From positions 1,922,001 to 1,986,000 of the forward strand of contig NZ_CP097800.1 of NCBI RefSeq assembly GCF_000612545.2: a DNA stretch of 64,000 bases. Direction: 5' to 3'. The notes under the pieces are model-generated. The model had not been told where the DNA came from. It was given only the letters and a program-made list of their open reading frames with translations, and made no database searches. The position numbers were made by a program, and so were the translations under genes. Every line of letters starts with the position of its first letter. Within the stretch, counting starts at the first letter, position 1. This document shows positions 1 through 64,000 of the stretch, piece after piece. The DNA comes from Streptomyces sp. PCS3-D2 (GTDB lineage Bacteria > Actinomycetota > Actinomycetes > Streptomycetales > Streptomycetaceae).

Positions 1-1814
1 GGGATGTACACGCTGACCGCGTCGCGCGGGTTCTCGCTGCGCAGGCCCTTGACGTACTCGACGACCGGGCGGGTGATCTCGCGGTACGGCGAGTCGAGGA
101 TCTTGAGCGGGACGTTGATCCTGCGCCGGTCCCACTCCTCGCGCAGGGCCTTGGTCTCGGCCTGGTCGACGCTGATGCTGAGTGCTTCCAGGGTGTCCGA
201 GCGGGTGAGCTTGGCGAAGGCCAGGGCGCGCAGCGTGGGCTTGTGCACCTTGGAGACCAGGACGATGGAGTGGACCCGGGAGGGGCGCACGCTGTCGTCG
301 CTGGGGCCCTCGGCGGCGGCGATCTCGGCGGAGACCCGGTCGTAGTGCTTCCGGATCGCCGTCATCGTGCCGTAGAAGATCACCATGCCGAGCAGGGCGA
401 CCCAGGCGCCATGGGTGAACTTGGTGGCCAGGACGACGACCAGAACCATGCCCGTGAAGAAGGCGCCGAAGGTGTTGATCGCCCGGGAGCGGTGCATGCG
501 CCGGCGGGCGGCCACGTCGCGTTCCGTCCTCAGGTGCCGGTTCCAGTGCCGGACCATGCCGATCTGGCTCAGCGTGAAGGACACGAAGACGCCGACGATG
601 TAGAGCTGGATCAGCTTCGTCGAGTCCGCGTCGTAGATCCAGACGAGCAGGATGGCGGCGCCGGCGAGGAGCACGATGCCGTTGGAGAAGGCGAGCCGGT
701 CGCCGCGGGTGTGCAGCTGGCGCGGCAGGTAGCGGTCCTGCGCGAGGATCGAGCCGAGCAGCGGGAAGCCGTTGTACGCGGTGTTCGCGGCCAGGAACAG
801 CACCAGCGCGGTGGCGGTGGCCAGCAGGACGAAGAGGATGCTGCCGTTGCCGAAGACGGCCTCGCCGACCTGGGAGATCACCGGGTCCTGGACGTACTCG
901 GGGCCGACCGGGACGCCGTCGTGCAGCAGGTCCACGGCCGGGTTCTCGGCCATCCGCACGTTGGTGGCCATGGCCAGGCCGATGATGCCGCAGAACATGG
1001 TGACCGCCAGGCCGCCCATGAGGGCGAGCGTGGTCGCGGCGTTCTTGCTCTTGGGCTTGCGGAAGGCGGGGACGCCGTTGCTGATCGCCTCGACGCCGGT
1101 CAGCGCCGCACAGCCCGAGGAGAAGGCGCGCAGCAGCAGGAAGACCATGGCGAAGCCGGCCAGGCCCTTCTGTTCTGGTTCGATCTCGAAATCGGCCGTC
1201 GGCGCCGACATGGTCTCGCCGAGGACGATGCCCTTCCAGGCACCCCAGCCGATCATGACGAAGACCGCGGCGACGAAGACGTAGGTCGGGATCGCGAAGA
1301 GCTTGCCGGACTCCTTCACGCCGCGCAGGTTCATCAGCGTGAGCAGAAGGATCATGACGATCGCCGAGAGCACCTTGTGCTCGATGACGAAATGCACCGC
1401 GGAGCCGAGGTTCTCGACCCCGGAGGAGATCGACACGGCGACGGTCAGGACGTAGTCGACGAGCAGGGCGCTCGCGACGGTCAGGCCGGCCCGGGGCCCG
1501 AGGTTGGTGTTGGCCACCTCGTAGTCGCCGCCACCGCTGGGGTAGGCGTGGACGTTCTGCCGGTAGGAGGCCACCACCGTGAACATCAGCACCACGACCG
1601 CGAGGGCGATCCAGGGGCTGTAGTGGTAGGCCGAGACGCCCGCGATCGACAGGACCAGCAGGACCTCACCCGGTGCGTAGGCCACCGAGGAGAGAGGGTC
1701 GGACGCGAAGACGGGAAGGGCGATCCGCTTGGGAAGGAGGGTTTCCCCGAGGCGGTCGCTGCGCAGCGCCCGGCCGATCAGGATCCGTTTGGGCACGTCG
1801 GTCAGTTTGGACAC
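1..1814 (-). CDS. APC-superfamily permease, KimA-like potassium transporter (3' end beyond the window)
   Basis: Polytopic membrane protein, at least 604 residues, with its C-terminus off the left edge. The GTG start (VSKLTDVPKRILIGR) was chosen because the frame reads straight into the conserved N-terminus. The stretch PVFASDPLSSVAYAPGEVLL at about residues 34-53 is typical of the KimA/YdaO branch of APC transporters, which import K+ with H+ in Bacillus, rather than of amino-acid permeases. About a dozen membrane segments are followed by a long hydrophilic C-terminal domain, as in KimA. It is divergent from two TrkA-type genes. As I recall, the same order (permease, ceoB, ceoC, DUF3159) occurs in Mycobacterium tuberculosis. 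The K+ substrate is inference; an amino-acid permease is the alternative. Confidence 0.8.
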   Translation of the reverse strand, partial: MSKLTDVPKRILIGRALRSDRLGETLLPKRIALPVFASDPLSSVAYAPGEVLLVLSIAGVSAYHYSPWIALAVVVLMFTVVASYRQNVHAYPSGGGDYEVANTNLGPRAGLTVASALLVDYVLTVAVSISSGVENLGSAVHFVIEHKVLSAIVMILLLTLMNLRGVKESGKLFAIPTYVFVAAVFVMIGWGAWKGIVLGETMSAPTADFEIEPEQKGLAGFAMVFLLLRAFSSGCAALTGVEAISNGVPAFRKPKSKNAATTLALMGGLAVTMFCGIIGLAMATNVRMAENPAVDLLHDGVPVGPEYVQDPVISQVGEAVFGNGSILFVLLATATALVLFLAANTAYNGFPLLGSILAQDRYLPRQLHTRGDRLAFSNGIVLLAGAAILLVWIYDADSTKLIQLYIVGVFVSFTLSQIGMVRHWNRHLRTERDVAARRRMHRSRAINTFGAFFTGMVLVVVLATKFTHGAWVALLGMVIFYGTMTAIRKHYDRVSAEIAAAEGPSDDSVRPSRVHSIVLVSKVHKPTLRALAFAKLTRSDTLEALSISVDQAETKALREEWDRRRINVPLKILDSPYREITRPVVEYVKGLRSENPRDAVSVYI

Positions 1815-2065
1815 GCAGAGGATCGTAAGCGTTCGAAATGAGACTGACGAACCCCCACCCCCTGATGCCGCCATCCCGTTGCTTTTCCTCCCCGAGCGCA
1901 CCACGAACGTGACACGAACGTGCTGCGGATACGTCCATGGAAGCCCCGAGGGGTCACACCGGCGACCACCCGTGTGTAGCTTGGGCCGTGGTCTGAGACC
2001 CTGTTTAACCAGAGCATGCAATGAGGCTGGGAACCAGCGAGTCGCTGACAGCCGGAAGGACGGCC

Positions 2066-2734
2066 GTGCACATCGTCATCATGGGTTGCGGAAGAGTGGG
2101 CTCCGCCCTCGCGCAAACCCTGGAACAGCAGGGTCATACGGTCGCAGTCGTCGACCAGGACCCCACCGCATTCCGCCGGCTCGGCGCCGGTTTCGGTGGC
2201 CGCCGCGTCACCGGGGTCGGCTTTGACCAGGACACCCTGCGGGAGGCGGGAATCGAGGACGCGGGCGCGTTCGCGGCCGTCAGCAGTGGTGACAATTCCA
2301 ACATCATCGCCGCCCGGGTGGCCCGGGAGATGTTCGGCGTCGAGAACGTCGCCGCGCGCATCTACGACCCCAAGCGCGCCGAGGTCTACCAGCGTCTGGG
2401 CATCCCCACCGTCGCCACCGTGCGCTGGACCGCCGACCAGATGCTGCGCCGGCTGCTGCCGTCGGGCGCCGAGCCGCTGTGGCGGGACCCGAGCGGCGGC
2501 GTCCAGCTCGCCGAGGTGCACACCTCCCCCGCCTGGATCGGCCACAAGGTCAGCAAGATCCAGGACGAGACCGGCGTGCGTGTCGCGTTCCTCACCCGGC
2601 TGGGCGAGGCCATGCTGCCGACCTCCCAGACGGTGCTGCAGGAGGGCGACCTCGTCCACGTGATGATGCGCACGGACGAGATCGACAAGGTCGAGGCGGT
2701 CTTCGCCGAGGGGCCTGAGGAGGCACACGCATGA
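2066..2734 (+). CDS. TrkA-family potassium-uptake regulatory protein, first of a pair
   Basis: A 222-residue cytosolic RCK/TrkA protein that would gate a K+ transporter in response to NAD(H) or nucleotides. It begins with a Rossmann fold (GCGRVG at residues 7-12, then an acidic VVDQD at the end of strand 2) and ends with a TrkA-C domain from about residue 140. The GTG start at 2066 is preferred over an upstream in-frame ATG because GGAAGGA lies 6 nt before it and the glycine motif then sits at the N-terminus. Its stop overlaps the ATG of the next TrkA gene (ATGA), so the two are translationally coupled and probably act together. Confidence 0.9.
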   Translation: MHIVIMGCGRVGSALAQTLEQQGHTVAVVDQDPTAFRRLGAGFGGRRVTGVGFDQDTLREAGIEDAGAFAAVSSGDNSNIIAARVAREMFGVENVAARIYDPKRAEVYQRLGIPTVATVRWTADQMLRRLLPSGAEPLWRDPSGGVQLAEVHTSPAWIGHKVSKIQDETGVRVAFLTRLGEAMLPTSQTVLQEGDLVHVMMRTDEIDKVEAVFAEGPEEAHA

Positions 2735-3393
2735 GGGTCGCGATCGCCGGGGCGGGAGCGGTCGGCCGCTCCATCGCGGGCGAGCTGCTGGAGAACGGCC
2801 ACGAGGTGCTCCTGGTCGACAAGGCGCCGACCGCCATCTCGGTGGAGCGGGTGCCGCAGGCCGAGTGGCTGCTGGCCGACGCCTGCGAGATCACCTCGCT
2901 GGACGAGGCGGCGCTGCAGCGCTGCAACGTGGTCATCGCGGCGACCGGGGACGACAAGGTCAACCTCGTCGTCTCGCTGCTCGCGAAGACCGAGTACGGG
3001 GTGCCGCGCGTGGTGGCCCGCGTCAACAACCCGAAGAACGAGTGGCTCTTCAACGAGTCCTGGGGCGTGGACGTCGCGGTCTCCACGCCGCGCCTGATGT
3101 CGGCCCTGGTCGAGGAGGCCGTGAGCGTCGGCGACCTGGTACGGCTGCTGCGCTTCAGCCACGGCGACGCCAACCTGGTCGAGCTGACCCTTCCGGCCGA
3201 CTCCTCGGTCGCGGGTACGCAGATCAGCGAGATCAGCTGGCCCGAGGACACCTCGCTGGTCACGATCATCCGGGGCAACCGGGTGCTGACGCCGCACGGC
3301 GAGGAGACCCTGGAGCCGGGCGACGAGCTCCTGTTCGTGGCCGCCCAGGCCCGCGAGGAGCAGCTGGAGGACCTCCTCCAGGCCCGCCGCTAG
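2731..3393 (+). CDS. TrkA-family potassium-uptake regulatory protein, second of a pair
   Basis: A 220-residue paralogue of the preceding gene with the same layout: an NAD-binding TrkA-N domain (GAGAVG near residue 7, VDKAP after strand 2) and a C-terminal TrkA-C domain from about residue 135. The ATG overlaps the upstream stop by 4 nt. The pair corresponds to ceoB/ceoC of mycobacteria, and the membrane partner is probably the KimA-like permease on the other strand. It converges on the DUF3159 gene, with a GC-rich hairpin between them. Confidence 0.9.
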   Translation: MRVAIAGAGAVGRSIAGELLENGHEVLLVDKAPTAISVERVPQAEWLLADACEITSLDEAALQRCNVVIAATGDDKVNLVVSLLAKTEYGVPRVVARVNNPKNEWLFNESWGVDVAVSTPRLMSALVEEAVSVGDLVRLLRFSHGDANLVELTLPADSSVAGTQISEISWPEDTSLVTIIRGNRVLTPHGEETLEPGDELLFVAAQAREEQLEDLLQARR

Positions 3394-3419
3394 CCCTGCG
3401 GGTCCGCTCGTCGGGCGAA

Positions 3420-3447
3420 GGGGGCGCGCCCGGCCGGGTGCGCCCCC
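3420..3447. terminator. GC-rich hairpin between convergent genes
   Basis: GGGGGCGC at 3420-3427 pairs perfectly with GCGCCCCC at 3440-3447 around a 12-nt loop. It sits between the ends of the second trkA gene (+) and the DUF3159 gene (-) and could stop transcription from both sides. There is no T-tract, which is common in Streptomyces. Confidence 0.6.
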
Positions 3448-3471
3448 GCTCGCTCTTCGGGTACCGCCCGA

Positions 3472-4194
3472 TCAGGCCTTCGGCCTGGCGGCCGCGGCCT
3501 CGGCGGCCTCCTTGGCCTCCCACTCCGCGATCACGTCGATCGGCGGCGGCGCCTTCGCCAGGAAGACCCAGGTGAAGTACACCGCGAGCACCATCGGCGG
3601 GAGTTTCAGCGCGATCAGCACCCAGCCCAACTGTGTCGCGTCGCCCCACCAGTACAGCGGGAAGAGGATCGCGTACTTGGCGAGGAAGATCAGCCCCCAC
3701 GCCAGGCTCGCCTTGGTGTACGCCTTCTTGCGCCCCGGGTTGCGGGTGCGCCAGGACAGGTTCTCCTTGAAGACCGGCCCGAGGATCACGCCCAGCAGGG
3801 GGAAGCCCACCAGCGCCGAGACCGTGAAGGCCAGGCCCAGGCAGACGCCGTAGATCATGCCCGGCAGGTAGAAGCCCTTGGCGCTGCCCGTGAACAGGGC
3901 GAAGGCCACGCCCACGCCCACGCCGAACACCCCGCTGAAGGCGTGCTTGACCGTGTCCTTGCGCAGCAGCCGCACGATCACCAGCAGGACGGCGACCGCG
4001 CCCGCCGCGATGGCGGACATCTTCACGTCCTTGTTGACCGTGTAGATCATCACGAAGAGCAGCCCGGGGAGCATCGTCTCGATGGTGCCCCGGACACCTC
4101 CGAACGCGTCGAACAGGGCCGCCTGTGTCACGGCCTTCTGGTCCTCGGACGGCTCGGTGCCGGGCTCCGGGTTGGTCGGTTTGTCGAGTGGCAT
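3472..4194 (-). CDS. DUF3159 integral membrane protein
   Basis: A 240-residue protein with six or seven hydrophobic segments and a charged Ala/Lys-rich C-terminus. The N-terminal half carries the DUF3159 signature (FDAFGGVRGTIETMLPGLLF, about residues 29-48). Function is unknown. It lies 6 bp downstream of the OB-fold gene and probably shares its transcript, and it sits beside the trkA pair as I recall for mycobacteria. An accessory role in ion homeostasis is guilt by association only. Confidence 0.85.
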   Translation of the reverse strand: MPLDKPTNPEPGTEPSEDQKAVTQAALFDAFGGVRGTIETMLPGLLFVMIYTVNKDVKMSAIAAGAVAVLLVIVRLLRKDTVKHAFSGVFGVGVGVAFALFTGSAKGFYLPGMIYGVCLGLAFTVSALVGFPLLGVILGPVFKENLSWRTRNPGRKKAYTKASLAWGLIFLAKYAILFPLYWWGDATQLGWVLIALKLPPMVLAVYFTWVFLAKAPPPIDVIAEWEAKEAAEAAAARPKA

Positions 4195-4200
4195 CGCCGG

Positions 4201-4620
4201 TTACTGCTCCTGTCCGAGCGGTCGGAGTTCGTACTTCGGGTTGAACAGCACCCGACGGCCGTGGCTCAGCGAGATGCGTCCGGAAGCGGTCATGCGCCGG
4301 CCGGGCTCGATTCCCACGATCGAGCGACGCCCGAGCCAGACCACGTCCAGCGCGCCGGAGCCGTCGAACAGCTCAGCCTCCAGGGCTGGGACGCCGGCCC
4401 GGGGGCGCAGGGTGACCGTGCGGAGGGTGCCGGTCACCTTGACTATCTGGCGGTCGTCGCAGTCGCAGATCCGTGTACAGCCCGCGGCTTCTGCGTCCTC
4501 CTGCAGCTCCGCCGAATGCAGCTCCTCCTGCGAGGTCGACAGCCGCTCGATCATCCGGCGGAACCGGCCCGCCGACCTGGCCGGCTTCGCGGGACTCCCG
4601 GGACGCGGTTCAGCACTCAT
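4201..4620 (-). CDS. OB-fold nucleic-acid-binding domain protein
   Basis: A 139-residue protein with a charged N-terminal helix followed by a single OB-fold (about residues 55-135: VKVTGTLRTVTLRP, ALEAELFDGSGALDVVWLGRR, SGRISLSHGRRVLFNPKYEL). This type resembles the tRNA/helicase OB-fold seen in RecG and aspartyl-tRNA synthetase. Cysteines near residues 48-54 (CTRICDC) could bind metal. It lies between kdpE and DUF3159 on the same strand, 25 bp after kdpE. The role is unknown. Confidence 0.8.
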   Translation of the reverse strand: MSAEPRPGSPAKPARSAGRFRRMIERLSTSQEELHSAELQEDAEAAGCTRICDCDDRQIVKVTGTLRTVTLRPRAGVPALEAELFDGSGALDVVWLGRRSIVGIEPGRRMTASGRISLSHGRRVLFNPKYELRPLGQEQ

Positions 4621-4645
4621 ACAGGAAAGCCTACCGGCGCACCGA

Positions 4646-5332
4646 CTACCTCTCGAAGCGGTATCCCATGCCCGGCTCGGTGATGAAGTGCCGCGGACGC
4701 GAGGGGTCCGCCTCCAGCTTGCGCCGCAACTGGGCCATGTAGACCCTCAGGTAGTTCGTCTCGGTGCCGTACGAGGGTCCCCAGACCTCCTGGAGCAGCT
4801 GCTTCTGGCCGACCAGCTTGCCGCCGTTGCGGACCAGGACCTCCAGCAGGTGCCACTCGGTGGGCGTCAGCCGTACGTCGCGCCCCTCGCGCACCGCCTT
4901 CTTGGCGGCCAGGTCCACCGTGAAGCCCTCGGTCGCCACGACCGACCCGTCCGCGCCGGACCCGGCGGACGGTTCGGCCCGGCGGACGGCGGCGCGCAGC
5001 CTGGCCAGCAGCTCGTCCATGCCGAAGGGCTTGGTGACGTAGTCGTCCGCCCCCGCGTCCAGGGCCTCCACCTTCTCGTCGGAGCTGTGCCGGGCGGAGA
5101 GGACCAGGATCGGCACGCGGCTCCGGCCGCGCAGCCCCCTGATCACCTCCACCCCGTCCATGTCCGGCAGACCGAGGTCGAGGACGACCACGTCGGGGTG
5201 GCGGGCGGCCGCGAGCTCCAGTGCGCTCGCGCCGTCGGAGGCGGCGTCGACCTCGTACGTGCGCGCCTTCAGATTGATCACGAGGGCTCGGACGATCTGC
5301 GGCTCGTCGTCCACCACGAGCACCCGGGTCAT
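4646..5332 (-). CDS. kdpE: KdpE, OmpR-family response regulator
   Basis: A 228-residue response regulator. The receiver domain has the acidic pair D8/D9, phosphoacceptor D52 (VVVLDLGLPDMDG) and a lysine in VTKPFG. The C-terminal winged helix (about residues 130-228) ends GMGYRFER, as in KdpE. The ATG start overlaps the kdpD stop (ATGA); longer in-frame starts upstream would only extend into kdpD coding sequence. In enteric bacteria KdpE activates kdpFABC under K+ limitation. No kdpFABC is in this window, so its targets are elsewhere or different. Confidence 0.93.
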   Translation of the reverse strand: MTRVLVVDDEPQIVRALVINLKARTYEVDAASDGASALELAAARHPDVVVLDLGLPDMDGVEVIRGLRGRSRVPILVLSARHSSDEKVEALDAGADDYVTKPFGMDELLARLRAAVRRAEPSAGSGADGSVVATEGFTVDLAAKKAVREGRDVRLTPTEWHLLEVLVRNGGKLVGQKQLLQEVWGPSYGTETNYLRVYMAQLRRKLEADPSRPRHFITEPGMGYRFER

Positions 5333-8097
5333 CGGCGTCCTGCCTTCTGTCGCATCGTCCGGCCACGGTCGTGACCGGTGTCGAGTGGGTCGGTCCCGGC
5401 GCGGTCCGTGCCGGCGTGGTGGGGCCCGGCACGGTCCGTGCCGGGGGGACGCGTGGCTCGGGAAGCGTCTCCCCCGGGCCCGCCGCCGTACCCGCCGCGC
5501 CCGGCATCCGCGCCGTCCATGCCGTCCGTGCCGTCCGCGCCGTCGGCCGTGCCCGAGACCGGTATCGGGGCCGGGCACGGGGCCGGGGCAGGCCGTCGGG
5601 ACACCGCCCGCAGGGTCAGCACCATGGTCAGCCCGCCGCCGGGGGTGTCCTCGGCCGCGAGGGTGCCGTTCATGGACTCGGAGAAGCCGCGCGCGACGGC
5701 CAGCCCGAGGCCCACCCCGGCGCCGCGCGGGGCGTCCCCGTACCGCTGGAAGGGGGCGAAGATCCGGTCCTTGGCCTCGTCGGGGACGCCCGGCCCACGG
5801 TCGACGACCCGCATTTCGACCCGGTCGCCGAGGCAGCTGGCCGCCACCAGCACCGGTTCGCCGGCCGGGCTGTACTTGACGGCGTTCTCCACGACGTTGG
5901 CCACGGCCCGCTCCAGCAGCCCGGGGTCCGCCGCCACCATCGGCAGCGACTCGGGCACGTCCAGCAGCACGCTGTCCTCCGGTACGCCGCCCAGCGCCAT
6001 CGGGACCACCTCGTCGAGGTCGATCTCCCGGATCAGCGGGGTGACCGTCCCGGTCTGCAGCCGCGACATGTCGAGGAGGTTACCCACCAGGTGGTCGAGG
6101 CGGTCGGCGCCGTCCTCGATGCCCTCCAGGAGCACGGCCCGGTCTTCCTCGGACCATTCCACGTCGTCGGAGCGCAGCGAGGTGACGGACGCCTTGATGG
6201 AGGCGAGCGGCGTGCGCAGGTCGTGGCTGACGGCGGCCAGCAGGGCGGTGCGGATCCGGTTGCCCTCGGCCAGCCTGCGGGCCTCCTCGGCCTCGCCGAC
6301 CAGGCGCTGGCGGTCCAGGACCACGGCCGCCTGGGCGGCGAAGGCGCCGAGCACCCGCCGGTCCTCCGCCGGCAGGACCCGCCCGGACAGCGCGAGGGCC
6401 ATGTGGTCGCCGATCGGCATGTCCACATCGGCGTCCTCGGGCCGGGCCACCGCACCGGGGCCGACGCTGCCGGCCGGCTTCCAGGGCTCCCGGTCGCCGG
6501 TCCGCTCCAGCAGGGCCACCGACTCCATGGCGAAGGTCTCGCGCACCCGCTCCAGCAGCGCGTCCAGCGTGGTCTCGCCGCGGAGCACGCTTCCGGCGAG
6601 GAAGGAGAGGATCTCGGACTCGGCGCGCAGACGGGCGGCCTGGTGGGTGCGCCGGGCGGCCAGGTCCACCACCGAGGCCACCGAGACGGCCACGCCGAAG
6701 AAGACGGTGATGGCGAGGATGTTCCTGGGGTCGGACACGGTGAACCGGTGCAGCGGGGGCGCGAAGAAGTAGTTCATCAGCAGCGAGCCGAGCGCCGCGG
6801 AGGCGAGGGCCGGCCAGAGCCCTCCCAGCAGCGCGGCGGCCACCGTCAGCGACAGGAACAGCAGCATGTCGTTGGCGAGCCCGAGGTCCGCGTCGACGTG
6901 CGTGAGCAGCAGGCACAGCAGCAGCGGCAGGACCGTTCCCACGACCCAGCCGGCCGCGGTCCGGTTGCGGCCGAGCTGGGCCGCCGTGCGGGCGGCGGGC
7001 AGGCCGCGCCCCCTGGCGACCTCGTCGTGCGTGACGATGTGGACGTCGAGGTCGGGGCCGGCGTCGCGGGCCACCCCGGCGCCGACGCCGGGGCCGAAGA
7101 CGTACTGCCAGGGGCGGCGGCGGCTGGAGCCGAGCACGATCTGGGTGGCGTTGATCCCGCGTGCGAAGGCCAGCAGGGCGTCGGGAATGTTGTCGCCGAT
7201 GACGTGATGGAACGTTCCTCCGACGTCCTCGACCAGGGCGCGCTGAACCGCGAGTTCCTTCGGCGAGGCGGCGGTCGGGCCGTCGCTGCGGGCGACGTAG
7301 ACGGCGAGGATCTCGCTGCCCGAGCCCTTGGCCGCCATCCTCGACGCACGCCGGATGAGGGTGCGCCCCTCCGGGCCGCCGGTCAGCCCGACGACGATCC
7401 GCTCCCGTGCCTGCCAGGTCGAGGGGATGCCGTGCTCGCCCCGGTACTGCTGGAGGTACTCGTCCGCCCGGTCGGCCACCCACAGCAGTGCGAGCTCGCG
7501 CAGCGCGGTGAGGTTGCCCGGCCGGAAGTGGTGGGAGAGCGCCGCGTCGATCATCTCGGGCCCGTATATGTTCCCGTGCGCCATGCGCCGGCGCAGCGCC
7601 TGCGGGGACATGTCGACCAGCTCGACCTGGTCGGCCCGGCGGACGACCTCGTCGGGCACGGTCTCCCGCTGCCGCACCCCGGTGATCGACTCGACGACGT
7701 CCCCGAGCGACTCCAGGTGCTGGATGTTGACGGTCGAGACGACGTCGATGCCGGCGCGCAGCAGCTCCTCCACGTCCTGCCAGCGCTTGGCGTTGCGCGA
7801 GCCGGGAGCGTTGGTGTGCGCGAGCTCGTCCACCAGCGCGACGGCCGGGCGGCGGGCGAGGAGCGCGTCCACGTCCATCTCGGTGAGGGGGGCGCCGCGG
7901 TGGGCCAGGGTCCGGCGCTCGACCTGTTCCAGGCCGTGGAGCGCGGCCTGCGTGCGCGGTCGCCCGTGGTGCTCGGCGAAGCCCACGACGCAGTCCGCGC
8001 CCCGCTCCGTCCTGCGGTGCCCCTCGGAGAGCATCGCGTGGGTCTTGCCCACGCCGGGTGCCGCGCCGAGGTAGATCCTGAGCTTGCCGCGTCCCAT
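5329..8097 (-). CDS. kdpD: KdpD, K+-sensing/turgor histidine kinase with an unusual C-terminal tail
   Basis: A 922-residue membrane kinase. Domains in order: KdpD N-terminal ATPase-like domain (Walker A GAAPGVGKT, residues 11-19), a universal-stress-type domain (about 220-350), four clustered membrane helices (about 390-490), a GAF-like region, HisKA with phosphoacceptor H625 (VSHDLRTPL) and a HATPase domain. After the normal kinase end (TMVLTLRAVS) there are about 90 extra low-complexity residues rich in Asp/Gly/Ala/Thr/Arg, with repeats such as DGADGTDGMDGAD and TDRAG. ATG 8097 (MGRGKLRIYLG) matches the usual N-terminus. Tandem 11-bp repeats lie 57-111 bp upstream of the start. Confidence 0.93.
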   Translation of the reverse strand: MGRGKLRIYLGAAPGVGKTHAMLSEGHRRTERGADCVVGFAEHHGRPRTQAALHGLEQVERRTLAHRGAPLTEMDVDALLARRPAVALVDELAHTNAPGSRNAKRWQDVEELLRAGIDVVSTVNIQHLESLGDVVESITGVRQRETVPDEVVRRADQVELVDMSPQALRRRMAHGNIYGPEMIDAALSHHFRPGNLTALRELALLWVADRADEYLQQYRGEHGIPSTWQARERIVVGLTGGPEGRTLIRRASRMAAKGSGSEILAVYVARSDGPTAASPKELAVQRALVEDVGGTFHHVIGDNIPDALLAFARGINATQIVLGSSRRRPWQYVFGPGVGAGVARDAGPDLDVHIVTHDEVARGRGLPAARTAAQLGRNRTAAGWVVGTVLPLLLCLLLTHVDADLGLANDMLLFLSLTVAAALLGGLWPALASAALGSLLMNYFFAPPLHRFTVSDPRNILAITVFFGVAVSVASVVDLAARRTHQAARLRAESEILSFLAGSVLRGETTLDALLERVRETFAMESVALLERTGDREPWKPAGSVGPGAVARPEDADVDMPIGDHMALALSGRVLPAEDRRVLGAFAAQAAVVLDRQRLVGEAEEARRLAEGNRIRTALLAAVSHDLRTPLASIKASVTSLRSDDVEWSEEDRAVLLEGIEDGADRLDHLVGNLLDMSRLQTGTVTPLIREIDLDEVVPMALGGVPEDSVLLDVPESLPMVAADPGLLERAVANVVENAVKYSPAGEPVLVAASCLGDRVEMRVVDRGPGVPDEAKDRIFAPFQRYGDAPRGAGVGLGLAVARGFSESMNGTLAAEDTPGGGLTMVLTLRAVSRRPAPAPCPAPIPVSGTADGADGTDGMDGADAGRGGYGGGPGGDASRATRPPGTDRAGPHHAGTDRAGTDPLDTGHDRGRTMRQKAGRR

Positions 8098-8153
8098 GGG
8101 CTCATTCTCGGGGACGTCCGGTCCGGGCCGGCACCCGTCCCGGACCCGGGGCC

Positions 8154-8208
8154 GATCCCTGACGGATCTCTGACGGATCTCTGACGGAACTCGGACGGAA
8201 CTCCGCCA
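8154..8208. promoter_or_regulatory. Five 11-bp phased direct repeats upstream of kdpD
   Basis: Five consecutive 11-bp units start at 8154, 8165, 8176, 8187 and 8198. The second and third are identical (GATCTCTGACG); the others keep GA.C.C.GACG-like positions and decay to the right. They lie 57-111 bp upstream of the kdpD ATG. Direct repeats of 11 bp are the usual footprint of OmpR-family regulators such as Streptomyces PhoP, so autoregulation by KdpE is plausible. Binding is inference. Confidence 0.5.
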
Positions 8209-8252
8209 GGGGCCCGATCCGGAGCGCCGGGCTCCGCCCCGGGCGCGCGAGA

Positions 8253-8290
8253 GCCGGTGGGCCCCGCCCCGAAGGAGGGGGCCCACCGGC
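8253..8290. terminator. Terminator hairpin after the DUF3710 gene
   Basis: A 13-bp perfect stem (8253-8265 with 8278-8290; arms GCCGGTGGGCCCC and its complement) with a 12-nt loop. It lies just downstream of the DUF3710 stop and upstream of the kdpD promoter region, so it likely ends the thioesterase-dut-DUF3710 transcript on the minus strand. Confidence 0.7.
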
Positions 8291-8342
8291 CGGGAACACG
8301 ACGCGCCCCCCCTGTGCGCGGGGGCCGTCCGGGGTCGGCGGG

Positions 8343-9128
8343 TCAGCGGACCTCGGTGATCTCCGGGCCGCGGTCGAGCTGGCCCATGCCGCCGCCGAAG
8401 CGGGAGCCTTCCTGGTCCTCCGTCTGCACGCCGTCCGGCACCATCTGGGCGTCGTTCGGGAGCTTCAGGACGATCGGGTCGCGCGGGGCCATCGGGCCGT
8501 CGCCGCGGACGACGACGGTGTCCCGGAAGATCTGCTCCAGCACGCCCGCCGACTCGGGGCGCACCGCGCCCTGGCCGGAGATGACGCCCCGCAGGAACCA
8601 GCGCGGGCCGTCGACGCCGACGAAGCGGACCAGCTGGGCACCGGTCTGCCCGTCCGGCAGCGGGACGGGGACCTGCGCACGCAGTTCCCAGCCCAGCGCG
8701 CCCTGGACCTCGTCGATGATGCCGCCCTGCTGGGTGATGCCCGCGGCGATCTCGTCGCGGACCTCGCCCCAGATGCCCTCCTTCTTGGGGGCGGCGAAGG
8801 CCTGCAGCTGCACGGCGCTGTCACCCAGCACCACGGTGGCGGCCACGATGGCGTCCCCGGCCACCTCGACGCGCAGTTCCATGCCGTCGACACCGGGTAC
8901 GAAGATGCCGCCCAGGTCGACCCGGCCGTCGGTCGGGTTGCCGGGCACCTCGGAGACGTCCCAGGGGCCGTCCGGCCGCGGGGCCGGGGGCAGGTTGATC
9001 CGGCGCGGCGCGGCAGCGCCGTCCGACTCGCCCGTGTCGTCCTGCTCAGCGGCGGCGACGCCGTCTACGACCTGCTCGGCCGCGCCGCCGTCCTTGGCGG
9101 AGTCGTTCTTCTTGCGACGTCCGAACAC
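8343..9128 (-). CDS. DUF3710 conserved actinobacterial protein
   Basis: A 261-residue soluble protein. The first 60 residues are acidic and low in complexity (FGRRKKNDSAKDGG onwards); the rest is the DUF3710 domain (GPWDVSEVP, VDLGGIFVPG, LRVEVAGD, WFLRGVISGQGA). The GTG start at 9128 has AAGGAC 7 nt upstream and lies just after the dut stop, so it is coupled to dut; longer in-frame starts would lie inside dut. The dut-DUF3710 pairing is conserved in actinobacteria as I recall. Function unknown. Confidence 0.85.
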   Translation of the reverse strand: MFGRRKKNDSAKDGGAAEQVVDGVAAAEQDDTGESDGAAAPRRINLPPAPRPDGPWDVSEVPGNPTDGRVDLGGIFVPGVDGMELRVEVAGDAIVAATVVLGDSAVQLQAFAAPKKEGIWGEVRDEIAAGITQQGGIIDEVQGALGWELRAQVPVPLPDGQTGAQLVRFVGVDGPRWFLRGVISGQGAVRPESAGVLEQIFRDTVVVRGDGPMAPRDPIVLKLPNDAQMVPDGVQTEDQEGSRFGGGMGQLDRGPEITEVR

Positions 9129-9129
9129 G

Positions 9130-9675
9130 TCACTGTCCTTCCCGGTCGGTAACGACCGAAGCGTAGCCATTCCCACCCTGCTGACCAGCCCCGGATCCGG
9201 CCACGGCCGCATGACCGCCGGTGGAGCCGAAGCCCCCCTCGGCCCGGGCCGAGCCGGGAAGTTCCGCCACCTCGTGGAAGCGCACCTTCTCGACCCGCTG
9301 GACAACCAGCTGGGCAATGCGGTCGAAACGCTCGAACCGGACGCTCTCGCGAGGGTCGAGATTGACCACGATCACCTTGATCTCTCCACGGTACCCGGCA
9401 TCCACCGTCCCCGGGGCATTCACGAGCGCGAGCCCGCAGCGCGCGGCCAGCCCCGAACGCGGGTGCACGAAGGCCGCGTACCCGTCGGGCAGGGCGATCG
9501 CGACCCCCGTGGGCAGCACCGCGCGCTCACCGGGCTCCAGCACGGCGGCCTCGGTGGTGACCAGATCGCAGCCGGCGTCGCCGGGGTGCCCGTACGCCGG
9601 AATGGGAACCTCCGGATCGACGCGGCGCAGCAACACGTCGACGTCGCGGCGGGATCCGTTGTTGCTCAGGGACAT
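9130..9675 (-). CDS. dut: dUTP diphosphatase (dUTPase)
   Basis: Hydrolyses dUTP to dUMP and pyrophosphate, limiting uracil in DNA and feeding dTMP synthesis. The 181 residues carry the trimeric dUTPase motifs in order: AGCDL (motif 1, about residues 34-38), PRSGLA (motif 2), GTVDAGYRGEI (motif 3 with the catalytic Asp and Tyr), RIAQLV (motif 4) and a Gly-rich tail GGFGSTGG (motif 5). The ATG overlaps the stop of the thioesterase gene (ATGA), and the DUF3710 GTG starts 1 bp past the dut stop, so the three form one operon. Confidence 0.97.
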   Translation of the reverse strand: MSLSNNGSRRDVDVLLRRVDPEVPIPAYGHPGDAGCDLVTTEAAVLEPGERAVLPTGVAIALPDGYAAFVHPRSGLAARCGLALVNAPGTVDAGYRGEIKVIVVNLDPRESVRFERFDRIAQLVVQRVEKVRFHEVAELPGSARAEGGFGSTGGHAAVAGSGAGQQGGNGYASVVTDREGQ

Positions 9676-10259
9676 CAGGGATTCACCTCAAAGGCGCGTG
9701 CACGCCTGACCTGGTCCGGGTCGGCCATCGCCGCCTGGATCTCCTCGGGCCGTCCGTTGTCGATGAAGTGGTCGACCTTCACCTCGATGAAGAGCGCGTC
9801 GGCGCGGACCGCGACCGGGCCCTCCGGCCCGCCTATCCGGCCCACGGCCGTGCAGTAGATCTTCCGGCCGGCGACGGCGGTGACCTCGGCCTCCAGGTGG
9901 AGCACGGTGTCCACGGGCACCGGCCGCACGAAGTCCGTCTCCAGCCGTCCGGTCACCGCGATGACGCGCAGCAGCCAGTTCAGAGAGCCCAGCGTCTCGT
10001 CGAGTGCGGTGGCGAGCACCCCGCCGTGGGCGAGCCCGGGCGCGCCCTGGTGCGCGGGCCTGACGGTGAACTCGGCGGTGATGCGCACGCCCTCGCCCGC
10101 GCGGGCCTCCAGGTGGAGTCCGTGCGGCTGGCCCCCGCCGCAGCCGAAACAGTGCTCGTAATGGGCACCGAGGAGCTCACCGGGTGCCGGGGCGTCGGGA
10201 TGCCGGACCGGTGCGACGGCATCGGCCGGGGGCGTCAACGCTGTGTTTCGTCCACTCAC
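9675..10259 (-). CDS. PaaI-type hotdog-fold thioesterase
   Basis: A 194-residue hotdog-fold protein with the PaaI signature AHGGVLATALDETLG, in which the helix residues bind the acyl-CoA thioester, and an N-terminal CFGCG motif common in this subgroup. The GTG start VSGRNTALTP was selected because upstream in-frame residues look non-coding and overlap the divergent gene's promoter. It heads the operon with dut and DUF3710. The substrate is unknown; medium-chain or aromatic acyl-CoA is typical. Confidence 0.85.
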   Translation of the reverse strand: MSGRNTALTPPADAVAPVRHPDAPAPGELLGAHYEHCFGCGGGQPHGLHLEARAGEGVRITAEFTVRPAHQGAPGLAHGGVLATALDETLGSLNWLLRVIAVTGRLETDFVRPVPVDTVLHLEAEVTAVAGRKIYCTAVGRIGGPEGPVAVRADALFIEVKVDHFIDNGRPEEIQAAMADPDQVRRARAFEVNP

Positions 10260-10317
10260 AGCCGCAGACCTTACCCGCGCGGCTACCCGCCGGTCGCCTC
10301 GTGGCAGGCTTGAGCAC

Positions 10318-10776
10318 ATGCAGCCCTCCACCGCGCACCACGACGAACGCCTGACCGCCCCCCGCTCCTGGTGGGGCATCGCCGTCCTGACCGGACTCGC
10401 GGGCGCGTTGATGCTGCTGCCCCTGGGCACCATGCCCCTGCTGGCCGGCCTCGTCGGCGGGACGGCGCTGGCCGGGTTCCTGGTGAGCTCGTACGGCTCC
10501 GCGCGCGTGCGCGTGGTGAACGGTGCGCTGGCCGTCGGCGACGCCCGGATCCCGGTGTCGGCGCTGGGCGAGCCCGAGATCCTGGACACCGAGGAGGCGC
10601 GCGCCTGGCGCACCTACAAGGCGGACCCCCGGGCCTTCATGCTGATGCGCAGCTACGTGCCGACGGCGGTGCGCGTCGAGGTCACCGACCCCGCCGACCC
10701 GACCCCGTACGTCTACGTCTCCACCCGCGAGCCGCAGGCCCTGGTCTCGGCGCTGCGTGCGGCGCGGGCGGCCTGA
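10318..10776 (+). CDS. DUF3093 membrane protein
   Basis: A 152-residue protein with two adjacent N-terminal membrane helices (about residues 18-60) and a cytosolic domain with the DUF3093 pattern (ALAVGDARIPVSALGEPEIL, RTYKADPRAFMLMRSYVPTAV). An upstream in-frame ATG would add 25 residues without homology, so ATG 10318 is used. It is divergent from the thioesterase-dut operon. Function unknown. Confidence 0.88.
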   Translation: MQPSTAHHDERLTAPRSWWGIAVLTGLAGALMLLPLGTMPLLAGLVGGTALAGFLVSSYGSARVRVVNGALAVGDARIPVSALGEPEILDTEEARAWRTYKADPRAFMLMRSYVPTAVRVEVTDPADPTPYVYVSTREPQALVSALRAARAA

Positions 10777-10818
10777 GGGGCCGGCCCCGCAGTGCCGGGC
10801 GGCCGGCCGCCGAACGCG

Positions 10819-11760
10819 TCAGTCGCGCATGAAGTACCGCGGACCCTCCAGGGCTGCCCTGGTGGCCTCGGGAAGGGGCTCCACGGGTCGTTCCAGGGGC
10901 GGCAGGGCGCGCAGGGCCTCCCAGGCCACCGCCTGTCGGCGCAGGTCTCCACGGACCTTCTCGGCGAGTTTGCGGGTGTCGCGGCGGTTCATGACCGCTC
11001 CGACCGCCGCGCCCACCATGAACGGCATGAGGTTCGGCAGGCTGCGGAACATCCGCTTCATGATCTGCTGGCGCAGTTCGCGCTTCATCTGCCCGCCGAG
11101 CGCGGCGTTCAGCGTGGTGGGCTTAGTGAGGTCGACCCCGCGCTCTTCCGTCCACGCGGTCAGGTAGGCGAACGTCCGCTCCCTGAGGTTGCCGGGCGGC
11201 CGCTGGCCGTAGACCTCGTGGAGCTCCGCGACGAGCTTCAGCTCGATCGCCGCGACTCCGGTGATCTCCGCCGCGAGCTCGGCGGGCATCGCGGGCGGCA
11301 CGGGCAGCATGGCCGCCGCGCCGATGCTGGCGCCGACGGTCGCCGAGGCGGCGGTGGCGCCCGCGATCAGCTTGTCGGCGAGCTGCTCGGGTCCGAGGCC
11401 GGGGAACTGCGCGCGCAGCGTCGCGAGGTCACGGACCGGGACGCGCGGAGCGTTCTCGATGATCCTGTCGGTGACGTAGAGGGCGGCGCCGCGCACGCCT
11501 TCGCCGCCCTTGCGCACTCCGTTCCTGACCGCTTGCAGCCGGCGGCTCCCGCCACCGCGCCGGGACCCCTCGCCGGACTCCGCGACCGGCGCCGCCGAAG
11601 CCACGTCGGAGGGAGCGGCGAGCGCCGCACTGGCGGAGTCGCCGGGGGCGGCTTCGAGACCCGTCTCCGGGTCCGTGGTCGCCGCCTGCGTCTCCGCCGG
11701 ATCACCCTGCTTTCGGAAGACGCGCTTCCGAAAGGGTGTCGAGCCAGTCACGGCCGACAC
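10819..11760 (-). CDS. Conserved actinobacterial hypothetical, possible EcsC-like membrane-associated protein
   Basis: A 313-residue protein. The first 75 residues are Ala/Gly/Ser-rich and probably disordered. The rest is well folded with a small-residue hydrophobic segment (GATAASATVGASIGAAAMLPVPPA) and a second near PFMVGAAVGAVMNRRDTRKL. The AAEITGVAAIELKLVAELHEVYG stretch recalls EcsC-family proteins, but I cannot confirm this. It starts 3 bp after the DUF4193 gene and is presumably co-transcribed. Confidence 0.75.
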   Translation of the reverse strand: MSAVTGSTPFRKRVFRKQGDPAETQAATTDPETGLEAAPGDSASAALAAPSDVASAAPVAESGEGSRRGGGSRRLQAVRNGVRKGGEGVRGAALYVTDRIIENAPRVPVRDLATLRAQFPGLGPEQLADKLIAGATAASATVGASIGAAAMLPVPPAMPAELAAEITGVAAIELKLVAELHEVYGQRPPGNLRERTFAYLTAWTEERGVDLTKPTTLNAALGGQMKRELRQQIMKRMFRSLPNLMPFMVGAAVGAVMNRRDTRKLAEKVRGDLRRQAVAWEALRALPPLERPVEPLPEATRAALEGPRYFMRD

Positions 11761-11763
11761 CTC

Positions 11764-12060
11764 TCAGTCGCAGTCGCGGCAGATCGGCTGACCGTTCTTC
11801 TCGCGCGCCAGCTGGCTGCGGTGGTGCACCAGGAAGCAGCTCATGCAGGTGAACTCGTCGGCCTGCTTGGGCAGGACCCGGACGGCGAGCTCCTCGTTGG
11901 AGAGGTCCGCACCGGGAAGCTCCAGGCTCTCGGCCGAGTCGAATTCGTCCATGTCGACGGACGAGGACGACTTCTCATTGCGTCGAGCCTTGAGCTCCTC
12001 GATGCTGTCGTTGTCGACGTCGTCGTCGGTCTTGCGCGGAGTGTCGTAGTCCGTTGCCAT
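11764..12060 (-). CDS. DUF4193 zinc-ribbon-like protein
   Basis: A 98-residue acidic protein with two cysteine pairs, CMSC at about residues 72-75 and CRDC at 94-97, likely forming a zinc ribbon. The N-terminal half (MATDYDTPRKTDDD) and the ending match the actinobacterial DUF4193 family, also present beside dut in mycobacteria as I recall. Zinc ribbons of this size often contact RNA polymerase or nucleic acid, but no function is established here. First gene of a two-gene operon. Confidence 0.9.
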   Translation of the reverse strand: MATDYDTPRKTDDDVDNDSIEELKARRNEKSSSSVDMDEFDSAESLELPGADLSNEELAVRVLPKQADEFTCMSCFLVHHRSQLAREKNGQPICRDCD

Positions 12061-12442
12061 TTTTCGCTCTCCCCCTCTGGGTGTTAGCGGTGTCTCAGCG
12101 CACGTAACGCACGAGAGGCCGGACTTGTGCCCGACCTGAGGCGGAGATTTTGCCTCACATCAAGGTCTGTTACTCAATCGACACCCAGCCGCCCGCCCGA
12201 AGGGGCGATCGGCTGGGATGACGACCGGGACCGTACACGGTCCGGGCGCCGTCTTGCACAAACGCCACCCCGTGTATTTCCCGCCATTCGAGGGGCCGGA
12301 AACCCGGACTTCCCGGGCGTTCCGACCGCCCCCGAGTCACCGAACGCACAGGGCCGGACACCGCCGACTGTGATCGATCACACAGGAGGTATTGGGTTCA
12401 GGAGCCAAGTATTCAGCCAAAAGCGAACACGGGGCGCTGGTC
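12061..12442. other. 382-bp intergenic region upstream of the DUF4193 gene
   Basis: No convincing gene was found; the short ORFs here have arginine/proline-rich compositions typical of out-of-frame high-GC sequence. The region holds the promoter of the DUF4193 operon on the right-to-left side and the 3' flank of cutS. A perfect 14-bp palindrome at 12369-12382 is listed separately. Confidence 0.6.
12369..12382. promoter_or_regulatory. Perfect palindrome of the Crp type (GTG-N6-CAC)
   Basis: TGTGATCGATCACA is a perfect 14-bp palindrome and fits the Streptomyces Crp pattern GTG-N6-CAC. It lies about 310 bp upstream of the DUF4193 start and 60 bp beyond the end of cutS. Whether Crp or another regulator binds is unknown. 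Confidence 0.45.
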
Positions 12443-13693
12443 TCAGCAGGGCAGAGTGACACGCATCACGAGGCCACCGCCCTCCCGGGGCGTCGCCTGG
12501 ATCCGGCCGCCGTGTGCGCGCGCCACGGAGCGCGCGATCGACAGGCCCAACCCGACACCCTTGTCACTGCCCGTACGCTCCGTACGCAGCCGCCTGAACG
12601 GCTCGAAGAGGTTGTCCACCTCGTACGCGGGAACCACGGGACCCGTGTTCGACACCAGGAGCACCGCCTGGCCGTGCTGGGCCTCGGTGGTGACCTCCAC
12701 CCAGCCGCCCTCCGGCACGTTGTACCGGACGGCGTTCTGCACCAGGTTGAGGGCGATCCGCTCCAGCAGGACTCCGTTGCCCTGCACGACGGCCGGCCCG
12801 CGCTCGCCGCGGATCTCCACACCCTTGGCCTCGGCCTCGCCCCGCACCTGGTCGACGGCGCGCGAGGCGACCTCCGCGAGGTCCACGGGCTTGCGCTCGA
12901 CGATCTGGTTCTCGCTGCGGGCCAGCAGCAGCAGGCCCTCGACCAACTGCTCGCTGCGCTCGTTGGTGGCGAGCAGGGTTTTGCCGAGCTGTTGGAGCTC
13001 CACCGGGGCGCCCGGATCGGACAGGTGCACCTCCAGCAGGGTCCGGTTGATCGCCAGCGGCGTCCGCAACTCGTGCGAGGCGTTGGCGACGAACCGCTGC
13101 TGGGCGGTGAAGGCCCGCTCCAGGCGGTCGAGCATCTCGTCGAAGGTGTCGGCGAGCTCCTTGAGCTCGTCGTCCGGCCCGTCCAGCTCGATGCGCCGGG
13201 TGAGGTCGGACCCGACCACCCGGCGGGCGGTACGGGTGATCTTGCCCAGCGGCGAGAGCACCCGGCCGGCCATCGCGTAGCCGAAGGCGAAGGCGATGAT
13301 GCTCAGGCCCAGCAGGGCCATCAGCGAGCGGCTGAGCAGGTCGTCCAGGGCGTGCCTGCGCTGTTCGAGCATGCAGGACTGGATCGCGGCGTAGAACTGT
13401 TCGAGCGGTTGCTCGCCGCCCACCCCCGGACAGGTCGGGCTGGAGACGACGATCTTCTGCCCGCTCACGCTGACGATCTGGAACGGCAGGGCGTTGCCCT
13501 GCCGCAGGGCCTGGGCCGCCAGCAGGTAGATGATCGACAGCAGCAGGATGCCCGCGATCAGGAACATCCCGCCGTACAGCAGCGTGAGGCGTATCCGAAT
13601 GGTCGGCCTCAGCCACGGGAAGGGACCCTCGGGCTGTCCGGGGTCCCAGGTCGGCTTCGGCGGCGCCGTCGGTGGGGCCGGGGTGGTCGCCAC
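12443..13693 (-). CDS. cutS: CutS, envelope/secretion-stress sensor histidine kinase
   Basis: A 416-residue kinase. It has a proline-rich N-terminus, membrane helices at about 34-60 and 121-142, and an extracytoplasmic loop of about 60 residues with exactly two cysteines, C88 and C107. HAMP, HisKA with H207 (NASHELRTPLA) and HATPase domains follow. CutRS is reported in Streptomyces to respond to misfolded or secreted proteins, with the paired extracellular cysteines as the suspected sensor; this copy keeps both. It starts 4 bp after the cutR stop. Confidence 0.93.
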   Translation of the reverse strand: MATTPAPPTAPPKPTWDPGQPEGPFPWLRPTIRIRLTLLYGGMFLIAGILLLSIIYLLAAQALRQGNALPFQIVSVSGQKIVVSSPTCPGVGGEQPLEQFYAAIQSCMLEQRRHALDDLLSRSLMALLGLSIIAFAFGYAMAGRVLSPLGKITRTARRVVGSDLTRRIELDGPDDELKELADTFDEMLDRLERAFTAQQRFVANASHELRTPLAINRTLLEVHLSDPGAPVELQQLGKTLLATNERSEQLVEGLLLLARSENQIVERKPVDLAEVASRAVDQVRGEAEAKGVEIRGERGPAVVQGNGVLLERIALNLVQNAVRYNVPEGGWVEVTTEAQHGQAVLLVSNTGPVVPAYEVDNLFEPFRRLRTERTGSDKGVGLGLSIARSVARAHGGRIQATPREGGGLVMRVTLPC

Positions 13694-13697
13694 GTGG

Positions 13698-14351
13698 TCA
13701 GATCCGGTATCCGGAGCCGGGCACCGTCACGATGACGGGCGGCTCGCCCAGCTTGCGGCGCAGGGTCATCACCGTCACGCGCACCACGTTGGTGAACGGG
13801 TCGGTGTTCTCGTCCCAGGCCTTCTCCAGCAGCTGCTCGGCCGAGACCACGGTCCCCTCGCTGCGCATGAGGACCTCCAGCACCGCGAACTCCTTCGGCG
13901 CCAGCTGCACCTCCTTGCCCTCGCGGAACACCTCGCGCCGGTTCGGGTCCAGCTTGATCCCGGCCCGCTCCAGTACGGGCGGCAGCGCGACGGTGGTCCG
14001 CCGCCCGAGCGCCCGCACCCGGGCGGTCAGCTCGGTGAAGGCGAACGGCTTGGGCAGGTAGTCGTCGGCCCCCAGCTCCAGGCCCTCCACCCGGTCGCTC
14101 ACGTCGCCCGAGGCGGTCAGCATCAGCACACGGGTGGGCATGCCGAGCTCGACGATCTTCCGGCAGACGTCGTCACCGTGCACAAGGGGGAGGTCCCGGT
14201 CGAGCACGACCACGTCGTAGTCGTTCACGCCGACCCGCTCCAGGGCGGCGGCGCCGTCGTACACGACGTCCACGGCCATGGCCTCCCGGCGCAGGCCGGT
14301 GGCCACCGCATCGGCGAGCAGCTGCTCGTCCTCGACGACGAGTACGCGCAC
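13698..14351 (-). CDS. cutR: CutR, OmpR-family response regulator
   Basis: A 217-residue regulator with a receiver domain (E8/D9 pocket, phosphoacceptor D51 in VVVLDRDLP, lysine in LPKPFAF) and a winged-helix domain ending VTVPGSGYRI. The GTG start at 14351 follows a very strong ribosome-binding site (GGAGGAAGG); the longer ATG frame is out of proportion for the family. It forms an operon with cutS and is divergent from a 59-residue ORF, leaving a shared 245-bp promoter region. Confidence 0.94.
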   Translation of the reverse strand: MRVLVVEDEQLLADAVATGLRREAMAVDVVYDGAAALERVGVNDYDVVVLDRDLPLVHGDDVCRKIVELGMPTRVLMLTASGDVSDRVEGLELGADDYLPKPFAFTELTARVRALGRRTTVALPPVLERAGIKLDPNRREVFREGKEVQLAPKEFAVLEVLMRSEGTVVSAEQLLEKAWDENTDPFTNVVRVTVMTLRRKLGEPPVIVTVPGSGYRI

Positions 14352-14596
14352 GTCGTTTCCTTCCTCCGAGCCCAAAAGGGCACACGTTGTTGCGTCGTAC
14401 ATCCTGCCCGTTTCGGCCGTAAACCGGCTGTAAGGCGGGTCAGGGAGGGGCCTGCGGGGCGGAAGTGGGGATTCCCCGGCCGGGAGAGGTTTCTGCGCCC
14501 AGTGTGCCGGGGAGGACGTGAGCACACCCCATCCACTCCCTGACGGCGGTACTGCCCCGTGCCGCCGCCGACCCACGAAGAGGGGGCGAACCCATC

Positions 14597-14776
14597 ATGG
14601 ACGCATTCACCGCGGGTCTCCTGCAGCGCATCAGGGCCACGCAGTCGGATCTCAGGCACGCCCGCGAGACGGGTGACGACTTCCTCGCGGAAGTGGAACA
14701 GGCGGAGCTGGAAGACCTCCAGCGACTGGCCGCCGAGCACGGCGTCCCGGTCACGGCCGCCGCGCCCGCCTGCTGA
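14597..14776 (+). CDS. Small conserved-looking protein divergent from cutR (59 aa)
   Basis: Encodes 59 residues (MDAFTAGLLQRIRATQSD..., ending PVTAAAPAC) with strongly amphipathic helical character and a C-terminal cysteine. A purine-rich GAGGGGGCG stretch precedes the ATG. Codon use shows the expected GC-rich third positions and no frame conflict. It faces cutR across a shared promoter region and is followed by a strong hairpin, so it is a stand-alone transcription unit. Function unknown; CutR control is a reasonable guess. Confidence 0.75.
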   Translation: MDAFTAGLLQRIRATQSDLRHARETGDDFLAEVEQAELEDLQRLAAEHGVPVTAAAPAC

Positions 14777-14834
14777 CCGACCGCCGCGCCGACCGGCCGC
14801 CGAGCGGCCGCTGAGCACCGGCTCCGGGACGACA

Positions 14835-14871
14835 TGGACCCCGGCCGCCCCCTTCGGGCGGCCGGGGTCCA
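14835..14871. terminator. Bidirectional terminator hairpin
   Basis: A 16-bp perfect stem (14835-14850 with 14856-14871; left arm TGGACCCCGGCCGCCC) with a 5-nt CCTTC loop. It lies between the 59-aa ORF (+) and the inositol-phosphatase-family gene (-) and probably terminates both. Confidence 0.8.
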
Positions 14872-14892
14872 GCTGCAGGTGCGGTACGGGGC

Positions 14893-15696
14893 TCAGTCGT
14901 GCCAGGCCCCGGCCTCCTCCAGCAGCGGCTGGAGCGAGGCGAAGACGGCCGGGGTGGCGGCGAGCACCAGCTCGCCCGAGGCCGGCTCCCCCGGTCGGCC
15001 GCCGGTCACGGCGCCGGCCTCCCGGGCGATCAGGTCGCCGGCGGCCAGGTCCCAGGGGTTCAGCCCGCGCTCGTAGTAGCCGTCGAGCCGCCCCGCGGCC
15101 ACGTCGCACAGGTCCAGGGCCGCCGAGCCGCCCCGCCGGATGTCCCGCACCAGCGGGATGATCCGCTGTGCCACGCCGGCCTGGTGCGCCCGCCGCGCCT
15201 GGACGTAGGCGAAGCCGGTCCCGACCAGCGCCTGGTCCAGGGGGGCCGCCGGACGGCAGGAGAGGCGGGCCGTGCCCAGCCAGGCGCCACCGCCGAGCAC
15301 GGCGTGGTAGACCTCCCCGCGCATCGGCGCCGCCACGACGCCCACCACGGTCTCGCCCCCGTACTCGGCAGCGATGGACACGCCCCAGCTCGGGAGCCCG
15401 TAGAGGTAGTTCACGGTGCCGTCCAGCGGGTCGACGACCCAGCGCACCCCGCTCGTCCCCGGCGTGTCGGCGCCTTCCTCGCCCAGCAGCCCGTCCTCGG
15501 GCCGCCGCTCGGCGAGGATGCCGGTGATCAGCTTCTCCGCGGCGATGTCCATCTCGGTCACCACGTCGATCGGGCTGGTCTTCGTGGCCGCCACCGCCAG
15601 GTCGGCCGGCCGGCCGTCGCGCAGCAGCGCTCCGGCCTGACGGGCCGCATCCATGCCGACGTCCAGCAGTTCGGCCTTCAGCTCTTCGGAGATCAC
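14893..15696 (-). CDS. Inositol-monophosphatase-family phosphatase
   Basis: A 267-residue Mg-dependent sugar/inositol phosphatase. The metal-binding motifs are GEEG (about residues 72-75), WVVDPLDGT (86-94) and NPWDLAAGDLIAREAG near the C-terminus. The GTG start at 15696 has AGGAAGAGG just upstream, overlapping the end of the ferrochelatase gene, so the two are co-transcribed. The physiological substrate (inositol-1-phosphate, histidinol phosphate or a fructose bisphosphate) cannot be read from sequence. Confidence 0.9.
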   Translation of the reverse strand: MISEELKAELLDVGMDAARQAGALLRDGRPADLAVAATKTSPIDVVTEMDIAAEKLITGILAERRPEDGLLGEEGADTPGTSGVRWVVDPLDGTVNYLYGLPSWGVSIAAEYGGETVVGVVAAPMRGEVYHAVLGGGAWLGTARLSCRPAAPLDQALVGTGFAYVQARRAHQAGVAQRIIPLVRDIRRGGSAALDLCDVAAGRLDGYYERGLNPWDLAAGDLIAREAGAVTGGRPGEPASGELVLAATPAVFASLQPLLEEAGAWHD

Positions 15697-15707
15697 GGTT
15701 CCTCTTC

Positions 15708-16862
15708 CTAGGCGTACGGGCTGTCCGCGCCCGCGGCGGCCGGCCGTGGGGCCCGCGCCGGGCAGCAGCCCACCGCGCACAGGTCGTGGCTCTGTCCCAG
15801 CGTGCCCACCCAGCACTCCCCGGCGGCCTCGCCCCGCTCCTTGGCGGCCCGCTCCAGCACGAGTTCGCGGACGGCCCCGGCGAAACGCGGGTCGGCGCCC
15901 ACGGTCGCGGAGCGCGCGACGGGCAGGCCCAGCTCGGCGGCCTTGGCCGTGGCCTCGGTGTCCAGGTCGTACAGGACTTCCATGTGGTCGGAGACGAAGC
16001 CGATGGGGACCATGACGACGGCGGGGGCGCCCTCGGCGCGGAGGGCCTCCAGGTGGTCGCAGATGTCCGGCTCCAGCCACGGGATGTGCGGGGCACCGCT
16101 GCGGGACTGGTAGACCAGCCGCCAGGGGCGGGCGACACCGGTGCGCACCGCGACCGCGTCGGCGACGACCCGGGCGACGTCGAGGTGCTGCCGGACGTAC
16201 GCGCCGCCCTCACCGCCCTCGGTGTGGTCCTCGACGGGGCCGGAGGTGTCGGCTGCGGCGGTCGGGATGGAGTGCGTGGTGAAGGCGAGGTGCGCCCCGG
16301 CGCGCACCTCCTCGGGCAGGGCGTCGAGCGAGGCCAGCACCCCGTCGATCATGGGCTCCACGAAGCCGGGGTGGTTGAAGTAGTGCCGCAGCTTGTCGAC
16401 CCGCGGCGGCTCCACGCCGTCCCGCTCCAGCGCGGCCAGGGCGTCGGCCAGGTTCTCGCGGTACTGGCGGCAGCCCGAGTACGAGGCGTACGCGCTGGTG
16501 GCGAGCACGGCGATGCGTCGGCGCCCGTCGGCGGCCATCTGGCGCATCACGTCGTCCAGGTACGGGGCCCAGTTGCGGTTGCCCCAGTAGACGGGCAGGT
16601 CGAGCCCGTGTTCGGTGAAGTCCTTGCGCAGCGCGTCGAGCAGCTCGCGGTTCTGCCCGTTGATCGGGCTGACCCCGCCGAAGCCGAAGTAGTGCTGCCC
16701 GACCTCCTTGAGCCGCTCGCGCGGGATGCCGCGGCCGCGCGTGACGTTCTCCAGGAACGGCACGACGTCGTCGGGTCCTTCGGGCCCGCCGAAGGAGAGC
16801 AGCAGGAGTGCGTCGTACGGGGCGGCGGAGCCGGCGCCGGGGGTACGGAACTGGTCTGACAT
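15708..16862 (-). CDS. Ferrochelatase, coproporphyrin type
   Basis: Inserts Fe2+ into coproporphyrin III in the coproheme pathway used by actinobacteria. The 384 residues include the ferrochelatase core ([31 protein letters not shown], the catalytic-histidine region AFTTHSIP, and [14 protein letters not shown]). Cysteines at C131 and in the C-terminal CAVGCC are arranged like the [2Fe-2S] ligands of actinobacterial enzymes. An iron-box-like element lies 70 bp upstream. Older annotations would call it hemH; cpfC is the current name for this type. Confidence 0.93.
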
Positions 16863-16932
16863 GCCTCGAATCCTGCCACCCGGCCCGCTCCCGGGAGAAC
16901 TGCCCTGTCCGCGAGGCGGACTCCGACACAGG

Positions 16933-16951
16933 TAAGGTGAGCCTAAGTTCC
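16933..16951. promoter_or_regulatory. Iron-box-like operator (DmdR/IdeR type)
   Basis: The 19-bp window beginning TAAGGTGAGCCTAAG matches 14 of 19 positions of the reverse complement of the actinobacterial iron box (TTAGGTTAGGCTCACCTAA), with the central AGGTGAGCCTAA intact. It lies between the divergent ferrochelatase and MFS starts and could repress either when iron is sufficient. Recognised by eye only. Confidence 0.6.
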
Positions 16952-17032
16952 GGTTCCCGGAAATTCTCCCGTGCGGCGCCCGGTCGACCGCCGTAATCTG
17001 TACGGGCTGATCTCGTCCCTTACGGAGGGCCC

Positions 17033-18289
17033 TTGCCCAGTCCCTACCGCGCGATATTCGCGGCCCCCGGCACCAAGGGATTCAGCGCCGCCGGCCTGAT
17101 CGGCCGCCTGCCGATATCCATGGTCGGTGTCGGAATCCTGACCATGATCTCCGAGATCACCGGACGCTACGCGATGGCCAGCGCCCTCACCGGGACGCTC
17201 GCGCTCGCCGCGGCCGTGATCGGCCCTCAGGTGTCCCGCCTGGTGGACCAGCACGGACAGCGGGCGGTCCTGCGGCCCGCCACCCTGATCTGCGTGGGCG
17301 CGGTCGCCCTCCTGCTGGTGGCCGCCGCGAACGGCTGGCCCGACTGGACCCTCTTCGTCTGCGCGGCTGTTGCCGGCTGCGTGCCCAGTGTCGGCTCGAT
17401 GGTCCGGGCCCGGTGGACCACCATCTACCGCGACTCCCCGCGCGATCTGCACACCGCCTACTCCTTCGAGTCCGTCGTCGACGAGGTGTGCTTCATCTTC
17501 GGCCCGATCCTCGCCATCGGGCTGTCCACCACCTGGTTCCCCGAGGCCGGTCCACTGATCGCCGCCGTGTGCCTGCTGGTCGGCGTCTGGCTGCTCACGG
17601 CGCAGCGGTCCACCGAGCCCGCGCCGCACCCGCGCGAGGTGGACGGGAACCGCACCTCGGCCCTGCGCTCCCCCGGTCTGCAGGTCCTGGCGGCCACGTT
17701 CGTGGCGACCGGCGCAATCTTCGGTTCCATCGACGTCTCCACGCTGGCCTTCGCCGAGGAGCAGGGCCACAAGTCCGCCGCCAGCTTCATCCTGGCCATC
17801 TGGGCGGCCGGATCCTGCCTCGCGGGCATTGCCTTCGGTCTGATCCACTTCAAGGGCAGGGCCGAACCCCGCTGGGTACTGGGCATCTGTGCGATGGCCG
17901 TGAGTATGATCCCCCTCCTACTGGCCGGGAACCTTCCGTTTCTGGCCGTGGCGCTCTTCGTCTCGGGCCTCGCCATCGCTCCCACGATGATCACCACGAT
18001 GGCCCTGATCGAGGCGCACGTACCACACGCGAAGCTGACCGAGGGCATGACCTGGATCAGCACCGGCCTCGCGGTCGGTATCGCGCTCGGGTCCTCCGTG
18101 ACCGGCTGGGTCGTCGACGCGGCCGGCGCGCGGACCGGGTACGTCGTCTCCCTCTCGGCGGGGGCGGCCGCGGCGGCGGTTGCGTTCGCGGGATACCGCC
18201 GGCTGACGAGGCCGGCGCAAGGGGAGGAGCCAGCAACCGATGGGGACGGCGACAGCACGGAACGGCAGCACGGCGACCGCGTGGCGTAA
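17033..18289 (+). CDS. MFS transporter downstream of an iron-box-like site
   Basis: A 418-residue major facilitator with about 12 membrane segments and a charged tail. The TTG start at 17033 is supported by CGGAGGGC immediately upstream and by direct entry into the conserved N-terminus ([17 protein letters not shown]). The central loop after helix 6 carries SPGLQVL. The substrate is unknown; the operator upstream suggests an iron-linked role such as siderophore export. Its 3' end overlaps the next gene by 50 bp. Confidence 0.82.
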
Positions 18290-19568
18290 CTGGGCGGGCA
18301 ACATCACCGCCACACCCGCCCGCGTGGTGACCCCGGCATCGGTCGGGGAGCTCCAGGAGGCGGTCCGCCGGGCCGCCGAGGACGGACTGCGGGTGAAGGC
18401 GGTCGGCACCGGCCACTCCTTCACCGCGGCCGCCGCGACCGACGGGGTCCTCGTCCGGCCGCAGGCCCTGGCCGGGATCCGGTCGGTCGACCGCGCCGCG
18501 GGGACCGTCACGGTCGCGGCGGGCACGGCCCTCAAGGACCTGAACCGGGCCCTCGCCGCCGAGGGCCTCTCGCTCACCAACATGGGCGACATCATGGAGC
18601 AGACGGTCTCCGGCGCCACCAGCACCGGAACCCACGGCACCGGCCGCGACTCGGCCTCCATCGCCGCCCAGATCCGCGCCCTGGAACTGGTCACCGCCGA
18701 CGGCCGGCTGCTGACCTGTTCCGAGAAGGAGAATCCCGAGGTCTTCGCGGCGGCCCGGGTGGGCATCGGCGCGCTCGGCATCGTCACCGCGATCACCTTC
18801 GCGGTGGAGCCGCTCTTCTTCCTGACCGCCCGTGAGGAGCCCATGGGCTTCGACCGGGTGACCGCCGAGTTCGAGGAGCACTTCGCGGAGAACGAGCACT
18901 TCGAGTTCTACTGGTTCCCGCACACCGGCAACTGCAACACCAAGCGCAACAACCGCAGCCAGGGCCCCGCCTCCCCGCCCGGACCGGTGAGTGGCTGGGT
19001 GGAGGACGAGCTGCTCTCCAACGGCCTCTTCCAGGCCGTCAACACGCTGGGCCGCGCGGTCCCGGCGACCATCCCCTCCATCGCCCGCGTGGCCAGCCGC
19101 GCCCTGTCGGCGCGCACCTACACGGACATCCCGTACAAGGTGTTCACCAGCCCGCGCCGGGTGCGGTTCGTGGAGATGGAGTACGCCCTCCCGCGCGAGG
19201 CCGTGGTCGGAGCGCTGCGGGAGCTCCGGGCGATGGTGGACCGCTCGCGGCTGCGGATCAGCTTTCCGGTGGAGGTGCGGACGGCTCCGGCAGACGACAT
19301 CACACTGTCGACGGCCTCCGGCCGCGACACGGCCTACATCGCGGTGCACATGTACAGGGGCACCCCGTACCAGGCCTACTTCACCGCGGCCGAGCGCATC
19401 TTCACCGCGCACGGTGGACGCCCGCACTGGGGCAAGGTGCACACCCGGGACGCGGACCACCTCTCGCGGATCTACCCGCGCTTCGGGGAGTTCACCGCAC
19501 TGCGGGACCGCCTCGACCCGGACCGGGTCTTCGGCAACGACTACCTGCGGCGGGTCCTCGGGAGCTGA
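18240..19568 (+). CDS. FAD-linked D-arabinono-1,4-lactone oxidase-like enzyme
   Basis: A 442-residue aldonolactone/alditol oxidase of the vanillyl-alcohol-oxidase fold. The N-terminal FAD domain has VGTGHSFTAAA, whose His is the covalent flavin attachment site in relatives. The C-terminal ALO domain ends with the characteristic HWGKVH and FGNDYLRR. These enzymes oxidise sugar lactones or polyols with O2. It is translationally linked to the MFS gene through the 50-bp overlap. Confidence 0.88.
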   Translation: MGTATARNGSTATAWRNWAGNITATPARVVTPASVGELQEAVRRAAEDGLRVKAVGTGHSFTAAAATDGVLVRPQALAGIRSVDRAAGTVTVAAGTALKDLNRALAAEGLSLTNMGDIMEQTVSGATSTGTHGTGRDSASIAAQIRALELVTADGRLLTCSEKENPEVFAAARVGIGALGIVTAITFAVEPLFFLTAREEPMGFDRVTAEFEEHFAENEHFEFYWFPHTGNCNTKRNNRSQGPASPPGPVSGWVEDELLSNGLFQAVNTLGRAVPATIPSIARVASRALSARTYTDIPYKVFTSPRRVRFVEMEYALPREAVVGALRELRAMVDRSRLRISFPVEVRTAPADDITLSTASGRDTAYIAVHMYRGTPYQAYFTAAERIFTAHGGRPHWGKVHTRDADHLSRIYPRFGEFTALRDRLDPDRVFGNDYLRRVLGS

Positions 19569-19574
19569 GGCGGG

Positions 19575-20360
19575 TCAGGAGGCGCTCGGTGACGGCGGCG
19601 TGCTGCCCTCGGCGCCCGGGGTCGGCACCGGGTCCGGTGCCGACGGCGTCGGGGTGGGCGCCGGTCCGTGCGTCGGCACCGACGGGCCGGGCGCCGGCTC
19701 GCCGGAGCGCGACGGCCCGGGGTCCACGCTCGGGCTGCGGCTCCCGCCCGGACGGGAGGGGTTCGGGGAGCCGCCCGGGCCGGGGGTGTCGGCGCCGCTC
19801 CCCCGCTCGTCCTCCCCACCGGCCGGACCGCGTCGGGACGGGGCGGGGCGCTCCTCGCCGGCCTTGCGGGTTCCGCCGGAGAAGAGGGTGCCGCCGTCGC
19901 TGCTGACGGAGGTGCCTGCCATCGCCTCGTAGGTGCCGAGGCCGCCGATGGCGACGGCGAAGGCCGCGCCGGAGGCCACCGCGGTGCGCTTCCATCCGCG
20001 CATCCGGGTGCCGTGCACGGTGGGCCGCCCGAACTCCTCCGCCGCCCCGGCGTCCGCCGCCCCGGGGTCCGCCGCCCCCTCCTGCCCGCGGGGCGGCGGT
20101 ACCTGACGGGTCTTCGGCCGGGTGCTGCCGCGCAGCTGGTCGCCGGTACGCCGGAAGAGGTGCTGGATGACGGGTCCGCCGGCGGTGGCGACGACGCTGA
20201 CCACCCCGGCGCCGAGGATGGTTCCGTAGACGCCCATCGTGGACGCGAGCAGGGCGGCCGCGACGGTGGCGAGGGAGGATCCGGCGACCTGGGCCACGCT
20301 CAGGTCGAGTTTCCTTCCCGCCGGTTCGGTCCCGGCGCCACCCGTCGTCTTCTGACCCAT
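19575..20360 (-). CDS. Membrane protein with a long Pro/Ser/Gly-rich tail
   Basis: A 261-residue protein of unknown function. One or two hydrophobic segments (about residues 25-60) are followed by a polar linker and a second membrane helix (GAAFAVAIGGLGTYEAMAG). The last 110 residues are low in complexity (PSRPGGSRSPSVDPGPSRSGEPAPGP...) and likely extracellular. ATG 20360 is preferred over the ATG two codons upstream because AGGGG is spaced 7 nt from it. Confidence 0.7.
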   Translation of the reverse strand: MGQKTTGGAGTEPAGRKLDLSVAQVAGSSLATVAAALLASTMGVYGTILGAGVVSVVATAGGPVIQHLFRRTGDQLRGSTRPKTRQVPPPRGQEGAADPGAADAGAAEEFGRPTVHGTRMRGWKRTAVASGAAFAVAIGGLGTYEAMAGTSVSSDGGTLFSGGTRKAGEERPAPSRRGPAGGEDERGSGADTPGPGGSPNPSRPGGSRSPSVDPGPSRSGEPAPGPSVPTHGPAPTPTPSAPDPVPTPGAEGSTPPSPSAS

Positions 20361-20888
20361 CGCCATCCCCTGTGTGCCCGACCTCTCGTGTCTTCTGCTC
20401 TTTCAGCAGTTACTGACAGCTGAGCGAAGGGGATAGTTCCGTTTCGGGTGATTCTGTGAAGCAGGACACCCGCGCCCGGATGACGACCGCTGGTGGGAAC
20501 CGACAGCGGGCAGCCGAACACGCGCCGCCCGGGGAAAGTTCGGCGGCGCGGCGGTCTCCCCAGGTGGCCCGAATGGAGTACTGTGGCGAGCCCTGGGTCT
20601 GTCCTTCCTTTCGGTTGTCCGGATCCGGGAGAGGGGGCCGGCTGACGGAAAGCGGCACTCGAAGACCGGTGATGTCGCGACATTGCACGGGCCCTGCTGC
20701 GCACGGTAACCATGTGGTCACTGTGCGTGCCCAACAGGTAACCGTGCCATAACGGCGATCAAGGGCGCATGCCCGACACGCCGGTTTAACTCGGCAAGGT
20801 TGTGGCAGGCTGCACCCGGGCAGGCCACACTCGACTAGCGGAAGCAGCGACGCACGTGACGTCGGCAGGCACCACCCGGGAGGTCCCC
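20361..20888. other. About 520-bp divergent intergenic region before sepH
   Basis: No gene is supported; a long minus-strand frame here has a cysteine/proline/arginine-rich composition unlike any protein and runs over the sepH start. The segment must contain the promoters of the membrane-protein gene (-) and sepH (+). The last 180 bp before sepH are less GC-rich, with stretches such as CGGTTTAACTCGG, which fits a promoter zone. Confidence 0.55.
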
Positions 20889-21914
20889 ATGCCCGAACTG
20901 CGTGTCGTGGCCGTCTCCAATGACGGCACACGACTGGTGCTCAAGGCTGCGGACAGCACGGAGTACACGCTTCCGATCGATGAGCGGCTTCGAGCTGCCG
21001 TACGCAACGACCGCGCACGCCTGAACCAGATCGAGATCGAGGTCGAGAGCCACCTCCGCCCCCGTGACATCCAGGCCCGGATACGAGCCGGTGCCACCGC
21101 GGAGGAGGTCGCCCAGCTCGCCGGCATCCCCGTCGACCGCGTGCGCCGCTTCGAGGGCCCGGTGCTCGCCGAACGCGCCTTCATGGCCGAGCGCGCCCGC
21201 AAGACCCCGGTGCGCCGCCCCGGCGAGAACACCGGGCCGCAGCTCGGCGAAGCCGTGCAGGAGCGCCTGACCCTGCGTGGGGCCGAGAAGGACTCCGTCC
21301 AGTGGGACTCCTGGCGCCGCGACGACGGCACCTGGGAAGTCCTCCTGGTCTACCGGGTCGTCGGCGAGCCGCATTCGGCGAGCTGGACCTACGACCCGCC
21401 GCGCCGGCTGGTCGTGGCCGTGGACGACGAGGCCCGCTCGCTCATCGGCGAGTCGGAGGACCTGCCGGCCGCGCCGGAGCCGAGCTTCCCGTTCGTCCCG
21501 AGGATCGCGCGCCTGCCGCGCGACCGGCCGCTGGATCGCACCCTGGACCGGCAGCTGGAGCGGGTCGAGCCCCGGCCGACGCCCGTCCCGGAGCCGGAGG
21601 AGGAGCGGGACACGCTGACCAGCCTGCTGGAGGCGGTACCGAGCTTCCGCGGCGACATGGTCGTGCCGGAACGCCCCGATCCGACGGACACGGAAGCCGA
21701 GGCAGAGGAGCCGCCGGCCCCGGCCGCCTCGGCGGGCGCGGGCGCCGCGTACGCCGACGTCCTGATGCCCCGTACGGTGGCGGGCCACCGCGACCGACTG
21801 ACGGGCACCACCGACCGGCAGGCCGAGGCCGACGGGGTCCGGCCCGGGCGCCGTGCGGCGGTGCCGAGCTGGGACGAGATCGTCTTCGGCACCCGGCGCA
21901 AGAAGCAGGAGTAG
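20889..21914 (+). CDS. sepH: SepH, cell-division protein that acts on FtsZ
   Basis: A 341-residue DUF3071 protein. The N-terminal domain (MPELRVVAVSNDGTRLVLK...) contains a helix-turn-helix-like motif (about residues 55-90: RPRDIQARIRAGATAEEVAQLAGI), which in S. venezuelae mediates FtsZ binding. A beta-rich segment (DSVQWDSWRRDDGTWEVLLVY) and a long acidic/proline-rich disordered tail ending FGTRRKKQE follow. SepH stimulates FtsZ assembly during sporulation septation. ATG 20889 follows GGGAGGTCCCC; the longer upstream ATG adds unconserved residues. Confidence 0.93.
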   Translation: MPELRVVAVSNDGTRLVLKAADSTEYTLPIDERLRAAVRNDRARLNQIEIEVESHLRPRDIQARIRAGATAEEVAQLAGIPVDRVRRFEGPVLAERAFMAERARKTPVRRPGENTGPQLGEAVQERLTLRGAEKDSVQWDSWRRDDGTWEVLLVYRVVGEPHSASWTYDPPRRLVVAVDDEARSLIGESEDLPAAPEPSFPFVPRIARLPRDRPLDRTLDRQLERVEPRPTPVPEPEEERDTLTSLLEAVPSFRGDMVVPERPDPTDTEAEAEEPPAPAASAGAGAAYADVLMPRTVAGHRDRLTGTTDRQAEADGVRPGRRAAVPSWDEIVFGTRRKKQE

Positions 21915-21919
21915 CCCCC

Positions 21920-21946
21920 CCGGGGCCGGGTGGCACCCGGCCCCGG
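21920..21946. terminator. Hairpin between convergent sepH and sulfurtransferase genes
   Basis: A 12-bp perfect stem (21920-21931 with 21935-21946; left arm CCGGGGCCGGGT) and a 3-nt loop, positioned between the two stop codons. Confidence 0.7.
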
Positions 21947-21951
21947 CCCGG

Positions 21952-22797
21952 CTAGCTGGGGTCCGGACCCGTGGCGACCGGGCGGGCCGGGTCCGTGCAC
22001 CAGTGCGACCAGCTGCCCGCATAGAGGTCGGACTCGATGCCGGCCACCTCCAGGGCGAGCACTTCATGGGCTCCGGAGACCCCCGATCCGCAGTACACGC
22101 CCACCGCGGTCCCTTCGGAGGCCCCGAGCGCCTCGAACCGGGCCCGCAGCGCGTCCGCCGGCAGGAAGCGGCCGTCGGGACCCACGTTCTCGGTGGTCGG
22201 GGCCGACAGCGCGCCGGGGATGTGCCCGCCCACCGGGTCGATCGGCTCGACCTCGCCGCGGTACCTCTCCCCCGCACGGGCGTCCAGGAGCACGCCTTCG
22301 CGCGCCCGCTCCGCCGCCGCGTCGGCGTCGAGCAGCCCGAGCAATCCGGGGGTTGGCTTGAAATCGCCCTCGTCCGGAATCACCCGTTCGGCGGTGAGCC
22401 CGCCTCCCGCCGCCGTCCACGCGGCCAGGCCCCCGTCCAGGACTCGCACGTTCGGGTGACCCGTCCAGCGCAAAAGCCACCACGCGCGGGCCGCCGCCCA
22501 GCCCTGCCCGCCGTCGTACACGACCACAGGCACGTCCGCGCAGACCCCGGCCCTGCGCATCGCCGCGCCGAAGGCCTCCGCGTCCGGGAGCGGGTGGCGC
22601 CCTCCCGCCCCGGCCGGACCTGCCAGTTCACGGTCGAGGTCGACGTACGCGGCGCCCGGCAGGTGCCCGGCCTCGTACGCGGGCCGCTGGTCGGGGCCGC
22701 CGAGCTGCCAGCGGACGTCCAGCAGGACCGGCGGCCGGGCACCCGCCAGCTCGTTCCTCAGTTCGGCAACGGAAAGGATCGCAGTCTTCGCACTCAT
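21952..22797 (-). CDS. Rhodanese-type sulfurtransferase (thiosulfate/3-mercaptopyruvate)
   Basis: About 281 residues with two tandem rhodanese domains. The N-terminal one is inactive (no Cys; VVYDGGQGWAAARAWW). The C-terminal one has the catalytic loop Cys in YCGSGVSGAHE. It transfers sulfur from thiosulfate or 3-mercaptopyruvate to cyanide or thiol acceptors. The loop CGSGVS is closer to the mercaptopyruvate type (CGxGxT/S) than to classical rhodanese (CRKGVT). A start three codons upstream is also possible. Confidence 0.9.
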   Translation of the reverse strand: MSAKTAILSVAELRNELAGARPPVLLDVRWQLGGPDQRPAYEAGHLPGAAYVDLDRELAGPAGAGGRHPLPDAEAFGAAMRRAGVCADVPVVVYDGGQGWAAARAWWLLRWTGHPNVRVLDGGLAAWTAAGGGLTAERVIPDEGDFKPTPGLLGLLDADAAAERAREGVLLDARAGERYRGEVEPIDPVGGHIPGALSAPTTENVGPDGRFLPADALRARFEALGASEGTAVGVYCGSGVSGAHEVLALEVAGIESDLYAGSWSHWCTDPARPVATGPDPS

Positions 22798-22972
22798 GGC
22801 GGCCATCTTCCTCCCCGCCCGGCACCGGCGTCACAGGACCGTCATCAGCGGGGCACCCGGTTCCGGTCAACTCCGTTCCGGACCACCGGAATGCGGCGCG
22901 GTCGGGGAGCGCCGGGTCCGCCGGAGTGGAACCATCAGCACCGGTGACGGCACGACGGAGGAGACGGCAGAC

Positions 22973-23758
22973 ATGACCGAGGCAGCGGAAGCGACCCGGC
23001 GCACCCCCGGCACCCCGTGCTGGGTGAGTCTCATGGTGCACGGCCTCGGGAGCACCGAGGACTTCTACGCCGACCTGTTCGGATGGGAGTACGTGCCCGG
23101 GCCCGAGCAGCTCGGGCCGTACGTCCGTGCCGTGCTGGACGGACACGAAGTGGCCGGGATCGGCGAGATGCCGCCGGACGGCCATCTTCCGACGGCGTGG
23201 ACCACGTACCTGGCCACGGACGACGCGGACGCCAGCGCCGAATCCGTCCGGGCCTGCGGCGGCACGGTCGCGGTGGGGCCGCTGGACGCCGGCATCGCGG
23301 GGCGGGTGGCCATCTGCTCGGACCCGCTGGGGGCGGTCTTCGGGCTGTGGCAGGCGCAGGACCACCTGGGCGCCCGGCCGCACGGCGGGCCGGGTACCCC
23401 CGTCTGGCACGAGCTGATCACCCAGGACACCTCGACGGTCGGCAAGTTCTACGAGCACGTCTTCGGCCACGAGGCGCAGACCCACGTCACCGCCTCGGAC
23501 GACTTCGACCACCTCACCCTGAACCTGGCGGGCCGGCCCGTCGCCGCCGTGCACGGCGTGGGCCGTTCGCTGCCGCACGACCGGGGGCCGCACTGGCTGG
23601 CCTATTTCGAGGTGGCGGACACCGACGCGGCCGCGAGCCGGGTCGAGGAGCTCGGCGGGCGCGTCGTCGAGCCGCCCCGGGAGGGCATGCGCGGGCGGCA
23701 GGCCACGGTCACGGACCCGGAGGGGGCGGTCTTCGCCCTCGTACGCTCGCGGCCCTGA
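22973..23758 (+). CDS. Two-domain VOC (glyoxalase/bleomycin-resistance fold) protein
   Basis: A 261-residue protein of two VOC domains: residues about 12-120 (WVSLMVHGLGSTEDFYADLFGWEY... DPLGAVFGLWQ) and 138-258 (VWHELITQDTSTVGKFYEHVFG... DPEGAVFALVRSRP). The second domain keeps His and Glu positions used for metal binding. ATG 22973 follows GGAGGAGACGG. Such proteins resemble actinobacterial hydroxylases/CFP32-type glyoxalase-like proteins; the substrate is unknown. Confidence 0.85.
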   Translation: MTEAAEATRRTPGTPCWVSLMVHGLGSTEDFYADLFGWEYVPGPEQLGPYVRAVLDGHEVAGIGEMPPDGHLPTAWTTYLATDDADASAESVRACGGTVAVGPLDAGIAGRVAICSDPLGAVFGLWQAQDHLGARPHGGPGTPVWHELITQDTSTVGKFYEHVFGHEAQTHVTASDDFDHLTLNLAGRPVAAVHGVGRSLPHDRGPHWLAYFEVADTDAAASRVEELGGRVVEPPREGMRGRQATVTDPEGAVFALVRSRP

Positions 23759-23776
23759 GCGCCGCCGCTGCGGGAG

Positions 23777-25039
23777 TCAGCCGGCGGGCCGTGCCGGCGG
23801 CCGCCCGAAGTGCCGTGCGGTGGGCACCAGTGCAGCCGCCGCGGGGACCAGGAAGCAGGCCGCGGCGCAGACGCCGAGGACCGGGGTCGCCCCGAAGACC
23901 TCGATGGCCGGGGCGATGAGCGCCAGGCCCACCGGGGCCAGGCCGTAGGACACGAGGAAGTCCAGCGAGGAGACCCGGGCGAGCTTGTCCGGGGCGACTT
24001 CGCGCTGGGTGGCGGTGAACCAGGGCACGTTGAACAGCTCGATGCCGATCCCGGCGACCGCGTAGGCGCCGACGACCACGCCCGGGTGGACCGGGAGCAC
24101 CAGGCTCAGCGGCGCGAAGCCGTAGGCGGCCAGGCCCGCGAAGGCGGCCCAGCCCTGGGAGCGCGGCCGGAAGCGGGCGGTGACCAGGGCCCCGCCGAGC
24201 GCGCCGACCGTGTAGGCGGTCATGGCGGCGGCCAGCACCCACTCGGTGCCGTAGCGGTCACGGCTGATCAGGGGCAGGGCGACGCTGGTGGCGGAGTAGC
24301 CGAGCGCGATCACGGCGACCAGGCCTGCGAGTCCCGCGAGGAACCAGGGGTGGCGGCGGGCCTCGCGTATGCCGTCGACGAACTCGGCGCGCAGCGAGGC
24401 GCGCTGCGGCCGGTCCGCGTCCGGGGCGCCGGACGCGGACCCCCGGCCCGGCAGGAGCGCGGCGACCAGCCAGAGCAGGCCGATGCCGAGCAGCAGGGTC
24501 GCGACATCGGTGAAGGCCGCGAGCAGCGCGGTCAGGGCCGGCCCGGCCAGTGTGGAGGCGCGCACGGCCAGGGTCGTCGCGGCGTTGGCCTGCTGCCTGC
24601 GGCCGGCGTCGACGACCTCGGCCGTGAGTGCCTGGAAGGCGGGGCGGCAGGCTCCCTGCCCGGCGCCGGCCAGGGCTGCGGCCGCGGTCATCAGCAGCAG
24701 GGAGCGCCCCAGTCCGGCGGCGAGGAGGGGCGCGGCGGCCGCGGCGGCCAGGGCCGACCACAGGACGACGGCCCGCCGGGAGTGGCGGTCGGCCAGCACC
24801 CCGCCGACGGCCACGGCGGCGAGGAAGCCGGCGGTGCGCGCCGCGAGGACGAGGCCGAGGCCGGCCGCGCCCAGTTCGCGCTCCAGGACCGCGAGGCCCA
24901 GTACGAAGGGCAGGGCCCAGGTCGCGAGCCCGGAGGCGGTGGTGCCAGCCCACAGGCGCAGGAAGGCGACGTCGCGCAGGACGGAACGCGTCTGCTGTGG
25001 ACGGCTCCTGGGCTCCGTGGGGGCAGGTGTGGTCGCCAC
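23777..25039 (-). CDS. MFS exporter divergent from a metal-type ABC importer
   Basis: A 420-residue major facilitator with 12 predicted helices, of the drug/siderophore-exporter subfamily (RLWAGTTASGLATWALPFVLGLAVL at the N-terminus; GVLADRHSRRAVVL after helix 2). A longer ATG at 25060 abuts the Zur-like box. The GTG at 25039 is preferred because GATGAGGAGC lies 9 nt upstream of it, so the longer form would start with its own ribosome-binding site as codons. Its position opposite an uptake system suggests export of the ligand which that system retrieves. The substrate is inference. Confidence 0.82.
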   Translation of the reverse strand: MATTPAPTEPRSRPQQTRSVLRDVAFLRLWAGTTASGLATWALPFVLGLAVLERELGAAGLGLVLAARTAGFLAAVAVGGVLADRHSRRAVVLWSALAAAAAAPLLAAGLGRSLLLMTAAAALAGAGQGACRPAFQALTAEVVDAGRRQQANAATTLAVRASTLAGPALTALLAAFTDVATLLLGIGLLWLVAALLPGRGSASGAPDADRPQRASLRAEFVDGIREARRHPWFLAGLAGLVAVIALGYSATSVALPLISRDRYGTEWVLAAAMTAYTVGALGGALVTARFRPRSQGWAAFAGLAAYGFAPLSLVLPVHPGVVVGAYAVAGIGIELFNVPWFTATQREVAPDKLARVSSLDFLVSYGLAPVGLALIAPAIEVFGATPVLGVCAAACFLVPAAAALVPTARHFGRPPARPAG

Positions 25040-25060
25040 GATGTGGTGCTCCTCATCCAT

Positions 25061-25081
25061 TAATGAAAACGATAACCATTA
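25061..25081. promoter_or_regulatory. Zur-like (zinc uptake regulator) operator in a divergent promoter
   Basis: A 21-bp imperfect palindrome: TAATG, 11 bp, CATTA. The left half reads TAATGAAAAC and the right GATAACCATTA. It matches about 17 of 21 positions of the actinobacterial Zur box TAATGAAAA-TGA-TTTTCATTA as I remember it, and does not resemble the DmdR iron box. It is a conspicuous AT-rich island in very GC-rich DNA, placed between the MFS gene (-) and the ABC operon (+), and could control both. Binding is not shown. Confidence 0.68.
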
Positions 25082-25155
25082 CAGTACTCTGTGGACGCGG
25101 CACTCCCGCCCGGTGCACGCCCCTGCCCCCATCCACGCCGCCTGACGGAGGACCC

Positions 25156-26187
25156 ATGCGCCATCGCACCCGAACCGGCCTCGCCCTGACCCTCGTTCTC
25201 GCATCCGCGGCCGCCGCCGGCTGCTCGGCCGGCGGCGGCACGGACCGCAGGGCGGAGGGCACGCCCTCCGCCCCTACCACCGTCACCAGTTGCGGCGGAC
25301 GGCTGTCCTTCGACGGCCCCCCGAAGCGCACCGTCGCCCTGGACCAGTCCTCCACCGAGACCCTGCTGGAACTGGGCCTCCACGACCGGATGGCCGGAAC
25401 CGCCAATCTCAAGACGAAGATCCCCGCGCAGTACCGGGACGCGTACGCGAAGGTCCCGGTCATCGCCCCCAAGATCGCGACGGGTGAGCAACTGCGTGCC
25501 GCCACACCGGATTTCGTCGTGGCCGGCTCCACCGACCTCTATACGAAGGACCGGGCGGGCACCCGGGAGGAGCTGGCGGCGCTGAAGGTCCCCGCCTTCG
25601 TCAGCGCCGTGGACTGCCCCCAGCACAACGAGCCCGGGAAGTCCCCCTTCGAACTGCTCTTCTCCGACTACGAGGCGCTGGGCCGGATCTTCGGCGCCGA
25701 GGAACGGGCCGCCGCCCTCGCCCGGGAACAGCGGGCCGCCGTCGCCGAGGCCGGCCGGAGCGCGGCCGGGGCCGGGGCCGGGGCCGGGAAGCAACCCACC
25801 GTCGTCTACCTCTACTCGGTCTTCAACGGCATGCCGTACGTCGCCGGGCGGACCGGACTGCCCAGCGAGATGAGCCGGATCGTCGGCGCGAAGAACGCCT
25901 TCGACGACGTGGAGGAGGACTGGCCTGAGGTGTCCTGGGAGGAAGTCGCCAGGCGCGACCCGGACTTCATCGTGATCGGCGACCTGTCCGAACGCGGCCG
26001 GCCCGGTGACAGCGCCGCGGAGAAGCGCAGGGCGATGGCGGAGGACCCGGTGGTGTCCCGGCTGGCGGCGGTGCGCGGCAACCGGATCGTCGAGGTGCCC
26101 GGCATCGAGCTGGACCCCTCCGTGCGCTCCGTGCACACGCTGGGCCTGCTGGCGGGCGCGATGAAGGACCTCGGATATGCCCGCTGA
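25156..26187 (+). CDS. ABC transporter substrate-binding lipoprotein (FepB/BtuF type)
   Basis: A 343-residue secreted lipoprotein. The signal peptide ends in a lipobox with C23 (LASAAAAGC). The mature protein is a class-III periplasmic-binding fold (RTVALDQSSTETLLELGL, VVAGSTDLYTKD, PFELLFSDYEALGRIFG, VVYLYSVFNGMPYVAGRTGL, DPDFIVIGDL). Such proteins capture metal-chelator complexes, heme or cobalamin. ACGGAGGACCC precedes the ATG. First gene of the importer operon; its end overlaps the permease start by 11 bp. Confidence 0.9.
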   Translation: MRHRTRTGLALTLVLASAAAAGCSAGGGTDRRAEGTPSAPTTVTSCGGRLSFDGPPKRTVALDQSSTETLLELGLHDRMAGTANLKTKIPAQYRDAYAKVPVIAPKIATGEQLRAATPDFVVAGSTDLYTKDRAGTREELAALKVPAFVSAVDCPQHNEPGKSPFELLFSDYEALGRIFGAEERAAALAREQRAAVAEAGRSAAGAGAGAGKQPTVVYLYSVFNGMPYVAGRTGLPSEMSRIVGAKNAFDDVEEDWPEVSWEEVARRDPDFIVIGDLSERGRPGDSAAEKRRAMAEDPVVSRLAAVRGNRIVEVPGIELDPSVRSVHTLGLLAGAMKDLGYAR

Positions 26188-27340
26188 CGTGGCCGGCCGG
26201 GCCGGACCGGCGGGACCGGCTGTGGCGAAGGGCCTGTCGACGGGCGCGTGCGCCGACCTGCTGCACCCCTCGGCCCGCACGCCGGGGGCGGCCGTCACCG
26301 CGCCGGCCCCGGCGCCCGCGGCGTCCCCCCGCGGACCCGCGCGGGCCGGACCGCTCCTCGCCTCGGCCCTCGTCCTGGCCGTCTCGGTGGCGGCCGCCAC
26401 CCGTGTCGGCACCGCCGAGGTGGGGTGGACCGACCTGGCCCGGGTGCTCGGGTCGCGGCTCGGGCTGGACGTCGAGGCGCTGCCGCCGCTGCTGGACTCG
26501 CTCGTGTGGGACCTGCGGCTGCCGCGGGTCCTGATGGCGGCCCTGGTCGGTGCCTCGCTGGCGGTCTGCGGCACGGTGCTCCAGGCGGTCACGCGCAACG
26601 CGCTCGCCGACCCGTACCTGCTCGGGGTCTCCTCGGGTGCCGGAGCAGGCGCGGTCGCCGTGGTCGTCCTCGGTGCGGGCGCGGGCACCCTCGGGATCAC
26701 CGGCGGCGCGCTCGCCGGGGCGCTGCTCGCCTTCGCGGGCCTGCTGCTCCTGCTGCGCCGCACCGGGCTGGACTCGGTCCGCATCGTGCTGACCGGCGTG
26801 GTCGTCGGCCAGCTCTTCACCGCGCTGACCTCGCTCGCCCTGATGGCCTCGGCCGACGCCGACACCACCCGCGCCGTCACCCACTGGCTGCTGGGCTCGC
26901 TGGCCCCGGCCCGCTGGGACGCCGTGCTGGTCTGCGCGATCGTCACGCCCCTGGGGCTGGCCGCAGCCTGGCTGTGCGCGAACGCCCTCGACGGGCTCGC
27001 CTTCGGCGCGGACACCGCCGCCTCCCTGGGGATCGGCGTACGGCGCACCCGGATGCTGCTGCTCGTGGTGACGGCCGCGCTCACCTCGGTCGCGGTGGCC
27101 ACCGTCGGCGCCATCGGTTTCGTGGGGCTGATCGTGCCGCACGGGGTGCGTTTCCTGGCCGGACCGCTGCACCGGGCGCTGCTGCCGCATGCGGCGCTCG
27201 CGGGCGCGGTGTTCCTGGTGTGGACCGACGCCCTGGCGCGGGTGGCCTTCGCCCCCCGGGAGGTGCCCGTCGGTGTGATCACCGCGCTCATCGGCGTCCC
27301 GCTGTTCCTGCTCGTCCTGCGCCGGAGGGGGGAGCTGTGA
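26177..27340 (+). CDS. ABC transporter permease, FecCD/BtuC family
   Basis: A 387-residue membrane subunit. After an Ala/Pro-rich extension of about 55 residues, not normal for the family, it shows the FecCD hallmarks LRLPRVLMAALVGASLAVCGTVLQAVTRNALADPYLLGVSSGAG and, near the C-terminus, GFVGLIVPHGVRFLAGPLHR. About nine or ten helices. It probably acts as a homodimer because only one permease gene is present. Confidence 0.92.
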   Translation: MPADVAGRAGPAGPAVAKGLSTGACADLLHPSARTPGAAVTAPAPAPAASPRGPARAGPLLASALVLAVSVAAATRVGTAEVGWTDLARVLGSRLGLDVEALPPLLDSLVWDLRLPRVLMAALVGASLAVCGTVLQAVTRNALADPYLLGVSSGAGAGAVAVVVLGAGAGTLGITGGALAGALLAFAGLLLLLRRTGLDSVRIVLTGVVVGQLFTALTSLALMASADADTTRAVTHWLLGSLAPARWDAVLVCAIVTPLGLAAAWLCANALDGLAFGADTAASLGIGVRRTRMLLLVVTAALTSVAVATVGAIGFVGLIVPHGVRFLAGPLHRALLPHAALAGAVFLVWTDALARVAFAPREVPVGVITALIGVPLFLLVLRRRGEL

Positions 27341-28149
27341 GGATCAGCGCCGAGGGGCTGAGCTGGTCGGTGTCGGGCACTCCCGTCGTCCGCGGGATCG
27401 GACTGGACATCGCACCAGGGGAGACCGTGGGGCTGCTCGGCGCCAACGGCTCGGGCAAGTCCTCGCTGCTGCGCTGCCTGGCCGGGCTGCGGGTGCCGGA
27501 CGCGGGCACGGTCCGCTACGACGGCGTGCCCGTGGGGGACCTCGGCCCCCGGGCGATCGCCCGCCGGGTCGCCTTCGTCGCCCAGGACTCCGGCCTCGAC
27601 ACCGACCTGCGCGTCGCCGACGTCGTCGGGCTGGGCCGGACCCCCTTCCGCGACCGCTGGCGCGGCCCGGACGCGCACGACCGGGCCGTGGTCGCCGCCG
27701 CGCTCGACCGCGTCGGACTCGGCGCGCTCGCCGGGCGCCCCTGGCGGAACCTGTCCGGCGGCGAGCGTCAACGGGCCCACATCGCCCGCGCCTTCGCCCA
27801 GCAGCCCTATGCACTGCTCCTCGACGAACCCACCAACCACCTCGACGTGAAACATCAGTTGGAACTGATGGAGCTGCTCGCCGCCACCGACCAGACGGTC
27901 CTCGTCGCCCTGCACGACCTGACTCTGGCCGCCCGCCACTGCGACCGGCTGCTGCTCGTACACGACGGCGCGCTGGTCGCCTCCGGCGCCCCCGACACCG
28001 TCCTGACCTCCGAGAACCTCGCCCGGGTCTTCGAGGTGGACGCCGAACTCCGCACCGACGCCCTGGGCAGGCCGTCGGTCACCTACCGCGGTCCCCTCCG
28101 GGGCACCGCTCCCGCCTCCCCGTCCGCTCTCCGACAAGGAACCCGATGA
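27337..28149 (+). CDS. ABC transporter ATP-binding protein, FepC/BtuD type
   Basis: A 270-residue ATPase: Walker A GANGSGKS (residues 35-42), Q-loop VAQDS, signature LSGGERQRAHIARAF, Walker B LLLDEPTNHLD and H-loop ALHDL. The GTG start overlaps the permease stop (GTGA) after GGAGGGGGGAG. It completes a three-subunit importer and is itself overlapped by the next gene (ATGA), placing the downstream enzymes in the same translational unit. Confidence 0.95.
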   Translation: MRISAEGLSWSVSGTPVVRGIGLDIAPGETVGLLGANGSGKSSLLRCLAGLRVPDAGTVRYDGVPVGDLGPRAIARRVAFVAQDSGLDTDLRVADVVGLGRTPFRDRWRGPDAHDRAVVAAALDRVGLGALAGRPWRNLSGGERQRAHIARAFAQQPYALLLDEPTNHLDVKHQLELMELLAATDQTVLVALHDLTLAARHCDRLLLVHDGALVASGAPDTVLTSENLARVFEVDAELRTDALGRPSVTYRGPLRGTAPASPSALRQGTR

Positions 28150-29039
28150 CGACACCGACGCGACCCCAGCCCCAGCCCCGGCCCGAGCCCCGCCCCCTGA
28201 GGACCCCCGCTCCCGGGCCCGCAGCCGCACCGGCGGCCTCCGTCGACGCCCTGATCGAGGCCGTGCTGGCCGGCGAACACGGCCCGCAGCCCGGCGGACT
28301 GGTGGCGACCAGCGTGTTCTGGATCCACCACGGAACCCGGCTGGCCGGCGGCGACACCACCTACCTCAATCAGTACGTCCTGGTCCGCCTCGGCGGCTCC
28401 TTCGGCGGCTGCGCCTTCGAGGCCGGCGAAATCGACCCGGCGGTCTGCCACGACGCCTCCGGCGCTCCGCTCGACGTCCTGCTGCGCGAGGCGCCGCACC
28501 CGCTGCGGATCGCCGCGCTCGACGCCTACCTGGCCGGGCGGCGCCCGCACCGCGACTCCGGCGCGGAGGCGGTCACCCTGCCCGCCGGCACCCCCGAGGT
28601 GCGCGCGCTGGCCCGCGACGCGGCGATCGCCGGGCTGCTGGACATCGACCGCGGCGCCGCGGTCGGCCTCATCGGCGTGGTGAACCCGCTGATCGCGGCG
28701 ATCCGCGAGCGCGGCGGCGAACCGCTGCCCTGCGACTTCAACCTCAGGACCACCCAGTGGGGCGACCCGGTCACCAGCGACATGCACGAGGTCCTGGAGC
28801 GCGCCGACGCCGTCGTCGCCACCGGCATGACCCTGAGCAACGGCTCCTTCGACGTCATCCTGGACCGCTGCCGCACCCGTGGAATCCCGCTCGTCGTCTA
28901 CGCCCAGAGCGGCAGCGCCGTGGCCCGTGCCTTCCTCGGTGCCGGGGTGACCGCCCTGTCCGCCGAGCCGTTCCCCTTCTCCCAGTTCAGCGCCGACCCG
29001 ACCACGCTGTACCGCTACCGGACGGCGGCCCCGGCGTGA
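28146..29039 (+). CDS. DUF364-type Rossmann-like (putative heavy-metal chelation) protein
   Basis: A 297-residue protein. A Pro-rich N-terminus (about 35 residues) precedes an N-terminal alpha/beta domain. The C-terminal DUF364 pattern follows: IGVVNPLIAAIRERG, PCDFN, EVLERADAVVATGMTLSNGSFDVILDRC, then VYAQSGSAVARAFLGAGV. DUF364 members often neighbour metal-uptake ABC systems, and Pfam lists the domain as putative heavy-metal chelation. No biochemical role is established. The ATGA overlap with the ATPase gene and GTGA overlap with the kinase gene make a coupled block. Confidence 0.75.
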   Translation: MTTPTRPQPQPRPEPRPLRTPAPGPAAAPAASVDALIEAVLAGEHGPQPGGLVATSVFWIHHGTRLAGGDTTYLNQYVLVRLGGSFGGCAFEAGEIDPAVCHDASGAPLDVLLREAPHPLRIAALDAYLAGRRPHRDSGAEAVTLPAGTPEVRALARDAAIAGLLDIDRGAAVGLIGVVNPLIAAIRERGGEPLPCDFNLRTTQWGDPVTSDMHEVLERADAVVATGMTLSNGSFDVILDRCRTRGIPLVVYAQSGSAVARAFLGAGVTALSAEPFPFSQFSADPTTLYRYRTAAPA

Positions 29040-30145
29040 TCCCGGCGACCCGCCGCGACTCCCCCGCCGCCGACCGCCACGGAGCCGGGCACGCGCCCTG
29101 CCACCACGGCGAGATCCTCCAGGGCGTCTTCCTCGACGCCGCCGGGCGCCGCTGCGCCGGCCTGGTCACCCTGCCCATGGGCGGCCCGGGGAGCCGGGCC
29201 GCGTTCACCCGGCGGCCCGGCACCCCGCCGGAGCGGCTGGGCGTGCGGCCCGGCGACCGTACGAAGGCCGCGCGCGCGGCGGCCCTGGCCGTCGAGGAGT
29301 GCTCCCGGCGGTGCGGCGAGCCGCCCTGTGGCGGGGAGCTGCGGCTCTCCGGAGACATCCCGGTGGGGCTGGGCATGGGCAGTTCCACCAGCGACGTCAT
29401 CGCGGCGGTCCGCGCGGTGGCGGACTCCTACGGGATGCGGCTGCCGGCCGCCGCCGTCGCCCGGCTCGCGGTCCGCGCCGAGCTGGCCTGCGACCCCCTG
29501 ATGCTCGACACCCGCCCGGTGCTGTTCGCCCAGCGCGAGGGGCGGGTGCTGGAGGTGCTCGGTCACCGCCTGCCGCCCCTCGTGGTCGTGGGCTGCGCGC
29601 TCGGCGGGGGCGCGCCCGTGGACACCCTCTCGCTCCCGGCCCGGGCGCTCGACGACCACGACGTACGCGCCTTCGAGCGGCTGCGGGTGCTGCTGCGGCG
29701 GGCCGTGGCCACCGGCGACGCCGCCCTGCTCGGCCGGGTGGCGACGGCGAGCGCCCGGCGCGGGCAACGGCTCCTGCGCCACCCGGAGTTCGACGCACTC
29801 GTCGGCATCGCCGGGCGGCTGGAGGCCGTAGGGGTCCAGATCGCGCACAGCGGCGCGGTCGCCGGGCTGCTGCTGGATGCGGCCGCCCCGGGGCTGCGCC
29901 ACCGGATCCGCGGCTGCGTGCGGGCCCTGGAGAGCGAAGGCATCCCCGTCACCCGCACGTTCACGACCTTCCCGGCCCCTCCCGGCTGCTCCGCCCCGCC
30001 AGGCCGGGCGGACCGGGCGGACCGGCCAGACCTTCCGAACGTCCCGACGACCAAGGAGTCCCCGAGTGGACCAGCACATCGCGGAGGCCATCGGCCGACC
30101 GGACCTGATACGCCTCGACGACCGGCTCGTCTGCCTGCGCTTTGA
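29036..30145 (+). CDS. GHMP-family kinase, PduX-like (small amino-acid or alcohol kinase)
   Basis: A 369-residue kinase. The GHMP motif 2 is PVGLGMGSSTSDVIAA (ATP loop), very close to L-threonine kinase PduX (PVGKGxxSSTAD). The N-terminal CHHGEILQGVF also recalls that family, and the motif-3 region is VQIAHSGAVAGLLLD. The last 60 residues (PAPPGCSAPPGRADRADR... onward) look unconstrained, and the reading frame runs 80 bp into the next gene. Likely reaction: ATP-dependent phosphorylation of the hydroxyl of serine, threonine or a similar compound, possibly to activate it for the PLP enzyme downstream. The substrate is inference. Confidence 0.78.
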   Translation: MIPATRRDSPAADRHGAGHAPCHHGEILQGVFLDAAGRRCAGLVTLPMGGPGSRAAFTRRPGTPPERLGVRPGDRTKAARAAALAVEECSRRCGEPPCGGELRLSGDIPVGLGMGSSTSDVIAAVRAVADSYGMRLPAAAVARLAVRAELACDPLMLDTRPVLFAQREGRVLEVLGHRLPPLVVVGCALGGGAPVDTLSLPARALDDHDVRAFERLRVLLRRAVATGDAALLGRVATASARRGQRLLRHPEFDALVGIAGRLEAVGVQIAHSGAVAGLLLDAAAPGLRHRIRGCVRALESEGIPVTRTFTTFPAPPGCSAPPGRADRADRPDLPNVPTTKESPSGPAHRGGHRPTGPDTPRRPARLPAL

Positions 30146-31064
30146 GACCATGAAGGTGGTCTCCGCCCTCGCCGCGGTCCGCCACCTCCTCGACACGGGA
30201 GCGGTGCGGCCCGGCGACACCCTGCTGGACAGCTCCAGCGGGATCTACGCGTACGCCCTCGCGCTGGCCTGCCACCGGCACGGCATGCGCTGCCACATCG
30301 TCGGCTCGACGACGGTCGACCGCACCCTGCGCACCCAACTCGCCGTCCTCGGCGCGACCCTGGAGCAGATGGAGCCCTGCAGCGACCTGAAACTGGACCA
30401 GAAACGGCGCGTCGAGCGCGTACACGAGATCCTCGCCGAACACCCCAGCCACCACTGGATGCGGCAGTACCACGACGACGTCCACTACCTGGGCTACCGG
30501 GCCGTGGCCGACCTGATCCGCCGGTCGGCGCGCGGTGCGGAACTCACCGTCGTCGGCGGGGTCGGCTCGGGGGCCTCGACCGGAGCCCTCGCCCACTACC
30601 TGCGCGAGGAGGCGCCCGGTACCGAGCTGGTCGGCGTACAGCCCTTCGGCAGCGTCACCTTCGGTGCGGAGCACGTCGCCGACCCTGAGATCATCATCGC
30701 GGGCATCGGCAGCTCCATCCCCTTCGGCAACGTCCGCCATGCGTCCTACGACGCGCTCCACTGGATCTCGTTCGACGCCGCCCTCGCCGGCGGCGTCGAC
30801 CTGCTGCGCCGGCACGCGGTGTTCGCCGGGCTGTCCAGCGGGGCCGGCTACCTCGCCGCCCGCTGGGAGCGCGACCGCTCGCCCGGTCGCACGGTCCTCT
30901 TCGTCGCCGCCGACACCGGTCACCGCTACGTGGACACCGTGTACGCGCGGCACCGCGAGGCCGTCCCCATCGGCTCGCTGGCTCCCCGCCAGGTCACCCG
31001 CCGGGAGGAACTGGCCCTGCCCTGGTCCCGGATGGACTGGAACCGGGCGGACGCCCCCGCGTAG
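30066..31064 (+). CDS. PLP-dependent enzyme of the cysteine-synthase fold (SbnA-like candidate)
   Basis: A 332-residue fold-type II PLP enzyme. K30 (RFETMKVVSALAAV) is in the Schiff-base position, and GSGASTGAL is the phosphate-binding loop. In place of the usual SGNTG substrate loop it has DSSSGIYAYAL, so the conserved Asn that contacts PLP is missing. The GTG start at 30066 follows AAGGAGTCCCC. Together with the kinase just upstream it could perform a beta-replacement on an O-phospho-amino acid, as SbnA does in staphyloferrin B synthesis. That is hypothesis, not seen in sequence. Confidence 0.75.
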   Translation: MDQHIAEAIGRPDLIRLDDRLVCLRFETMKVVSALAAVRHLLDTGAVRPGDTLLDSSSGIYAYALALACHRHGMRCHIVGSTTVDRTLRTQLAVLGATLEQMEPCSDLKLDQKRRVERVHEILAEHPSHHWMRQYHDDVHYLGYRAVADLIRRSARGAELTVVGGVGSGASTGALAHYLREEAPGTELVGVQPFGSVTFGAEHVADPEIIIAGIGSSIPFGNVRHASYDALHWISFDAALAGGVDLLRRHAVFAGLSSGAGYLAARWERDRSPGRTVLFVAADTGHRYVDTVYARHREAVPIGSLAPRQVTRREELALPWSRMDWNRADAPA

Positions 31065-31368
31065 GGATGCGGCGGGCTGCGGACCCGCTTCCCGGGGCGT
31101 GCGGTCCGGAGCCGATGGTGGTGCGCCGGCCCCGGTCTTCCCGCTCCATCCAGGCCGGGTGGAGCGGGAAGACCGGGGCCCGCACACGGCGTCCGTACGC
31201 CGTCCACGGAGCCTGGCGGCGACAGTCCGAAGGTGCGAAGGCGCTCCGAGGGTGCTGCAATGAGCTGGAGTGCTGCCCCTGCACCGTGCGGCGGGGAATG
31301 CGCCGCACGGAAACAGGCGGCGGCCCACGGCCGGTCACCCCCCACCGGACAGCACGTGAGGAGCCGTG
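31065..31368. other. 304-bp intergenic region after the metal cassette
   Basis: No ORF is supported. The left half holds a very strong terminator (31128-31180). The right half carries a smaller GTGCGGCG/CGCCGCAC hairpin near 31287-31308 and the ribosome-binding site of the next gene (GAGGAGCC). This marks the boundary between the metal cassette and the stress-gene run. Confidence 0.6.
31128..31180. terminator. 21-bp perfect hairpin, terminator of the metal cassette
   Basis: The arms at 31128-31148 and 31160-31180 are perfectly complementary over 21 bp (left arm begins GGCCCCGGTCTTCCCG), with an 11-nt loop. No T-tract follows. It lies 63 bp after the PLP-enzyme stop and is the longest perfect stem I found in the window. 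Confidence 0.85.
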
Positions 31369-31803
31369 ATGAGCGACGACATCGAAACGATGGGGCCCGT
31401 CGACTACCTGATCGTCGAGTTCCCCGGCAACAGGATGACCGGTGAGGGCTTCCCCCTGCTCGTCGATCTGGTGGAACGCAACATCATCCGCATCCTCGAC
31501 CTGGTCTTCGTCCGCAAGGATGCTGACGGTTCGGTCGTCGCACTGGAACTGAAGGACGCCGGCGGCGGTGAGATGGACCTCTCCGTCTTCGAGGGCGCGG
31601 CCTCCGGCCTGCTGGGCCAGGACGACATCGACGAGGCCGGTGCCGCTCTGGAAGCGGGCAGCTCGGCCGGCATCCTGGTGTACGAGAACGTCTGGGCGGC
31701 GCCGTTCGCCCGCGCCCTGCGGCGCGGCGGCGCGCAGTTGGTGGCCGGCGGCAGGATTCCCGTCCAGGCGCTGCTGGCCTCGCTCGACGCCATGGAGGCG
31801 TGA
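31369..31803 (+). CDS. DUF6325/DUF1269-like small protein
   Basis: A 144-residue soluble protein: MGPVDYLIVEFPGNRMTGEGFPLLVDLVERNIIRILDLVFVRKD opens the family pattern, and the C-terminus contains a VYENVWAAPFARALRRGGAQLVAGGRIP motif. The family is common in actinobacteria beside SHOCT-domain proteins and stress genes. GAGGAG precedes the ATG; a GTG one codon earlier is also possible. Function unknown. Confidence 0.75.
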   Translation: MSDDIETMGPVDYLIVEFPGNRMTGEGFPLLVDLVERNIIRILDLVFVRKDADGSVVALELKDAGGGEMDLSVFEGAASGLLGQDDIDEAGAALEAGSSAGILVYENVWAAPFARALRRGGAQLVAGGRIPVQALLASLDAMEA

Positions 31804-31925
31804 GCGCGGACCGCGGGCCGCGGGCGGCAGCAGTCCCGACTCCCCGTCCCGCGGCACATGACGACCTGCGGACCGGACGCGCGTTGCGGCCGTCCGCCCT
31901 TCGGCAACCTGGGAGATGACGCCCC

Positions 31926-32231
31926 ATGCCCGGACTTCTTCGTGGAGTCGCCCGCACCGCCGTCGTGGCCGGGACGGCCACCGCGGTCTCCAACCGCGTA
32001 TCGCGGCGGCAGGCGGGCCGCTGGTCCCAGCAGGAGTACGAACAGCAGCAGGCCGCGGCGCCGCCGCCCCCGCCGCAACCGGCCCAGGCCGCTCCTCCCC
32101 CTCCGCCGCCCCCCGGCGACGACATGAGCAGCAAGCTCGACCAACTGCAGAAGCTGGGCGAGTTGAAGGCCCAGGGGCTGCTGACCGAGGAGGAGTTCGC
32201 CCAGCAGAAGGCCAGGCTCCTCGCCGGCTGA
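31926..32231 (+). CDS. SHOCT-domain protein
   Basis: A 101-residue protein with a basic N-terminus (MPGLLRGVARTAVVAGTATAVSNRVSRRQ), a Gln-rich then polyproline linker (about residues 37-63), and a C-terminal SHOCT domain (KLDQLQKLGELKAQGLLTEEEFAQQKARLL). SHOCT domains are short oligomerisation modules. It lies between the DUF6325-like and ClC genes on the same strand. Confidence 0.85.
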   Translation: MPGLLRGVARTAVVAGTATAVSNRVSRRQAGRWSQQEYEQQQAAAPPPPPQPAQAAPPPPPPPGDDMSSKLDQLQKLGELKAQGLLTEEEFAQQKARLLAG

Positions 32232-32269
32232 CCGGCCGCTCGGTGGCGGGGGACGGGAAGGGATGACCC

Positions 32270-33631
32270 ATGACGGCACCGCGCACCCCGGCGCCCGCCG
32301 AGCCGCCCCCGGAGGGCGACCGGCTGCGGGACATGCTGCGCACGCCGGGCTACCTCAAGCTCCTCGTCCTGTGTGCGCTCATCGGCATCCCGGTCTCCCT
32401 GGCGGCGTTCTGGTTCCTGGTCGCCCTGCACGAGCTGGAGCACCTGGTGTGGGCCGATCTTCCGGAGGCGCTCGGCTGGAGCGGCCCACCCTGGTGGTGG
32501 CCGGTGCCGCTGCTGCTGCTGGCCGGCGTCCTGGTCGGGCTGGTGGTGACCCGCATGCCCGGCGCCGGCGGCCACATCCCCGCCTCGGGGCTGCACGCGG
32601 GAGGGGCCACCTCGGCCGCGCTGCCCGGCGTCATCCTGGCGGCGGTGCTCAGCCTGCCGCTGGGTGCGGCCCTCGGCCCGGAGGCCCCGCTGATCGCACT
32701 CGGCGGCGGGCTCGCGCTGCTGTTCCGGGACTTGGCCCAGGCGCCCACGACCCCGCAGAGCACGGCGATCCTGGGCGCGGCGGGGGCGGCCGCGGCCATC
32801 TCCGCGATCTTCGGCAACCCGCTGATCGGCGCCGTGCTGCTGATGGAGGTGGCCGGGGTGGGCGGACCGCAACTCTTCGCGATCATGCTGCCGGCGCTGC
32901 TGTCCAGCGGGGTCGGCGAGCTCGTGTTCACCGGCTTCGGCCGCTGGACGGGCCTGGCGACGGGCAGCCTGAAGCTGGACCTGGACGGCCCCTTCCCCCG
33001 CCTCGACGCCCCCGACGTGCTGTGGTCACTGCTGCTGGCGGTCGTCCTGGGCGTCTTCATGCACCTGGTGCTGGCCGGCGGCCGGTTCGCCTCCGTGTAC
33101 GTGGCCAGGCGGCCCGTGGCCCACACGGCCGTCTGCGCCGTGGCCGCCGGTGCCGCCGCAGCGCTCTACGCGCTGGTCACCGGCAACTCCCCGGTGGACG
33201 TCGCCTCGTCGGGCCAGGCCGTCATGGCCGACATGGCCGCCGATCCGCAGGCCTGGGGCATCGGGGCGCTGATCGCGGTCCTGCTGTGCAAGGGCGCGGC
33301 GTACGCGCTCTGCCTGGGCAGCCTGCGCGGCGGGCCGGTCTTCCCCGCCCTGTTCCTGGGAGCGGCCGCGGGTCTGCTGTTCGCGCCACTGCCGGGGCTG
33401 GGCGTCATTCCGGGCCTCGCGGCCGGCATGGCCGCCGCCACCACGTGCGCGCTGCGGATCCCGGTCAGCAGCGTGGTGCTCGTCGTGCTCCTGCTCGGCA
33501 GCGGCGCGATGATCCCCGTGATCATCCTCGCGTCCGTGGTCGCCTTCGTGGTCACCGAACTGCTGCCGCCCGGGCCCGAGGTGGCGCCAGTGGGCCTGCC
33601 GGTCGCGACCCGCGGGGCCGGAGCGAAGTGA
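32270..33631 (+). CDS. ClC-family chloride channel/antiporter
   Basis: A 453-residue membrane protein. The selectivity-filter regions appear as GAGGHIPASGLHAGG (in place of GSGIP) and GAALGPEAPLIALGGG (in place of GREGP), and RGGPVFPALFLGAAAG is the third motif. ClC proteins exchange chloride for protons or conduct anions, often under acid or osmotic stress. The diverged first motif makes the transported ion uncertain. It belongs to the same-strand stress run. Confidence 0.88.
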   Translation: MTAPRTPAPAEPPPEGDRLRDMLRTPGYLKLLVLCALIGIPVSLAAFWFLVALHELEHLVWADLPEALGWSGPPWWWPVPLLLLAGVLVGLVVTRMPGAGGHIPASGLHAGGATSAALPGVILAAVLSLPLGAALGPEAPLIALGGGLALLFRDLAQAPTTPQSTAILGAAGAAAAISAIFGNPLIGAVLLMEVAGVGGPQLFAIMLPALLSSGVGELVFTGFGRWTGLATGSLKLDLDGPFPRLDAPDVLWSLLLAVVLGVFMHLVLAGGRFASVYVARRPVAHTAVCAVAAGAAAALYALVTGNSPVDVASSGQAVMADMAADPQAWGIGALIAVLLCKGAAYALCLGSLRGGPVFPALFLGAAAGLLFAPLPGLGVIPGLAAGMAAATTCALRIPVSSVVLVVLLLGSGAMIPVIILASVVAFVVTELLPPGPEVAPVGLPVATRGAGAK

Positions 33632-33645
33632 GGAAGGAGCACGTC

Positions 33646-34086
33646 ATGGCAGATCACGTGAGCGGAGTCCGGCCGAAGGCCGCTGCGCCGGCCGCCGGCA
33701 GGGCCGGCTTGGGCGCCCTGGACGGCTGGCTGTACTTCGCCGGGTTCCTGATGGTCTTCGGCGGCCTGGCGACGTTGTCCTCGGGCATCTCCGCGATCGC
33801 CGGGGACGAGGTCTTCCTCTCCACCCCGGACTACGCCTACGCGTTCGGCCTCACGGGCTGGGGCTGGGTCCAGCTCGTCCTGGGCGTCGTCCTCTTCTGC
33901 GCCGGAATCGCCGTGCTCCGGGGCGCCCTGTGGGCCCGAGTCGTCGGCATCGTGTTCGCGGGTCTCAGCATGGTCTCCGGCTTCATGTGGCTTCCGTACG
34001 CGCCGTTGCGGACCCTGGTACTCCTGGCCGTCGACGGCCTGATCGTCTGGGCGCTGTGCACGGCCCCCCGTCCGACGAAGGACTGA
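33646..34086 (+). CDS. DUF7144-like four-helix membrane protein
   Basis: A 146-residue protein with four membrane helices (LYFAGFLMVFGGLATLSSGI, WGWVQLVLGVVLFCAGIAVL, WARVVGIVFAGLSMVSGFMW, RTLVLLAVDGLIVWALC). The spacing and the WARVVGI motif fit the DUF7144 family of actinobacteria. ATG 33646 follows GAAGGAGC. Unknown function; a frequent member of stress-gene clusters. Confidence 0.75.
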   Translation: MADHVSGVRPKAAAPAAGRAGLGALDGWLYFAGFLMVFGGLATLSSGISAIAGDEVFLSTPDYAYAFGLTGWGWVQLVLGVVLFCAGIAVLRGALWARVVGIVFAGLSMVSGFMWLPYAPLRTLVLLAVDGLIVWALCTAPRPTKD

Positions 34087-34092
34087 GCCGCG

Positions 34093-35592
34093 GTGCCGGC
34101 GGAAGCCGCGCGGCCGACTCCCCTGGTGCTCGTGGTCGGCGTGTCCGGGTCGGGCAAGACCACGGTGGCCCGGCTACTCGCCGACCGACTCGGCTGGCCC
34201 CACCGGGACGCAGACGAGTTCCACTCCCCGGCCAACCGGGCCAAGATGGCCGCCGGACACCCCCTTGACGACGCCGACCGGGCTCCCTGGCTGGCGGCCA
34301 TCGGCGCCTGGATGGACCAGGAGGCCGGGGCGCACCGCCCCGCCGTCGTCACCTGCTCGGCGCTCAAGCGCTCCTACCGGGACCGGCTGCTGCGCGGGCG
34401 GCCCGGGGCGCGCCTGGTGTACCTGCACGGCACGCCGGAGCTCGTACAGGCCCGGCTGGGCGCCCGGCACGGCCACTTCTTCCCGCCGGCCCTGCTGGAC
34501 AGCCAGTTCGCCGACCTCCAGGAACCGGGACCCGACGAGCACCCCGTGATCGTGGAGGTCGACCAGCCGCCGCGGGCCGTGGCGGCGGCCGCGCTCTCGT
34601 TGCTGGGCCTCTCCGCCCCTTCCCCGCCGTCCGAGGAGGCTCCCATGTCCGCACAGACGCCCCGGTCCGCAGGCCCGACGGGTGAGCAGTGGGAGCTGCG
34701 TCACGGCGGGCAACGCGCCTTCGTCGTCGAACTCGGCGGCGCCCTGCGCCACTACGAGGCCGACGGCGTGGCCCTGTTGGACGGGTTCGCCGCCGATGAG
34801 CCCGTCACCTCGGGGCGCGGCCAGATCCTCGTACCCTGGCCCAACCGGGTCGGCGGCGGACGCTATCACTTCGACGGAGCGGACCTGCAGCTCCCCCTGA
34901 GCGAGCCGGAGCGGCACAACGCGATCCACGGGCTGCTGCGCTGGACCCCGTGGCGGCTGCTCGCCCACTCCGGGAACGCCGTGCGGGTGGGCACCACCCT
35001 TCACCCACAGCCCGGATACCCCTTCCTGCTGGAGGTGTTCGCCGAGTACCGGCTCGACGACGACGGCCTGGAGGTGGTGGTCCGCGCCGTCAACACGGGC
35101 GTGGCGCGGGCCCCGTACGGCGTGGGGCAGCACCCGTACCTGACGGTCGGCACCGGTCTCGTCGACACGGCACTGCTGACCGTGCCCGCCCGCCACCGGC
35201 TGACCGCCGACGACGAGGGCCTACCGACCGGCGAGGTGCCCGTCGCGGGCACGGAGTACGACTTCCGCTCCGCCCGGCCCATCGGTGCGGGAGCGCTGGA
35301 CACCGCCTTCACCGGGCTCGCACGCGAAGCGGACGGGCGGGCCGTGGTCCGGCTGGCGCACCCGGCGGGCCACCGCGGTACCGACCTGTGGCTCGGCGAG
35401 GGCACCCGGTACGTGCAGGTCTACACGGGCGACACGCTGGCCGAGCCCGGGCGGCGCCGTCGCGGTGTCGCCGTGGAGGCGATGTCCTGTCCGGCGGACG
35501 CCTTCCGCACCGGCAGCGGGCTGACCGTCCTGGAACCGGGGGCCGGCCATACGCTGCGCTGGGGTCTGCGCCCCTGGACGGCCACCGGCTGA
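34093..35592 (+). CDS. Gluconokinase-aldose 1-epimerase fusion
   Basis: One 499-residue open frame. Residues 1-175 are a GntK-type gluconokinase (Walker A GVSGSGKTT at 16-24, then DADEFHSPANRAKMAAGHPLDD and TCSALKRSYRDRLL). Residues about 190-499 are an aldose 1-epimerase/mutarotase (NRVGGGRYHFDG, HNAIHGLLRW, GVGQHPYLTVG with the catalytic His). Both catalytic cores look complete. At the junction lies a good internal ribosome-binding site, GAGGAGG, 5 nt before an in-frame ATG at 34645, so the epimerase could also be made separately (315 aa). Products: 6-phosphogluconate, and anomeric interconversion of hexoses. Confidence 0.85.
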   Translation: MPAEAARPTPLVLVVGVSGSGKTTVARLLADRLGWPHRDADEFHSPANRAKMAAGHPLDDADRAPWLAAIGAWMDQEAGAHRPAVVTCSALKRSYRDRLLRGRPGARLVYLHGTPELVQARLGARHGHFFPPALLDSQFADLQEPGPDEHPVIVEVDQPPRAVAAAALSLLGLSAPSPPSEEAPMSAQTPRSAGPTGEQWELRHGGQRAFVVELGGALRHYEADGVALLDGFAADEPVTSGRGQILVPWPNRVGGGRYHFDGADLQLPLSEPERHNAIHGLLRWTPWRLLAHSGNAVRVGTTLHPQPGYPFLLEVFAEYRLDDDGLEVVVRAVNTGVARAPYGVGQHPYLTVGTGLVDTALLTVPARHRLTADDEGLPTGEVPVAGTEYDFRSARPIGAGALDTAFTGLAREADGRAVVRLAHPAGHRGTDLWLGEGTRYVQVYTGDTLAEPGRRRRGVAVEAMSCPADAFRTGSGLTVLEPGAGHTLRWGLRPWTATG

Positions 35593-35604
35593 GGCGGCGA
35601 TCCG

Positions 35605-36558
35605 ATGACCCGGCACCCCGCACCGCCCGTCCCCCGGCTCATGAGCGCCGAGGACTTCCGCATGCTGTACGAGCGGCTGCGCGGGACGGCCCGGCCCGGC
35701 CCGGACGGCGTGCGGCGCGGGGCGCTGCGCCATCTGACACCCGCCCGTGTGGCCGCGGCCGCGGCCGGGGTCCGGCTCGGCCGTACGGTGTCCCTGGCGG
35801 CGCCGATCGAGACCCGGCCGGGCCCGGACGACCCGGAGCCGGCCCAGCACCGGATGACGGGGCCCGCACCCGGCGAGGCCGGGGCCCCGGGACTGCACTT
35901 CGCCCTCGACCGGTTCGCCATGAACGTCCACGGGGACGCCGACAGCCACCTCGACGCGCTGAACCACGTGCTGTTCGACGGCGAGTTGCACGGCGGGGTC
36001 CCGGCCGGGGACCCGGCCGCCCCGGAGGTCCGGTCACTCTCCGTGGACCTGGTCCGCGAGGGCATCGTCGGGCGGGGTGTGCTGCTGGACGTTCCGCGCC
36101 TGCGGGACGTGCCCTGGCTGGAGCCGGGGGAGCACGTGACGGCGGACGACCTGACGGCCGCGGAGGCCGCCCAGGGGGTCCGCGTCGGCCCCGGGGACCT
36201 GCTGCTGGTACGGGTGGGGCACCGGCGCCGCCGCAGGGAGCTCGGGCCGTGGGAGGCGGCCGTGGCGCGCGCCGGCCTGCACCCCTCCGCCATGCCGTTC
36301 CTGGCCGAACGGGAGGTCGCCGTCCTGGGCGGCGACGGCAACAACGACACCGCGCCCAGCGCGGTGGCGGACGTCGCCTTCCCCGTGCACGTCCTGGCGG
36401 TGCAGGCGATGGGAGTGCACCTCATGGACTACCTGCAGCTGGAAGAACTGGCGGGGGCCTGCGCGCGGGCCGGCCGGTGGAGCTTCCTGTGCGTGGTCGC
36501 GCCGCTGCGGCTGCCGGGCGCCACCGGCTCTCCGGTGAACCCGATCGCCGTGCTGTGA
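35605..36558 (+). CDS. Cyclase-family (kynurenine-formamidase-like) putative metal hydrolase
   Basis: A 317-residue protein of the PF04199 cyclase family. The usual HxGTHxDxxxH metal motif appears as NVHGDADSHLDALNHV, keeping the SHLDxxxH core. C-terminal sections (VADVAFPVHVLAVQAMGVHLMDYLQLEEL) match the family. Members hydrolyse cyclic amides or formamides; the substrate is unknown. It starts 12 bp after the fusion gene and is probably co-transcribed. Confidence 0.82.
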   Translation: MTRHPAPPVPRLMSAEDFRMLYERLRGTARPGPDGVRRGALRHLTPARVAAAAAGVRLGRTVSLAAPIETRPGPDDPEPAQHRMTGPAPGEAGAPGLHFALDRFAMNVHGDADSHLDALNHVLFDGELHGGVPAGDPAAPEVRSLSVDLVREGIVGRGVLLDVPRLRDVPWLEPGEHVTADDLTAAEAAQGVRVGPGDLLLVRVGHRRRRRELGPWEAAVARAGLHPSAMPFLAEREVAVLGGDGNNDTAPSAVADVAFPVHVLAVQAMGVHLMDYLQLEELAGACARAGRWSFLCVVAPLRLPGATGSPVNPIAVL

Positions 36559-36709
36559 CGGCGCTCCGCCCCGGGGCGGGCCCGGCCCGGTCGCCGACCG
36601 GCTCGCGGGCGGCTAGCTTCGAATGGGTGGGAATGCTGGGTCTCCGCTCCGCGGAGTGGCAGGCTCCGGTCCGACGGACGGGGCCACGAGCCCAAGGACG
36701 GTGGTCGAC

Positions 36710-38290
36710 GTGGGCGACTCTCCCCACTACGACGTGATCATCATCGGCACCGGCGCCGGGGGCGGCACCCTCGCCCACCGGCTGGCCCCCTCCGGCAAGC
36801 GCGTGCTCCTCCTCGAACGCGGCGGCTACCTGCCGCGGGAGCGGGACAACTGGGATTCCAGCGCCGTGTTCGTCAAGGGCAAGTACCGGGCTCCGGAGTT
36901 CTGGTTCGACCAGCACGGCAACGCGTTCCCGCCGGAGGTCAACTACTACGTCGGCGGGAACACCAAGTTCTACGGAGCCGCCCTCTTCCGGCTGCGGCCC
37001 GAGGACTTCGGCGAGATCCGGCACCACGGCGGCATCTCCCCCGCCTGGCCGCTGCGGTACGAGGACCTGGAGCCGTACTACACGCAGGCCGAGCACCTCT
37101 ACCGGGTGCACGGGCGGCACGGGGAGGACCCGGGCGAGGGGCCGGTGAGCGCGCAGTACGCCCACCCTCCGGTCGCACACGAGCCACGCATCCAGCAGTT
37201 GAGCGACGACCTGGAGCGGAAGGGACTGCACCCCTTCCACCTGCCCATCGGGGTCGACCTCGTCCAGGACGCCGACGGGCGGGCCGCCCCCTCCAGCGCG
37301 TGCATCCGCTGCGATCGGGTGGACGGCTTCCCCTGCCTGGTGCGCGGCAAGTCCGACGCCCAGGTGGTCTGCGTGGAACCCGCCCTGGAACATCCCAACG
37401 TGGAGCTGATCACCGATGCCCGCGTGGTCCGGCTGGAGACCGACGCGTCGGGGCGCAGTGTCACCGCCGCCGTCGCCAGGCTCGCGGACGGCTCCGAGAC
37501 CCGGTTCCGCGCGGACGTCGTGGTCGTCTCCTGCGGGGCGGTCAACTCCGCCGCCCTGCTGCTGGCCTCGGCCGGCGACCGTCATCCCCGGGGGCTGGCC
37601 AACAGCTCCGGCGTGGTCGGCCGGCACTACATGCGGCACAACAACCTGGCCCTGATGGCGGTGTCGAGGGAGCCCAACCCCACGCAATTCCAGAAGACCC
37701 TGGCGCTGCACGACTGGTACCTGGGAGCGGACGACTGGGACTTCCCGCTCGGCGGCATCCAGATGCTCGGCAAGTCGGACGCCGCGCAGATTCACGGGGA
37801 GGCGCCGCGCTGGGCCGGGGCGGTCACGCCGGACATGCCCTTCGAGGTGCTGGCGCACCACGCGGTCGACTTCTGGCTGTGCGGCGAGGACCTTCCGATG
37901 CCCGACAACCGCGTCACCCTGGACGGTGCCGGCGCCATCCACCTCGCGCTCGACGAGAAGAACAACACGGAGGGCCTGAACCGGCTCCGGCACAAGCTCC
38001 AGGGCATGCTCGGACACCTGGGCATGCACGAGCACCACCTGCTGCCGCACAGCATCTACCTGCACAAGGGAATGCCGATCGGGGCGACCGCGCACCAGGC
38101 GGGAACCGTCCGCTTCGGCACGGACCCGGCCTCCTCGGCCCTGGACGTCAACTGCAAGGCCCACGACCTCGACAACCTCTACGTGGTCGACACGAGCTTC
38201 TTCCCGAGCATCGGCGCGGTCAACCCGTCCCTGACCGCCATCGCCAACGCCCTGCGGGTCGGCGACCACCTCCTGGCCCGGCTGAACTGA
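36710..38290 (+). CDS. GMC-type FAD oxidoreductase
   Basis: A 526-residue flavoenzyme. The dinucleotide-binding motif DVIIIGTGAGGGTLAHRL opens the protein, YYVGGNTKFYGAALFRL is the FAD-contact region, and the C-terminal GMC domain ends DTSFFPSIGAVNPSLTAIANALRVGDHLL. The GTG start at 36710 is preferred, with AAGGAC 10 nt upstream; a longer ATG at 36623 adds a glycine-rich stretch unlike the family. Likely oxidises a sugar or alcohol, which would fit the sugar-acid enzymes beside it. Confidence 0.87.
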   Translation: MGDSPHYDVIIIGTGAGGGTLAHRLAPSGKRVLLLERGGYLPRERDNWDSSAVFVKGKYRAPEFWFDQHGNAFPPEVNYYVGGNTKFYGAALFRLRPEDFGEIRHHGGISPAWPLRYEDLEPYYTQAEHLYRVHGRHGEDPGEGPVSAQYAHPPVAHEPRIQQLSDDLERKGLHPFHLPIGVDLVQDADGRAAPSSACIRCDRVDGFPCLVRGKSDAQVVCVEPALEHPNVELITDARVVRLETDASGRSVTAAVARLADGSETRFRADVVVVSCGAVNSAALLLASAGDRHPRGLANSSGVVGRHYMRHNNLALMAVSREPNPTQFQKTLALHDWYLGADDWDFPLGGIQMLGKSDAAQIHGEAPRWAGAVTPDMPFEVLAHHAVDFWLCGEDLPMPDNRVTLDGAGAIHLALDEKNNTEGLNRLRHKLQGMLGHLGMHEHHLLPHSIYLHKGMPIGATAHQAGTVRFGTDPASSALDVNCKAHDLDNLYVVDTSFFPSIGAVNPSLTAIANALRVGDHLLARLN

Positions 38291-38457
38291 CCCCGGCCTC
38301 CGGGTCTGCGCCGACCGGAGGAAGATCCTCGGCCGAACGGCGCAACCGGCGCCCGCCCGGCAGGTCCCCCGCCACGGCCGGTGATTACGTGGGCGGTCGG
38401 TCCGGCCCGCTGCGGTCGGGGCGTGCCGGGGCCCGCTCGTCGAGGAGGCAGCACAAC

Positions 38458-39297
38458 GTGGATTCCACCGTGGGCGCACCGCAGGGTGTGATTCCGGCTC
38501 ATCTGCTGAAGGGTCAGAAGGCGCTGGTCACCGGCGCCAACTCCGGTATCGGGAAGGCGACCGCCATCGGACTCGGCAGGGCCGGCGCCGACGTGGTGGT
38601 CAACTACGTGGCCGACCGGGAGTCCGCCGAGGCGGTCGTCCGGGAGATCGCCTCGTTCGGGGTGCGCGCGGCGGCGTACGAGGCGGACGTGTCCCAGGAG
38701 GACCAGGTCGTGGCCATGATGGACCGGATGGTCCGGGAGTTCGGCACGATCGACATCCTGGTCGCCAACGCCGGCCTGCAGCGGGACGCCCCGTTCACCG
38801 AGATGACCCTCGCCCAGTGGCAGAAGGTCCTGGACGTCAACCTGACGGGGCAGTTCCTGTGCGCCCGGGAGGCGACGCGGGAGTTCCTGCGGCGCGGCGT
38901 CGTCCCCGAGGTGTCCCGGGCGGCCGGGAAGATCATCTGTATGAGCTCGGTCCACCAGGTCATCCCGTGGGCGGGCCACGTCAACTACGCCTCCTCCAAG
39001 GGCGGCGTGCAGATGATGATGGAGACCCTGGCCCAGGAGCTCGCACCGCAGAAGATCCGGGTGAACGCGGTCGCCCCCGGGGCCATCAAGACGCCGATCA
39101 ACCGCGGCGCCTGGGAGACCGAGCAGGCCCGTGAGGACCTGCTGAAGCTGATCCCCTACGACCGGATCGGCGATCCGGACGACATCGCCCACGCGGTCGT
39201 CGCCCTCGCCTCCGACCTCATGGACTACGTGGTGGGGACCACCCTCTACGTCGACGGCGGGATGACCCTCTTCCCCGGGTTCGCCACGGGCGGCTGA
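38458..39297 (+). CDS. Short-chain dehydrogenase, glucose 1-dehydrogenase-like
   Basis: A 279-residue SDR: NAD(P) motif TGANSGIG (residues 25-32), NAG at about 103-105, and active site Ser ... YASSK (Tyr and Lys in YASSKGG). The motif VAPGAIKTPIN and the C-terminal YVDGGMTLFPGF resemble bacterial glucose 1-dehydrogenases. The GTG start follows GAGGAGG. With gluconokinase, epimerase and the GMC enzyme it suggests direct glucose oxidation to gluconate and 6-phosphogluconate; this pathway reading is inference. Confidence 0.87.
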   Translation: MDSTVGAPQGVIPAHLLKGQKALVTGANSGIGKATAIGLGRAGADVVVNYVADRESAEAVVREIASFGVRAAAYEADVSQEDQVVAMMDRMVREFGTIDILVANAGLQRDAPFTEMTLAQWQKVLDVNLTGQFLCAREATREFLRRGVVPEVSRAAGKIICMSSVHQVIPWAGHVNYASSKGGVQMMMETLAQELAPQKIRVNAVAPGAIKTPINRGAWETEQAREDLLKLIPYDRIGDPDDIAHAVVALASDLMDYVVGTTLYVDGGMTLFPGFATGG

Positions 39298-39328
39298 CTC
39301 CCCTCCCCGGCTCCCAGCGAAGGCACGC

Positions 39329-40813
39329 ATGCACACCACGGTTCTCCTGCTGGCGGCGGACGCGCCGGCCCAGCTGCTCCCGGCCCGGCAGCTCATGGCC
39401 TTCACCCTGGCCTCGCACATCATCCTGGTGCCGATGGGGGTGGCCCTGCCGTTCATCACCCTGCTGATGCACTACCGGGGAATCCGCCGCGACGACCCCA
39501 CCGCCCTGCTGCTGGCGCGGCGCTGGTCGGCCGTGATGGCGGTGCAGTTCGCCGTCGGAGTCGTCACCGGCACCGTCCTGTCCTTCGAGTTCGGCCTGCT
39601 CTGGCCGGGGCTCATGGGCAAGTGGGGTGACGTGTTCGGCATCGGCTTCGGTGTCGAGGGGTGGGCGTTCTTCCTGGAGGCGGTGCTCATCGCCATCTAC
39701 CTCTACGGCTGGCGCCGGCTGAAACCCCGTACGCACTTCCTGCTCGGGCTCCCGCTGCCGGCTGCCGCGCTGATGGGGGCGTTCGGCATCCTGGCCGCCA
39801 ACTCGTGGATGAACACCCCGCGCGGGTTCACCCTCGACTCCGCCGGCAACCCGGTCGACGTGAACATCTGGAAGGCGATCTTCACCCCGATGTTCGGGCC
39901 GCAGTACTGGCACTTCGTGGTCGCGATGCTGCTGACCGCCGGATACGTGGTGGCCGGTGTCTACGCCGTCGGATGGCTGCGGGGCCGCCGGGACCACTAC
40001 CACCGGCTCGGCTTCACCATCCCCTTCACCGTCGCCGCGATCGCCACCCCGATCCAGTTCTTCCTGGGCGACTCCATCGCCCGGCAGGTGTTCCACAAGC
40101 AGCCCGTGAAGTTCGCCGCCATGGAGATCGTGTGGGAGACCGACACCCACATGCCGGAGTACATCTTCGGCCGGCTCCACCCGGACGGCACGGTCTCGGG
40201 CGGCATCAAGATCCCCCAGCTCGACTCCATCCTGGCCGGCTTCAGCCCGGACACCAAGGTGATGGGGCTGGCCTCCGTCCCGGAGAGCGACCGCCCCAAC
40301 GCCACCCAGGCGACCATCGCCCACTGGGCCTTCGACCTCATGGTCGTGATCGGGTCCGTACTGGTGCTGCTCGCCCTCTGGTACGCCGTGGTCTGGCTGC
40401 GGCACCGCAGGCTGCCGGCCTCCCCCTGGTTCTGGCGCAGCGCGGCCTGCGCGGGCGTCGCGTCCGTCGTGGCCGTGGAATGCGGCTGGGTGACCACCGA
40501 GGTGGGACGCCAGCCGTGGATCGTCTACCAGAACATGCGGGTCGCCGAAGCGGTCACCGCGACCCGCTCGACGACCTTGTGGATCATGTTCGGACTGGTG
40601 ATCGTGGTGTACGTGTTCGTCTTCGGCGCGTTCCTCGCCGTCCTGCTCACGATGCGCACCCGATGGCGTCTCGCCGACGCGCAGCAGGGGGCGGGGCCTG
40701 CCGTCGAGGCACCGGAGGCGGACACCCCGTACGGGCCGCGCTCCCCCGTCCCGTCCGGACCGCCGCCCTCGTCGTCTTCATCGTCATCAGCCCCCGGGGA
40801 CGGCCGCCCGTGA
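39329..40813 (+). CDS. cydA: Cytochrome bd-type quinol oxidase subunit I
   Basis: A 494-residue integral membrane protein. The heme ligand H30 (MAFTLASHIILVPMG) and the signature GWVTTEVGRQPWIVY are present; the quinol loop is short, as in actinobacterial and cyanide-insensitive versions. It reduces O2 to water using quinol under low-oxygen or stress conditions. It begins 31 bp after the SDR gene and overlaps cydB by 4 bp. No cydCD genes follow, unlike many Gram-positive cyd operons. Confidence 0.94.
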   Translation: MHTTVLLLAADAPAQLLPARQLMAFTLASHIILVPMGVALPFITLLMHYRGIRRDDPTALLLARRWSAVMAVQFAVGVVTGTVLSFEFGLLWPGLMGKWGDVFGIGFGVEGWAFFLEAVLIAIYLYGWRRLKPRTHFLLGLPLPAAALMGAFGILAANSWMNTPRGFTLDSAGNPVDVNIWKAIFTPMFGPQYWHFVVAMLLTAGYVVAGVYAVGWLRGRRDHYHRLGFTIPFTVAAIATPIQFFLGDSIARQVFHKQPVKFAAMEIVWETDTHMPEYIFGRLHPDGTVSGGIKIPQLDSILAGFSPDTKVMGLASVPESDRPNATQATIAHWAFDLMVVIGSVLVLLALWYAVVWLRHRRLPASPWFWRSAACAGVASVVAVECGWVTTEVGRQPWIVYQNMRVAEAVTATRSTTLWIMFGLVIVVYVFVFGAFLAVLLTMRTRWRLADAQQGAGPAVEAPEADTPYGPRSPVPSGPPPSSSSSSSAPGDGRP

Positions 40814-41865
40814 CCGCCGACGTCATCGCCTTCGCGCTGCTGCTCGCCGTGACCGCCTACACCTGCGCGGGCGGCACCGACTACGGCGCCGGCTTCTGGG
40901 ACCTCACCGCGGGAGGGGCGCAGCGGGGCAAACGGCAGCGATGGCTCATCGACCACGCCATGGCCCCGGTGTGGGAGGTCAACAACGTCTGGCTGATCTT
41001 CATCTTCGTCATCATGTGGACGGGGTTCCCGGTCTTCTTCCAGACGGTGTTCTCCGCGATGTGGGTGCCGCTCGCCCTGGCCGCCGTCGGCATGGTCCTG
41101 CGCGGTGCGGGCTTCGCCTTCCGCAAGGCCTCGCGGCGGCTCGCCGGGCGGCGGCTGTTCGGGAGCGTGTTCGCCGTGTCCTCGCTGGTGACTCCCTTCT
41201 TCCTCGGCGCGGCCGTCGGCGGCATCGCCTCGGGCCGGGTCGCGCTCGGCACGGAGGCCTCGGCCGAGGCCTGGTCGAACCCCACCTCGCTGCTGTTCGG
41301 GCTGCTGGCCATCGCGACCACGGCCTTCCTCGGCGCCGTGTTCCTCTCCGGGGACGCCCGCCGCTTCGGCGCGCCCGACCTCGTCGACCACTTCCGGGGG
41401 CGGGCGCTGGCGGCGCTCGCGGCGGTCGCCGTGCTGGCCGTGGTCGCGCTGTTCGTCACGCGCACCGACGCCCCGCACGTGTGGCACGGCCTCACCCACG
41501 GCATGGGCCTGCTCTTCGTCCTGCTGGCCGCGGCGGCCACCTTCGCCACGGCATGGCTGCTCCTGCGCCCGCCGGGGACCTGGGTGCGTGTCACGGCCGT
41601 GGGGGTCGTCGCGTCGGCCGTCCTGGCCTGGGGCATGGCCCAGCGGCCCTACCTCATCCCCACCTCGCTGACCGTCGCCGACGCGGCGGGGGCTCCCTCC
41701 ACCCTGACCTGGCTGGCGTTCGTCACGCTGGTCGCCCTGGTGGTCGTCGCCCCGGCCCTCGTCCTGCTGTACTGGCTGGACACGCACGGCGAACTGGAGT
41801 CGCTCGGCGACGCCGACCTGCGGCGCGGCGGCGCCGAACCGGGGAAGAGCGCCGATGGGGGCTGA
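40810..41865 (+). CDS. cydB: Cytochrome bd-type quinol oxidase subunit II
   Basis: A 351-residue partner of CydA with about eight membrane helices. The family N-terminus (TAYTCAGGTDYGAGFWDLTAG) is followed by RWLIDHAMAPVWEVNNVWLIF. The GTG start overlaps the cydA stop (GTGA). A perfect 11-bp hairpin lies directly after the stop codon. Confidence 0.93.
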   Translation: MTADVIAFALLLAVTAYTCAGGTDYGAGFWDLTAGGAQRGKRQRWLIDHAMAPVWEVNNVWLIFIFVIMWTGFPVFFQTVFSAMWVPLALAAVGMVLRGAGFAFRKASRRLAGRRLFGSVFAVSSLVTPFFLGAAVGGIASGRVALGTEASAEAWSNPTSLLFGLLAIATTAFLGAVFLSGDARRFGAPDLVDHFRGRALAALAAVAVLAVVALFVTRTDAPHVWHGLTHGMGLLFVLLAAAATFATAWLLLRPPGTWVRVTAVGVVASAVLAWGMAQRPYLIPTSLTVADAAGAPSTLTWLAFVTLVALVVVAPALVLLYWLDTHGELESLGDADLRRGGAEPGKSADGG

Positions 41866-41893
41866 CGGCCGCCCGCCGGGTACGGGCGGCCGT
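41865..41893. terminator. Small hairpin after cydB
   Basis: ACGGCCGCCCG at 41865-41875 pairs with 41883-41893 (11 bp, 7-nt loop), starting at the last base of the cydB stop codon. It may attenuate transcription into the antiporter gene 15 bp further on. Confidence 0.5.
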
Positions 41894-41907
41894 GTTGGAA
41901 CGCCTCC

Positions 41908-43716
41908 GTGACCGGGGACCGGCTCCTCCTCGGGATCGCCCTGACGGTGGCGCTGGCCGCCGCCTCCCAGATCCTCGCCGCGAAGCTGCGCGTGCCCGCG
42001 CTGCTCCTGCTGCTGCCCGCCGGGTTCGTCACGGGGGCGCTGACCGACGTCATCCACCCGAACGACCTGCTCGGGCCCGGTTTCTCCGCCCTGGTCTCCC
42101 TGGCGGTGGCGGTGATCCTCTACGACGCGGGGCTCGGGCTCGACCTGCGCCACCTCACCGGCCGCACCCGGGGGATCGTCGGCAGGCTGCTGGTGGCCGG
42201 TGTCCTCGTCACCTTCCTGGCCGTCGCAGCCGTCGCACCCGCGCTGTTCGGCATGTCGCTGGCCAGCGCCACGATGCTGGGCGTGATCCTCGTGGTGTCG
42301 GGCCCGACGGTGGTGGGGCCGCTGCTGGACTACGTGCGGCCCACCGACACGCTGCGGCGCATCCTGGTCTGGGAGGGGACGCTGATCGACCCGATCGGAG
42401 GCATCCTCGGCGCGCTCGTCTTCCACGGCGTCTCCTCCACGCACTCCGAAGTGGGCCGGGGCCACCAGCTGGGCCAGTTCGCGATCAGCATGGGCGTCGG
42501 CCTGGTCGGCGGCGCGGTGGGCCTGGCCCTGCTGTGGCTGACGCTGCACGTCATGCGGCTCGGCGAGACGCTCGGTACGATCGCCCAGCTGGCCGTGGTG
42601 ATCATCGTGGCGGCGGGGTGCGACATCGTCCGAGACGACACCGGGCTGATCGCCGCGACGGTCACCGGGCTGGCGGTCGCCAACCTCCCCGGCTTCGACA
42701 TGCCCGCCCGCAGGCCCTTCTTCGAGACGCTCGTCCAGCTGATCATCGGGCTGCTGTTCGTCTCGATCTCGTCGACCGTGACCCCGGCGTCCCTGACGCC
42801 GGTCCTGCTCCCCTCCCTCGTCCTCATCGCGTTCCTGGTTCTGGTCGTCAGGCCGCTCGTGGCCTTCGTCTCCACCGGGAAGTCGGAGCTGGCCCGCGGG
42901 GAGAGGAGGTTCATCGGCTGGATGGCGCCGCGCGGGATCGTCGCGGCCTCCACGGCCTCGGCCTTCGCCGCCGGCCTCTCCGACCAGGGTCTGGCCGGCG
43001 CCTCGAAGATCCTCCCCGTCACCTTCCTGGTGATCGTGGGAACGGTTCTGCTCTACGCGCTGACCGCCGCTCCCGTGGCCCGCAGGCTCGGTGTCGTCCG
43101 CCCGTCCCGCTCGCGCCCGCTGCTGGTGGGCGGCGACCACTGGGTCGTCGACCTGGGCAGGGCCCTGCGGGCGGCCGGGCTCGACGTGCTGATGTGGGCC
43201 GGCAGCGAGGACGAACGGGATCGGATCAGGGACGCCGGGCTGGAACTGGCCCGGGGCGAGCTGCTGGCCGCGGCCTCCGACCCGCGCGCCCGCCTGGAGG
43301 GCGTCACCACCGTCTTCCTGTGCACGGACGACGACAACTTCAACGCCCTCGCCGCGGTCATGGCCGAGGGCAACGTCGAGGGCCCCGTGTACCGGGTCGG
43401 GCCCCCGCACGACAAGGGTCTCGGCGTCGTCGCCCCCAGCGCAGGCGGCGAGGTCCTCTTCGGCTCCCGGCTGGTGCGGCACGTCCTGGCCGAGCGCTAT
43501 CGGCAGGGCGCCCGGTACCTGGTGCAGTCGGCCGCCCGGCCGGTCCCGGCGGACTGCGAGACGCTGTTCGTGGTGCGCTTCGACGGCAGGCTCGACGCGG
43601 TCACCGAGAGCCGGTCCGGTGACGTCGCCCCGTCGCAGGACGACACCCTCGTCCTGCTCGGTCCCGTACCGCCCGCGCCGGCCGGCCCGGAGCCCGCCGA
43701 GGGGCGTTCCGGGTGA
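41908..43716 (+). CDS. CPA-type Na+(K+)/H+ antiporter with a C-terminal TrkA-N domain
   Basis: A 602-residue protein. The N-terminal 400 residues form a 12-helix exchanger (VVSGPTVVGPLLDYVRPTDTLRRILVWEGTLIDPIGGILG is the core region with the DP pair). The remainder, from about residue 405, is a Rossmann-type TrkA-N regulatory domain (LLVGGDHWVVDLGRALRAAGLDVLMW, TVFLCTDDDNFNALAAV). It resembles NhaP/RosB-type antiporters gated by NAD. GTG start at 41908. It probably supports pH or osmotic homeostasis with the ClC gene upstream. Confidence 0.87.
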   Translation: MTGDRLLLGIALTVALAAASQILAAKLRVPALLLLLPAGFVTGALTDVIHPNDLLGPGFSALVSLAVAVILYDAGLGLDLRHLTGRTRGIVGRLLVAGVLVTFLAVAAVAPALFGMSLASATMLGVILVVSGPTVVGPLLDYVRPTDTLRRILVWEGTLIDPIGGILGALVFHGVSSTHSEVGRGHQLGQFAISMGVGLVGGAVGLALLWLTLHVMRLGETLGTIAQLAVVIIVAAGCDIVRDDTGLIAATVTGLAVANLPGFDMPARRPFFETLVQLIIGLLFVSISSTVTPASLTPVLLPSLVLIAFLVLVVRPLVAFVSTGKSELARGERRFIGWMAPRGIVAASTASAFAAGLSDQGLAGASKILPVTFLVIVGTVLLYALTAAPVARRLGVVRPSRSRPLLVGGDHWVVDLGRALRAAGLDVLMWAGSEDERDRIRDAGLELARGELLAAASDPRARLEGVTTVFLCTDDDNFNALAAVMAEGNVEGPVYRVGPPHDKGLGVVAPSAGGEVLFGSRLVRHVLAERYRQGARYLVQSAARPVPADCETLFVVRFDGRLDAVTESRSGDVAPSQDDTLVLLGPVPPAPAGPEPAEGRSG

Positions 43717-43766
43717 CGGGCGCATGCGGCGGCCGGGTGCCGGTCTTACTGTGGGACGGAAGGCGT

Positions 43767-43815
43767 CCCGAACCCCGAACCCCGCACCCCGCACCCCGTA
43801 TCCCGCACCCCGATC
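43767..43815. repeat. Seven tandem heptamers (CCCGNAY-like)
   Basis: Seven consecutive 7-bp units: CCCGAAC twice, CCCGCAC twice, CCCGTAT, CCCGCAC and CCCGATC. They sit in the 183-bp gap between the antiporter and DUF2254 genes, next to a GGGACG/CGTCCC hairpin at 43754-43769. They could be a repeat expansion or a regulator array; nothing more can be seen. Confidence 0.7.
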
Positions 43816-43899
43816 CGGAGGCCGGAGGTCACCCGTGCCGCTGCCGCACCGACGTACGCAGGCGCCCGTGGGGCGACCGGATTCCCGCTGCGGCCCCTG

Positions 43900-45183
43900 A
43901 TGTCCTGGGCCTCCCGGTTCCGGCTGCTGCAGTACACGAAGGCCAGCCTGTGGATGGTGCCGCTGCTCGGCCTGGTCCTCGGCGTACTGCTGGCGGAGTG
44001 GGCCGTGACCATGGACGCCACGCCATGGCTCCCGGCCGGCTGGCGCTACTCCGCCTCGACGGCCGCCGGCGTGCTGACCGCCATCGTCGGCGCCATGATC
44101 GCCCTGCTCGGATTCGTCGTCACGATCGGGGTGCTCGTCGTCCAGCAGGCCACGGGGACCCTGTCCCCGCGCTACATGCGCCTGTGGTACCGCGACCGGC
44201 TGCAGAAGGCGGTGCTGGCCACCTTCACCGGGACCTTCTCCTTCTCCTTCGCCCTGCTGCGCACCATCGAGCCGGACTCCGTGCCCGACCTCGGAGTCAC
44301 CATGGCCGGGGCGGCCGTGTCCGTCAGCCTGTTGCTGCTGCTGGTCTACCTCAACCGCTTCACCCACAACCTGCGCCCCGTGGCCATCGCCGGCCTGGTC
44401 GGACGGATGGGCGAGACGGTCCTGGTCCGCGCGCAGGCCACGATCCGCGACGCGACCGCACGCCCTTGGGACCCCGCGGCGCAGGCCGCGGGCGGTGCGG
44501 TCACGTACGTACCCGCCGAGCACGGCGGCGTGATCCAGGCGTTCCACCCGGAGAAGCTGACGGCCCTGGCGGCGCGCCACGACTGCGTCCTTGTGGTCAC
44601 CCGCCTGGTCGGGGACTACGTGCCGCCGGGCGCGGTCGTCGTCGAGATCCACGGCGGCAACCCGGCCCCCGAGCAGCGGCAGGTGGCCGGGCTGATCGCC
44701 TTCGGCTCCGAGCGGACCATCGAGCAGGACCCGGCCTTCGCGCTGCGGGTCCTCGTCGACATCGCCGTCCGGGCGCTGTCCCCCGCCGTGAACGACCCGA
44801 CCACCGCGGTCCAGGTGCTCAACGAGATCGAGGCGATCCTCCACGCGGTCGGGCGGGCCGGTCCGCGCAGCCGCTACGTGCTGGGCGACCGCCACGGCAC
44901 GCCGCGGCTGGTGGTCCAAGGCCGGGACTGGGAGGACTACCTCCAGCTGGCCGTCACCGAGATCCGCGAGTACGGCGTCAGGTCCGTCCAGATCTGCCGA
45001 CGGCTCCGCTCGCTGCTGGAGGGCCTGCTCACGGCGCTGCCGCCCGGCTGTCTGCCGGCTGTCCGCACCGAACTGACCCTGCTGCGCGCGTCGGTCGAGC
45101 GCGAGTACACCGACCCCGCCCGCCGCGCGCTGGCCCGCACCCCCGACTGCCAGGGCATCGGCGCCCGCCCCCGCCGCAGGTGA
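43900..45183 (+). CDS. DUF2254 membrane protein
   Basis: A 427-residue protein. Four N-terminal membrane helices (LWMVPLLGLVLGVLLAEW, AGVLTAIVGAMIALLGFVVTIGVLVVQ, LATFTGTFSFSFALL, VSVSLLLLLVYLNRF) are followed by a cytosolic domain with the DUF2254 signature ALSPAVNDPTTAVQVLNEIEAIL. Unknown function, often in stress loci. The coding end overlaps the first copy of a 16-bp tandem repeat. Confidence 0.88.
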   Translation: MSWASRFRLLQYTKASLWMVPLLGLVLGVLLAEWAVTMDATPWLPAGWRYSASTAAGVLTAIVGAMIALLGFVVTIGVLVVQQATGTLSPRYMRLWYRDRLQKAVLATFTGTFSFSFALLRTIEPDSVPDLGVTMAGAAVSVSLLLLLVYLNRFTHNLRPVAIAGLVGRMGETVLVRAQATIRDATARPWDPAAQAAGGAVTYVPAEHGGVIQAFHPEKLTALAARHDCVLVVTRLVGDYVPPGAVVVEIHGGNPAPEQRQVAGLIAFGSERTIEQDPAFALRVLVDIAVRALSPAVNDPTTAVQVLNEIEAILHAVGRAGPRSRYVLGDRHGTPRLVVQGRDWEDYLQLAVTEIREYGVRSVQICRRLRSLLEGLLTALPPGCLPAVRTELTLLRASVEREYTDPARRALARTPDCQGIGARPRRR

Positions 45184-45204
45184 CCGGCGCCGCAGGTGAC
45201 CGGC
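45173..45204 (+). repeat. 16-bp tandem duplication across the DUF2254 stop codon
   Basis: GCCGCAGGTGACCGGC occurs twice back-to-back (45173-45188 and 45189-45204). The DUF2254 stop codon lies in the first copy, so the second copy is untranslated. It looks like a small slippage event. Confidence 0.75.
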
Positions 45205-45326
45205 GCCACCCCGGGGATGCGGTCGGGCACCGTCCGGCACGTGCCCCGGCTCCTGGCCACGACGCCCGCGACCCGGCGCGCACGGTCGCGCGTGCACCGG
45301 GGCGGACCACGATCCCCAGGAGCCTC

Positions 45327-45764
45327 CTAGGCCACGACCCCAGCCCCGAGCGTGCCGACGCCGATAGCGCCCCGCAGAACGTGGGCGATCTCCTCGGGCT
45401 TCAGGTCGATGCCATCCAGCCCCTCCATGGTCAGCAGGATCTCCTCCAGGGCGTATTCGCCGCGTCCTTCGGCGCTGAACTCGGGGCCGGTGCGGCCCTC
45501 GAAGGACCAGGTGGCGATGCGGGCGAGGTAGAAGAGCTGACGCTCGTCGTCGGACTCCATCGTGTGCAGGAGGCGGACGATGTCGGCCTTCCCCGCGATC
45601 TCCTCGTGGATCTCTCGGTGGAGGGCGGCCTCCCGGGACTCGTCGCTCTCCTCGACGCCACCACCGGGCAGCACCCAGTACGCGGGCAGGCCGGGCTTGG
45701 TGCGGCGGATGACCAGCATCGTGTCGTCCGCGGTGACGAGGACGGCTCGGACTCGTTCGATCAT
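45327..45764 (-). CDS. NUDIX hydrolase
   Basis: A 145-residue protein with a canonical Nudix box (GGVEESDESREAALHREIHEEI) at about residues 36-57, which binds Mg2+ for cleavage of a nucleoside diphosphate linked to another moiety. It begins MIERVRAVLVTADDTMLVIRR, as in MutT-like enzymes. AGGGAGACAGG precedes the ATG. It is the last gene of the minus-strand cassette, 28 bp after the kinase-like gene. The substrate is unknown. Confidence 0.9.
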   Translation of the reverse strand: MIERVRAVLVTADDTMLVIRRTKPGLPAYWVLPGGGVEESDESREAALHREIHEEIAGKADIVRLLHTMESDDERQLFYLARIATWSFEGRTGPEFSAEGRGEYALEEILLTMEGLDGIDLKPEEIAHVLRGAIGVGTLGAGVVA

Positions 45765-45792
45765 GTCGGCCTGTCTCCCTAGTTGTTGGCGC

Positions 45793-46623
45793 TCAGCGAG
45801 GAAGGATGCCCGTCACTTCCTCCGCGCGCCGGCGCAGCAGTGGAGCCAGCTCCACGTACCAACCACGGCCTACGGCCTGAAGCATTTCGGCGAGAGCGAC
45901 CTGTTCGCCGATCCGGCCGGCGGGGGTGTCGAGGACATCGGCGAACTCGGTGCGGATGCGTGCGGCGACGGCGGGGACGCGGAGGCTGTTGACGTAGAGC
46001 ATGGCCGGGTCGTAGCCGACGGGGACGGCTCCCCAGCGTTCCCAGTCGAGGATGACGAGGGGGTAGTGGGTGAGGTTGGCCCACTGGAGATCTGCGTGGC
46101 CCGTGACGCGTTCGGTGATGGTCGGCGCGGGGATGCCGAGGAACTCCGGGAACACGCGGTCCGCCCAGGACTGGCGGATGGTCTCGCGGGGCGGCTCGGC
46201 GGCACTGAGGGCGTCCAGGCTCTCCCGCAGCGTCGCCCACCAGGAGTCCGGGAGACCCGGGTCCTCAGTAAGGTCGGGGGTTTCCGGAGAGATGACGGGC
46301 TGGGCGACGTAGTCGATCAACTCGGCCTCGAAGACGTACTCCCCGGCCTCCCATCGGTAGAGGTCGTGGAGGTGGGGGCGGGACACCTTGTCCGAGACCC
46401 GTTCCTCGGCGAGCGCGATGCCCTCGTTCCGGGTGGTGGGGGTCTTTGCAGCTTCACCGCAGTGGACGCGGAGCCAGTGGCCGTTCTCGGTGCGAGAGCC
46501 GACAGTCCGGCCGAGCCATCCCCAGGACAGCGGGCCCGTCGGGGCGGTGGCCAGGTGTGAGGAGGCGGTGGCGAGCGCGTCCTCCATGCGGGCCCTGGTG
46601 GTCTCATCCTTGGGCGAATACAT
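45793..46623 (-). CDS. APH-fold phosphotransferase-like protein
   Basis: A 276-residue protein of the aminoglycoside-phosphotransferase/kinase fold. The catalytic loop is GHADLQWANL (the HxDLxxxN type) and the metal-binding segment is LVILDWERWG. The N-terminal nucleotide lobe is short (LSWGWLGRTVGSRTENGHWLRVHCG). GGAGGGTCACCG precedes the ATG, which overlaps the aldo/keto reductase end by 20 bp. Context argues for a small-molecule or peptide kinase of this cassette rather than antibiotic resistance; the substrate is unknown. Confidence 0.8.
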   Translation of the reverse strand: MYSPKDETTRARMEDALATASSHLATAPTGPLSWGWLGRTVGSRTENGHWLRVHCGEAAKTPTTRNEGIALAEERVSDKVSRPHLHDLYRWEAGEYVFEAELIDYVAQPVISPETPDLTEDPGLPDSWWATLRESLDALSAAEPPRETIRQSWADRVFPEFLGIPAPTITERVTGHADLQWANLTHYPLVILDWERWGAVPVGYDPAMLYVNSLRVPAVAARIRTEFADVLDTPAGRIGEQVALAEMLQAVGRGWYVELAPLLRRRAEEVTGILPR

Positions 46624-47497
46624 CGGTGACCCTCCTGAGCTGGACCGGTTCGAGCGGCGAGGCAATGGCCTCCTTGGCGGCCTTCCAGTGCTGCGGCGTA
46701 CTGGCGGACAGCAGTACCACGTCCAGGCTCGGGCAGGACGCCGCAGCCAGGAGACAGGCGGCGGCCGTGCTGGTGCCGGGTCGGATGAACTCGGCGAGTT
46801 CGGGTGTGGCCAAGTCGAGGAGTTCGCCGCCGTGCAGGGGTGAGGAGCCGAAGGTGAGCAGGCCAGCGGCGCGAGCCTGGACGAGCGGACCCCGCCCACC
46901 GAGGGCGAGCGCGATCGGGCGGACCATGACGAGGCTGACCGGCTGCTGGATCGCGCCGAGATGGTGTTCACCCGATCCGGCGGCCTCTTTGGCCAGGCCG
47001 AGGAGTTCGGAGACGGTGAATGCCTCGTGCTGGAAGCCGGACCAGGTGGCGACTCCGTACCCGGCGATGCGGCCTGCGGTGGCGTACTCCTCCAGCACGC
47101 AGAACACGTCGCGCAGCCGCGCGTGCAGCACCCCACGGTCCTGATGGGCGTGCTCGGGGTTGTGGACGAACACGATGTCGGCGCGGCCCAGGGCCGCGAG
47201 GGAGCGATCGGTCTGCCAGCGGGCGAAGCCGGGGTGGAGGCTGTGGCCGACGGCGGCTTCCTCGGGTGGGAGGACTCCGGCCGCCACCGCGGCCTCGCCC
47301 TCCTGCCGGGTGAAGAAGCCGCTCTTCGTCGCGACCATGGCGCGGGGATGGTCGGCGATGACCGGGCCGAGTGCCTGGTGGGCCGTGGCGTAGTTGGGTG
47401 CGGTGTCCAGCCACACCAGCCCGTCGGAACACGCAGCGCGCGCCGGCTCCTCGACAGCGCGCACCCGGTACGTCCCGAGGCCGAGGGTTGCGGTCAC
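46604..47497 (-). CDS. Aldo/keto reductase family protein
   Basis: A 297-residue TIM-barrel oxidoreductase. The catalytic set is visible as WLDTAPNYATAH (Asp31, Tyr36), VATKSGFF (Lys) and VFVHNPEHAH (His). It is shorter and more diverged than typical family members in the cofactor-binding C-terminus (LLSASTPQHWKAAKEAI). The GTG start overlaps the JmjC-protein stop (GTGA), so it is translationally coupled to that oxygenase. The substrate is unknown. Confidence 0.85.
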   Translation of the reverse strand: MTATLGLGTYRVRAVEEPARAACSDGLVWLDTAPNYATAHQALGPVIADHPRAMVATKSGFFTRQEGEAAVAAGVLPPEEAAVGHSLHPGFARWQTDRSLAALGRADIVFVHNPEHAHQDRGVLHARLRDVFCVLEEYATAGRIAGYGVATWSGFQHEAFTVSELLGLAKEAAGSGEHHLGAIQQPVSLVMVRPIALALGGRGPLVQARAAGLLTFGSSPLHGGELLDLATPELAEFIRPGTSTAAACLLAAASCPSLDVVLLSASTPQHWKAAKEAIASPLEPVQLRRVTDVFAQG

Positions 47498-48678
47498 CTG
47501 GGTGCCCCGATCACGGCGGCGGCCTGTCCGCCTACCAGGGCCGAGACGATCTCGGCGCTTTGGGCGACGGTGAGTCCGGATGCGGTGGCGAGGTCTCCGA
47601 GTGTGACCGGCAGCCCGGCGGCCAGGCGGCGCAGCAGCGGAGCGGCGGGCAGCGCGAAAGTCCACTCGCGCCCGGCGCCGGAGAAGGACACCGCCTCGGC
47701 ATCCTGGTCCACCCGGGCACGGGGCACGGTGACCTGGACGGTGATCCCGGTCTCGGGCGGAACCGTCGCCAGGTACGGCAGGGAAAGGCGCGGCTGACCC
47801 GGGTGTGTGGTGTCCAGCGACCTCTCCCACCGGTCCAGAACCGCCGGGCCCTCCAGAGCGGCAAGCACCTCTTTGCGTACGGCGCCCAGGTAGTCCGCCC
47901 GCTCCTCGGGGGTGCTGAAACGAGGGACGTCAGAGCGGACGGTTGCGCTGGTCCGGAGGTCGTCGCACAGCCATCCGAGGAACTCTGCCCCGGTCTGCGT
48001 GGCCAGTCCGAAGGTGAGGTGGAGCGATGCGGTGCCTTGGTCGGCGCTCACCGCGTGCCACCAGCCGCGCGGCAGGTAGAGGAGATCGCCGGGCGTCAGG
48101 ACGATGTCCGCGATCGGCTCGCCCGTCGGGGCCTCGGGAGCTTCGACGTCGCGCCAGGCGGGGGCCTGCCGGGTGGGTCCGTAGATCTTCCACCGCTTGG
48201 AGCCTTCGAGTTGGAGGACCACGACATCGTGGTCGTCCCAGTGGGTACCAAAGCCCTCTTCGGACGTCCAGGAGGCGTACGCGTTGGCTTGGACGGGAGT
48301 CCGGAAGAACCGTTCGAGGCCGGCGGCGGCCTCGCGAACGGGCGGGTGGATCTGGTCGATCGCGTCGATGACAAGGGACGCGCCCTCGGCGAGGCGCGCG
48401 TGGAACTCGGCGGGCTGGGGCTGGTACCAGGACACCCCGCGCCGGTTCGTGCGCAGGACGGAGTAAGCCGTCGCGGGGACCGCCTCCCCGGCGCGGGAGA
48501 GGCGCATACGGGGTGGCTCCAGCCGGTGTGCGGCAACGATCTCGTTGATGTCGTCCCAGGTCAGCAGGGTGGGACCGGCGGCGCCGGCTGAACGGATCAC
48601 TGTGTGGGCGCGGAAACACGTCCGGGCGAGGAACGTGTCCCCGCCCAGACGCTGTGCCCACGATGCGGAATCAATCAC
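47494..48678 (-). CDS. JmjC/cupin-4 oxygenase (ROX/YcfD-like fold)
   Basis: A 394-residue Fe(II)/2-oxoglutarate-type oxygenase. The facial triad is H146 and D148 (GTHWDDHDVVVLQLEGSKRWKIY) plus H208 (LPRGWWHAV). The layout resembles bacterial ribosomal-oxygenase proteins (YcfD), which hydroxylate peptide side chains; the C-terminal winged-helix-like region (APLLRRLAAGLPVTLGDLA) also fits that family. The GTG start follows GAGGAG. It lies 19 bp after a 43-aa ORF and is coupled to the aldo/keto reductase. The target is unknown; the small upstream peptides are candidates. Confidence 0.85.
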   Translation of the reverse strand: MIDSASWAQRLGGDTFLARTCFRAHTVIRSAGAAGPTLLTWDDINEIVAAHRLEPPRMRLSRAGEAVPATAYSVLRTNRRGVSWYQPQPAEFHARLAEGASLVIDAIDQIHPPVREAAAGLERFFRTPVQANAYASWTSEEGFGTHWDDHDVVVLQLEGSKRWKIYGPTRQAPAWRDVEAPEAPTGEPIADIVLTPGDLLYLPRGWWHAVSADQGTASLHLTFGLATQTGAEFLGWLCDDLRTSATVRSDVPRFSTPEERADYLGAVRKEVLAALEGPAVLDRWERSLDTTHPGQPRLSLPYLATVPPETGITVQVTVPRARVDQDAEAVSFSGAGREWTFALPAAPLLRRLAAGLPVTLGDLATASGLTVAQSAEIVSALVGGQAAAVIGAPR

Positions 48679-48697
48679 CGTGGGTCTCCTCGGTCGA

Positions 48698-48829
48698 TCA
48701 GGTGTCGTTCATGTCCGACTTGCCACCGGTGTTGTCCGAAGCCTCTTCGGCGCGCGACCGCGCCGCGTTGATCCGGCGGACACTGATCAGCAGACCGCTG
48801 GCCTGCTCGGTGGGAGCGTTCTCGTTCAT
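48698..48829 (-). CDS. 43-aa small protein, candidate modified-peptide precursor
   Basis: Translates to 43 residues: MNENAPTEQASGLLISVRRI at the N-terminus, NAARSRAEEASDNTGGKSDM in the middle and NDT at the end. A strong ribosome-binding site (GGAAGGAG) precedes the ATG. It sits 19 bp before the JmjC-type oxygenase gene, the usual place for a substrate or accessory peptide. The N-terminal half could form an amphipathic helix; the C-terminal half is Gly/Ser/Asp/Thr/Asn-rich like a RiPP core. No known precursor family was recognised. Confidence 0.65.
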   Translation of the reverse strand: MNENAPTEQASGLLISVRRINAARSRAEEASDNTGGKSDMNDT

Positions 48830-48857
48830 CCCGTACTCCTTCCTGATTTTTGATGCG

Positions 48858-48877
48858 CCCGCAGGGGTTCCTGCGGG
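48858..48877. terminator. Hairpin between two small ORFs of the cassette
   Basis: CCCGCAGG at 48858-48865 pairs with CCTGCGGG at 48870-48877 around GGTT. On the minus strand it lies between the 29-aa and 43-aa ORFs and could act as an attenuator or processing site rather than a full terminator. Confidence 0.5.
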
Positions 48878-48919
48878 AAGTCTGGGGGCGGGGATGGTGC
48901 TGCGCGTGCACCCACGGGG

Positions 48920-49009
48920 TCAGGGCGCGGTATCGCCGGCGAGGGCGAGAACGACCACCAGGACGCAGGTGACCGCGATGTAGACGAGGACTGCGAGCTG
49001 CTGGCGCAC
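48920..49009 (-). CDS. 29-aa single-helix membrane peptide (tentative)
   Basis: A GTG-initiated frame of 29 codons (VRQQLAVLVYIAVTCVLVVV, then LALAGDTAP) that is almost wholly one membrane helix. GCGGGG precedes the start, and a GCAGGGCCCTGC palindrome lies in the 19-bp gap after the upstream gene's stop. Its regular placement inside the operon favours a real small protein, but a chance hydrophobic frame cannot be excluded. Confidence 0.45.
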   Translation of the reverse strand: MRQQLAVLVYIAVTCVLVVVLALAGDTAP

Positions 49010-49028
49010 CCCCGCAGGGCCCTGCGGT

Positions 49029-49256
49029 TCAGCCCCGCTCCAGGCTGGACGGGTCCTTGACGATCCACTCCGAGCCTCCGCCCTCGGGCCGAGCAAAGAC
49101 CGCGTTCGCGTACGAGACACGGGTGGCTGGGTCTTCGTACTCGCCGATGAACTGGACGATGCCCCGCCGGTTTTCCAGCGGGTCGAAGACCGGCGTACCT
49201 TCGCTGACCCAACCGGGCACGGTCTGACGCTGGCGCGGGCGGATCTGAGGGGCCAC
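49029..49256 (-). CDS. 75-aa conserved-looking small protein, first gene of the cassette
   Basis: A 75-residue soluble protein: VAPQIRPRQRQTVPGWVSEG, TPVFDPLENRRGIVQFIGEY, ending EWIVKDPSSLERG. The composition is ordinary for a folded beta-rich domain. The GTG at 49256 has AAGGAGAGAGCC just upstream; a longer frame begins upstream but lacks a ribosome-binding site. It is the gene nearest the divergent XRE regulator, so it heads the minus-strand operon. Family not recognised. Confidence 0.6.
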   Translation of the reverse strand: MAPQIRPRQRQTVPGWVSEGTPVFDPLENRRGIVQFIGEYEDPATRVSYANAVFARPEGGGSEWIVKDPSSLERG

Positions 49257-49410
49257 GGCTCTCTCCTTGGGCTCGGGCTGGCTCTTCGCTCCGGGGGACG
49301 CAGCGGGCCGCAGGTGCGACATGGGGTACGGCCTTGCGGCCCGCTGCGAGGGGGAGGCCGCCCTTCCCAGGCGGCTGTGACCAGTCAACTGCCGTACGCG
49401 TTTGGATGGA

Positions 49411-49460
49411 TGGGCCAGAAGGCATGGCCATTCCGGGGACATGGCCAGGTTTTATGGCCA
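49411..49460. promoter_or_regulatory. Repeated TGGCCA-type palindromes upstream of the XRE regulator
   Basis: TGGCCA, itself a palindrome, occurs three times as ATGGCCA at 49424, 49441 and 49454, with a degenerate copy TGGGCCA at 49411. Spacings are 13, 17 and 13 bp. The array lies between the divergent 75-aa gene and the XRE regulator, just before the latter's start, and is a candidate operator for it. Confidence 0.5.
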
Positions 49461-49499
49461 GGCTGGGATCAGGGCTCTGCCGACGGTCGGGGGATGGCG

Positions 49500-50777
49500 A
49501 TGATGACCACGAACGAGGGCGACGGCGTGGAGCCGATCGGGCCGCTGCTGCGGCGCCTCCGCATGGCCGGCGGACGCACGCAGGAAGGTCTGGCGGCCGA
49601 TCTCTCCGCCCGGCGGGGGTACCCGCTGGAGCAGGGCGCCGTCTCCAGGTGGGAGACCCACGAGCGGCTGCCGGACCCGGCTTCACGGGCGCTACTGGCC
49701 GCGGAGTTCGGCGTACCGGAGGAGGAGCTCCGCCGGGCCGTCGCTCTCGCCCGGCGTCTTCGCCGACAGGAGCAGAAGGACCAGACCCACCAGGAGAACG
49801 AAGTGTTCGACCGCCGCGGATTCATGACGGCTTCGGCCGGTGCCGGGATCGCCGTCATACAGCCCTCTTCCCTGCTCTCGTCGGGACGGAGGCTCGGAGC
49901 TGACGTTCCACGGCAGTTGAGCCAGCGCACCGCCCGGCTCCGGCGCCTCGACGACTTCGTGGGCGGTGGCGACACCTACCAGATGTACGTCCGCGAGCTG
50001 GCGACCACGACCCGACTGGCTGACGAGGGGGTCTACAGCGAGACGACCGGCAGGGGCCTTCGCGGGATCATCGCCGAACAGGCCCAACTCGCCGGCTGGG
50101 CGGCATACGACGCGGGCCAGTACGAGGAGGCCCGCGGGCACTACATGACGGCCCTGGCCGCATCACGCGCTGCCGAAGATAGCTCCCTGGAAGGCAACTC
50201 GCTGGCCTTCCTCGCGTACCTCGAATGGACCGTGGGCGGCGACTCCGGGATCCGCTTCGCCACGGCCGCGTACGAGGCTCTCGGTTCGGGAACGGCACCC
50301 GTCGTACGGGCACTGCTGGCCGACCGACTGGCATGGCAGCACGCGACCTCCGGCAACGCCCGGGAAGCGGACTACGCGCTGGGCCTCGCCGAGGAGGCGA
50401 TCCACGAGCCCGGCGACGAGCCGGGCCCCGACTGGGCGTACTGGGTGGACCGCGACGAGATCGCGATCATGACGGGCAGGTGCTGGTCGGAGCTGCACCG
50501 GCCCCTGCGGGCGATCCCGGCCCTGGAGGACGCCCTGGGCCGGTACGACGACTCCCGGTCCCGAGACAAGGCGCTCTACCTGTCGTGGCTGGCGGCGGCC
50601 TACCTGGACGCCGGCGAGATCGAACACGCGACCGCGATCACGACCCGGGTGTTCGACCTCTCCGAGGGCCTCACATCGATCCGGCCGATGGTGCGGGCCC
50701 GCCTGATGGTCAAGCGACTGGAGCCCCACCGGTCCCTCGCCCCGGTCGGTGCGCTACTGGAACGGGCCAAGGGCTAG
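49500..50777 (+). CDS. XRE-family regulator with TPR-like C-terminal domain
   Basis: A 425-residue regulator. The N-terminal helix-turn-helix (about residues 14-70: RTQEGLAADLSARRGYPLEQGAVSRWETHERLP) is followed by a charged linker with RRGFMTASAGAGIAV (R105/R106), which looks like a twin-arginine motif. The rest (150-425) is an all-helical TPR-like array (AQLAGWAAYDAGQYEEARGHYMTALAA...). Of several in-frame ATGs, 49500 has GGGGGA at the best distance. Such proteins commonly control adjacent small-peptide loci in Streptomyces. Its 3' end overlaps cutA by 4 bp. Confidence 0.85.
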   Translation: MMTTNEGDGVEPIGPLLRRLRMAGGRTQEGLAADLSARRGYPLEQGAVSRWETHERLPDPASRALLAAEFGVPEEELRRAVALARRLRRQEQKDQTHQENEVFDRRGFMTASAGAGIAVIQPSSLLSSGRRLGADVPRQLSQRTARLRRLDDFVGGGDTYQMYVRELATTTRLADEGVYSETTGRGLRGIIAEQAQLAGWAAYDAGQYEEARGHYMTALAASRAAEDSSLEGNSLAFLAYLEWTVGGDSGIRFATAAYEALGSGTAPVVRALLADRLAWQHATSGNAREADYALGLAEEAIHEPGDEPGPDWAYWVDRDEIAIMTGRCWSELHRPLRAIPALEDALGRYDDSRSRDKALYLSWLAAAYLDAGEIEHATAITTRVFDLSEGLTSIRPMVRARLMVKRLEPHRSLAPVGALLERAKG

Positions 50778-51091
50778 CGGGTGGCCCGCGTGATCCAGTC
50801 CAGGTACTCGGCAGGGCCGGCGTCGATCGTGAACGCGATGACCTCAGGCGAGTCGTAGGGATGGTTGTCCACCAAGTGCTTCTCCAGCGCTTCGCGCCGG
50901 TCACCGGCCGTACGGAAGGCCACCTGGAACTCGGTCCCCTCGGAAACCTCTCCGAGGTGCCGGTACGTCGTCTCGATGGGCCCGGTCACCTGCCCGGAAG
51001 CGGCCAGGTTCGCCTCCACTGCCGAGCGCGACAGCTTCCGCGCGGCGTCCTGATTGTCGACGGTCGTGATCACGATCAAGAAGTCAGCCAT
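50774..51091 (-). CDS. cutA: CutA1 divalent-cation tolerance protein
   Basis: A 105-residue trimeric ferredoxin-like protein: FLIVITTVDNQDAARKLSRSAVEANLAASGQV, FQVAFRTAGDRREALEKHLVDNHPYDSPEVIAF. The HPYxxPEV motif is diagnostic. In E. coli it is linked to copper tolerance, although its wider role is unclear. It is separate from the cutRS two-component genes despite the name. Convergent with the XRE gene. Confidence 0.93.
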   Translation of the reverse strand: MADFLIVITTVDNQDAARKLSRSAVEANLAASGQVTGPIETTYRHLGEVSEGTEFQVAFRTAGDRREALEKHLVDNHPYDSPEVIAFTIDAGPAEYLDWITRATR

Positions 51092-51224
51092 AGGGGCAAC
51101 GTACCCGCCCCATGGTGGCGTTCGCCTGGATCCAAGGCCAACACCATCCAGCTGTTGGACGCCTTGGACGATGACAGCACCCTCACCACCGAAGAAGCCC
51201 CGACCCTAGTCCGGAGCTTCTTTG

Positions 51225-51875
51225 TCAGGCGTGGTTGACGGGAAGGACGTCCGGGGAGAGGGCTCCGGCCTGGGCCGAACCACTCGTCATGCGGCGGCGG
51301 TGGTGCCGGCGGCAGAGGACCTCGTAACCGATCTCCCCCGCCGGGCGGTTGACGTCGCCGACGACGACCTGGGCACCTTCGACCACCATCTCGCCTTCTA
51401 TCGTCCGGGCGTTGTGCGTGGCTCGGGCTCCGCACCAGCACAGGGCTTCGACCTGGAGCTGCTCAATGCGGTCGGCCAGCTCGATCAGACGCTGAGAGCC
51501 GGGAAACAGCTTCGTACGGAAGTCTGTGGTGATGCCGAAGGCGAACACGTCCATATCGAGGTCGTCCACGATCCGGGCCAGTTGGTCGATCTGCTCGGGA
51601 GCGAGGAACTGCGCCTCGTCCACGATCACGTAGTCCGCCTTGCCGCCCGTGGACAACTGGTTCACGAGGTACGCGTACAGGTCCATGCCTTCGGTGGCCT
51701 CGACCGCCTCCGTCACCAGGCCCAGGCGCGAGGAGAGCTTGCCCTCGCCCGCACGGTCGTCGCGCGTGAAGATCACACCCTGGAGCCCGCGGGCCGACCG
51801 GTTGTGCCCGATCTGGAGCGCCAAAGTACTCTTCCCGCAATCCATGGTGCCGGAGAAAAATACCAATTCGGACAT
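51225..51875 (-). CDS. tdk: Thymidine kinase
   Basis: A 216-residue type II thymidine kinase that salvages thymidine to dTMP. P-loop GTMDCGKST (residues 9-17), lasso region FGITTDF, and zinc ligands in ALCWCGARATHN and EVLCRRHH. The C-terminal tail is Ser/Gly-rich. The start ATG overlaps the stop of a 46-codon upstream ORF (TGATG) that repeats the first 17 codons of this gene, so its translation may be coupled to that relic. Confidence 0.95.
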   Translation of the reverse strand: MSELVFFSGTMDCGKSTLALQIGHNRSARGLQGVIFTRDDRAGEGKLSSRLGLVTEAVEATEGMDLYAYLVNQLSTGGKADYVIVDEAQFLAPEQIDQLARIVDDLDMDVFAFGITTDFRTKLFPGSQRLIELADRIEQLQVEALCWCGARATHNARTIEGEMVVEGAQVVVGDVNRPAGEIGYEVLCRRHHRRRMTSGSAQAGALSPDVLPVNHA

Positions 51876-52015
51876 CAGAGGAGGGTGACCTTTCGGGGCG
51901 GGCAGACCGTGGGGCAGCGATGGTCGGCGGCCCCTGCGTGAGATGGCGGATTCCTCAGCGAGTTGGTGCTCTTTCCGCAGTCCATCGTTCCGGAGAAGAA
52001 CACCAGCTCGGGCAT
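51875..52015 (-). pseudogene. Truncated thymidine-kinase copy (tdk relic) in front of tdk
   Basis: A 46-codon frame beginning MPELVFFSGTMDCGKST, identical to the start of tdk at 16 of 17 residues including the P-loop, then diverging into unrelated sequence (NSLRNPPSHAGAADHR...). The DNA of the shared part differs at many third positions, so it is not a recent copy. The similarity also extends upstream of the start (CCTTTCGGG in both). The frame stops exactly at the tdk ATG (TGATG). Most likely it is the residue of an ancestral tdk displaced by the present one. Confidence 0.75.
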
Positions 52016-52076
52016 GGGAAGTACGGACCTTTCGGGTCGTGGGCGGATCGGGGGCGGCTCGGCGAGCGGGGACCGG

Positions 52077-53279
52077 TCAGGTGCGGATTTCGAGGAGCGG
52101 TACGAGCTGTTCCGCGGCAGTCATGGAGCCGTGCATTCCGGCGAGGGCCGACTCGTTGGGCTCGTTGCGGGAAGCGGTGATCGCGACGTCGGCATGGGCC
52201 GCCGCGACCACGTCGCCGATCCGGCCGAGGACACGCTCGTCGCACTCCCCCGGCGGACCGAACCAGCCCAGCTCCAGGGCCTCCTCGCGGCTCGCGACCC
52301 AGAAGCGGTCCCCGAGCACCTCGCGCCACACGGTCAGCACGTCGGCTTCCGCGCCCGGCACCGCGTACACGTGCCGGGCGCGGCCCTCGCCGCCGAGCAG
52401 GGCGACACCCGCGCCCAGTTCCCAGTCCTCGTCGAAGTCGATCCGGGCGTCCTCGTCGAAGGGGACGTCGACCATGCCGTGGTCGGCGGTCACGTACAGC
52501 GCGGTGCGCGGCGGCAGCTGCTCCGCGAGCCGCTGGACCAGCCGGTCCACGTACATCAGCTGCCCGCGCCAGGCGTCCGAGTCCACGCCGTGCCGGTGGC
52601 CGACCCCGTCGAGCTCGCTGTAGTAGGTGTAGACGAGCGAGCGGTCACCGGCCGCGAGGCGTTCGGCGGCCACGTCCATCCGCTCCTCACCGGTCATCCG
52701 GCCCAGGAAGGTGCCGCCGCTGAGTGCCACCTTGGTCAGCGGGGTGGTCTGGAAGGCGGGCGAGGACACCTGGGCGGTCGCCACGCCCGCCCTGTCGGCC
52801 TCCTGGAAGACCGTCGGGTACGGCTGCCACGGCTTCGGCGGCGTCCACGGGTGCCAGCGGAGCTGGTTCATCAGCTCGCCGGTGGCCGGGTTGCGCACGG
52901 CGTAGCCGGGCAGGCCGTGGCGGGCCGGCGGCAGCCCGGTGCCGACGGAGGCCAGCGAGGTGGCGGTGGTCGCCGGGAATCCCGCGGTGATCGGGCGCCC
53001 GGTGCCGCCGCGCGAACTGCCGAGGAGGGAGGCGAGGTAGGGCGCCTCGTCCGCGTGGGCCTTGATCTGCTCCCAGCCCATGCCGTCGACGAGGAACACA
53101 CAGTTGCGGTCGGCCGGGGTCAGCTCGGCGATGGCGGGGGCGTAGCCGGGCACGCCCTGCCCGGCCACGAGCGTCGGCAGCAGGTCGGCGAGCGACCCGG
53201 CACCGTACTCCGGGACGGGTGCGCCGGCCAGGTCCAGCAGCTCCGGCTCGGTCCAGTCCTGCGGTGCGGAATACACCAT
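52077..53279 (-). CDS. Nucleotide pyrophosphatase/phosphodiesterase (alkaline-phosphatase superfamily)
   Basis: A 400-residue metal-dependent hydrolase. The metal and nucleophile residues are in CVFLVDGMGWEQIKAH, FPATTATSLASVGTGLPPARHGLPGY (Thr nucleophile), YYSELDGVGHRHG and VTADHGMVDVP. It likely hydrolyses nucleotide or phosphodiester bonds. The start overlaps the DUF5998 stop (ATGA), so the two are coupled. As I recall, an equivalent gene adjoins thymidine kinase in other Streptomyces. Confidence 0.88.
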   Translation of the reverse strand: MVYSAPQDWTEPELLDLAGAPVPEYGAGSLADLLPTLVAGQGVPGYAPAIAELTPADRNCVFLVDGMGWEQIKAHADEAPYLASLLGSSRGGTGRPITAGFPATTATSLASVGTGLPPARHGLPGYAVRNPATGELMNQLRWHPWTPPKPWQPYPTVFQEADRAGVATAQVSSPAFQTTPLTKVALSGGTFLGRMTGEERMDVAAERLAAGDRSLVYTYYSELDGVGHRHGVDSDAWRGQLMYVDRLVQRLAEQLPPRTALYVTADHGMVDVPFDEDARIDFDEDWELGAGVALLGGEGRARHVYAVPGAEADVLTVWREVLGDRFWVASREEALELGWFGPPGECDERVLGRIGDVVAAAHADVAITASRNEPNESALAGMHGSMTAAEQLVPLLEIRT

Positions 53280-53878
53280 CAGCGGGCGGAGGTGGCGGAG
53301 GTCGCCGCGGTCGCCTCGGAGAGGGCCTGCGCGAAGAGCAGGGTCTGGCGCACCGCCTCCGGTCCGTCGCCGGCCTCGCTGACCCGCAGGCTGAGGTCGT
53401 CGGCGGTGGAGTTGCCGGTGTAGCCGTGGTCGGAGTCGCAGTTGGGGTCGCCGCAGGCGGCCGGCTCCAGATCGATCCGCGAGACCGCGCCCCAGCCGAT
53501 GGTCAGGACGACCTCACGGGGCAGGGTGCCGGGGGTGTAGGACTCCGGGTTGGCGACGACGCGGCTCAGCACCACGGAGGAGATGCTGGAGAGCTTGACC
53601 GACTCGGTGGAGGTGGTCGCGTACGGGGACGGGGACCCTGCGTCGGCGGCCTGCTCGTCGGTGTGGCTGACGATGAAGCGGTTGCCGGTCAGGACCAGCA
53701 CGGTGACGTGGCGGCGCACCTCGTTGGAGTCGAAGGTCGTCTCCTGGTGGACCAGGTACGACGCGATCGGCTCGCCGCCCACCGCGGCCTCCACCGCCTC
53801 GGCCACGAGGGCCGGGTAGTAGCCGCTGCGCTCGATCGCCGTGCGCAGCCCCTGGGTCGTCGTACCGGATTTCGCCAT
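53279..53878 (-). CDS. DUF5998 conserved actinobacterial protein
   Basis: A 199-residue protein (GTTTQGLRTAIERSGYYPALVAEAVEAAVGGEPIASYLVHQETTFD) with a beta-rich core (HVTVLVLTGNRFIVSHTDE) and a possible metal-binding loop CGDPNCDSDHGYTG. Its C-terminus is Ala/Ser/Thr-rich. Unknown function; coupled to the phosphodiesterase gene. Confidence 0.85.
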   Translation of the reverse strand: MAKSGTTTQGLRTAIERSGYYPALVAEAVEAAVGGEPIASYLVHQETTFDSNEVRRHVTVLVLTGNRFIVSHTDEQAADAGSPSPYATTSTESVKLSSISSVVLSRVVANPESYTPGTLPREVVLTIGWGAVSRIDLEPAACGDPNCDSDHGYTGNSTADDLSLRVSEAGDGPEAVRQTLLFAQALSEATAATSATSAR

Positions 53879-53945
53879 GGGGTCAATGGTAAGGCCCCCC
53901 GGGTGCCGTCATGCCGCGCCGTACCCGCCCGGTGGCCGTACCCAC

Positions 53946-56735
53946 TCAGTAGCTGGGGAGGGTCCGCGGCCCGAGATCGCTCCGGACGGGCGGGTGGGCG
54001 ACCTGGACGGTGGCGCTGAGGACGGAGACCCCCTCGACGCCGGCGACGACGGGCTCCAGGCTGACACCGATCACCTCGGGATGGTCGTCGACGAGCCGGG
54101 ACAGCCGCAGGAGCACGTCCTCCAGGGCGGGGGTGTCGACCGGGTCGCTGCCCCGCCAGCCCAGGAGGAGGGGTGCCGCCCGGATGGACCGGATCAGTCC
54201 GGCGGCGTCCCGGTCGGTGGCCGGGACCAGCCGGTGGGCGGTGTCGCCGAGCAGCTCGGAGGCCACCCCGGCGAGCCCGAAGGACAGGACGGCGCCCGCG
54301 GCCGGGTCGATCACGGACCGGACGACGGTGTCGACGCCCCGCGGCACCATGGTCTGGACCACGGGCCGGAGCTCGGCCGGCTTGCCCAGGGCGTCGGTGA
54401 GCTCCTCGTACGAACGCCTCAGCTCGGCCTCGCCCGTCAGGTCGAGCCGTACGCCGCCCAGGTCCGCGCGGTGGCGCAGGTGCGGGGCGGTGGTCTTGAG
54501 GGCGACCGGGTAGCCCAGGACGGCGGCCGCCCGGACGGCCGCGTCGGGACTGGGTGCGGGAAGGGTGGGCAGGACCTGGATGCCGTAGCGGGCGAGCAGT
54601 TCGCGGGCGTCCCCGTCGCTCAGGGTCAGTACGGCCCCGCCGTCGACGTCCGCGAGCAGGGCGGCGAGCTGGGTCGCGGCGCCTGCCTCGTCGATGTCCT
54701 CGTACTCGGGGACCTGGCCGGCGTCGGCGAGGGCCCGCCGCCACTGGCCGTAGCGCACGGCCTCCGCGACGGCCTTCACGGCGCGCTCGGCGGCGGGATA
54801 GCTGGGGATCCGCTCCGGGTCGGCGGTGGCGGGAGCGGTCGCCGCCAGGGCGGCCGGGGTCCAGGGGCTGTCCCCGGCGGAGCGGTCCGGCGACTCGGCG
54901 GTGGGTCCGCGGGTCGCGGACAGGGCCCGCACCAGCTCGGCCAGTTCCACGTGCACGACCGCCACGGGCTTGCCGGGAGCCCCGGCGACCGCCTCACGGA
55001 GCGCGTCGGCCAGGTCGTCGGCGAGGGCGTGCTCGCTGACCCACGGAATGGCGGTGACGACGACTGCGTCGCAGTCGTCGGAGGCGAGGGCGGCGGCCAG
55101 CGCGGTGCGGAAGTCCTCGGGGGAGGCGGCGGTCGTCAGGTCCAGGGGCGGCAGCGGCTTCAGGCCCTGGTTCAGGCAGGCGTCGTAGGTCAGGACCCCG
55201 AGCGACTCGGAGTTGCCGAGGATCGCGATCCGGGGGCCGGCGGGCAGCGGTTGCGAGGCCAGCAGCAGGCCCACGTCCACCAGCTCGGTGACCGTGTCGA
55301 CCCGGATCACGCCGGCCTGCCGCAGCAGGGCGGAGACGGTGTCCTCCGACAGCCGGGTGCCGGGGACGACGTGCCCGGCGGGGGTGTGCCGGCCGCCCTT
55401 GGCGACGACCACCGGCTTGACGGCCGCCGTCCGGCGGGCGAGGCGGGTGAACTTCCTCGGGTTGCCGAGGGTTTCGAGGTACAGCAGGGCGACGTCGGTC
55501 GCTTCGTCCTCGTACCAGTACTGGAGGATGTCGTTGCCGGAGACGTCGGCACGGTTCCCGGCGGAGACGAAGGAGGACAGGCCTTCGCCGCGCCGGAGCA
55601 GCGCCGAGAGCAGGGCGATCCCGATGGCCCCGGACTGCGTGAACAGACCGGTCCGGCCGCGCACCGGCATCGGTGCGGGGGTGAGCGAGGCGTTGAGCTC
55701 CACCTCCGGGGCGGTGTTGATCACCCCGTAGGCGTTGGGTCCGATGAGCCGCATCCCGTACGAGCGCACCTGCCGCAGCAACTCGCGCTGGCGGGCCAGT
55801 CCGGCCGGGCCACTGTCCCCGTATCCGGCGGAGAGGACGACGAGCCCCTGCACGCCGTGTTCGCCGCAGGCCGCGACCGCGTCGGGGACCCGGTCGGCCG
55901 GGACCGCGATCACCGCGAGGTCGACGGGGGCGCCGATGTCCCCGACGGAGCGGTAGGCCCGCACCCCGTCGAGGAGGTCGCGCGTGACGGCCTCGTTGAC
56001 GGCGTAGAGGTGTCCGTGGAAGCCGCTGTCGCGCAGGTTGCGCAGCGCGGCCGCGCCCACGCCCGCGCCGGACCGGCTGACGCCGACGACGGCCACCGAG
56101 CCGGGGGCCAGCAGACGCTGCACGGAGCGGGCCTCGGCGCGCTGTTCCCGGGCGCGCTGCACGGCGAGCGACTCGGCGGTGGGTTCGAGGTCGAGGGTGA
56201 GGTGGACGGAGCCGTCCTCGAAGCTGCGCCGCTGCTCGTAGCCGACGTCCGTGAACACCTTGATCATCTTGGTGTTGGCGGGCAGCACCTCGGCGGCGAA
56301 CCTACGGATGCCGCGCTCGCGGGCCACCGCGCCGATGTGTTCGAGGAGTGCGGAGGCGACCCCGCGGCCCTGGTGGGCGTCCTGCACGAGGAAGGCCACC
56401 TCCGCCTCGTCGGCGGGAGCGGAGGCGGGTCGGCCGTCGGCGCCGATGCGGTCGTAGCGGACGGTGGCGATGAACTCCTCGCCGACGGTCGCGGCGAGGC
56501 CCACCCGGTCCACGTAGTCGTGGTGGGTGAAGCGGTGCACGTCGCGGGCGGAGAGGCGGGGGTAGGGCGCGAAGAAGCGGTAGTACTTCGACTCCTCCGA
56601 GACCAGCTCGTAGAAGCTGACGAGCCGGCCGGCGTCCTCGGTGGTGATGGGCCTGATCCGGGCGGTGCCGCCGTCGCGGAGGACGACGTCGGCTTCCCAG
56701 TGGGCCGGGTAGGACAGGTCCGACTCTATGGTCAT
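53946..56735 (-). CDS. GNAT acetyltransferase-acyl-CoA-synthetase fusion (Pat-like)
   Basis: A 929-residue protein. An N-terminal GNAT domain (about residues 17-175; acetyl-CoA loop VQDAHQGRGVASALLEHI) is followed by a CoA-binding domain (about 200-330: VAVVGVSRSGAGVGAAALRNL), a succinyl-CoA-ligase-like domain and a C-terminal ATP-grasp domain. At the site where active NDP-forming synthetases have SHTG the sequence reads PGTRLS, so the phosphohistidine is missing. That fits Pat-type lysine acetyltransferases, where this part is regulatory. Probable targets are acyl-CoA synthetases. The GNAT-first order is as seen in Streptomyces homologues. Confidence 0.88.
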   Translation of the reverse strand: MTIESDLSYPAHWEADVVLRDGGTARIRPITTEDAGRLVSFYELVSEESKYYRFFAPYPRLSARDVHRFTHHDYVDRVGLAATVGEEFIATVRYDRIGADGRPASAPADEAEVAFLVQDAHQGRGVASALLEHIGAVARERGIRRFAAEVLPANTKMIKVFTDVGYEQRRSFEDGSVHLTLDLEPTAESLAVQRAREQRAEARSVQRLLAPGSVAVVGVSRSGAGVGAAALRNLRDSGFHGHLYAVNEAVTRDLLDGVRAYRSVGDIGAPVDLAVIAVPADRVPDAVAACGEHGVQGLVVLSAGYGDSGPAGLARQRELLRQVRSYGMRLIGPNAYGVINTAPEVELNASLTPAPMPVRGRTGLFTQSGAIGIALLSALLRRGEGLSSFVSAGNRADVSGNDILQYWYEDEATDVALLYLETLGNPRKFTRLARRTAAVKPVVVAKGGRHTPAGHVVPGTRLSEDTVSALLRQAGVIRVDTVTELVDVGLLLASQPLPAGPRIAILGNSESLGVLTYDACLNQGLKPLPPLDLTTAASPEDFRTALAAALASDDCDAVVVTAIPWVSEHALADDLADALREAVAGAPGKPVAVVHVELAELVRALSATRGPTAESPDRSAGDSPWTPAALAATAPATADPERIPSYPAAERAVKAVAEAVRYGQWRRALADAGQVPEYEDIDEAGAATQLAALLADVDGGAVLTLSDGDARELLARYGIQVLPTLPAPSPDAAVRAAAVLGYPVALKTTAPHLRHRADLGGVRLDLTGEAELRRSYEELTDALGKPAELRPVVQTMVPRGVDTVVRSVIDPAAGAVLSFGLAGVASELLGDTAHRLVPATDRDAAGLIRSIRAAPLLLGWRGSDPVDTPALEDVLLRLSRLVDDHPEVIGVSLEPVVAGVEGVSVLSATVQVAHPPVRSDLGPRTLPSY

Positions 56736-56920
56736 GCGCCTACCTTACGGCCGGACCGGGCCGGACAGCGCTCGCGCGGCGCAGGAGACAAGAAGTGACA
56801 AAACGGTGCAAGCTGGGGAGCGTCGGCGAGCGGCGGAATTCAGGCCGAAGGTCGGTCGGAGCATGCGGGATGCCGTGAGAGACTGGTCTAGACAACCGTA
56901 AGAACCTGAAGGGCATCACC

Positions 56921-57202
56921 ATGGCAGAGCGCCGCGTCAACGTCGGTTGGGCCGAGGGCCTGCACGCTCGTCCCGCCTCGATCTTCGTCCGTGCGACGAC
57001 CGCTTCCGGCGTCCCGGTGACCATCGCGAAGTCCGGCGGCGACCCCGTCAACGCCGCCTCCATGCTGGCGGTACTGGGCCTGGGCGCCCAGGGCGGCGAG
57101 GAGATCGTCCTCGCCTCCGAGGCCGAGGGCGCGGAAGCCGCACTGGACCGCCTCGCGAAGCTGGTCGCCGAGGGCCTCGAAGAGCTCCCCGAGACCGTCT
57201 GA
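56921..57202 (+). CDS. ptsH: HPr, phosphocarrier of the sugar phosphotransferase system
   Basis: A 93-residue HPr. Active-site H15 lies in GLHARPAS; the Ser site for regulatory phosphorylation is at about S47 in NAASMLAVLGLGA. It carries phosphate from enzyme I to the sugar EIIA proteins. Divergent from the acetyltransferase gene and followed by a strong hairpin. Confidence 0.96.
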   Translation: MAERRVNVGWAEGLHARPASIFVRATTASGVPVTIAKSGGDPVNAASMLAVLGLGAQGGEEIVLASEAEGAEAALDRLAKLVAEGLEELPETV

Positions 57203-57236
57203 GACCCTTCGGGTTCACCCCGCACCCCGCGTACGG

Positions 57237-57268
57237 CGAAGCCGCGGCCCCACGGGGTCGCGGCTTCG
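57237..57268. terminator. Hairpin after ptsH
   Basis: CGAAGCCGCGGCCC (57237-57250) pairs with GGGTCGCGGCTTCG (57255-57268), 13 pairs plus one G-T, around a CACG loop. It lies 35 bp after the ptsH stop codon. Confidence 0.8.
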
Positions 57269-57439
57269 GCGTGGTGCGGCGCCCGGGCCGAAGAGACCGG
57301 CCCCGGGGAAATTCCGCCCGGCGAAAAGCGGCCGACCCGACCGCATCGCGCGGCATTCCGTCCGCTCCACACAATTCGGCCGGGCATATTGAATCGCGCA
57401 CCGAATTCGCGCGATTCCGTCCTTTGTATACGGCTCTTG

Positions 57440-58117
57440 TTAATGCCGTAGGCTCGACATGTTTACGGCAGGTTGCGAAGTGCTCACCGCCGGGCGCTGC
57501 CGCAGCCGGTGCGCGGCGGCCGCCCGGTCGGCGTGGACCGCGGCCAGCGTCCGCGCCCGCTCGGCGTCCCCGCGGGCCACCGCGTCCACGATCGCGCCGT
57601 GCTCCGCCCAGGACTCCGCAGGCCGGGCGGGCGCCTCCACCACGAACATCCACGCCACCTTGTGCCGCATCTGCGTGAGAAGCGCGATCAATCCGGGGCT
57701 TCCGGAGGCCTGCGCCAGCGTCTCGTGGAACCAGCCACCCAGCGCCCGCAGGTCCTCACCCTGGCCCCGCCTGGTTCGCTCCTGGCCGAGCCTGACCAGC
57801 CCCCGCAGCACCTTGAGGTGCGCGTCCGTGCGGCGCCGGGCGGCCCTGGCCGCGGCCAGCGGCTCCAGCAGCATCCGCAGCTCCAGCAGATCCGCCGCCT
57901 CCTGGGCGGTCGGTTCGGCCACACAGGCCCCCGCGTGCCGCCGCGTGGTCACGAAGCCCTCGGACTCCAACGTCCGGAGGGCTTCGCGGACCGGGACGCG
58001 CGAGACCCCGTACCGGCGGGCCAGCACCTCCTCGGTCAGCCGACCGCCCGGTTCGAACACCCCGGAGACGATGTCGTCGCGAATTGCCGTGCATACCGCG
58101 TGCGCAGGAATACGCAA
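57440..58117 (-). CDS. GntR-family transcriptional regulator (FadR subfamily)
   Basis: A 225-residue regulator. The winged helix (about residues 8-72: GRLTEEVLARRYGVSRVPVREALRTLESEGFVTTRRHAG) is followed by an all-helical FCD ligand domain (LLELRMLLEPLAAARAARR ... HETLAQASGSPGLIALLTQMRHKV). The TTG start at 58117 is supported by GGAGGTTCG just upstream; a longer ATG frame has no such site. The ligand is unknown. It converges on ptsH, and its possible involvement in carbon control is only positional. Confidence 0.88.
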   Translation of the reverse strand: MRIPAHAVCTAIRDDIVSGVFEPGGRLTEEVLARRYGVSRVPVREALRTLESEGFVTTRRHAGACVAEPTAQEAADLLELRMLLEPLAAARAARRRTDAHLKVLRGLVRLGQERTRRGQGEDLRALGGWFHETLAQASGSPGLIALLTQMRHKVAWMFVVEAPARPAESWAEHGAIVDAVARGDAERARTLAAVHADRAAAAHRLRQRPAVSTSQPAVNMSSLRH

Positions 58118-58246
58118 GACCGAACCTCCGTCTAATTCCGACCGCCAACCCCCGTGCGCGCAGCCGCGCACACAACGACTCTATTGCAGCACAGCAAAAT
58201 TTCGAGAGCGGGCAGGAATCCGAAACATTGCACCGAAGCACAAAAA

Positions 58247-58282
58247 CACGAAGACCCCGGCTCGGGAGGCGGGGTCTTCGTG
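58247..58282 (-). terminator. Intrinsic terminator after the M23 peptidase gene
   Basis: A 13-bp perfect stem (58247-58259 with 58270-58282, arm CACGAAGACCCCG) followed on the minus strand by TTTTTG, a classical U-tract that is rare in Streptomyces. It ends transcription of the M23 gene. Confidence 0.85.
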
Positions 58283-58325
58283 GAGCTGTGCTTCGTGCGC
58301 CGGGCCCGACGGGCCGCGCGGAGGG

Positions 58326-59126
58326 TCAGAGGCTGACGCCGTGCGAGCGCAGGTACGCGATCGGGTCGATGTCCGAGCCGTACTGCGAGCCGGTGCGGGC
58401 CTCGAAGTGCAGGTGCGGGCCGCTGGAGTTGCCGGTGGAACCCGACAGGCCGATCTGCTGGCCCGGGGTGACCTGCTGGCCGACGGTGACGTTCAGCGAG
58501 GACATGTGGCCGTACTGCGTGTAGGTGCCGTCGTTGTGCTTGATCACGACGTTGTTGCCGTACGCGCCGCCCCAGCCGGCCTCGACGACCGTACCGAAGC
58601 CCACCGCGTGGACCGAGGTGCCGGACGCGGCGTGGAAGTCGATGCCGGTGTGGCTGCCGGAGGACCACATGCCGCCGCCCGCCCGGTACTGGGTGCTGAC
58701 GTAGGAGTCGTCCAGCGGCGAGACGAAGGTGTTGAGGCGCTTGCGCTCCTCCTCGCGCGCGGCGCGCTCGGCGGCCTCGCGCTCGGCCTTCGCCTTGGCC
58801 TCGGCGAGGCGCTTGGCCTCGGCGGCCTGCTGCTTGGCGGCGGCCTCGGCCTGCTCCTGGGCGGCGGCGTGCTCGGCGGCGCGCTGCTGGGAGACGGCCT
58901 GGTCGGTGATGTCGCCCGCAAGGTCCTCGGCGACGAGGACGGCACCGAGCCCGTTCTCCGGTGCGGAGCTGCTGTGGTTGTCCGCGGCGAAGGCCGGGGC
59001 GGCGAGGGAGCCGACCACACCCGTGGTGGCGATCGCGGCGATACCGGCGTAGCCGGCGGTCTTCTTGCTCAGGCGGCTGGAACCACGGTGCTTGCCGGTA
59101 CCAGCGGGACGACTGCCAAACGCCAT
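58326..59126 (-). CDS. Secreted M23-family (LytM-type) cell-wall peptidase
   Basis: A 266-residue exported enzyme. The signal peptide (about residues 1-48) ends in APAFA/AD. An Ala/Glu/Lys-rich coiled coil (about 75-130) precedes the M23 domain with both zinc motifs, HTGIDFH and HLHFE. It cleaves peptidoglycan cross-links during growth or spore development. Its mRNA leader is a c-di-AMP riboswitch, so synthesis should fall when c-di-AMP is high, as known for Streptomyces cell-wall hydrolases. Confidence 0.93.
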   Translation of the reverse strand: MAFGSRPAGTGKHRGSSRLSKKTAGYAGIAAIATTGVVGSLAAPAFAADNHSSSAPENGLGAVLVAEDLAGDITDQAVSQQRAAEHAAAQEQAEAAAKQQAAEAKRLAEAKAKAEREAAERAAREEERKRLNTFVSPLDDSYVSTQYRAGGGMWSSGSHTGIDFHAASGTSVHAVGFGTVVEAGWGGAYGNNVVIKHNDGTYTQYGHMSSLNVTVGQQVTPGQQIGLSGSTGNSSGPHLHFEARTGSQYGSDIDPIAYLRSHGVSL

Positions 59127-59149
59127 GAAGGGTTTGATCCTTTCCTTCC

Positions 59150-59310
59150 TTCTCGCCTACCGGGTTAGCTGACGGGTTCGGAGCAGGAAGGTCTCCTACG
59201 GACTTCCTCTTGCGAGGGGGTCCGATTCACCCCAGGGACTGATGTGGGTCCCCGGCTCCCCAGGCTCGCGCCTGACGGGGACTCGGCGATCGCTGTCCGG
59301 TGCCGCGGGT
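59150..59310 (-). promoter_or_regulatory. ydaO-type c-di-AMP riboswitch in the M23 gene leader
   Basis: On the minus strand the leader shows the ydaO consensus blocks in order: GGAGCCGGGGACCCA, CTGGGGTGAATCGGACC, and then CCGAACCCGTCAGCTAACC followed by CGGTAGGCG. These blocks form the two ligand-binding halves. It ends about 25 bp before the M23 ATG. In Streptomyces this element switches off cell-wall hydrolase genes when c-di-AMP is bound. Boundaries are approximate. Confidence 0.93.
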
Positions 59311-59437
59311 GCGGCGGGCACAACTGACGGACAGCACGCCTGACGCTAGGCGGATCATCAGTCAATCGCCAAACAGACGCGCCTTTTTGTTGCGTACGCC
59401 ACACCACATACAAGCAACCTCACCACTAAACGGACAA

Positions 59438-59470
59438 AAGGGGTTCCGGCGGTTTCCGCCGGAACCCCTT
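59438..59470 (-). terminator. Intrinsic terminator after the M16 operon
   Basis: A 15-bp perfect stem (59438-59452 with 59456-59470, arm AAGGGGTTCCGGCGG) with a 3-nt loop, followed on the minus strand by TTTTG. It lies about 40 bp after the stop of the second M16 gene and upstream of the M23 promoter. Confidence 0.85.
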
Positions 59471-59512
59471 GCCCGATGCGTCAGTTGCCCGTCATTCCGG
59501 GCGCCCGCGGCC

Positions 59513-60904
59513 TCAGTTGGTGACGACCGAGACCTCACCGATCCCGAGGGCCCTCACGGGCTCCTCGATCAGCGCGGCGTCACCCACCAGGATCGTGACC
59601 AGCCGGTCCGCCGGGAAGGCCTGCACGACGGCCGTGGTGGCCTCCACCGTGCCGGTCGCGGCCAACTGCGCGTACAGCTGCCCCTGGTAGTCGTCCGGGA
59701 GCTCCTGCTCGACCTGGTCGGCCAGGGTGCCGGCGACCGAGGCGGCCGTCTCGAACTTCAGCGGGGCCACGCCCACCAGGTTCTGCACGGCCACATCGCG
59801 TTCGGCGTCGGTCAGGCCGCCCTCCGCGAGGGTGCGCAGCACCTTCCAGAGGTCCTCCAGCGCCGGTCCGGTGTTGGGGGTGTCGACCGAGCCGCTGATG
59901 GCGAGCATGGAGGCACCCTTGCCGTCGGCGGTGGAGCGCAGCACCTGGCCGAAGGCCCGCACGCCGTAGGTGTACCCCTTCTCCTCGCGCAGCACCTTGT
60001 CCAGACGGGAGGTGAGGGTGCCGCCGAGGCAGTACGTGCCCAGCACCTGGGCCGCCCAGACCCGGTCGTGGCGGTCCGGCCCGATGCGGCCGATCAGCAG
60101 CTGCGTCTGGACCGCGCCGGGCCGGTCGACGATGACCACGCGGCCGGTGTCGTCGGCGGTCACCGGCGGCACGGGGCGCGCCTCGGCGGTGTCCCCGGTC
60201 CAGGCGCCCAGGGTGTCGGCCAGCACGGCGTCGAGGTCGATGCCGGTCAGGTCGCCGACGACCACCGCGGTGGCGGTGGCGGGGCGTACATGGGCCTCGT
60301 AGAAGGCGCGCACGGCGGCGGAGTCGATCCGGGCGACCGTCTCCTCGGTGCCCTGGCGCGGCCGGGACATCCGCAGGGACGCCGGGAAGAGCTCCTTGGA
60401 GAGCTGCTTGGCGGCGCGGCGCTGCGGGTTGGCCAGCTCGTGCGGGATCTCGTCGAGCCTGTTGCGCACGAGCCGGTCGACCTCGGCGTCGGCGAACGCG
60501 GGGGCGCGCAGCGCCTCGGCGAGCAGACCCAGCGCCTTGGCCAGCCGGGAGGCCGGAACCTCCAGGGAGACCCGCAGGCCGGGGTGGTCGGCATGCGCGT
60601 CGAGCGTGGCCCCGCAGCGCTCCAGCTCGGCTGCGAACTCCTCGGCGGTGTGCTTGTCGGTGCCCTCCGACAGGGCCCGCGCCATGATCGTCGCCACGCC
60701 GTCCAGGCCCTCGGGCTCCGCGTCGAGGGGCGCGGCGAGGTTGATCTCGACCGCGACGACCTGCTGGCCCGGGCGGTGGCAGCGCAGCAGGGTCAGCCCG
60801 TTGGGCAGCGTCCCGCGCTCAGGGGCCGGGAAGGCCCACGGCTGCGGCTCGCCGGCCTGCGGGCGCGGGTGGAAGGTCATCGTGACGGCTGCGGTGTCGC
60901 TCAC
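59513..60904 (-). CDS. M16-family protein, non-catalytic partner
   Basis: A 463-residue insulinase-fold protein with both M16 halves, including the C-terminal domain with GGTLTSRLDKVLREEKGYTYGVRAFGQ. The zinc-binding HxxEH motif is absent, so it is predicted to be the inactive subunit of a heterodimer with the gene upstream, as in mitochondrial processing peptidase and bacterial M16 pairs. The GTG start overlaps the upstream stop (GTGA), favouring equal amounts. Confidence 0.9.
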   Translation of the reverse strand: MSDTAAVTMTFHPRPQAGEPQPWAFPAPERGTLPNGLTLLRCHRPGQQVVAVEINLAAPLDAEPEGLDGVATIMARALSEGTDKHTAEEFAAELERCGATLDAHADHPGLRVSLEVPASRLAKALGLLAEALRAPAFADAEVDRLVRNRLDEIPHELANPQRRAAKQLSKELFPASLRMSRPRQGTEETVARIDSAAVRAFYEAHVRPATATAVVVGDLTGIDLDAVLADTLGAWTGDTAEARPVPPVTADDTGRVVIVDRPGAVQTQLLIGRIGPDRHDRVWAAQVLGTYCLGGTLTSRLDKVLREEKGYTYGVRAFGQVLRSTADGKGASMLAISGSVDTPNTGPALEDLWKVLRTLAEGGLTDAERDVAVQNLVGVAPLKFETAASVAGTLADQVEQELPDDYQGQLYAQLAATGTVEATTAVVQAFPADRLVTILVGDAALIEEPVRALGIGEVSVVTN

Positions 60905-62265
60905 TGCTCCGCCCCCTCGTTCTCGTCGCTGTCGGCGTTCTCTTCGCCCTCGGCCCCGTCCGCCGCGAGCGGCTCGTAGACGAGGACCGCGCGGTTGTCC
61001 GGGCGCAGCCGGGCCGCGGCCACGGCCTGCACCTCCTCGGCAGTGACGTCGAGGACCCGCTGGACGGCGGTGAGGGCCAGCTGCGGGTCTCCGAACAGCA
61101 CCGCGTACCGGCACAGTTCGTCGGCGCGGCCGGCCACCGTGCTCAGCCGGTCCAGCCACTCGCGCTCCAGCTGCGCCTGGGCGCGCTCCATCTCCTCGGC
61201 GGTCGGGCCCTCCGCGGCGAACCGCGCGAGCTCCTCGTCGACGGCCGCCTCGATGGCGGGGATCTCGACCCCGCTGGAGGTCTTCACGTCCAGCCAGCCC
61301 AGCGACGGCGCCCCGGCCAGGCGGAGCATGCCGAAGCCGGCGGCGACGGCCGTCTGGTCGCGGCGCACCAGCCGGTTGTGCAGCAGCGAGGACTCGCCGC
61401 CGCCCAGGATGGTCAGTGCCACGTCGGCCGCGTCGCACTCGCGGGTACCGTCGTGCGGCAGCCGGTAGGCGGCCATCAGCGCACGTGCCGGGACCTCCTC
61501 GACGATCTCCTCGCGCAGCTGCTTCCCGATGACGTCGGGCAGCGAGCCGTCGCGGGGCGGCTGCTTGCCGTCGTGGGCGGGGATGGTGCCGAAGTACTTC
61601 TCGATCCAGGCGAGCGTCTTTTCCGGGTCGATGTCCCCGACGACCGACAGCACGGCGTTGTTGGGCGCGTAGTAGGTGCGGAAGAAGGCGCGCGCGTCCT
61701 CCAGGGACGCGGCGTCCAGGTCGGCCATGGAGCCGATCGGGGTGTGGTGGTACGGGTGGCCCTCGGGGTAGGCGAGGGCGGTCAGCCGCTCGAAGGCGGT
61801 GCCGTAGGGGACGTTGTCGTAGCGCTGGCGGCGCTCGTTCTTGACGACGTCGCGCTGGTTCTCCATGGACTCGTCGTCCAGGGCGGCCAGCAGCGAGCCC
61901 ATCCGGTCCGCCTCCAGCCAGAGCGCGAGCTCCAGCTGGTGGGTCGGCATCGTCTCGAAGTAGTTGGTGCGCTCGAAGCTGGTGGTGCCGTTGAGGGAGC
62001 CGCCGGCGCCCTGGACCAGCTCGAAGTGGCCGTTGCCCGGTACGCTCGCCGAGCCCTGGAACATCAGGTGCTCGAAGAGGTGAGCCAGACCGGTACGCCC
62101 CTTGACTTCGTGGCGCGAGCCGACGTCGTACCAGAGGCAGACCGCGGCGACCGGGGTCAGGTGGTCCTCGGACAGCACCACGCGCAGGCCGTTGGCCAGC
62201 CGGTGCTCGGTCGCTGTCAGGCCGCCGGAGCCGGCCTGGGCTGTGGCCGTGTGACCCATGGGCAT
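60901..62265 (-). CDS. M16-family zinc metalloprotease, catalytic partner
   Basis: A 454-residue peptidase. The inverted zinc motif HLFEH is at residues 62-66, with downstream glutamates in ENQRDVVKNERRQ as the third ligand region. The N-terminal helix/sheet core (HRLANGLRVVLSEDHLTPVAAVCLWYDVGSRHE) is standard. The C-terminal residues are acidic (GEEENADSDENEGAEQ). An AAGGGACC site precedes the first of two close ATGs. Its physiological peptides are unknown. Confidence 0.93.
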   Translation of the reverse strand: MPMGHTATAQAGSGGLTATEHRLANGLRVVLSEDHLTPVAAVCLWYDVGSRHEVKGRTGLAHLFEHLMFQGSASVPGNGHFELVQGAGGSLNGTTSFERTNYFETMPTHQLELALWLEADRMGSLLAALDDESMENQRDVVKNERRQRYDNVPYGTAFERLTALAYPEGHPYHHTPIGSMADLDAASLEDARAFFRTYYAPNNAVLSVVGDIDPEKTLAWIEKYFGTIPAHDGKQPPRDGSLPDVIGKQLREEIVEEVPARALMAAYRLPHDGTRECDAADVALTILGGGESSLLHNRLVRRDQTAVAAGFGMLRLAGAPSLGWLDVKTSSGVEIPAIEAAVDEELARFAAEGPTAEEMERAQAQLEREWLDRLSTVAGRADELCRYAVLFGDPQLALTAVQRVLDVTAEEVQAVAAARLRPDNRAVLVYEPLAADGAEGEENADSDENEGAEQ

Positions 62266-62501
62266 GTGGTCCCTTCGATCGCGATGCAGAGATTTCCGTC
62301 AGACCTGCCACTGTATGCAAGCGCGTCGGCCACCGGATAAGTTCCCGGGCCAGACCTGGGTCGGAGTCGGCGTTGTCGGTCGCTCGGGACACAATGGTCC
62401 GCGTCGTACGTCCCGCCGGACCTCGGCAGGACCCAGCCAGACCCCGCCAGACCAGCCAGACACCCAGCACATCCCATTCTTGGTTAAGGAGCCGCGCAGC
62501 G

Positions 62502-64000
62502 ATGGCCCGCCGCAGCACGAAGACCCCGCCGCCGGAGGATTTCGAGGAGAAGATCCTCGACATCGACGTCGTCGACGAAATGCAGGGCTCCTTCCTCGAG
62601 TACGCGTACTCGGTGATCTACTCCCGTGCCCTGCCCGACGCGCGGGACGGCATGAAGCCGGTGCACCGGCGCATCGTGTACCAGATGAACGAGATGGGCC
62701 TGCGCCCCGACCGCGGGTACGTCAAGTGCGCCCGTGTCGTCGGCGAGGTGATGGGCAAGCTCCACCCCCACGGCGACGCCTCGATCTACGACGCCCTCGT
62801 ACGCATGGCCCAGCCGTTCTCGATGCGGCTGCCGCTGGTCGACGGCCACGGCAACTTCGGCTCGCTCGGCAACGACGACCCGCCGGCCGCGATGCGCTAC
62901 ACCGAGTGCCGCATGGCCGATGCCACGTCGCTGATGACGGAGTCGATCGACGAGGACACCGTCGACTTCACCGCCAACTACGACGGCCAGGAACAGGAGC
63001 CGGTCGCGCTCCCCGCCGCCTACCCAAACCTGCTGGTCAACGGCGCGTCCGGGATCGCAGTCGGCATGGCGACCAACATGCCCCCGCACAACCTCGGCGA
63101 GGTCGTCGCGGCGGCCCGCCACCTGATCCGGTACCCGCACGCCGACCTGGACGCGCTGATGCGCTTCGTACCGGGTCCCGACCTGCCCACCGGCGGCCGG
63201 ATCGTCGGCCTCTCGGGCATCAAGGACGCCTACGAGAACGGCCGCGGCTCCTTCAAGATCCGCGCGACGGTGGCCGTGGAGAACGTCACGGCGCGCCGCA
63301 AGGGCCTGGTCGTCACCGAACTGCCCTTCACGGTGGGTCCCGAGAAGGTCATCGCGAAGATCAAGGACCTGGTCGGCTCCAAGAAGCTCCAGGGCATCGC
63401 CGACGTCAAGGACCTCACCGACCGCGCCCACGGCCTGCGCCTGGTCATCGAGATCAAGAACGGTTTCCACCCGGAGGCCGTGCTGGAACAGCTCTACAAG
63501 CTGACGCCGATGGAGGAGTCCTTCGGCATCAACAACGTCGCGCTGGTGGACGGGCAGCCGCTCACCCTCGGCCTCAAAGAGCTGCTGGAGGTCTACCTCG
63601 ACCATCGCTTCGAGGTCGTCCGGCGGCGCAGCGAGTTCCGCCGCACCAAGCGCCGGGACCGGCTGCACCTCGTCGAGGGCCTGCTGGTGGCCCTCATCGA
63701 CATCGACGAGGTCATCCGGCTCATCCGCGACAGCGAGAACTCCGCCCAGGCCAAGGCGCGGCTCATGGAGCGGTTCTCGCTCAGCGAGACGCAGACCCAG
63801 TACATCCTCGACACCCCGCTGCGCCGGCTCACCAAGTTCGACCGCCTGGAGCTGGAGTCCGAGCGCGACCGCCTGACGGGCGAGATCGACGAGCTGACCG
63901 GCATCCTGGAGTCCGACAACGAGCTGCGCAAGCTGGTCTCCGCGGAACTGGCCGTCGTCGCGAAGAAGTTCGGCACCGAGCGGCGCACCGTCCTGCTGGA
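62502..64000 (+). CDS. DNA gyrase/topoisomerase IV subunit A (3' end beyond the window)
   Basis: At least 499 residues. The breakage-reunion domain opens MARRSTKTPPPEDFEEKILD; catalytic Tyr133 is in MRYTECRM; the quinolone pocket motif is HPHGDASIYDAL (residues 88-99), with Ala93 at the position of E. coli GyrA Ser83 and Asp97 at Asp87. This is the second gyrA-like gene of Streptomyces, usually annotated as parC or gyrA2, and its ParE/GyrB partner is not in view. AAGGAG lies 11 nt before the ATG. The frame remains open to the right edge. Confidence 0.92.
   Translation, partial: MARRSTKTPPPEDFEEKILDIDVVDEMQGSFLEYAYSVIYSRALPDARDGMKPVHRRIVYQMNEMGLRPDRGYVKCARVVGEVMGKLHPHGDASIYDALVRMAQPFSMRLPLVDGHGNFGSLGNDDPPAAMRYTECRMADATSLMTESIDEDTVDFTANYDGQEQEPVALPAAYPNLLVNGASGIAVGMATNMPPHNLGEVVAAARHLIRYPHADLDALMRFVPGPDLPTGGRIVGLSGIKDAYENGRGSFKIRATVAVENVTARRKGLVVTELPFTVGPEKVIAKIKDLVGSKKLQGIADVKDLTDRAHGLRLVIEIKNGFHPEAVLEQLYKLTPMEESFGINNVALVDGQPLTLGLKELLEVYLDHRFEVVRRRSEFRRTKRRDRLHLVEGLLVALIDIDEVIRLIRDSENSAQAKARLMERFSLSETQTQYILDTPLRRLTKFDRLELESERDRLTGEIDELTGILESDNELRKLVSAELAVVAKKFGTERRTVLL

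Follow-up and report, generated by a model that had tools for sequence, protein, structure and literature searches.

A predicted Zur-controlled operon in Streptomyces sp. PCS3-D2 couples a DUF364 protein and an SbnA-like PLP enzyme to metal-chelate transport genes

The window analyzed here is a 64,000-nucleotide stretch of the Streptomyces sp. PCS3-D2 genome (contig NZ_CP097800.1, positions 1,922,001 to 1,986,000). Within it, an MFS gene is transcribed divergently from a six-gene operon, and a single 21-bp palindrome is common to both (Table 1). In agreement with the original prediction, the MFS gene faces a metal-chelate-type ABC importer across a Zur-like palindrome, and gene coordinates confirm a chain of overlaps running from the ATPase gene through the DUF364 and GHMP kinase genes to the PLP gene. 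Neighboring operon genes overlap by 4–11 nt, the kinase and PLP genes by 80 nt; the latter overlap recurs, judging from called starts, in 40 of 60 related loci with this kinase. The annotated ATG of the MFS gene abuts the palindrome. A GTG at 25039, 21 nt inside the annotated gene and behind an AGGAG-like stretch recognized by eye, may be the true start. The best NCBIfam models for the importer ATPase were EitC and F420-0, each below its cut-off. Pfam detected neither an NRPS nor an IucA/IucC-type (NIS) synthetase in the seven genes and their four neighbors (rhodanese, glyoxalase, DUF6325 and chloride channel), bearing out the predicted absence of such synthetases.

Table 1. Features of the locus, in window coordinates.
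Feature	Position	Strand	Basis
MFS transporter, presumed product exporter	23777..25060	-	PF07690, 109 bits; PF05977, 30 bits
Zur-type palindrome TAATGAAAACGATAACCATTA in the shared promoter region	25061..25081	.	13/15 to published motif
Substrate-binding protein of the importer	25156..26187	+	Peripla_BP_2, PF01497, 101.7 bits
FecCD-type importer permease	26177..27340	+	PF01032, 290 bits
Importer ATPase	27337..28149	+	ABC_tran, PF00005, 114 bits
DUF364 protein, predicted core enzyme	28146..29039	+	PF04016, 42.7 bits (gathering cut-off 23)
GHMP-family kinase, presumed Ser or Thr hydroxyl kinase	29036..30145	+	GHMP_kinases_N
SbnA-like fold-type II PLP enzyme, presumed to use O-phosphoserine for beta-replacement	30066..31064	+	PALP, PF00291, 103 bits
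Terminator-like hairpin after the operon	31121..31187	+	31-nt arms, 90% complementary, 5-nt loop

The palindrome was scored against the published actinobacterial Zur motif, which spans 21 bp and has 15 fixed positions. Allowing up to 3 mismatches, 0.01 matches were expected and this one site was found on both strands; 20 dinucleotide shuffles of the window yielded no site at 13/15 and one at 11. The promoter region carries a predicted Zur box that is conserved in relatives (see below), which places the locus putatively in the Zur regulon. Two other modes of control were rejected: iron control, as no DmdR1/IdeR-type box (consensus from general knowledge) occurs within 2 mismatches anywhere in the window, and riboswitch control, as no Rfam model matched between 20000 and 34000 at gathering thresholds. 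These results also bear on corrinoid or cobalt salvage, where a BtuCDF-like importer would work alongside a threonine kinase for the cobalamin side chain. The importer does resemble BtuC, BtuF and BtuD at the domain level, and PduX is itself a GHMP kinase. However, all three Btu models score below cut-off, Pfam finds no corrinoid enzyme in the seven genes, the Rfam search returned no cobalamin riboswitch and the promoter box is of the Zur type, so we regard corrinoid salvage as very improbable.

Boxes of the same kind were found at zinc genes elsewhere in the same genome. Two lie in a row of ZnuA, ATPase, ABC-3 permease and FUR-family genes, and two more accompany L31/S18/L28/S14 ribosomal paralogues, a second ZnuA transporter and CobW genes. 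We then extended the comparison to related loci, in which genes were called by codon usage. An MFS homologue was called in 67 of 74 DUF364 loci, and exporter and importer genes together in 65 of 74. Of the 67 testable loci, 65 have a Zur-type box upstream of their MFS gene, compared with 10 of 654 other genes taken as control. The gene facing the MFS gene differs among loci (substrate-binding protein, methyltransferase-like, permease or DUF364) while the box stays. In 30 loci, chosen for having a box, information content averaged 1.67 bits per column in the box versus 0.54 and 0.88 in its flanks. Together with the boxes at the genome's own zinc genes, this conservation lends strong comparative support to the originally proposed reading of a Zur-controlled metal-acquisition locus, as far as sequence can indicate.

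The box tracks DUF364. Loci with the PLP gene and no DUF364 gene have no box near the PLP or kinase gene, while all 9 plasmid-borne DUF364 loci have both a Zur-type box and an SbnA-like PLP gene. No box of at least 11/15 was found in four of the DUF364 regions examined (L167, L171, L184 and L186, of which L184 is a short contig), and in L183 the box lies much nearer to a divergent methyltransferase gene (48 nt) than to the PLP operon (0.8 kb). In some loci the enzyme genes stand apart from those of the importer, as might be expected if the box governed transport alone and the three enzymes were an unrelated operon tail. Yet in four loci with the importer elsewhere (L055, L065, L070 and L079) the box still stands before the enzyme genes, with the MFS gene facing either DUF364 or a gene of a family we call f7, and an unrelated tail is thus hardly credible.

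The original prediction had grouped DUF364, kinase and PLP enzyme as a trio and suggested profile searches for its co-occurrence with Zur boxes. The trio proved not to be constant. An SbnA-like PLP gene lies alongside DUF364 in 74 of 80 loci and in 14 of 14 class-level regions; in a sample of 394 genomes covering the class, 30 have a matching DUF364 gene, own genome counted. In contrast, a six-frame search with the kinase profile of the locus DNA of the 14 of 80 kinase-less loci (two of them, L092 and L094, short contigs) returned nothing, though these genomes may have a kinase outside the locus. Because the same profile detects 67 called genes across the full locus set including the window, we reject a fixed trio; DUF364 and the PLP enzyme are the core of the unit. 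The kinase itself has the N-terminal domain and fold of the GHMP family, and the generic GHMP model alone matches it in Pfam. NCBIfam matches at 1e-3 comprised mevalonate, galacto-, shikimate and homoserine kinases, each scoring well short of its cut-off, with no PduX model among them, although PduX coverage of the library is uncertain. The label "PduX-like" therefore finds no support beyond GHMP family membership.

For the PLP enzyme, SbnA was both the best NCBIfam model (TIGR03945, 135.4 bits, well below the cut-off of 349.95) and the top PDB match by profile (144 bits). Positions aligned with SbnA Lys47, Arg132, Gln151 and Tyr152, in a numbering counted by hand on the profile alignment, show no variation among all 114 sequences compared. 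Among the residues that select O-phosphoserine (Arg132, Tyr152 and Ser185), two of three are kept in every sequence, plus the PLP lysine; the Ser185 position is Gly throughout, as in the S185G variant. This conservation supports the predicted SbnA-type beta-replacement, but chemistry may differ from that of SbnA, because Gly occupies the Ser185 position and the SGN-loop asparagine is absent, replaced in this family by Ile, Thr or Val.

DUF364, whose members include Dhaf4260 (3l5o) and PH1506 (3npg), is, to our knowledge, a family with solved structures and no known reaction. The protein encoded here scores above the gathering threshold of PF04016 and has the two-domain fold of an enolase-N-like and a Rossmann-like part. 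According to the available part of PMC2954201, DUF364 genes of many prokaryotes adjoin metal ABC transporters; that part of the 2010 paper mentions neither an SbnA-like PLP partner nor a Zur-type box. Such neighborhoods, and the 14 loci with no kinase, would fit Zur-controlled uptake or salvage, where a foreign chelate is imported, the enzymes modify or break down its ligand or else produce a zinc ligand for use inside the cell, and no self-made metallophore is exported. This is unlikely, since most DUF364 loci have an MFS gene, nearly always with a box upstream of it (counts above), and tailoring genes (methyltransferase-like, TauD- or PhyH-type oxygenase, ATP-grasp, epimerase) vary between loci as they do in biosynthetic clusters.

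We consider it probable, from sequence comparison, that this operon serves in zinc starvation, and that its products build a small metallophore from amino acids with no NRPS or NIS synthetase, send it out of the cell and take it up again. Zinc-loaded Zur, bound to the shared palindrome whose conservation suggests this role, would repress the operon as well as the MFS gene. Under zinc shortage, the GHMP kinase would supply O-phosphoserine or O-phosphothreonine; primary metabolism could presumably take over this step, because 14 loci show no kinase. The SbnA-like enzyme would convert the phospho-amino acid to an aminoacrylate and add an amine nucleophile, as its conserved residues suggest, giving a ligand of the N-(2-amino-2-carboxyethyl)-amino-acid type. 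Since the DUF364-PLP pairing is constant, DUF364 may catalyze a further obligatory step on this product or handle the metal complex. With no lyase acting afterwards, the ligand would be kept. At the level of their families, the MFS protein would export it, and the ABC importer formed by the binding protein, the FecCD permease and the ATPase would return the zinc complex.

Several known systems share parts of this design. SbnA of staphyloferrin B, which forms ACEGA from O-phospho-L-serine and L-glutamate, resembles the PLP enzyme in the profile match and the residue positions given above; the latter differs in the Gly, the missing SGN-loop Asn and a shortened N-terminal part. The seven genes include no SbnB-type partner and no NIS synthetase, the box is of the zinc type instead of the iron type and, unlike the operon kinase, SbnI is not known to be GHMP-type. 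Opine-type metallophores such as staphylopine and pseudopaline rely on few small enzymes, an exporter plus ABC importer and zinc control, and work like the proposed locus. Unlike them, the operon encodes no nicotianamine-synthase-like enzyme or opine dehydrogenase by Pfam, and would employ PLP beta-replacement instead.

The [S,S]-EDDS locus of Amycolatopsis is, by description, alike in its Zur control and its small amino-acid-derived chelator. Its gene set comprises lyase-type and other enzymes, and we know of no DUF364 or GHMP kinase among them. The product here could be an aminopolycarboxylate that is already known, either [S,S]-EDDS or its relative EDHA, made by a reshuffled set of genes; novelty would then lie in the arrangement alone. 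An SbnA-like beta-replacement yields just such a skeleton, but the lyase-type and other EDDS enzymes seem to be missing from the operon, and we judge this origin unlikely. Among published precedents, EDDS of Amycolatopsis is Zur-controlled with aspartate as precursor (available part of PMC9252823), and genome mining has reported "aminopolycarboxylic acid metallophore" clusters, one of them assigned an iron (DmdR1) site (available part of PMC10920908).

Adjacent GHMP kinase and SbnA-like genes, as in the operon, also occur in modules that presumably serve 2,3-diamino acids. Kinase, PLP, ATP-grasp and argininosuccinate lyase-type genes lie together in Azospirillum and, with an NRPS, in a Streptomyces locus (L196); plasmids of Mesorhizobium and Bradyrhizobium carry kinase-PLP pairs without an annotated lyase or transporter alongside. 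The operon differs in having no lyase and no NRPS, and in the presence of DUF364 and the Zur-type box. As it has no argininosuccinate-lyase-type gene, the replacement product may be kept.

A second DUF364-PLP locus in the same genome, near zinc genes with Zur-type boxes, combines the pair with ATP-grasp, epimerase and methyltransferase genes and an Opp importer; its own box is weak (10/15). Because two unrelated importer types (FecCD and Opp) adjoin DUF364-PLP pairs, the FecCD importer is not a constant component. On balance, we lean toward DUF364 and the SbnA-like enzyme marking a class of Zur-controlled pathways to zinc metallophores that is new and is widespread among actinomycetes, in which small ligands form by phospho-amino-acid beta-replacement and a DUF364-catalyzed step and are varied by a GHMP kinase, ATP-grasp ligase, epimerase, methyltransferase or 2OG oxygenase, with FecCD or Opp importers. 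Among the listed matches of searches in PMC, to which subscription papers mostly do not belong, there was no account of a DUF364-PLP metallophore pathway. If the class is real, DUF364 would gain a first, testable function, and many Streptomyces and other actinomycetes would make zinc scavengers from clusters without an NRPS or NIS gene, which searches for those synthetases would miss. DUF364, an SbnA-like gene and a Zur box would then form a simple marker for mining further metallophores. Among the variable genes, f7 has a weak methyltransferase label: one member scored 19.3 bits in Pfam, below the cut-off of 23, and another had no match. One f7 copy is labelled "methyltransferase" in a public record.

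The original prediction had the coordinates and gene families of this locus right, apart from the label 'PduX-like', since Pfam and NCBIfam profiles support 'GHMP kinase' and no more. A tightly packed plus-strand operon encodes, in order, a substrate-binding protein, a FecCD permease, an ATPase, a DUF364 protein, the GHMP kinase and a PLP-dependent enzyme of the PALP family. The window corresponds to G000:C1:1922001-1986000 of a Streptomyces-like genome, and among the fetched loci its nearest named relatives are S. yangpuensis and S. virginiae, each with 92% identity at the PLP protein. The Zur-like palindrome placed between the MFS and importer genes is indeed present. It matches 13 of the 15 fixed positions of the 21-bp actinobacterial motif taaTGaNAANNNTTNtCANta, quoted in PMC5472717 along with the S. 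coelicolor ChIP motif tGaNNatSatNNtCa, and 20 dinucleotide shuffles of the 64 kb yielded no site at 13/15 and one at 11/15. A motif scan for iron boxes gave none in the window, and the DNA around the operon (20000-34000) matched nothing in Rfam. The gene content, the conserved box, the recurrent DUF364-PLP pairing and the conserved PLP residues are established, which makes the observation real and stronger than a first reading of the sequence could tell. We regard a Zur-repressed metallophore system as the best explanation. The locus would respond to zinc, the MFS protein would export and the importer take up, and DUF364 would have its place in the pathway.

Coordinates of features in the window, its own genome (G000, contig C1) and fetched comparison loci (L numbers)
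Feature	Position	Strand	Remarks
MFS gene	23777-25060	minus	divergent from six-gene operon
Zur-type palindrome TAATGAAAACGATAACCATTA	25061-25081		between divergent MFS/operon starts
Terminator-like hairpin	31121-31187		downstream of operon
Second (paralogous) DUF364-PLP cluster	G000:C1:1891081-1902338 (L128 6082-17339)		outside window
Zinc island	G000:C1:1903085-1912574 (L129)		P-type ATPase, second ZnuA (ZnuABC-like) transporter, L31/S18/L28/S14 paralogues, two CobW proteins
NRPS cluster	L196 3-16095		gene families by Pfam in L196 alone
Example accessory genes (methyltransferase-like, TauD-like, PhyH-like)	L055 6470-7207, L069 3958-4665, L183 10521-11300		
Second, partial kinase-like frame	L177 18303-18734		3' of operon

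Elsewhere in the same genome, two boxes (12/15 and 11/15) belong to a ZnuA gene followed by an ABC ATPase, an ABC-3 permease and a member of the FUR family that is presumably zur; an extra 11/15 site in this stretch sits within a coding gene and looks like a chance match. The zinc island also carries two boxes (12/15 each). The second DUF364-PLP cluster of this genome, a few kb from the zinc island and approximately 43 kb from the operon, is preceded by nothing better than a weak 10/15 site.

We then compared 80 fetched and re-annotated loci, each with a PLP orthologue. DUF364 was found in 74 of them; five of the remaining six represent a different cluster type and one (L056) a truncated contig. 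Leaving out seven DUF364 loci without a called MFS gene, a box of at least 11/15 was located upstream of MFS in 65/67 loci; as a control, 654 other genes of these loci were tested in the same way, and 10 of them had one. In the two misses, L092 and L098, a region scan does find boxes of at least 12/15, and we attribute the misses to which gene start or copy was chosen. The gene facing MFS differs (binding protein, the weakly methyltransferase-like f7, permease or DUF364), and the box is kept throughout. Box columns averaged 1.67 bits versus 0.54 and 0.88 in the flanks (n = 30 loci), the box value being inflated because these loci were picked for having a box. Accessory genes were also seen: a methyltransferase-like gene in 27/80 loci and a TauD-like oxygenase in 15/80. 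A different variant has a PhyH-like oxygenase gene inserted between the PLP and DUF364 genes.

A class-wide scan of 394 genomes with a DUF364 alignment gave 31 matches in 30 of them, counting the genome of the window. In 14 regions chosen from these matches, an SbnA-like gene always accompanies DUF364 (14/14), and 12 have a box approximately 220 nt or less from a cluster gene start. Nine of the 14 (box in 7/9) are of a second cluster type, comprising ATP-grasp, DUF364, PLP, epimerase, MFS, methyltransferase, SBP5 and Opp-type importer genes. The paralogous cluster in the window's own genome is of this type. Among 18 further regions (17 from one set of matches and one from another), DUF364 is present in 7, with a box in 5/7; the remaining 11, with PLP and no DUF364, hold a single 11/15 site overall, approximately 4.6 kb from the PLP gene. 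A region scan of five D-type loci, likewise PLP without DUF364, found no box. The unit is modular, and DUF364 marks the presence of the box. Of the proposed co-occurrence of the enzyme trio with Zur boxes, the DUF364-PLP pairing with its box recurs across genomes, but no kinase was found in 14 of the 80 loci. L104, L105 and L107-L109, with a PLP orthologue, divergent GHMP kinase, ATP-grasp, MFS and methyltransferase and neither DUF364 nor box, are possibly an iron counterpart; in 4/5 of them a gene of one family lies nearby, and the L105 member of that family is ferric-reductase-like.

Plasmid DUF364 records had a PLP partner and a box in 9/9 cases. S. melanogenes (also L068 of the 80 loci) has a window-type operon on its plasmid, and that of Streptomyces sp. 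SGAir0924 carries a variant with a methyltransferase gene. Given such operons on actinomycete plasmids, these systems may move horizontally. Plasmid DUF364-PLP operons were seen in Tsukamurella, Rhodococcus and Streptomyces (L203, L204, L206-L208). Three plasmid kinase-PLP loci lack DUF364; L201 and L205 have no box and L202 has one, approximately 6 kb off.

By profile, the top PDB match of the window PLP enzyme is SbnA, which substitutes O-phosphoserine with glutamate and has Arg132, Tyr152 and Ser185 as reported selectivity residues (PMC12414870). By manual count on the profile alignment, these correspond to R115, Y135 and G167. Together with K30 and Q134 they are invariant in 114/114 family members (those of the window and of the 80 loci, another 15 from the class-level regions and 18 from the further regions, second cluster type and NRPS-linked included). 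The lysine and two of three selectivity residues are therefore shared with SbnA, whereas the Ser185 position holds glycine, matching the S185G variant, and Ile, Thr or Val takes the place of the SGN-loop asparagine.

The substrate would be a phospho-amino acid. A six-frame profile search of the fetched locus DNA found no kinase in 14 loci, from Lentzea, Saccharothrix, Actinokineospora, Nocardiopsis and three Streptomyces, where the PLP gene directly follows DUF364 or lies within approximately 130 nt. This would fit O-phosphoserine, available from primary metabolism in any case, better than O-phosphothreonine.

Homologous kinase-PLP pairs on Mesorhizobium and Bradyrhizobium plasmids have no adjoining annotated lyase or transporter. 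Azospirillum shows the order kinase, cysteine synthase family protein, ATP-grasp, DMT transporter and argininosuccinate lyase, and Streptomyces locus L196 combines NRPS, kinase, PLP, ATP-grasp, argininosuccinate-lyase-type, MFS and phosphopantetheinyl transferase genes. Argininosuccinate-lyase-type enzymes cleave an aspartate adduct to a diamino acid, and the L196 content suggests that a diamino acid serves as a building block. No lyase gene lies in the window operon, whose adduct may therefore be retained as the ligand itself. Gene sets similar to L196 occur in L195 and L197-L199.
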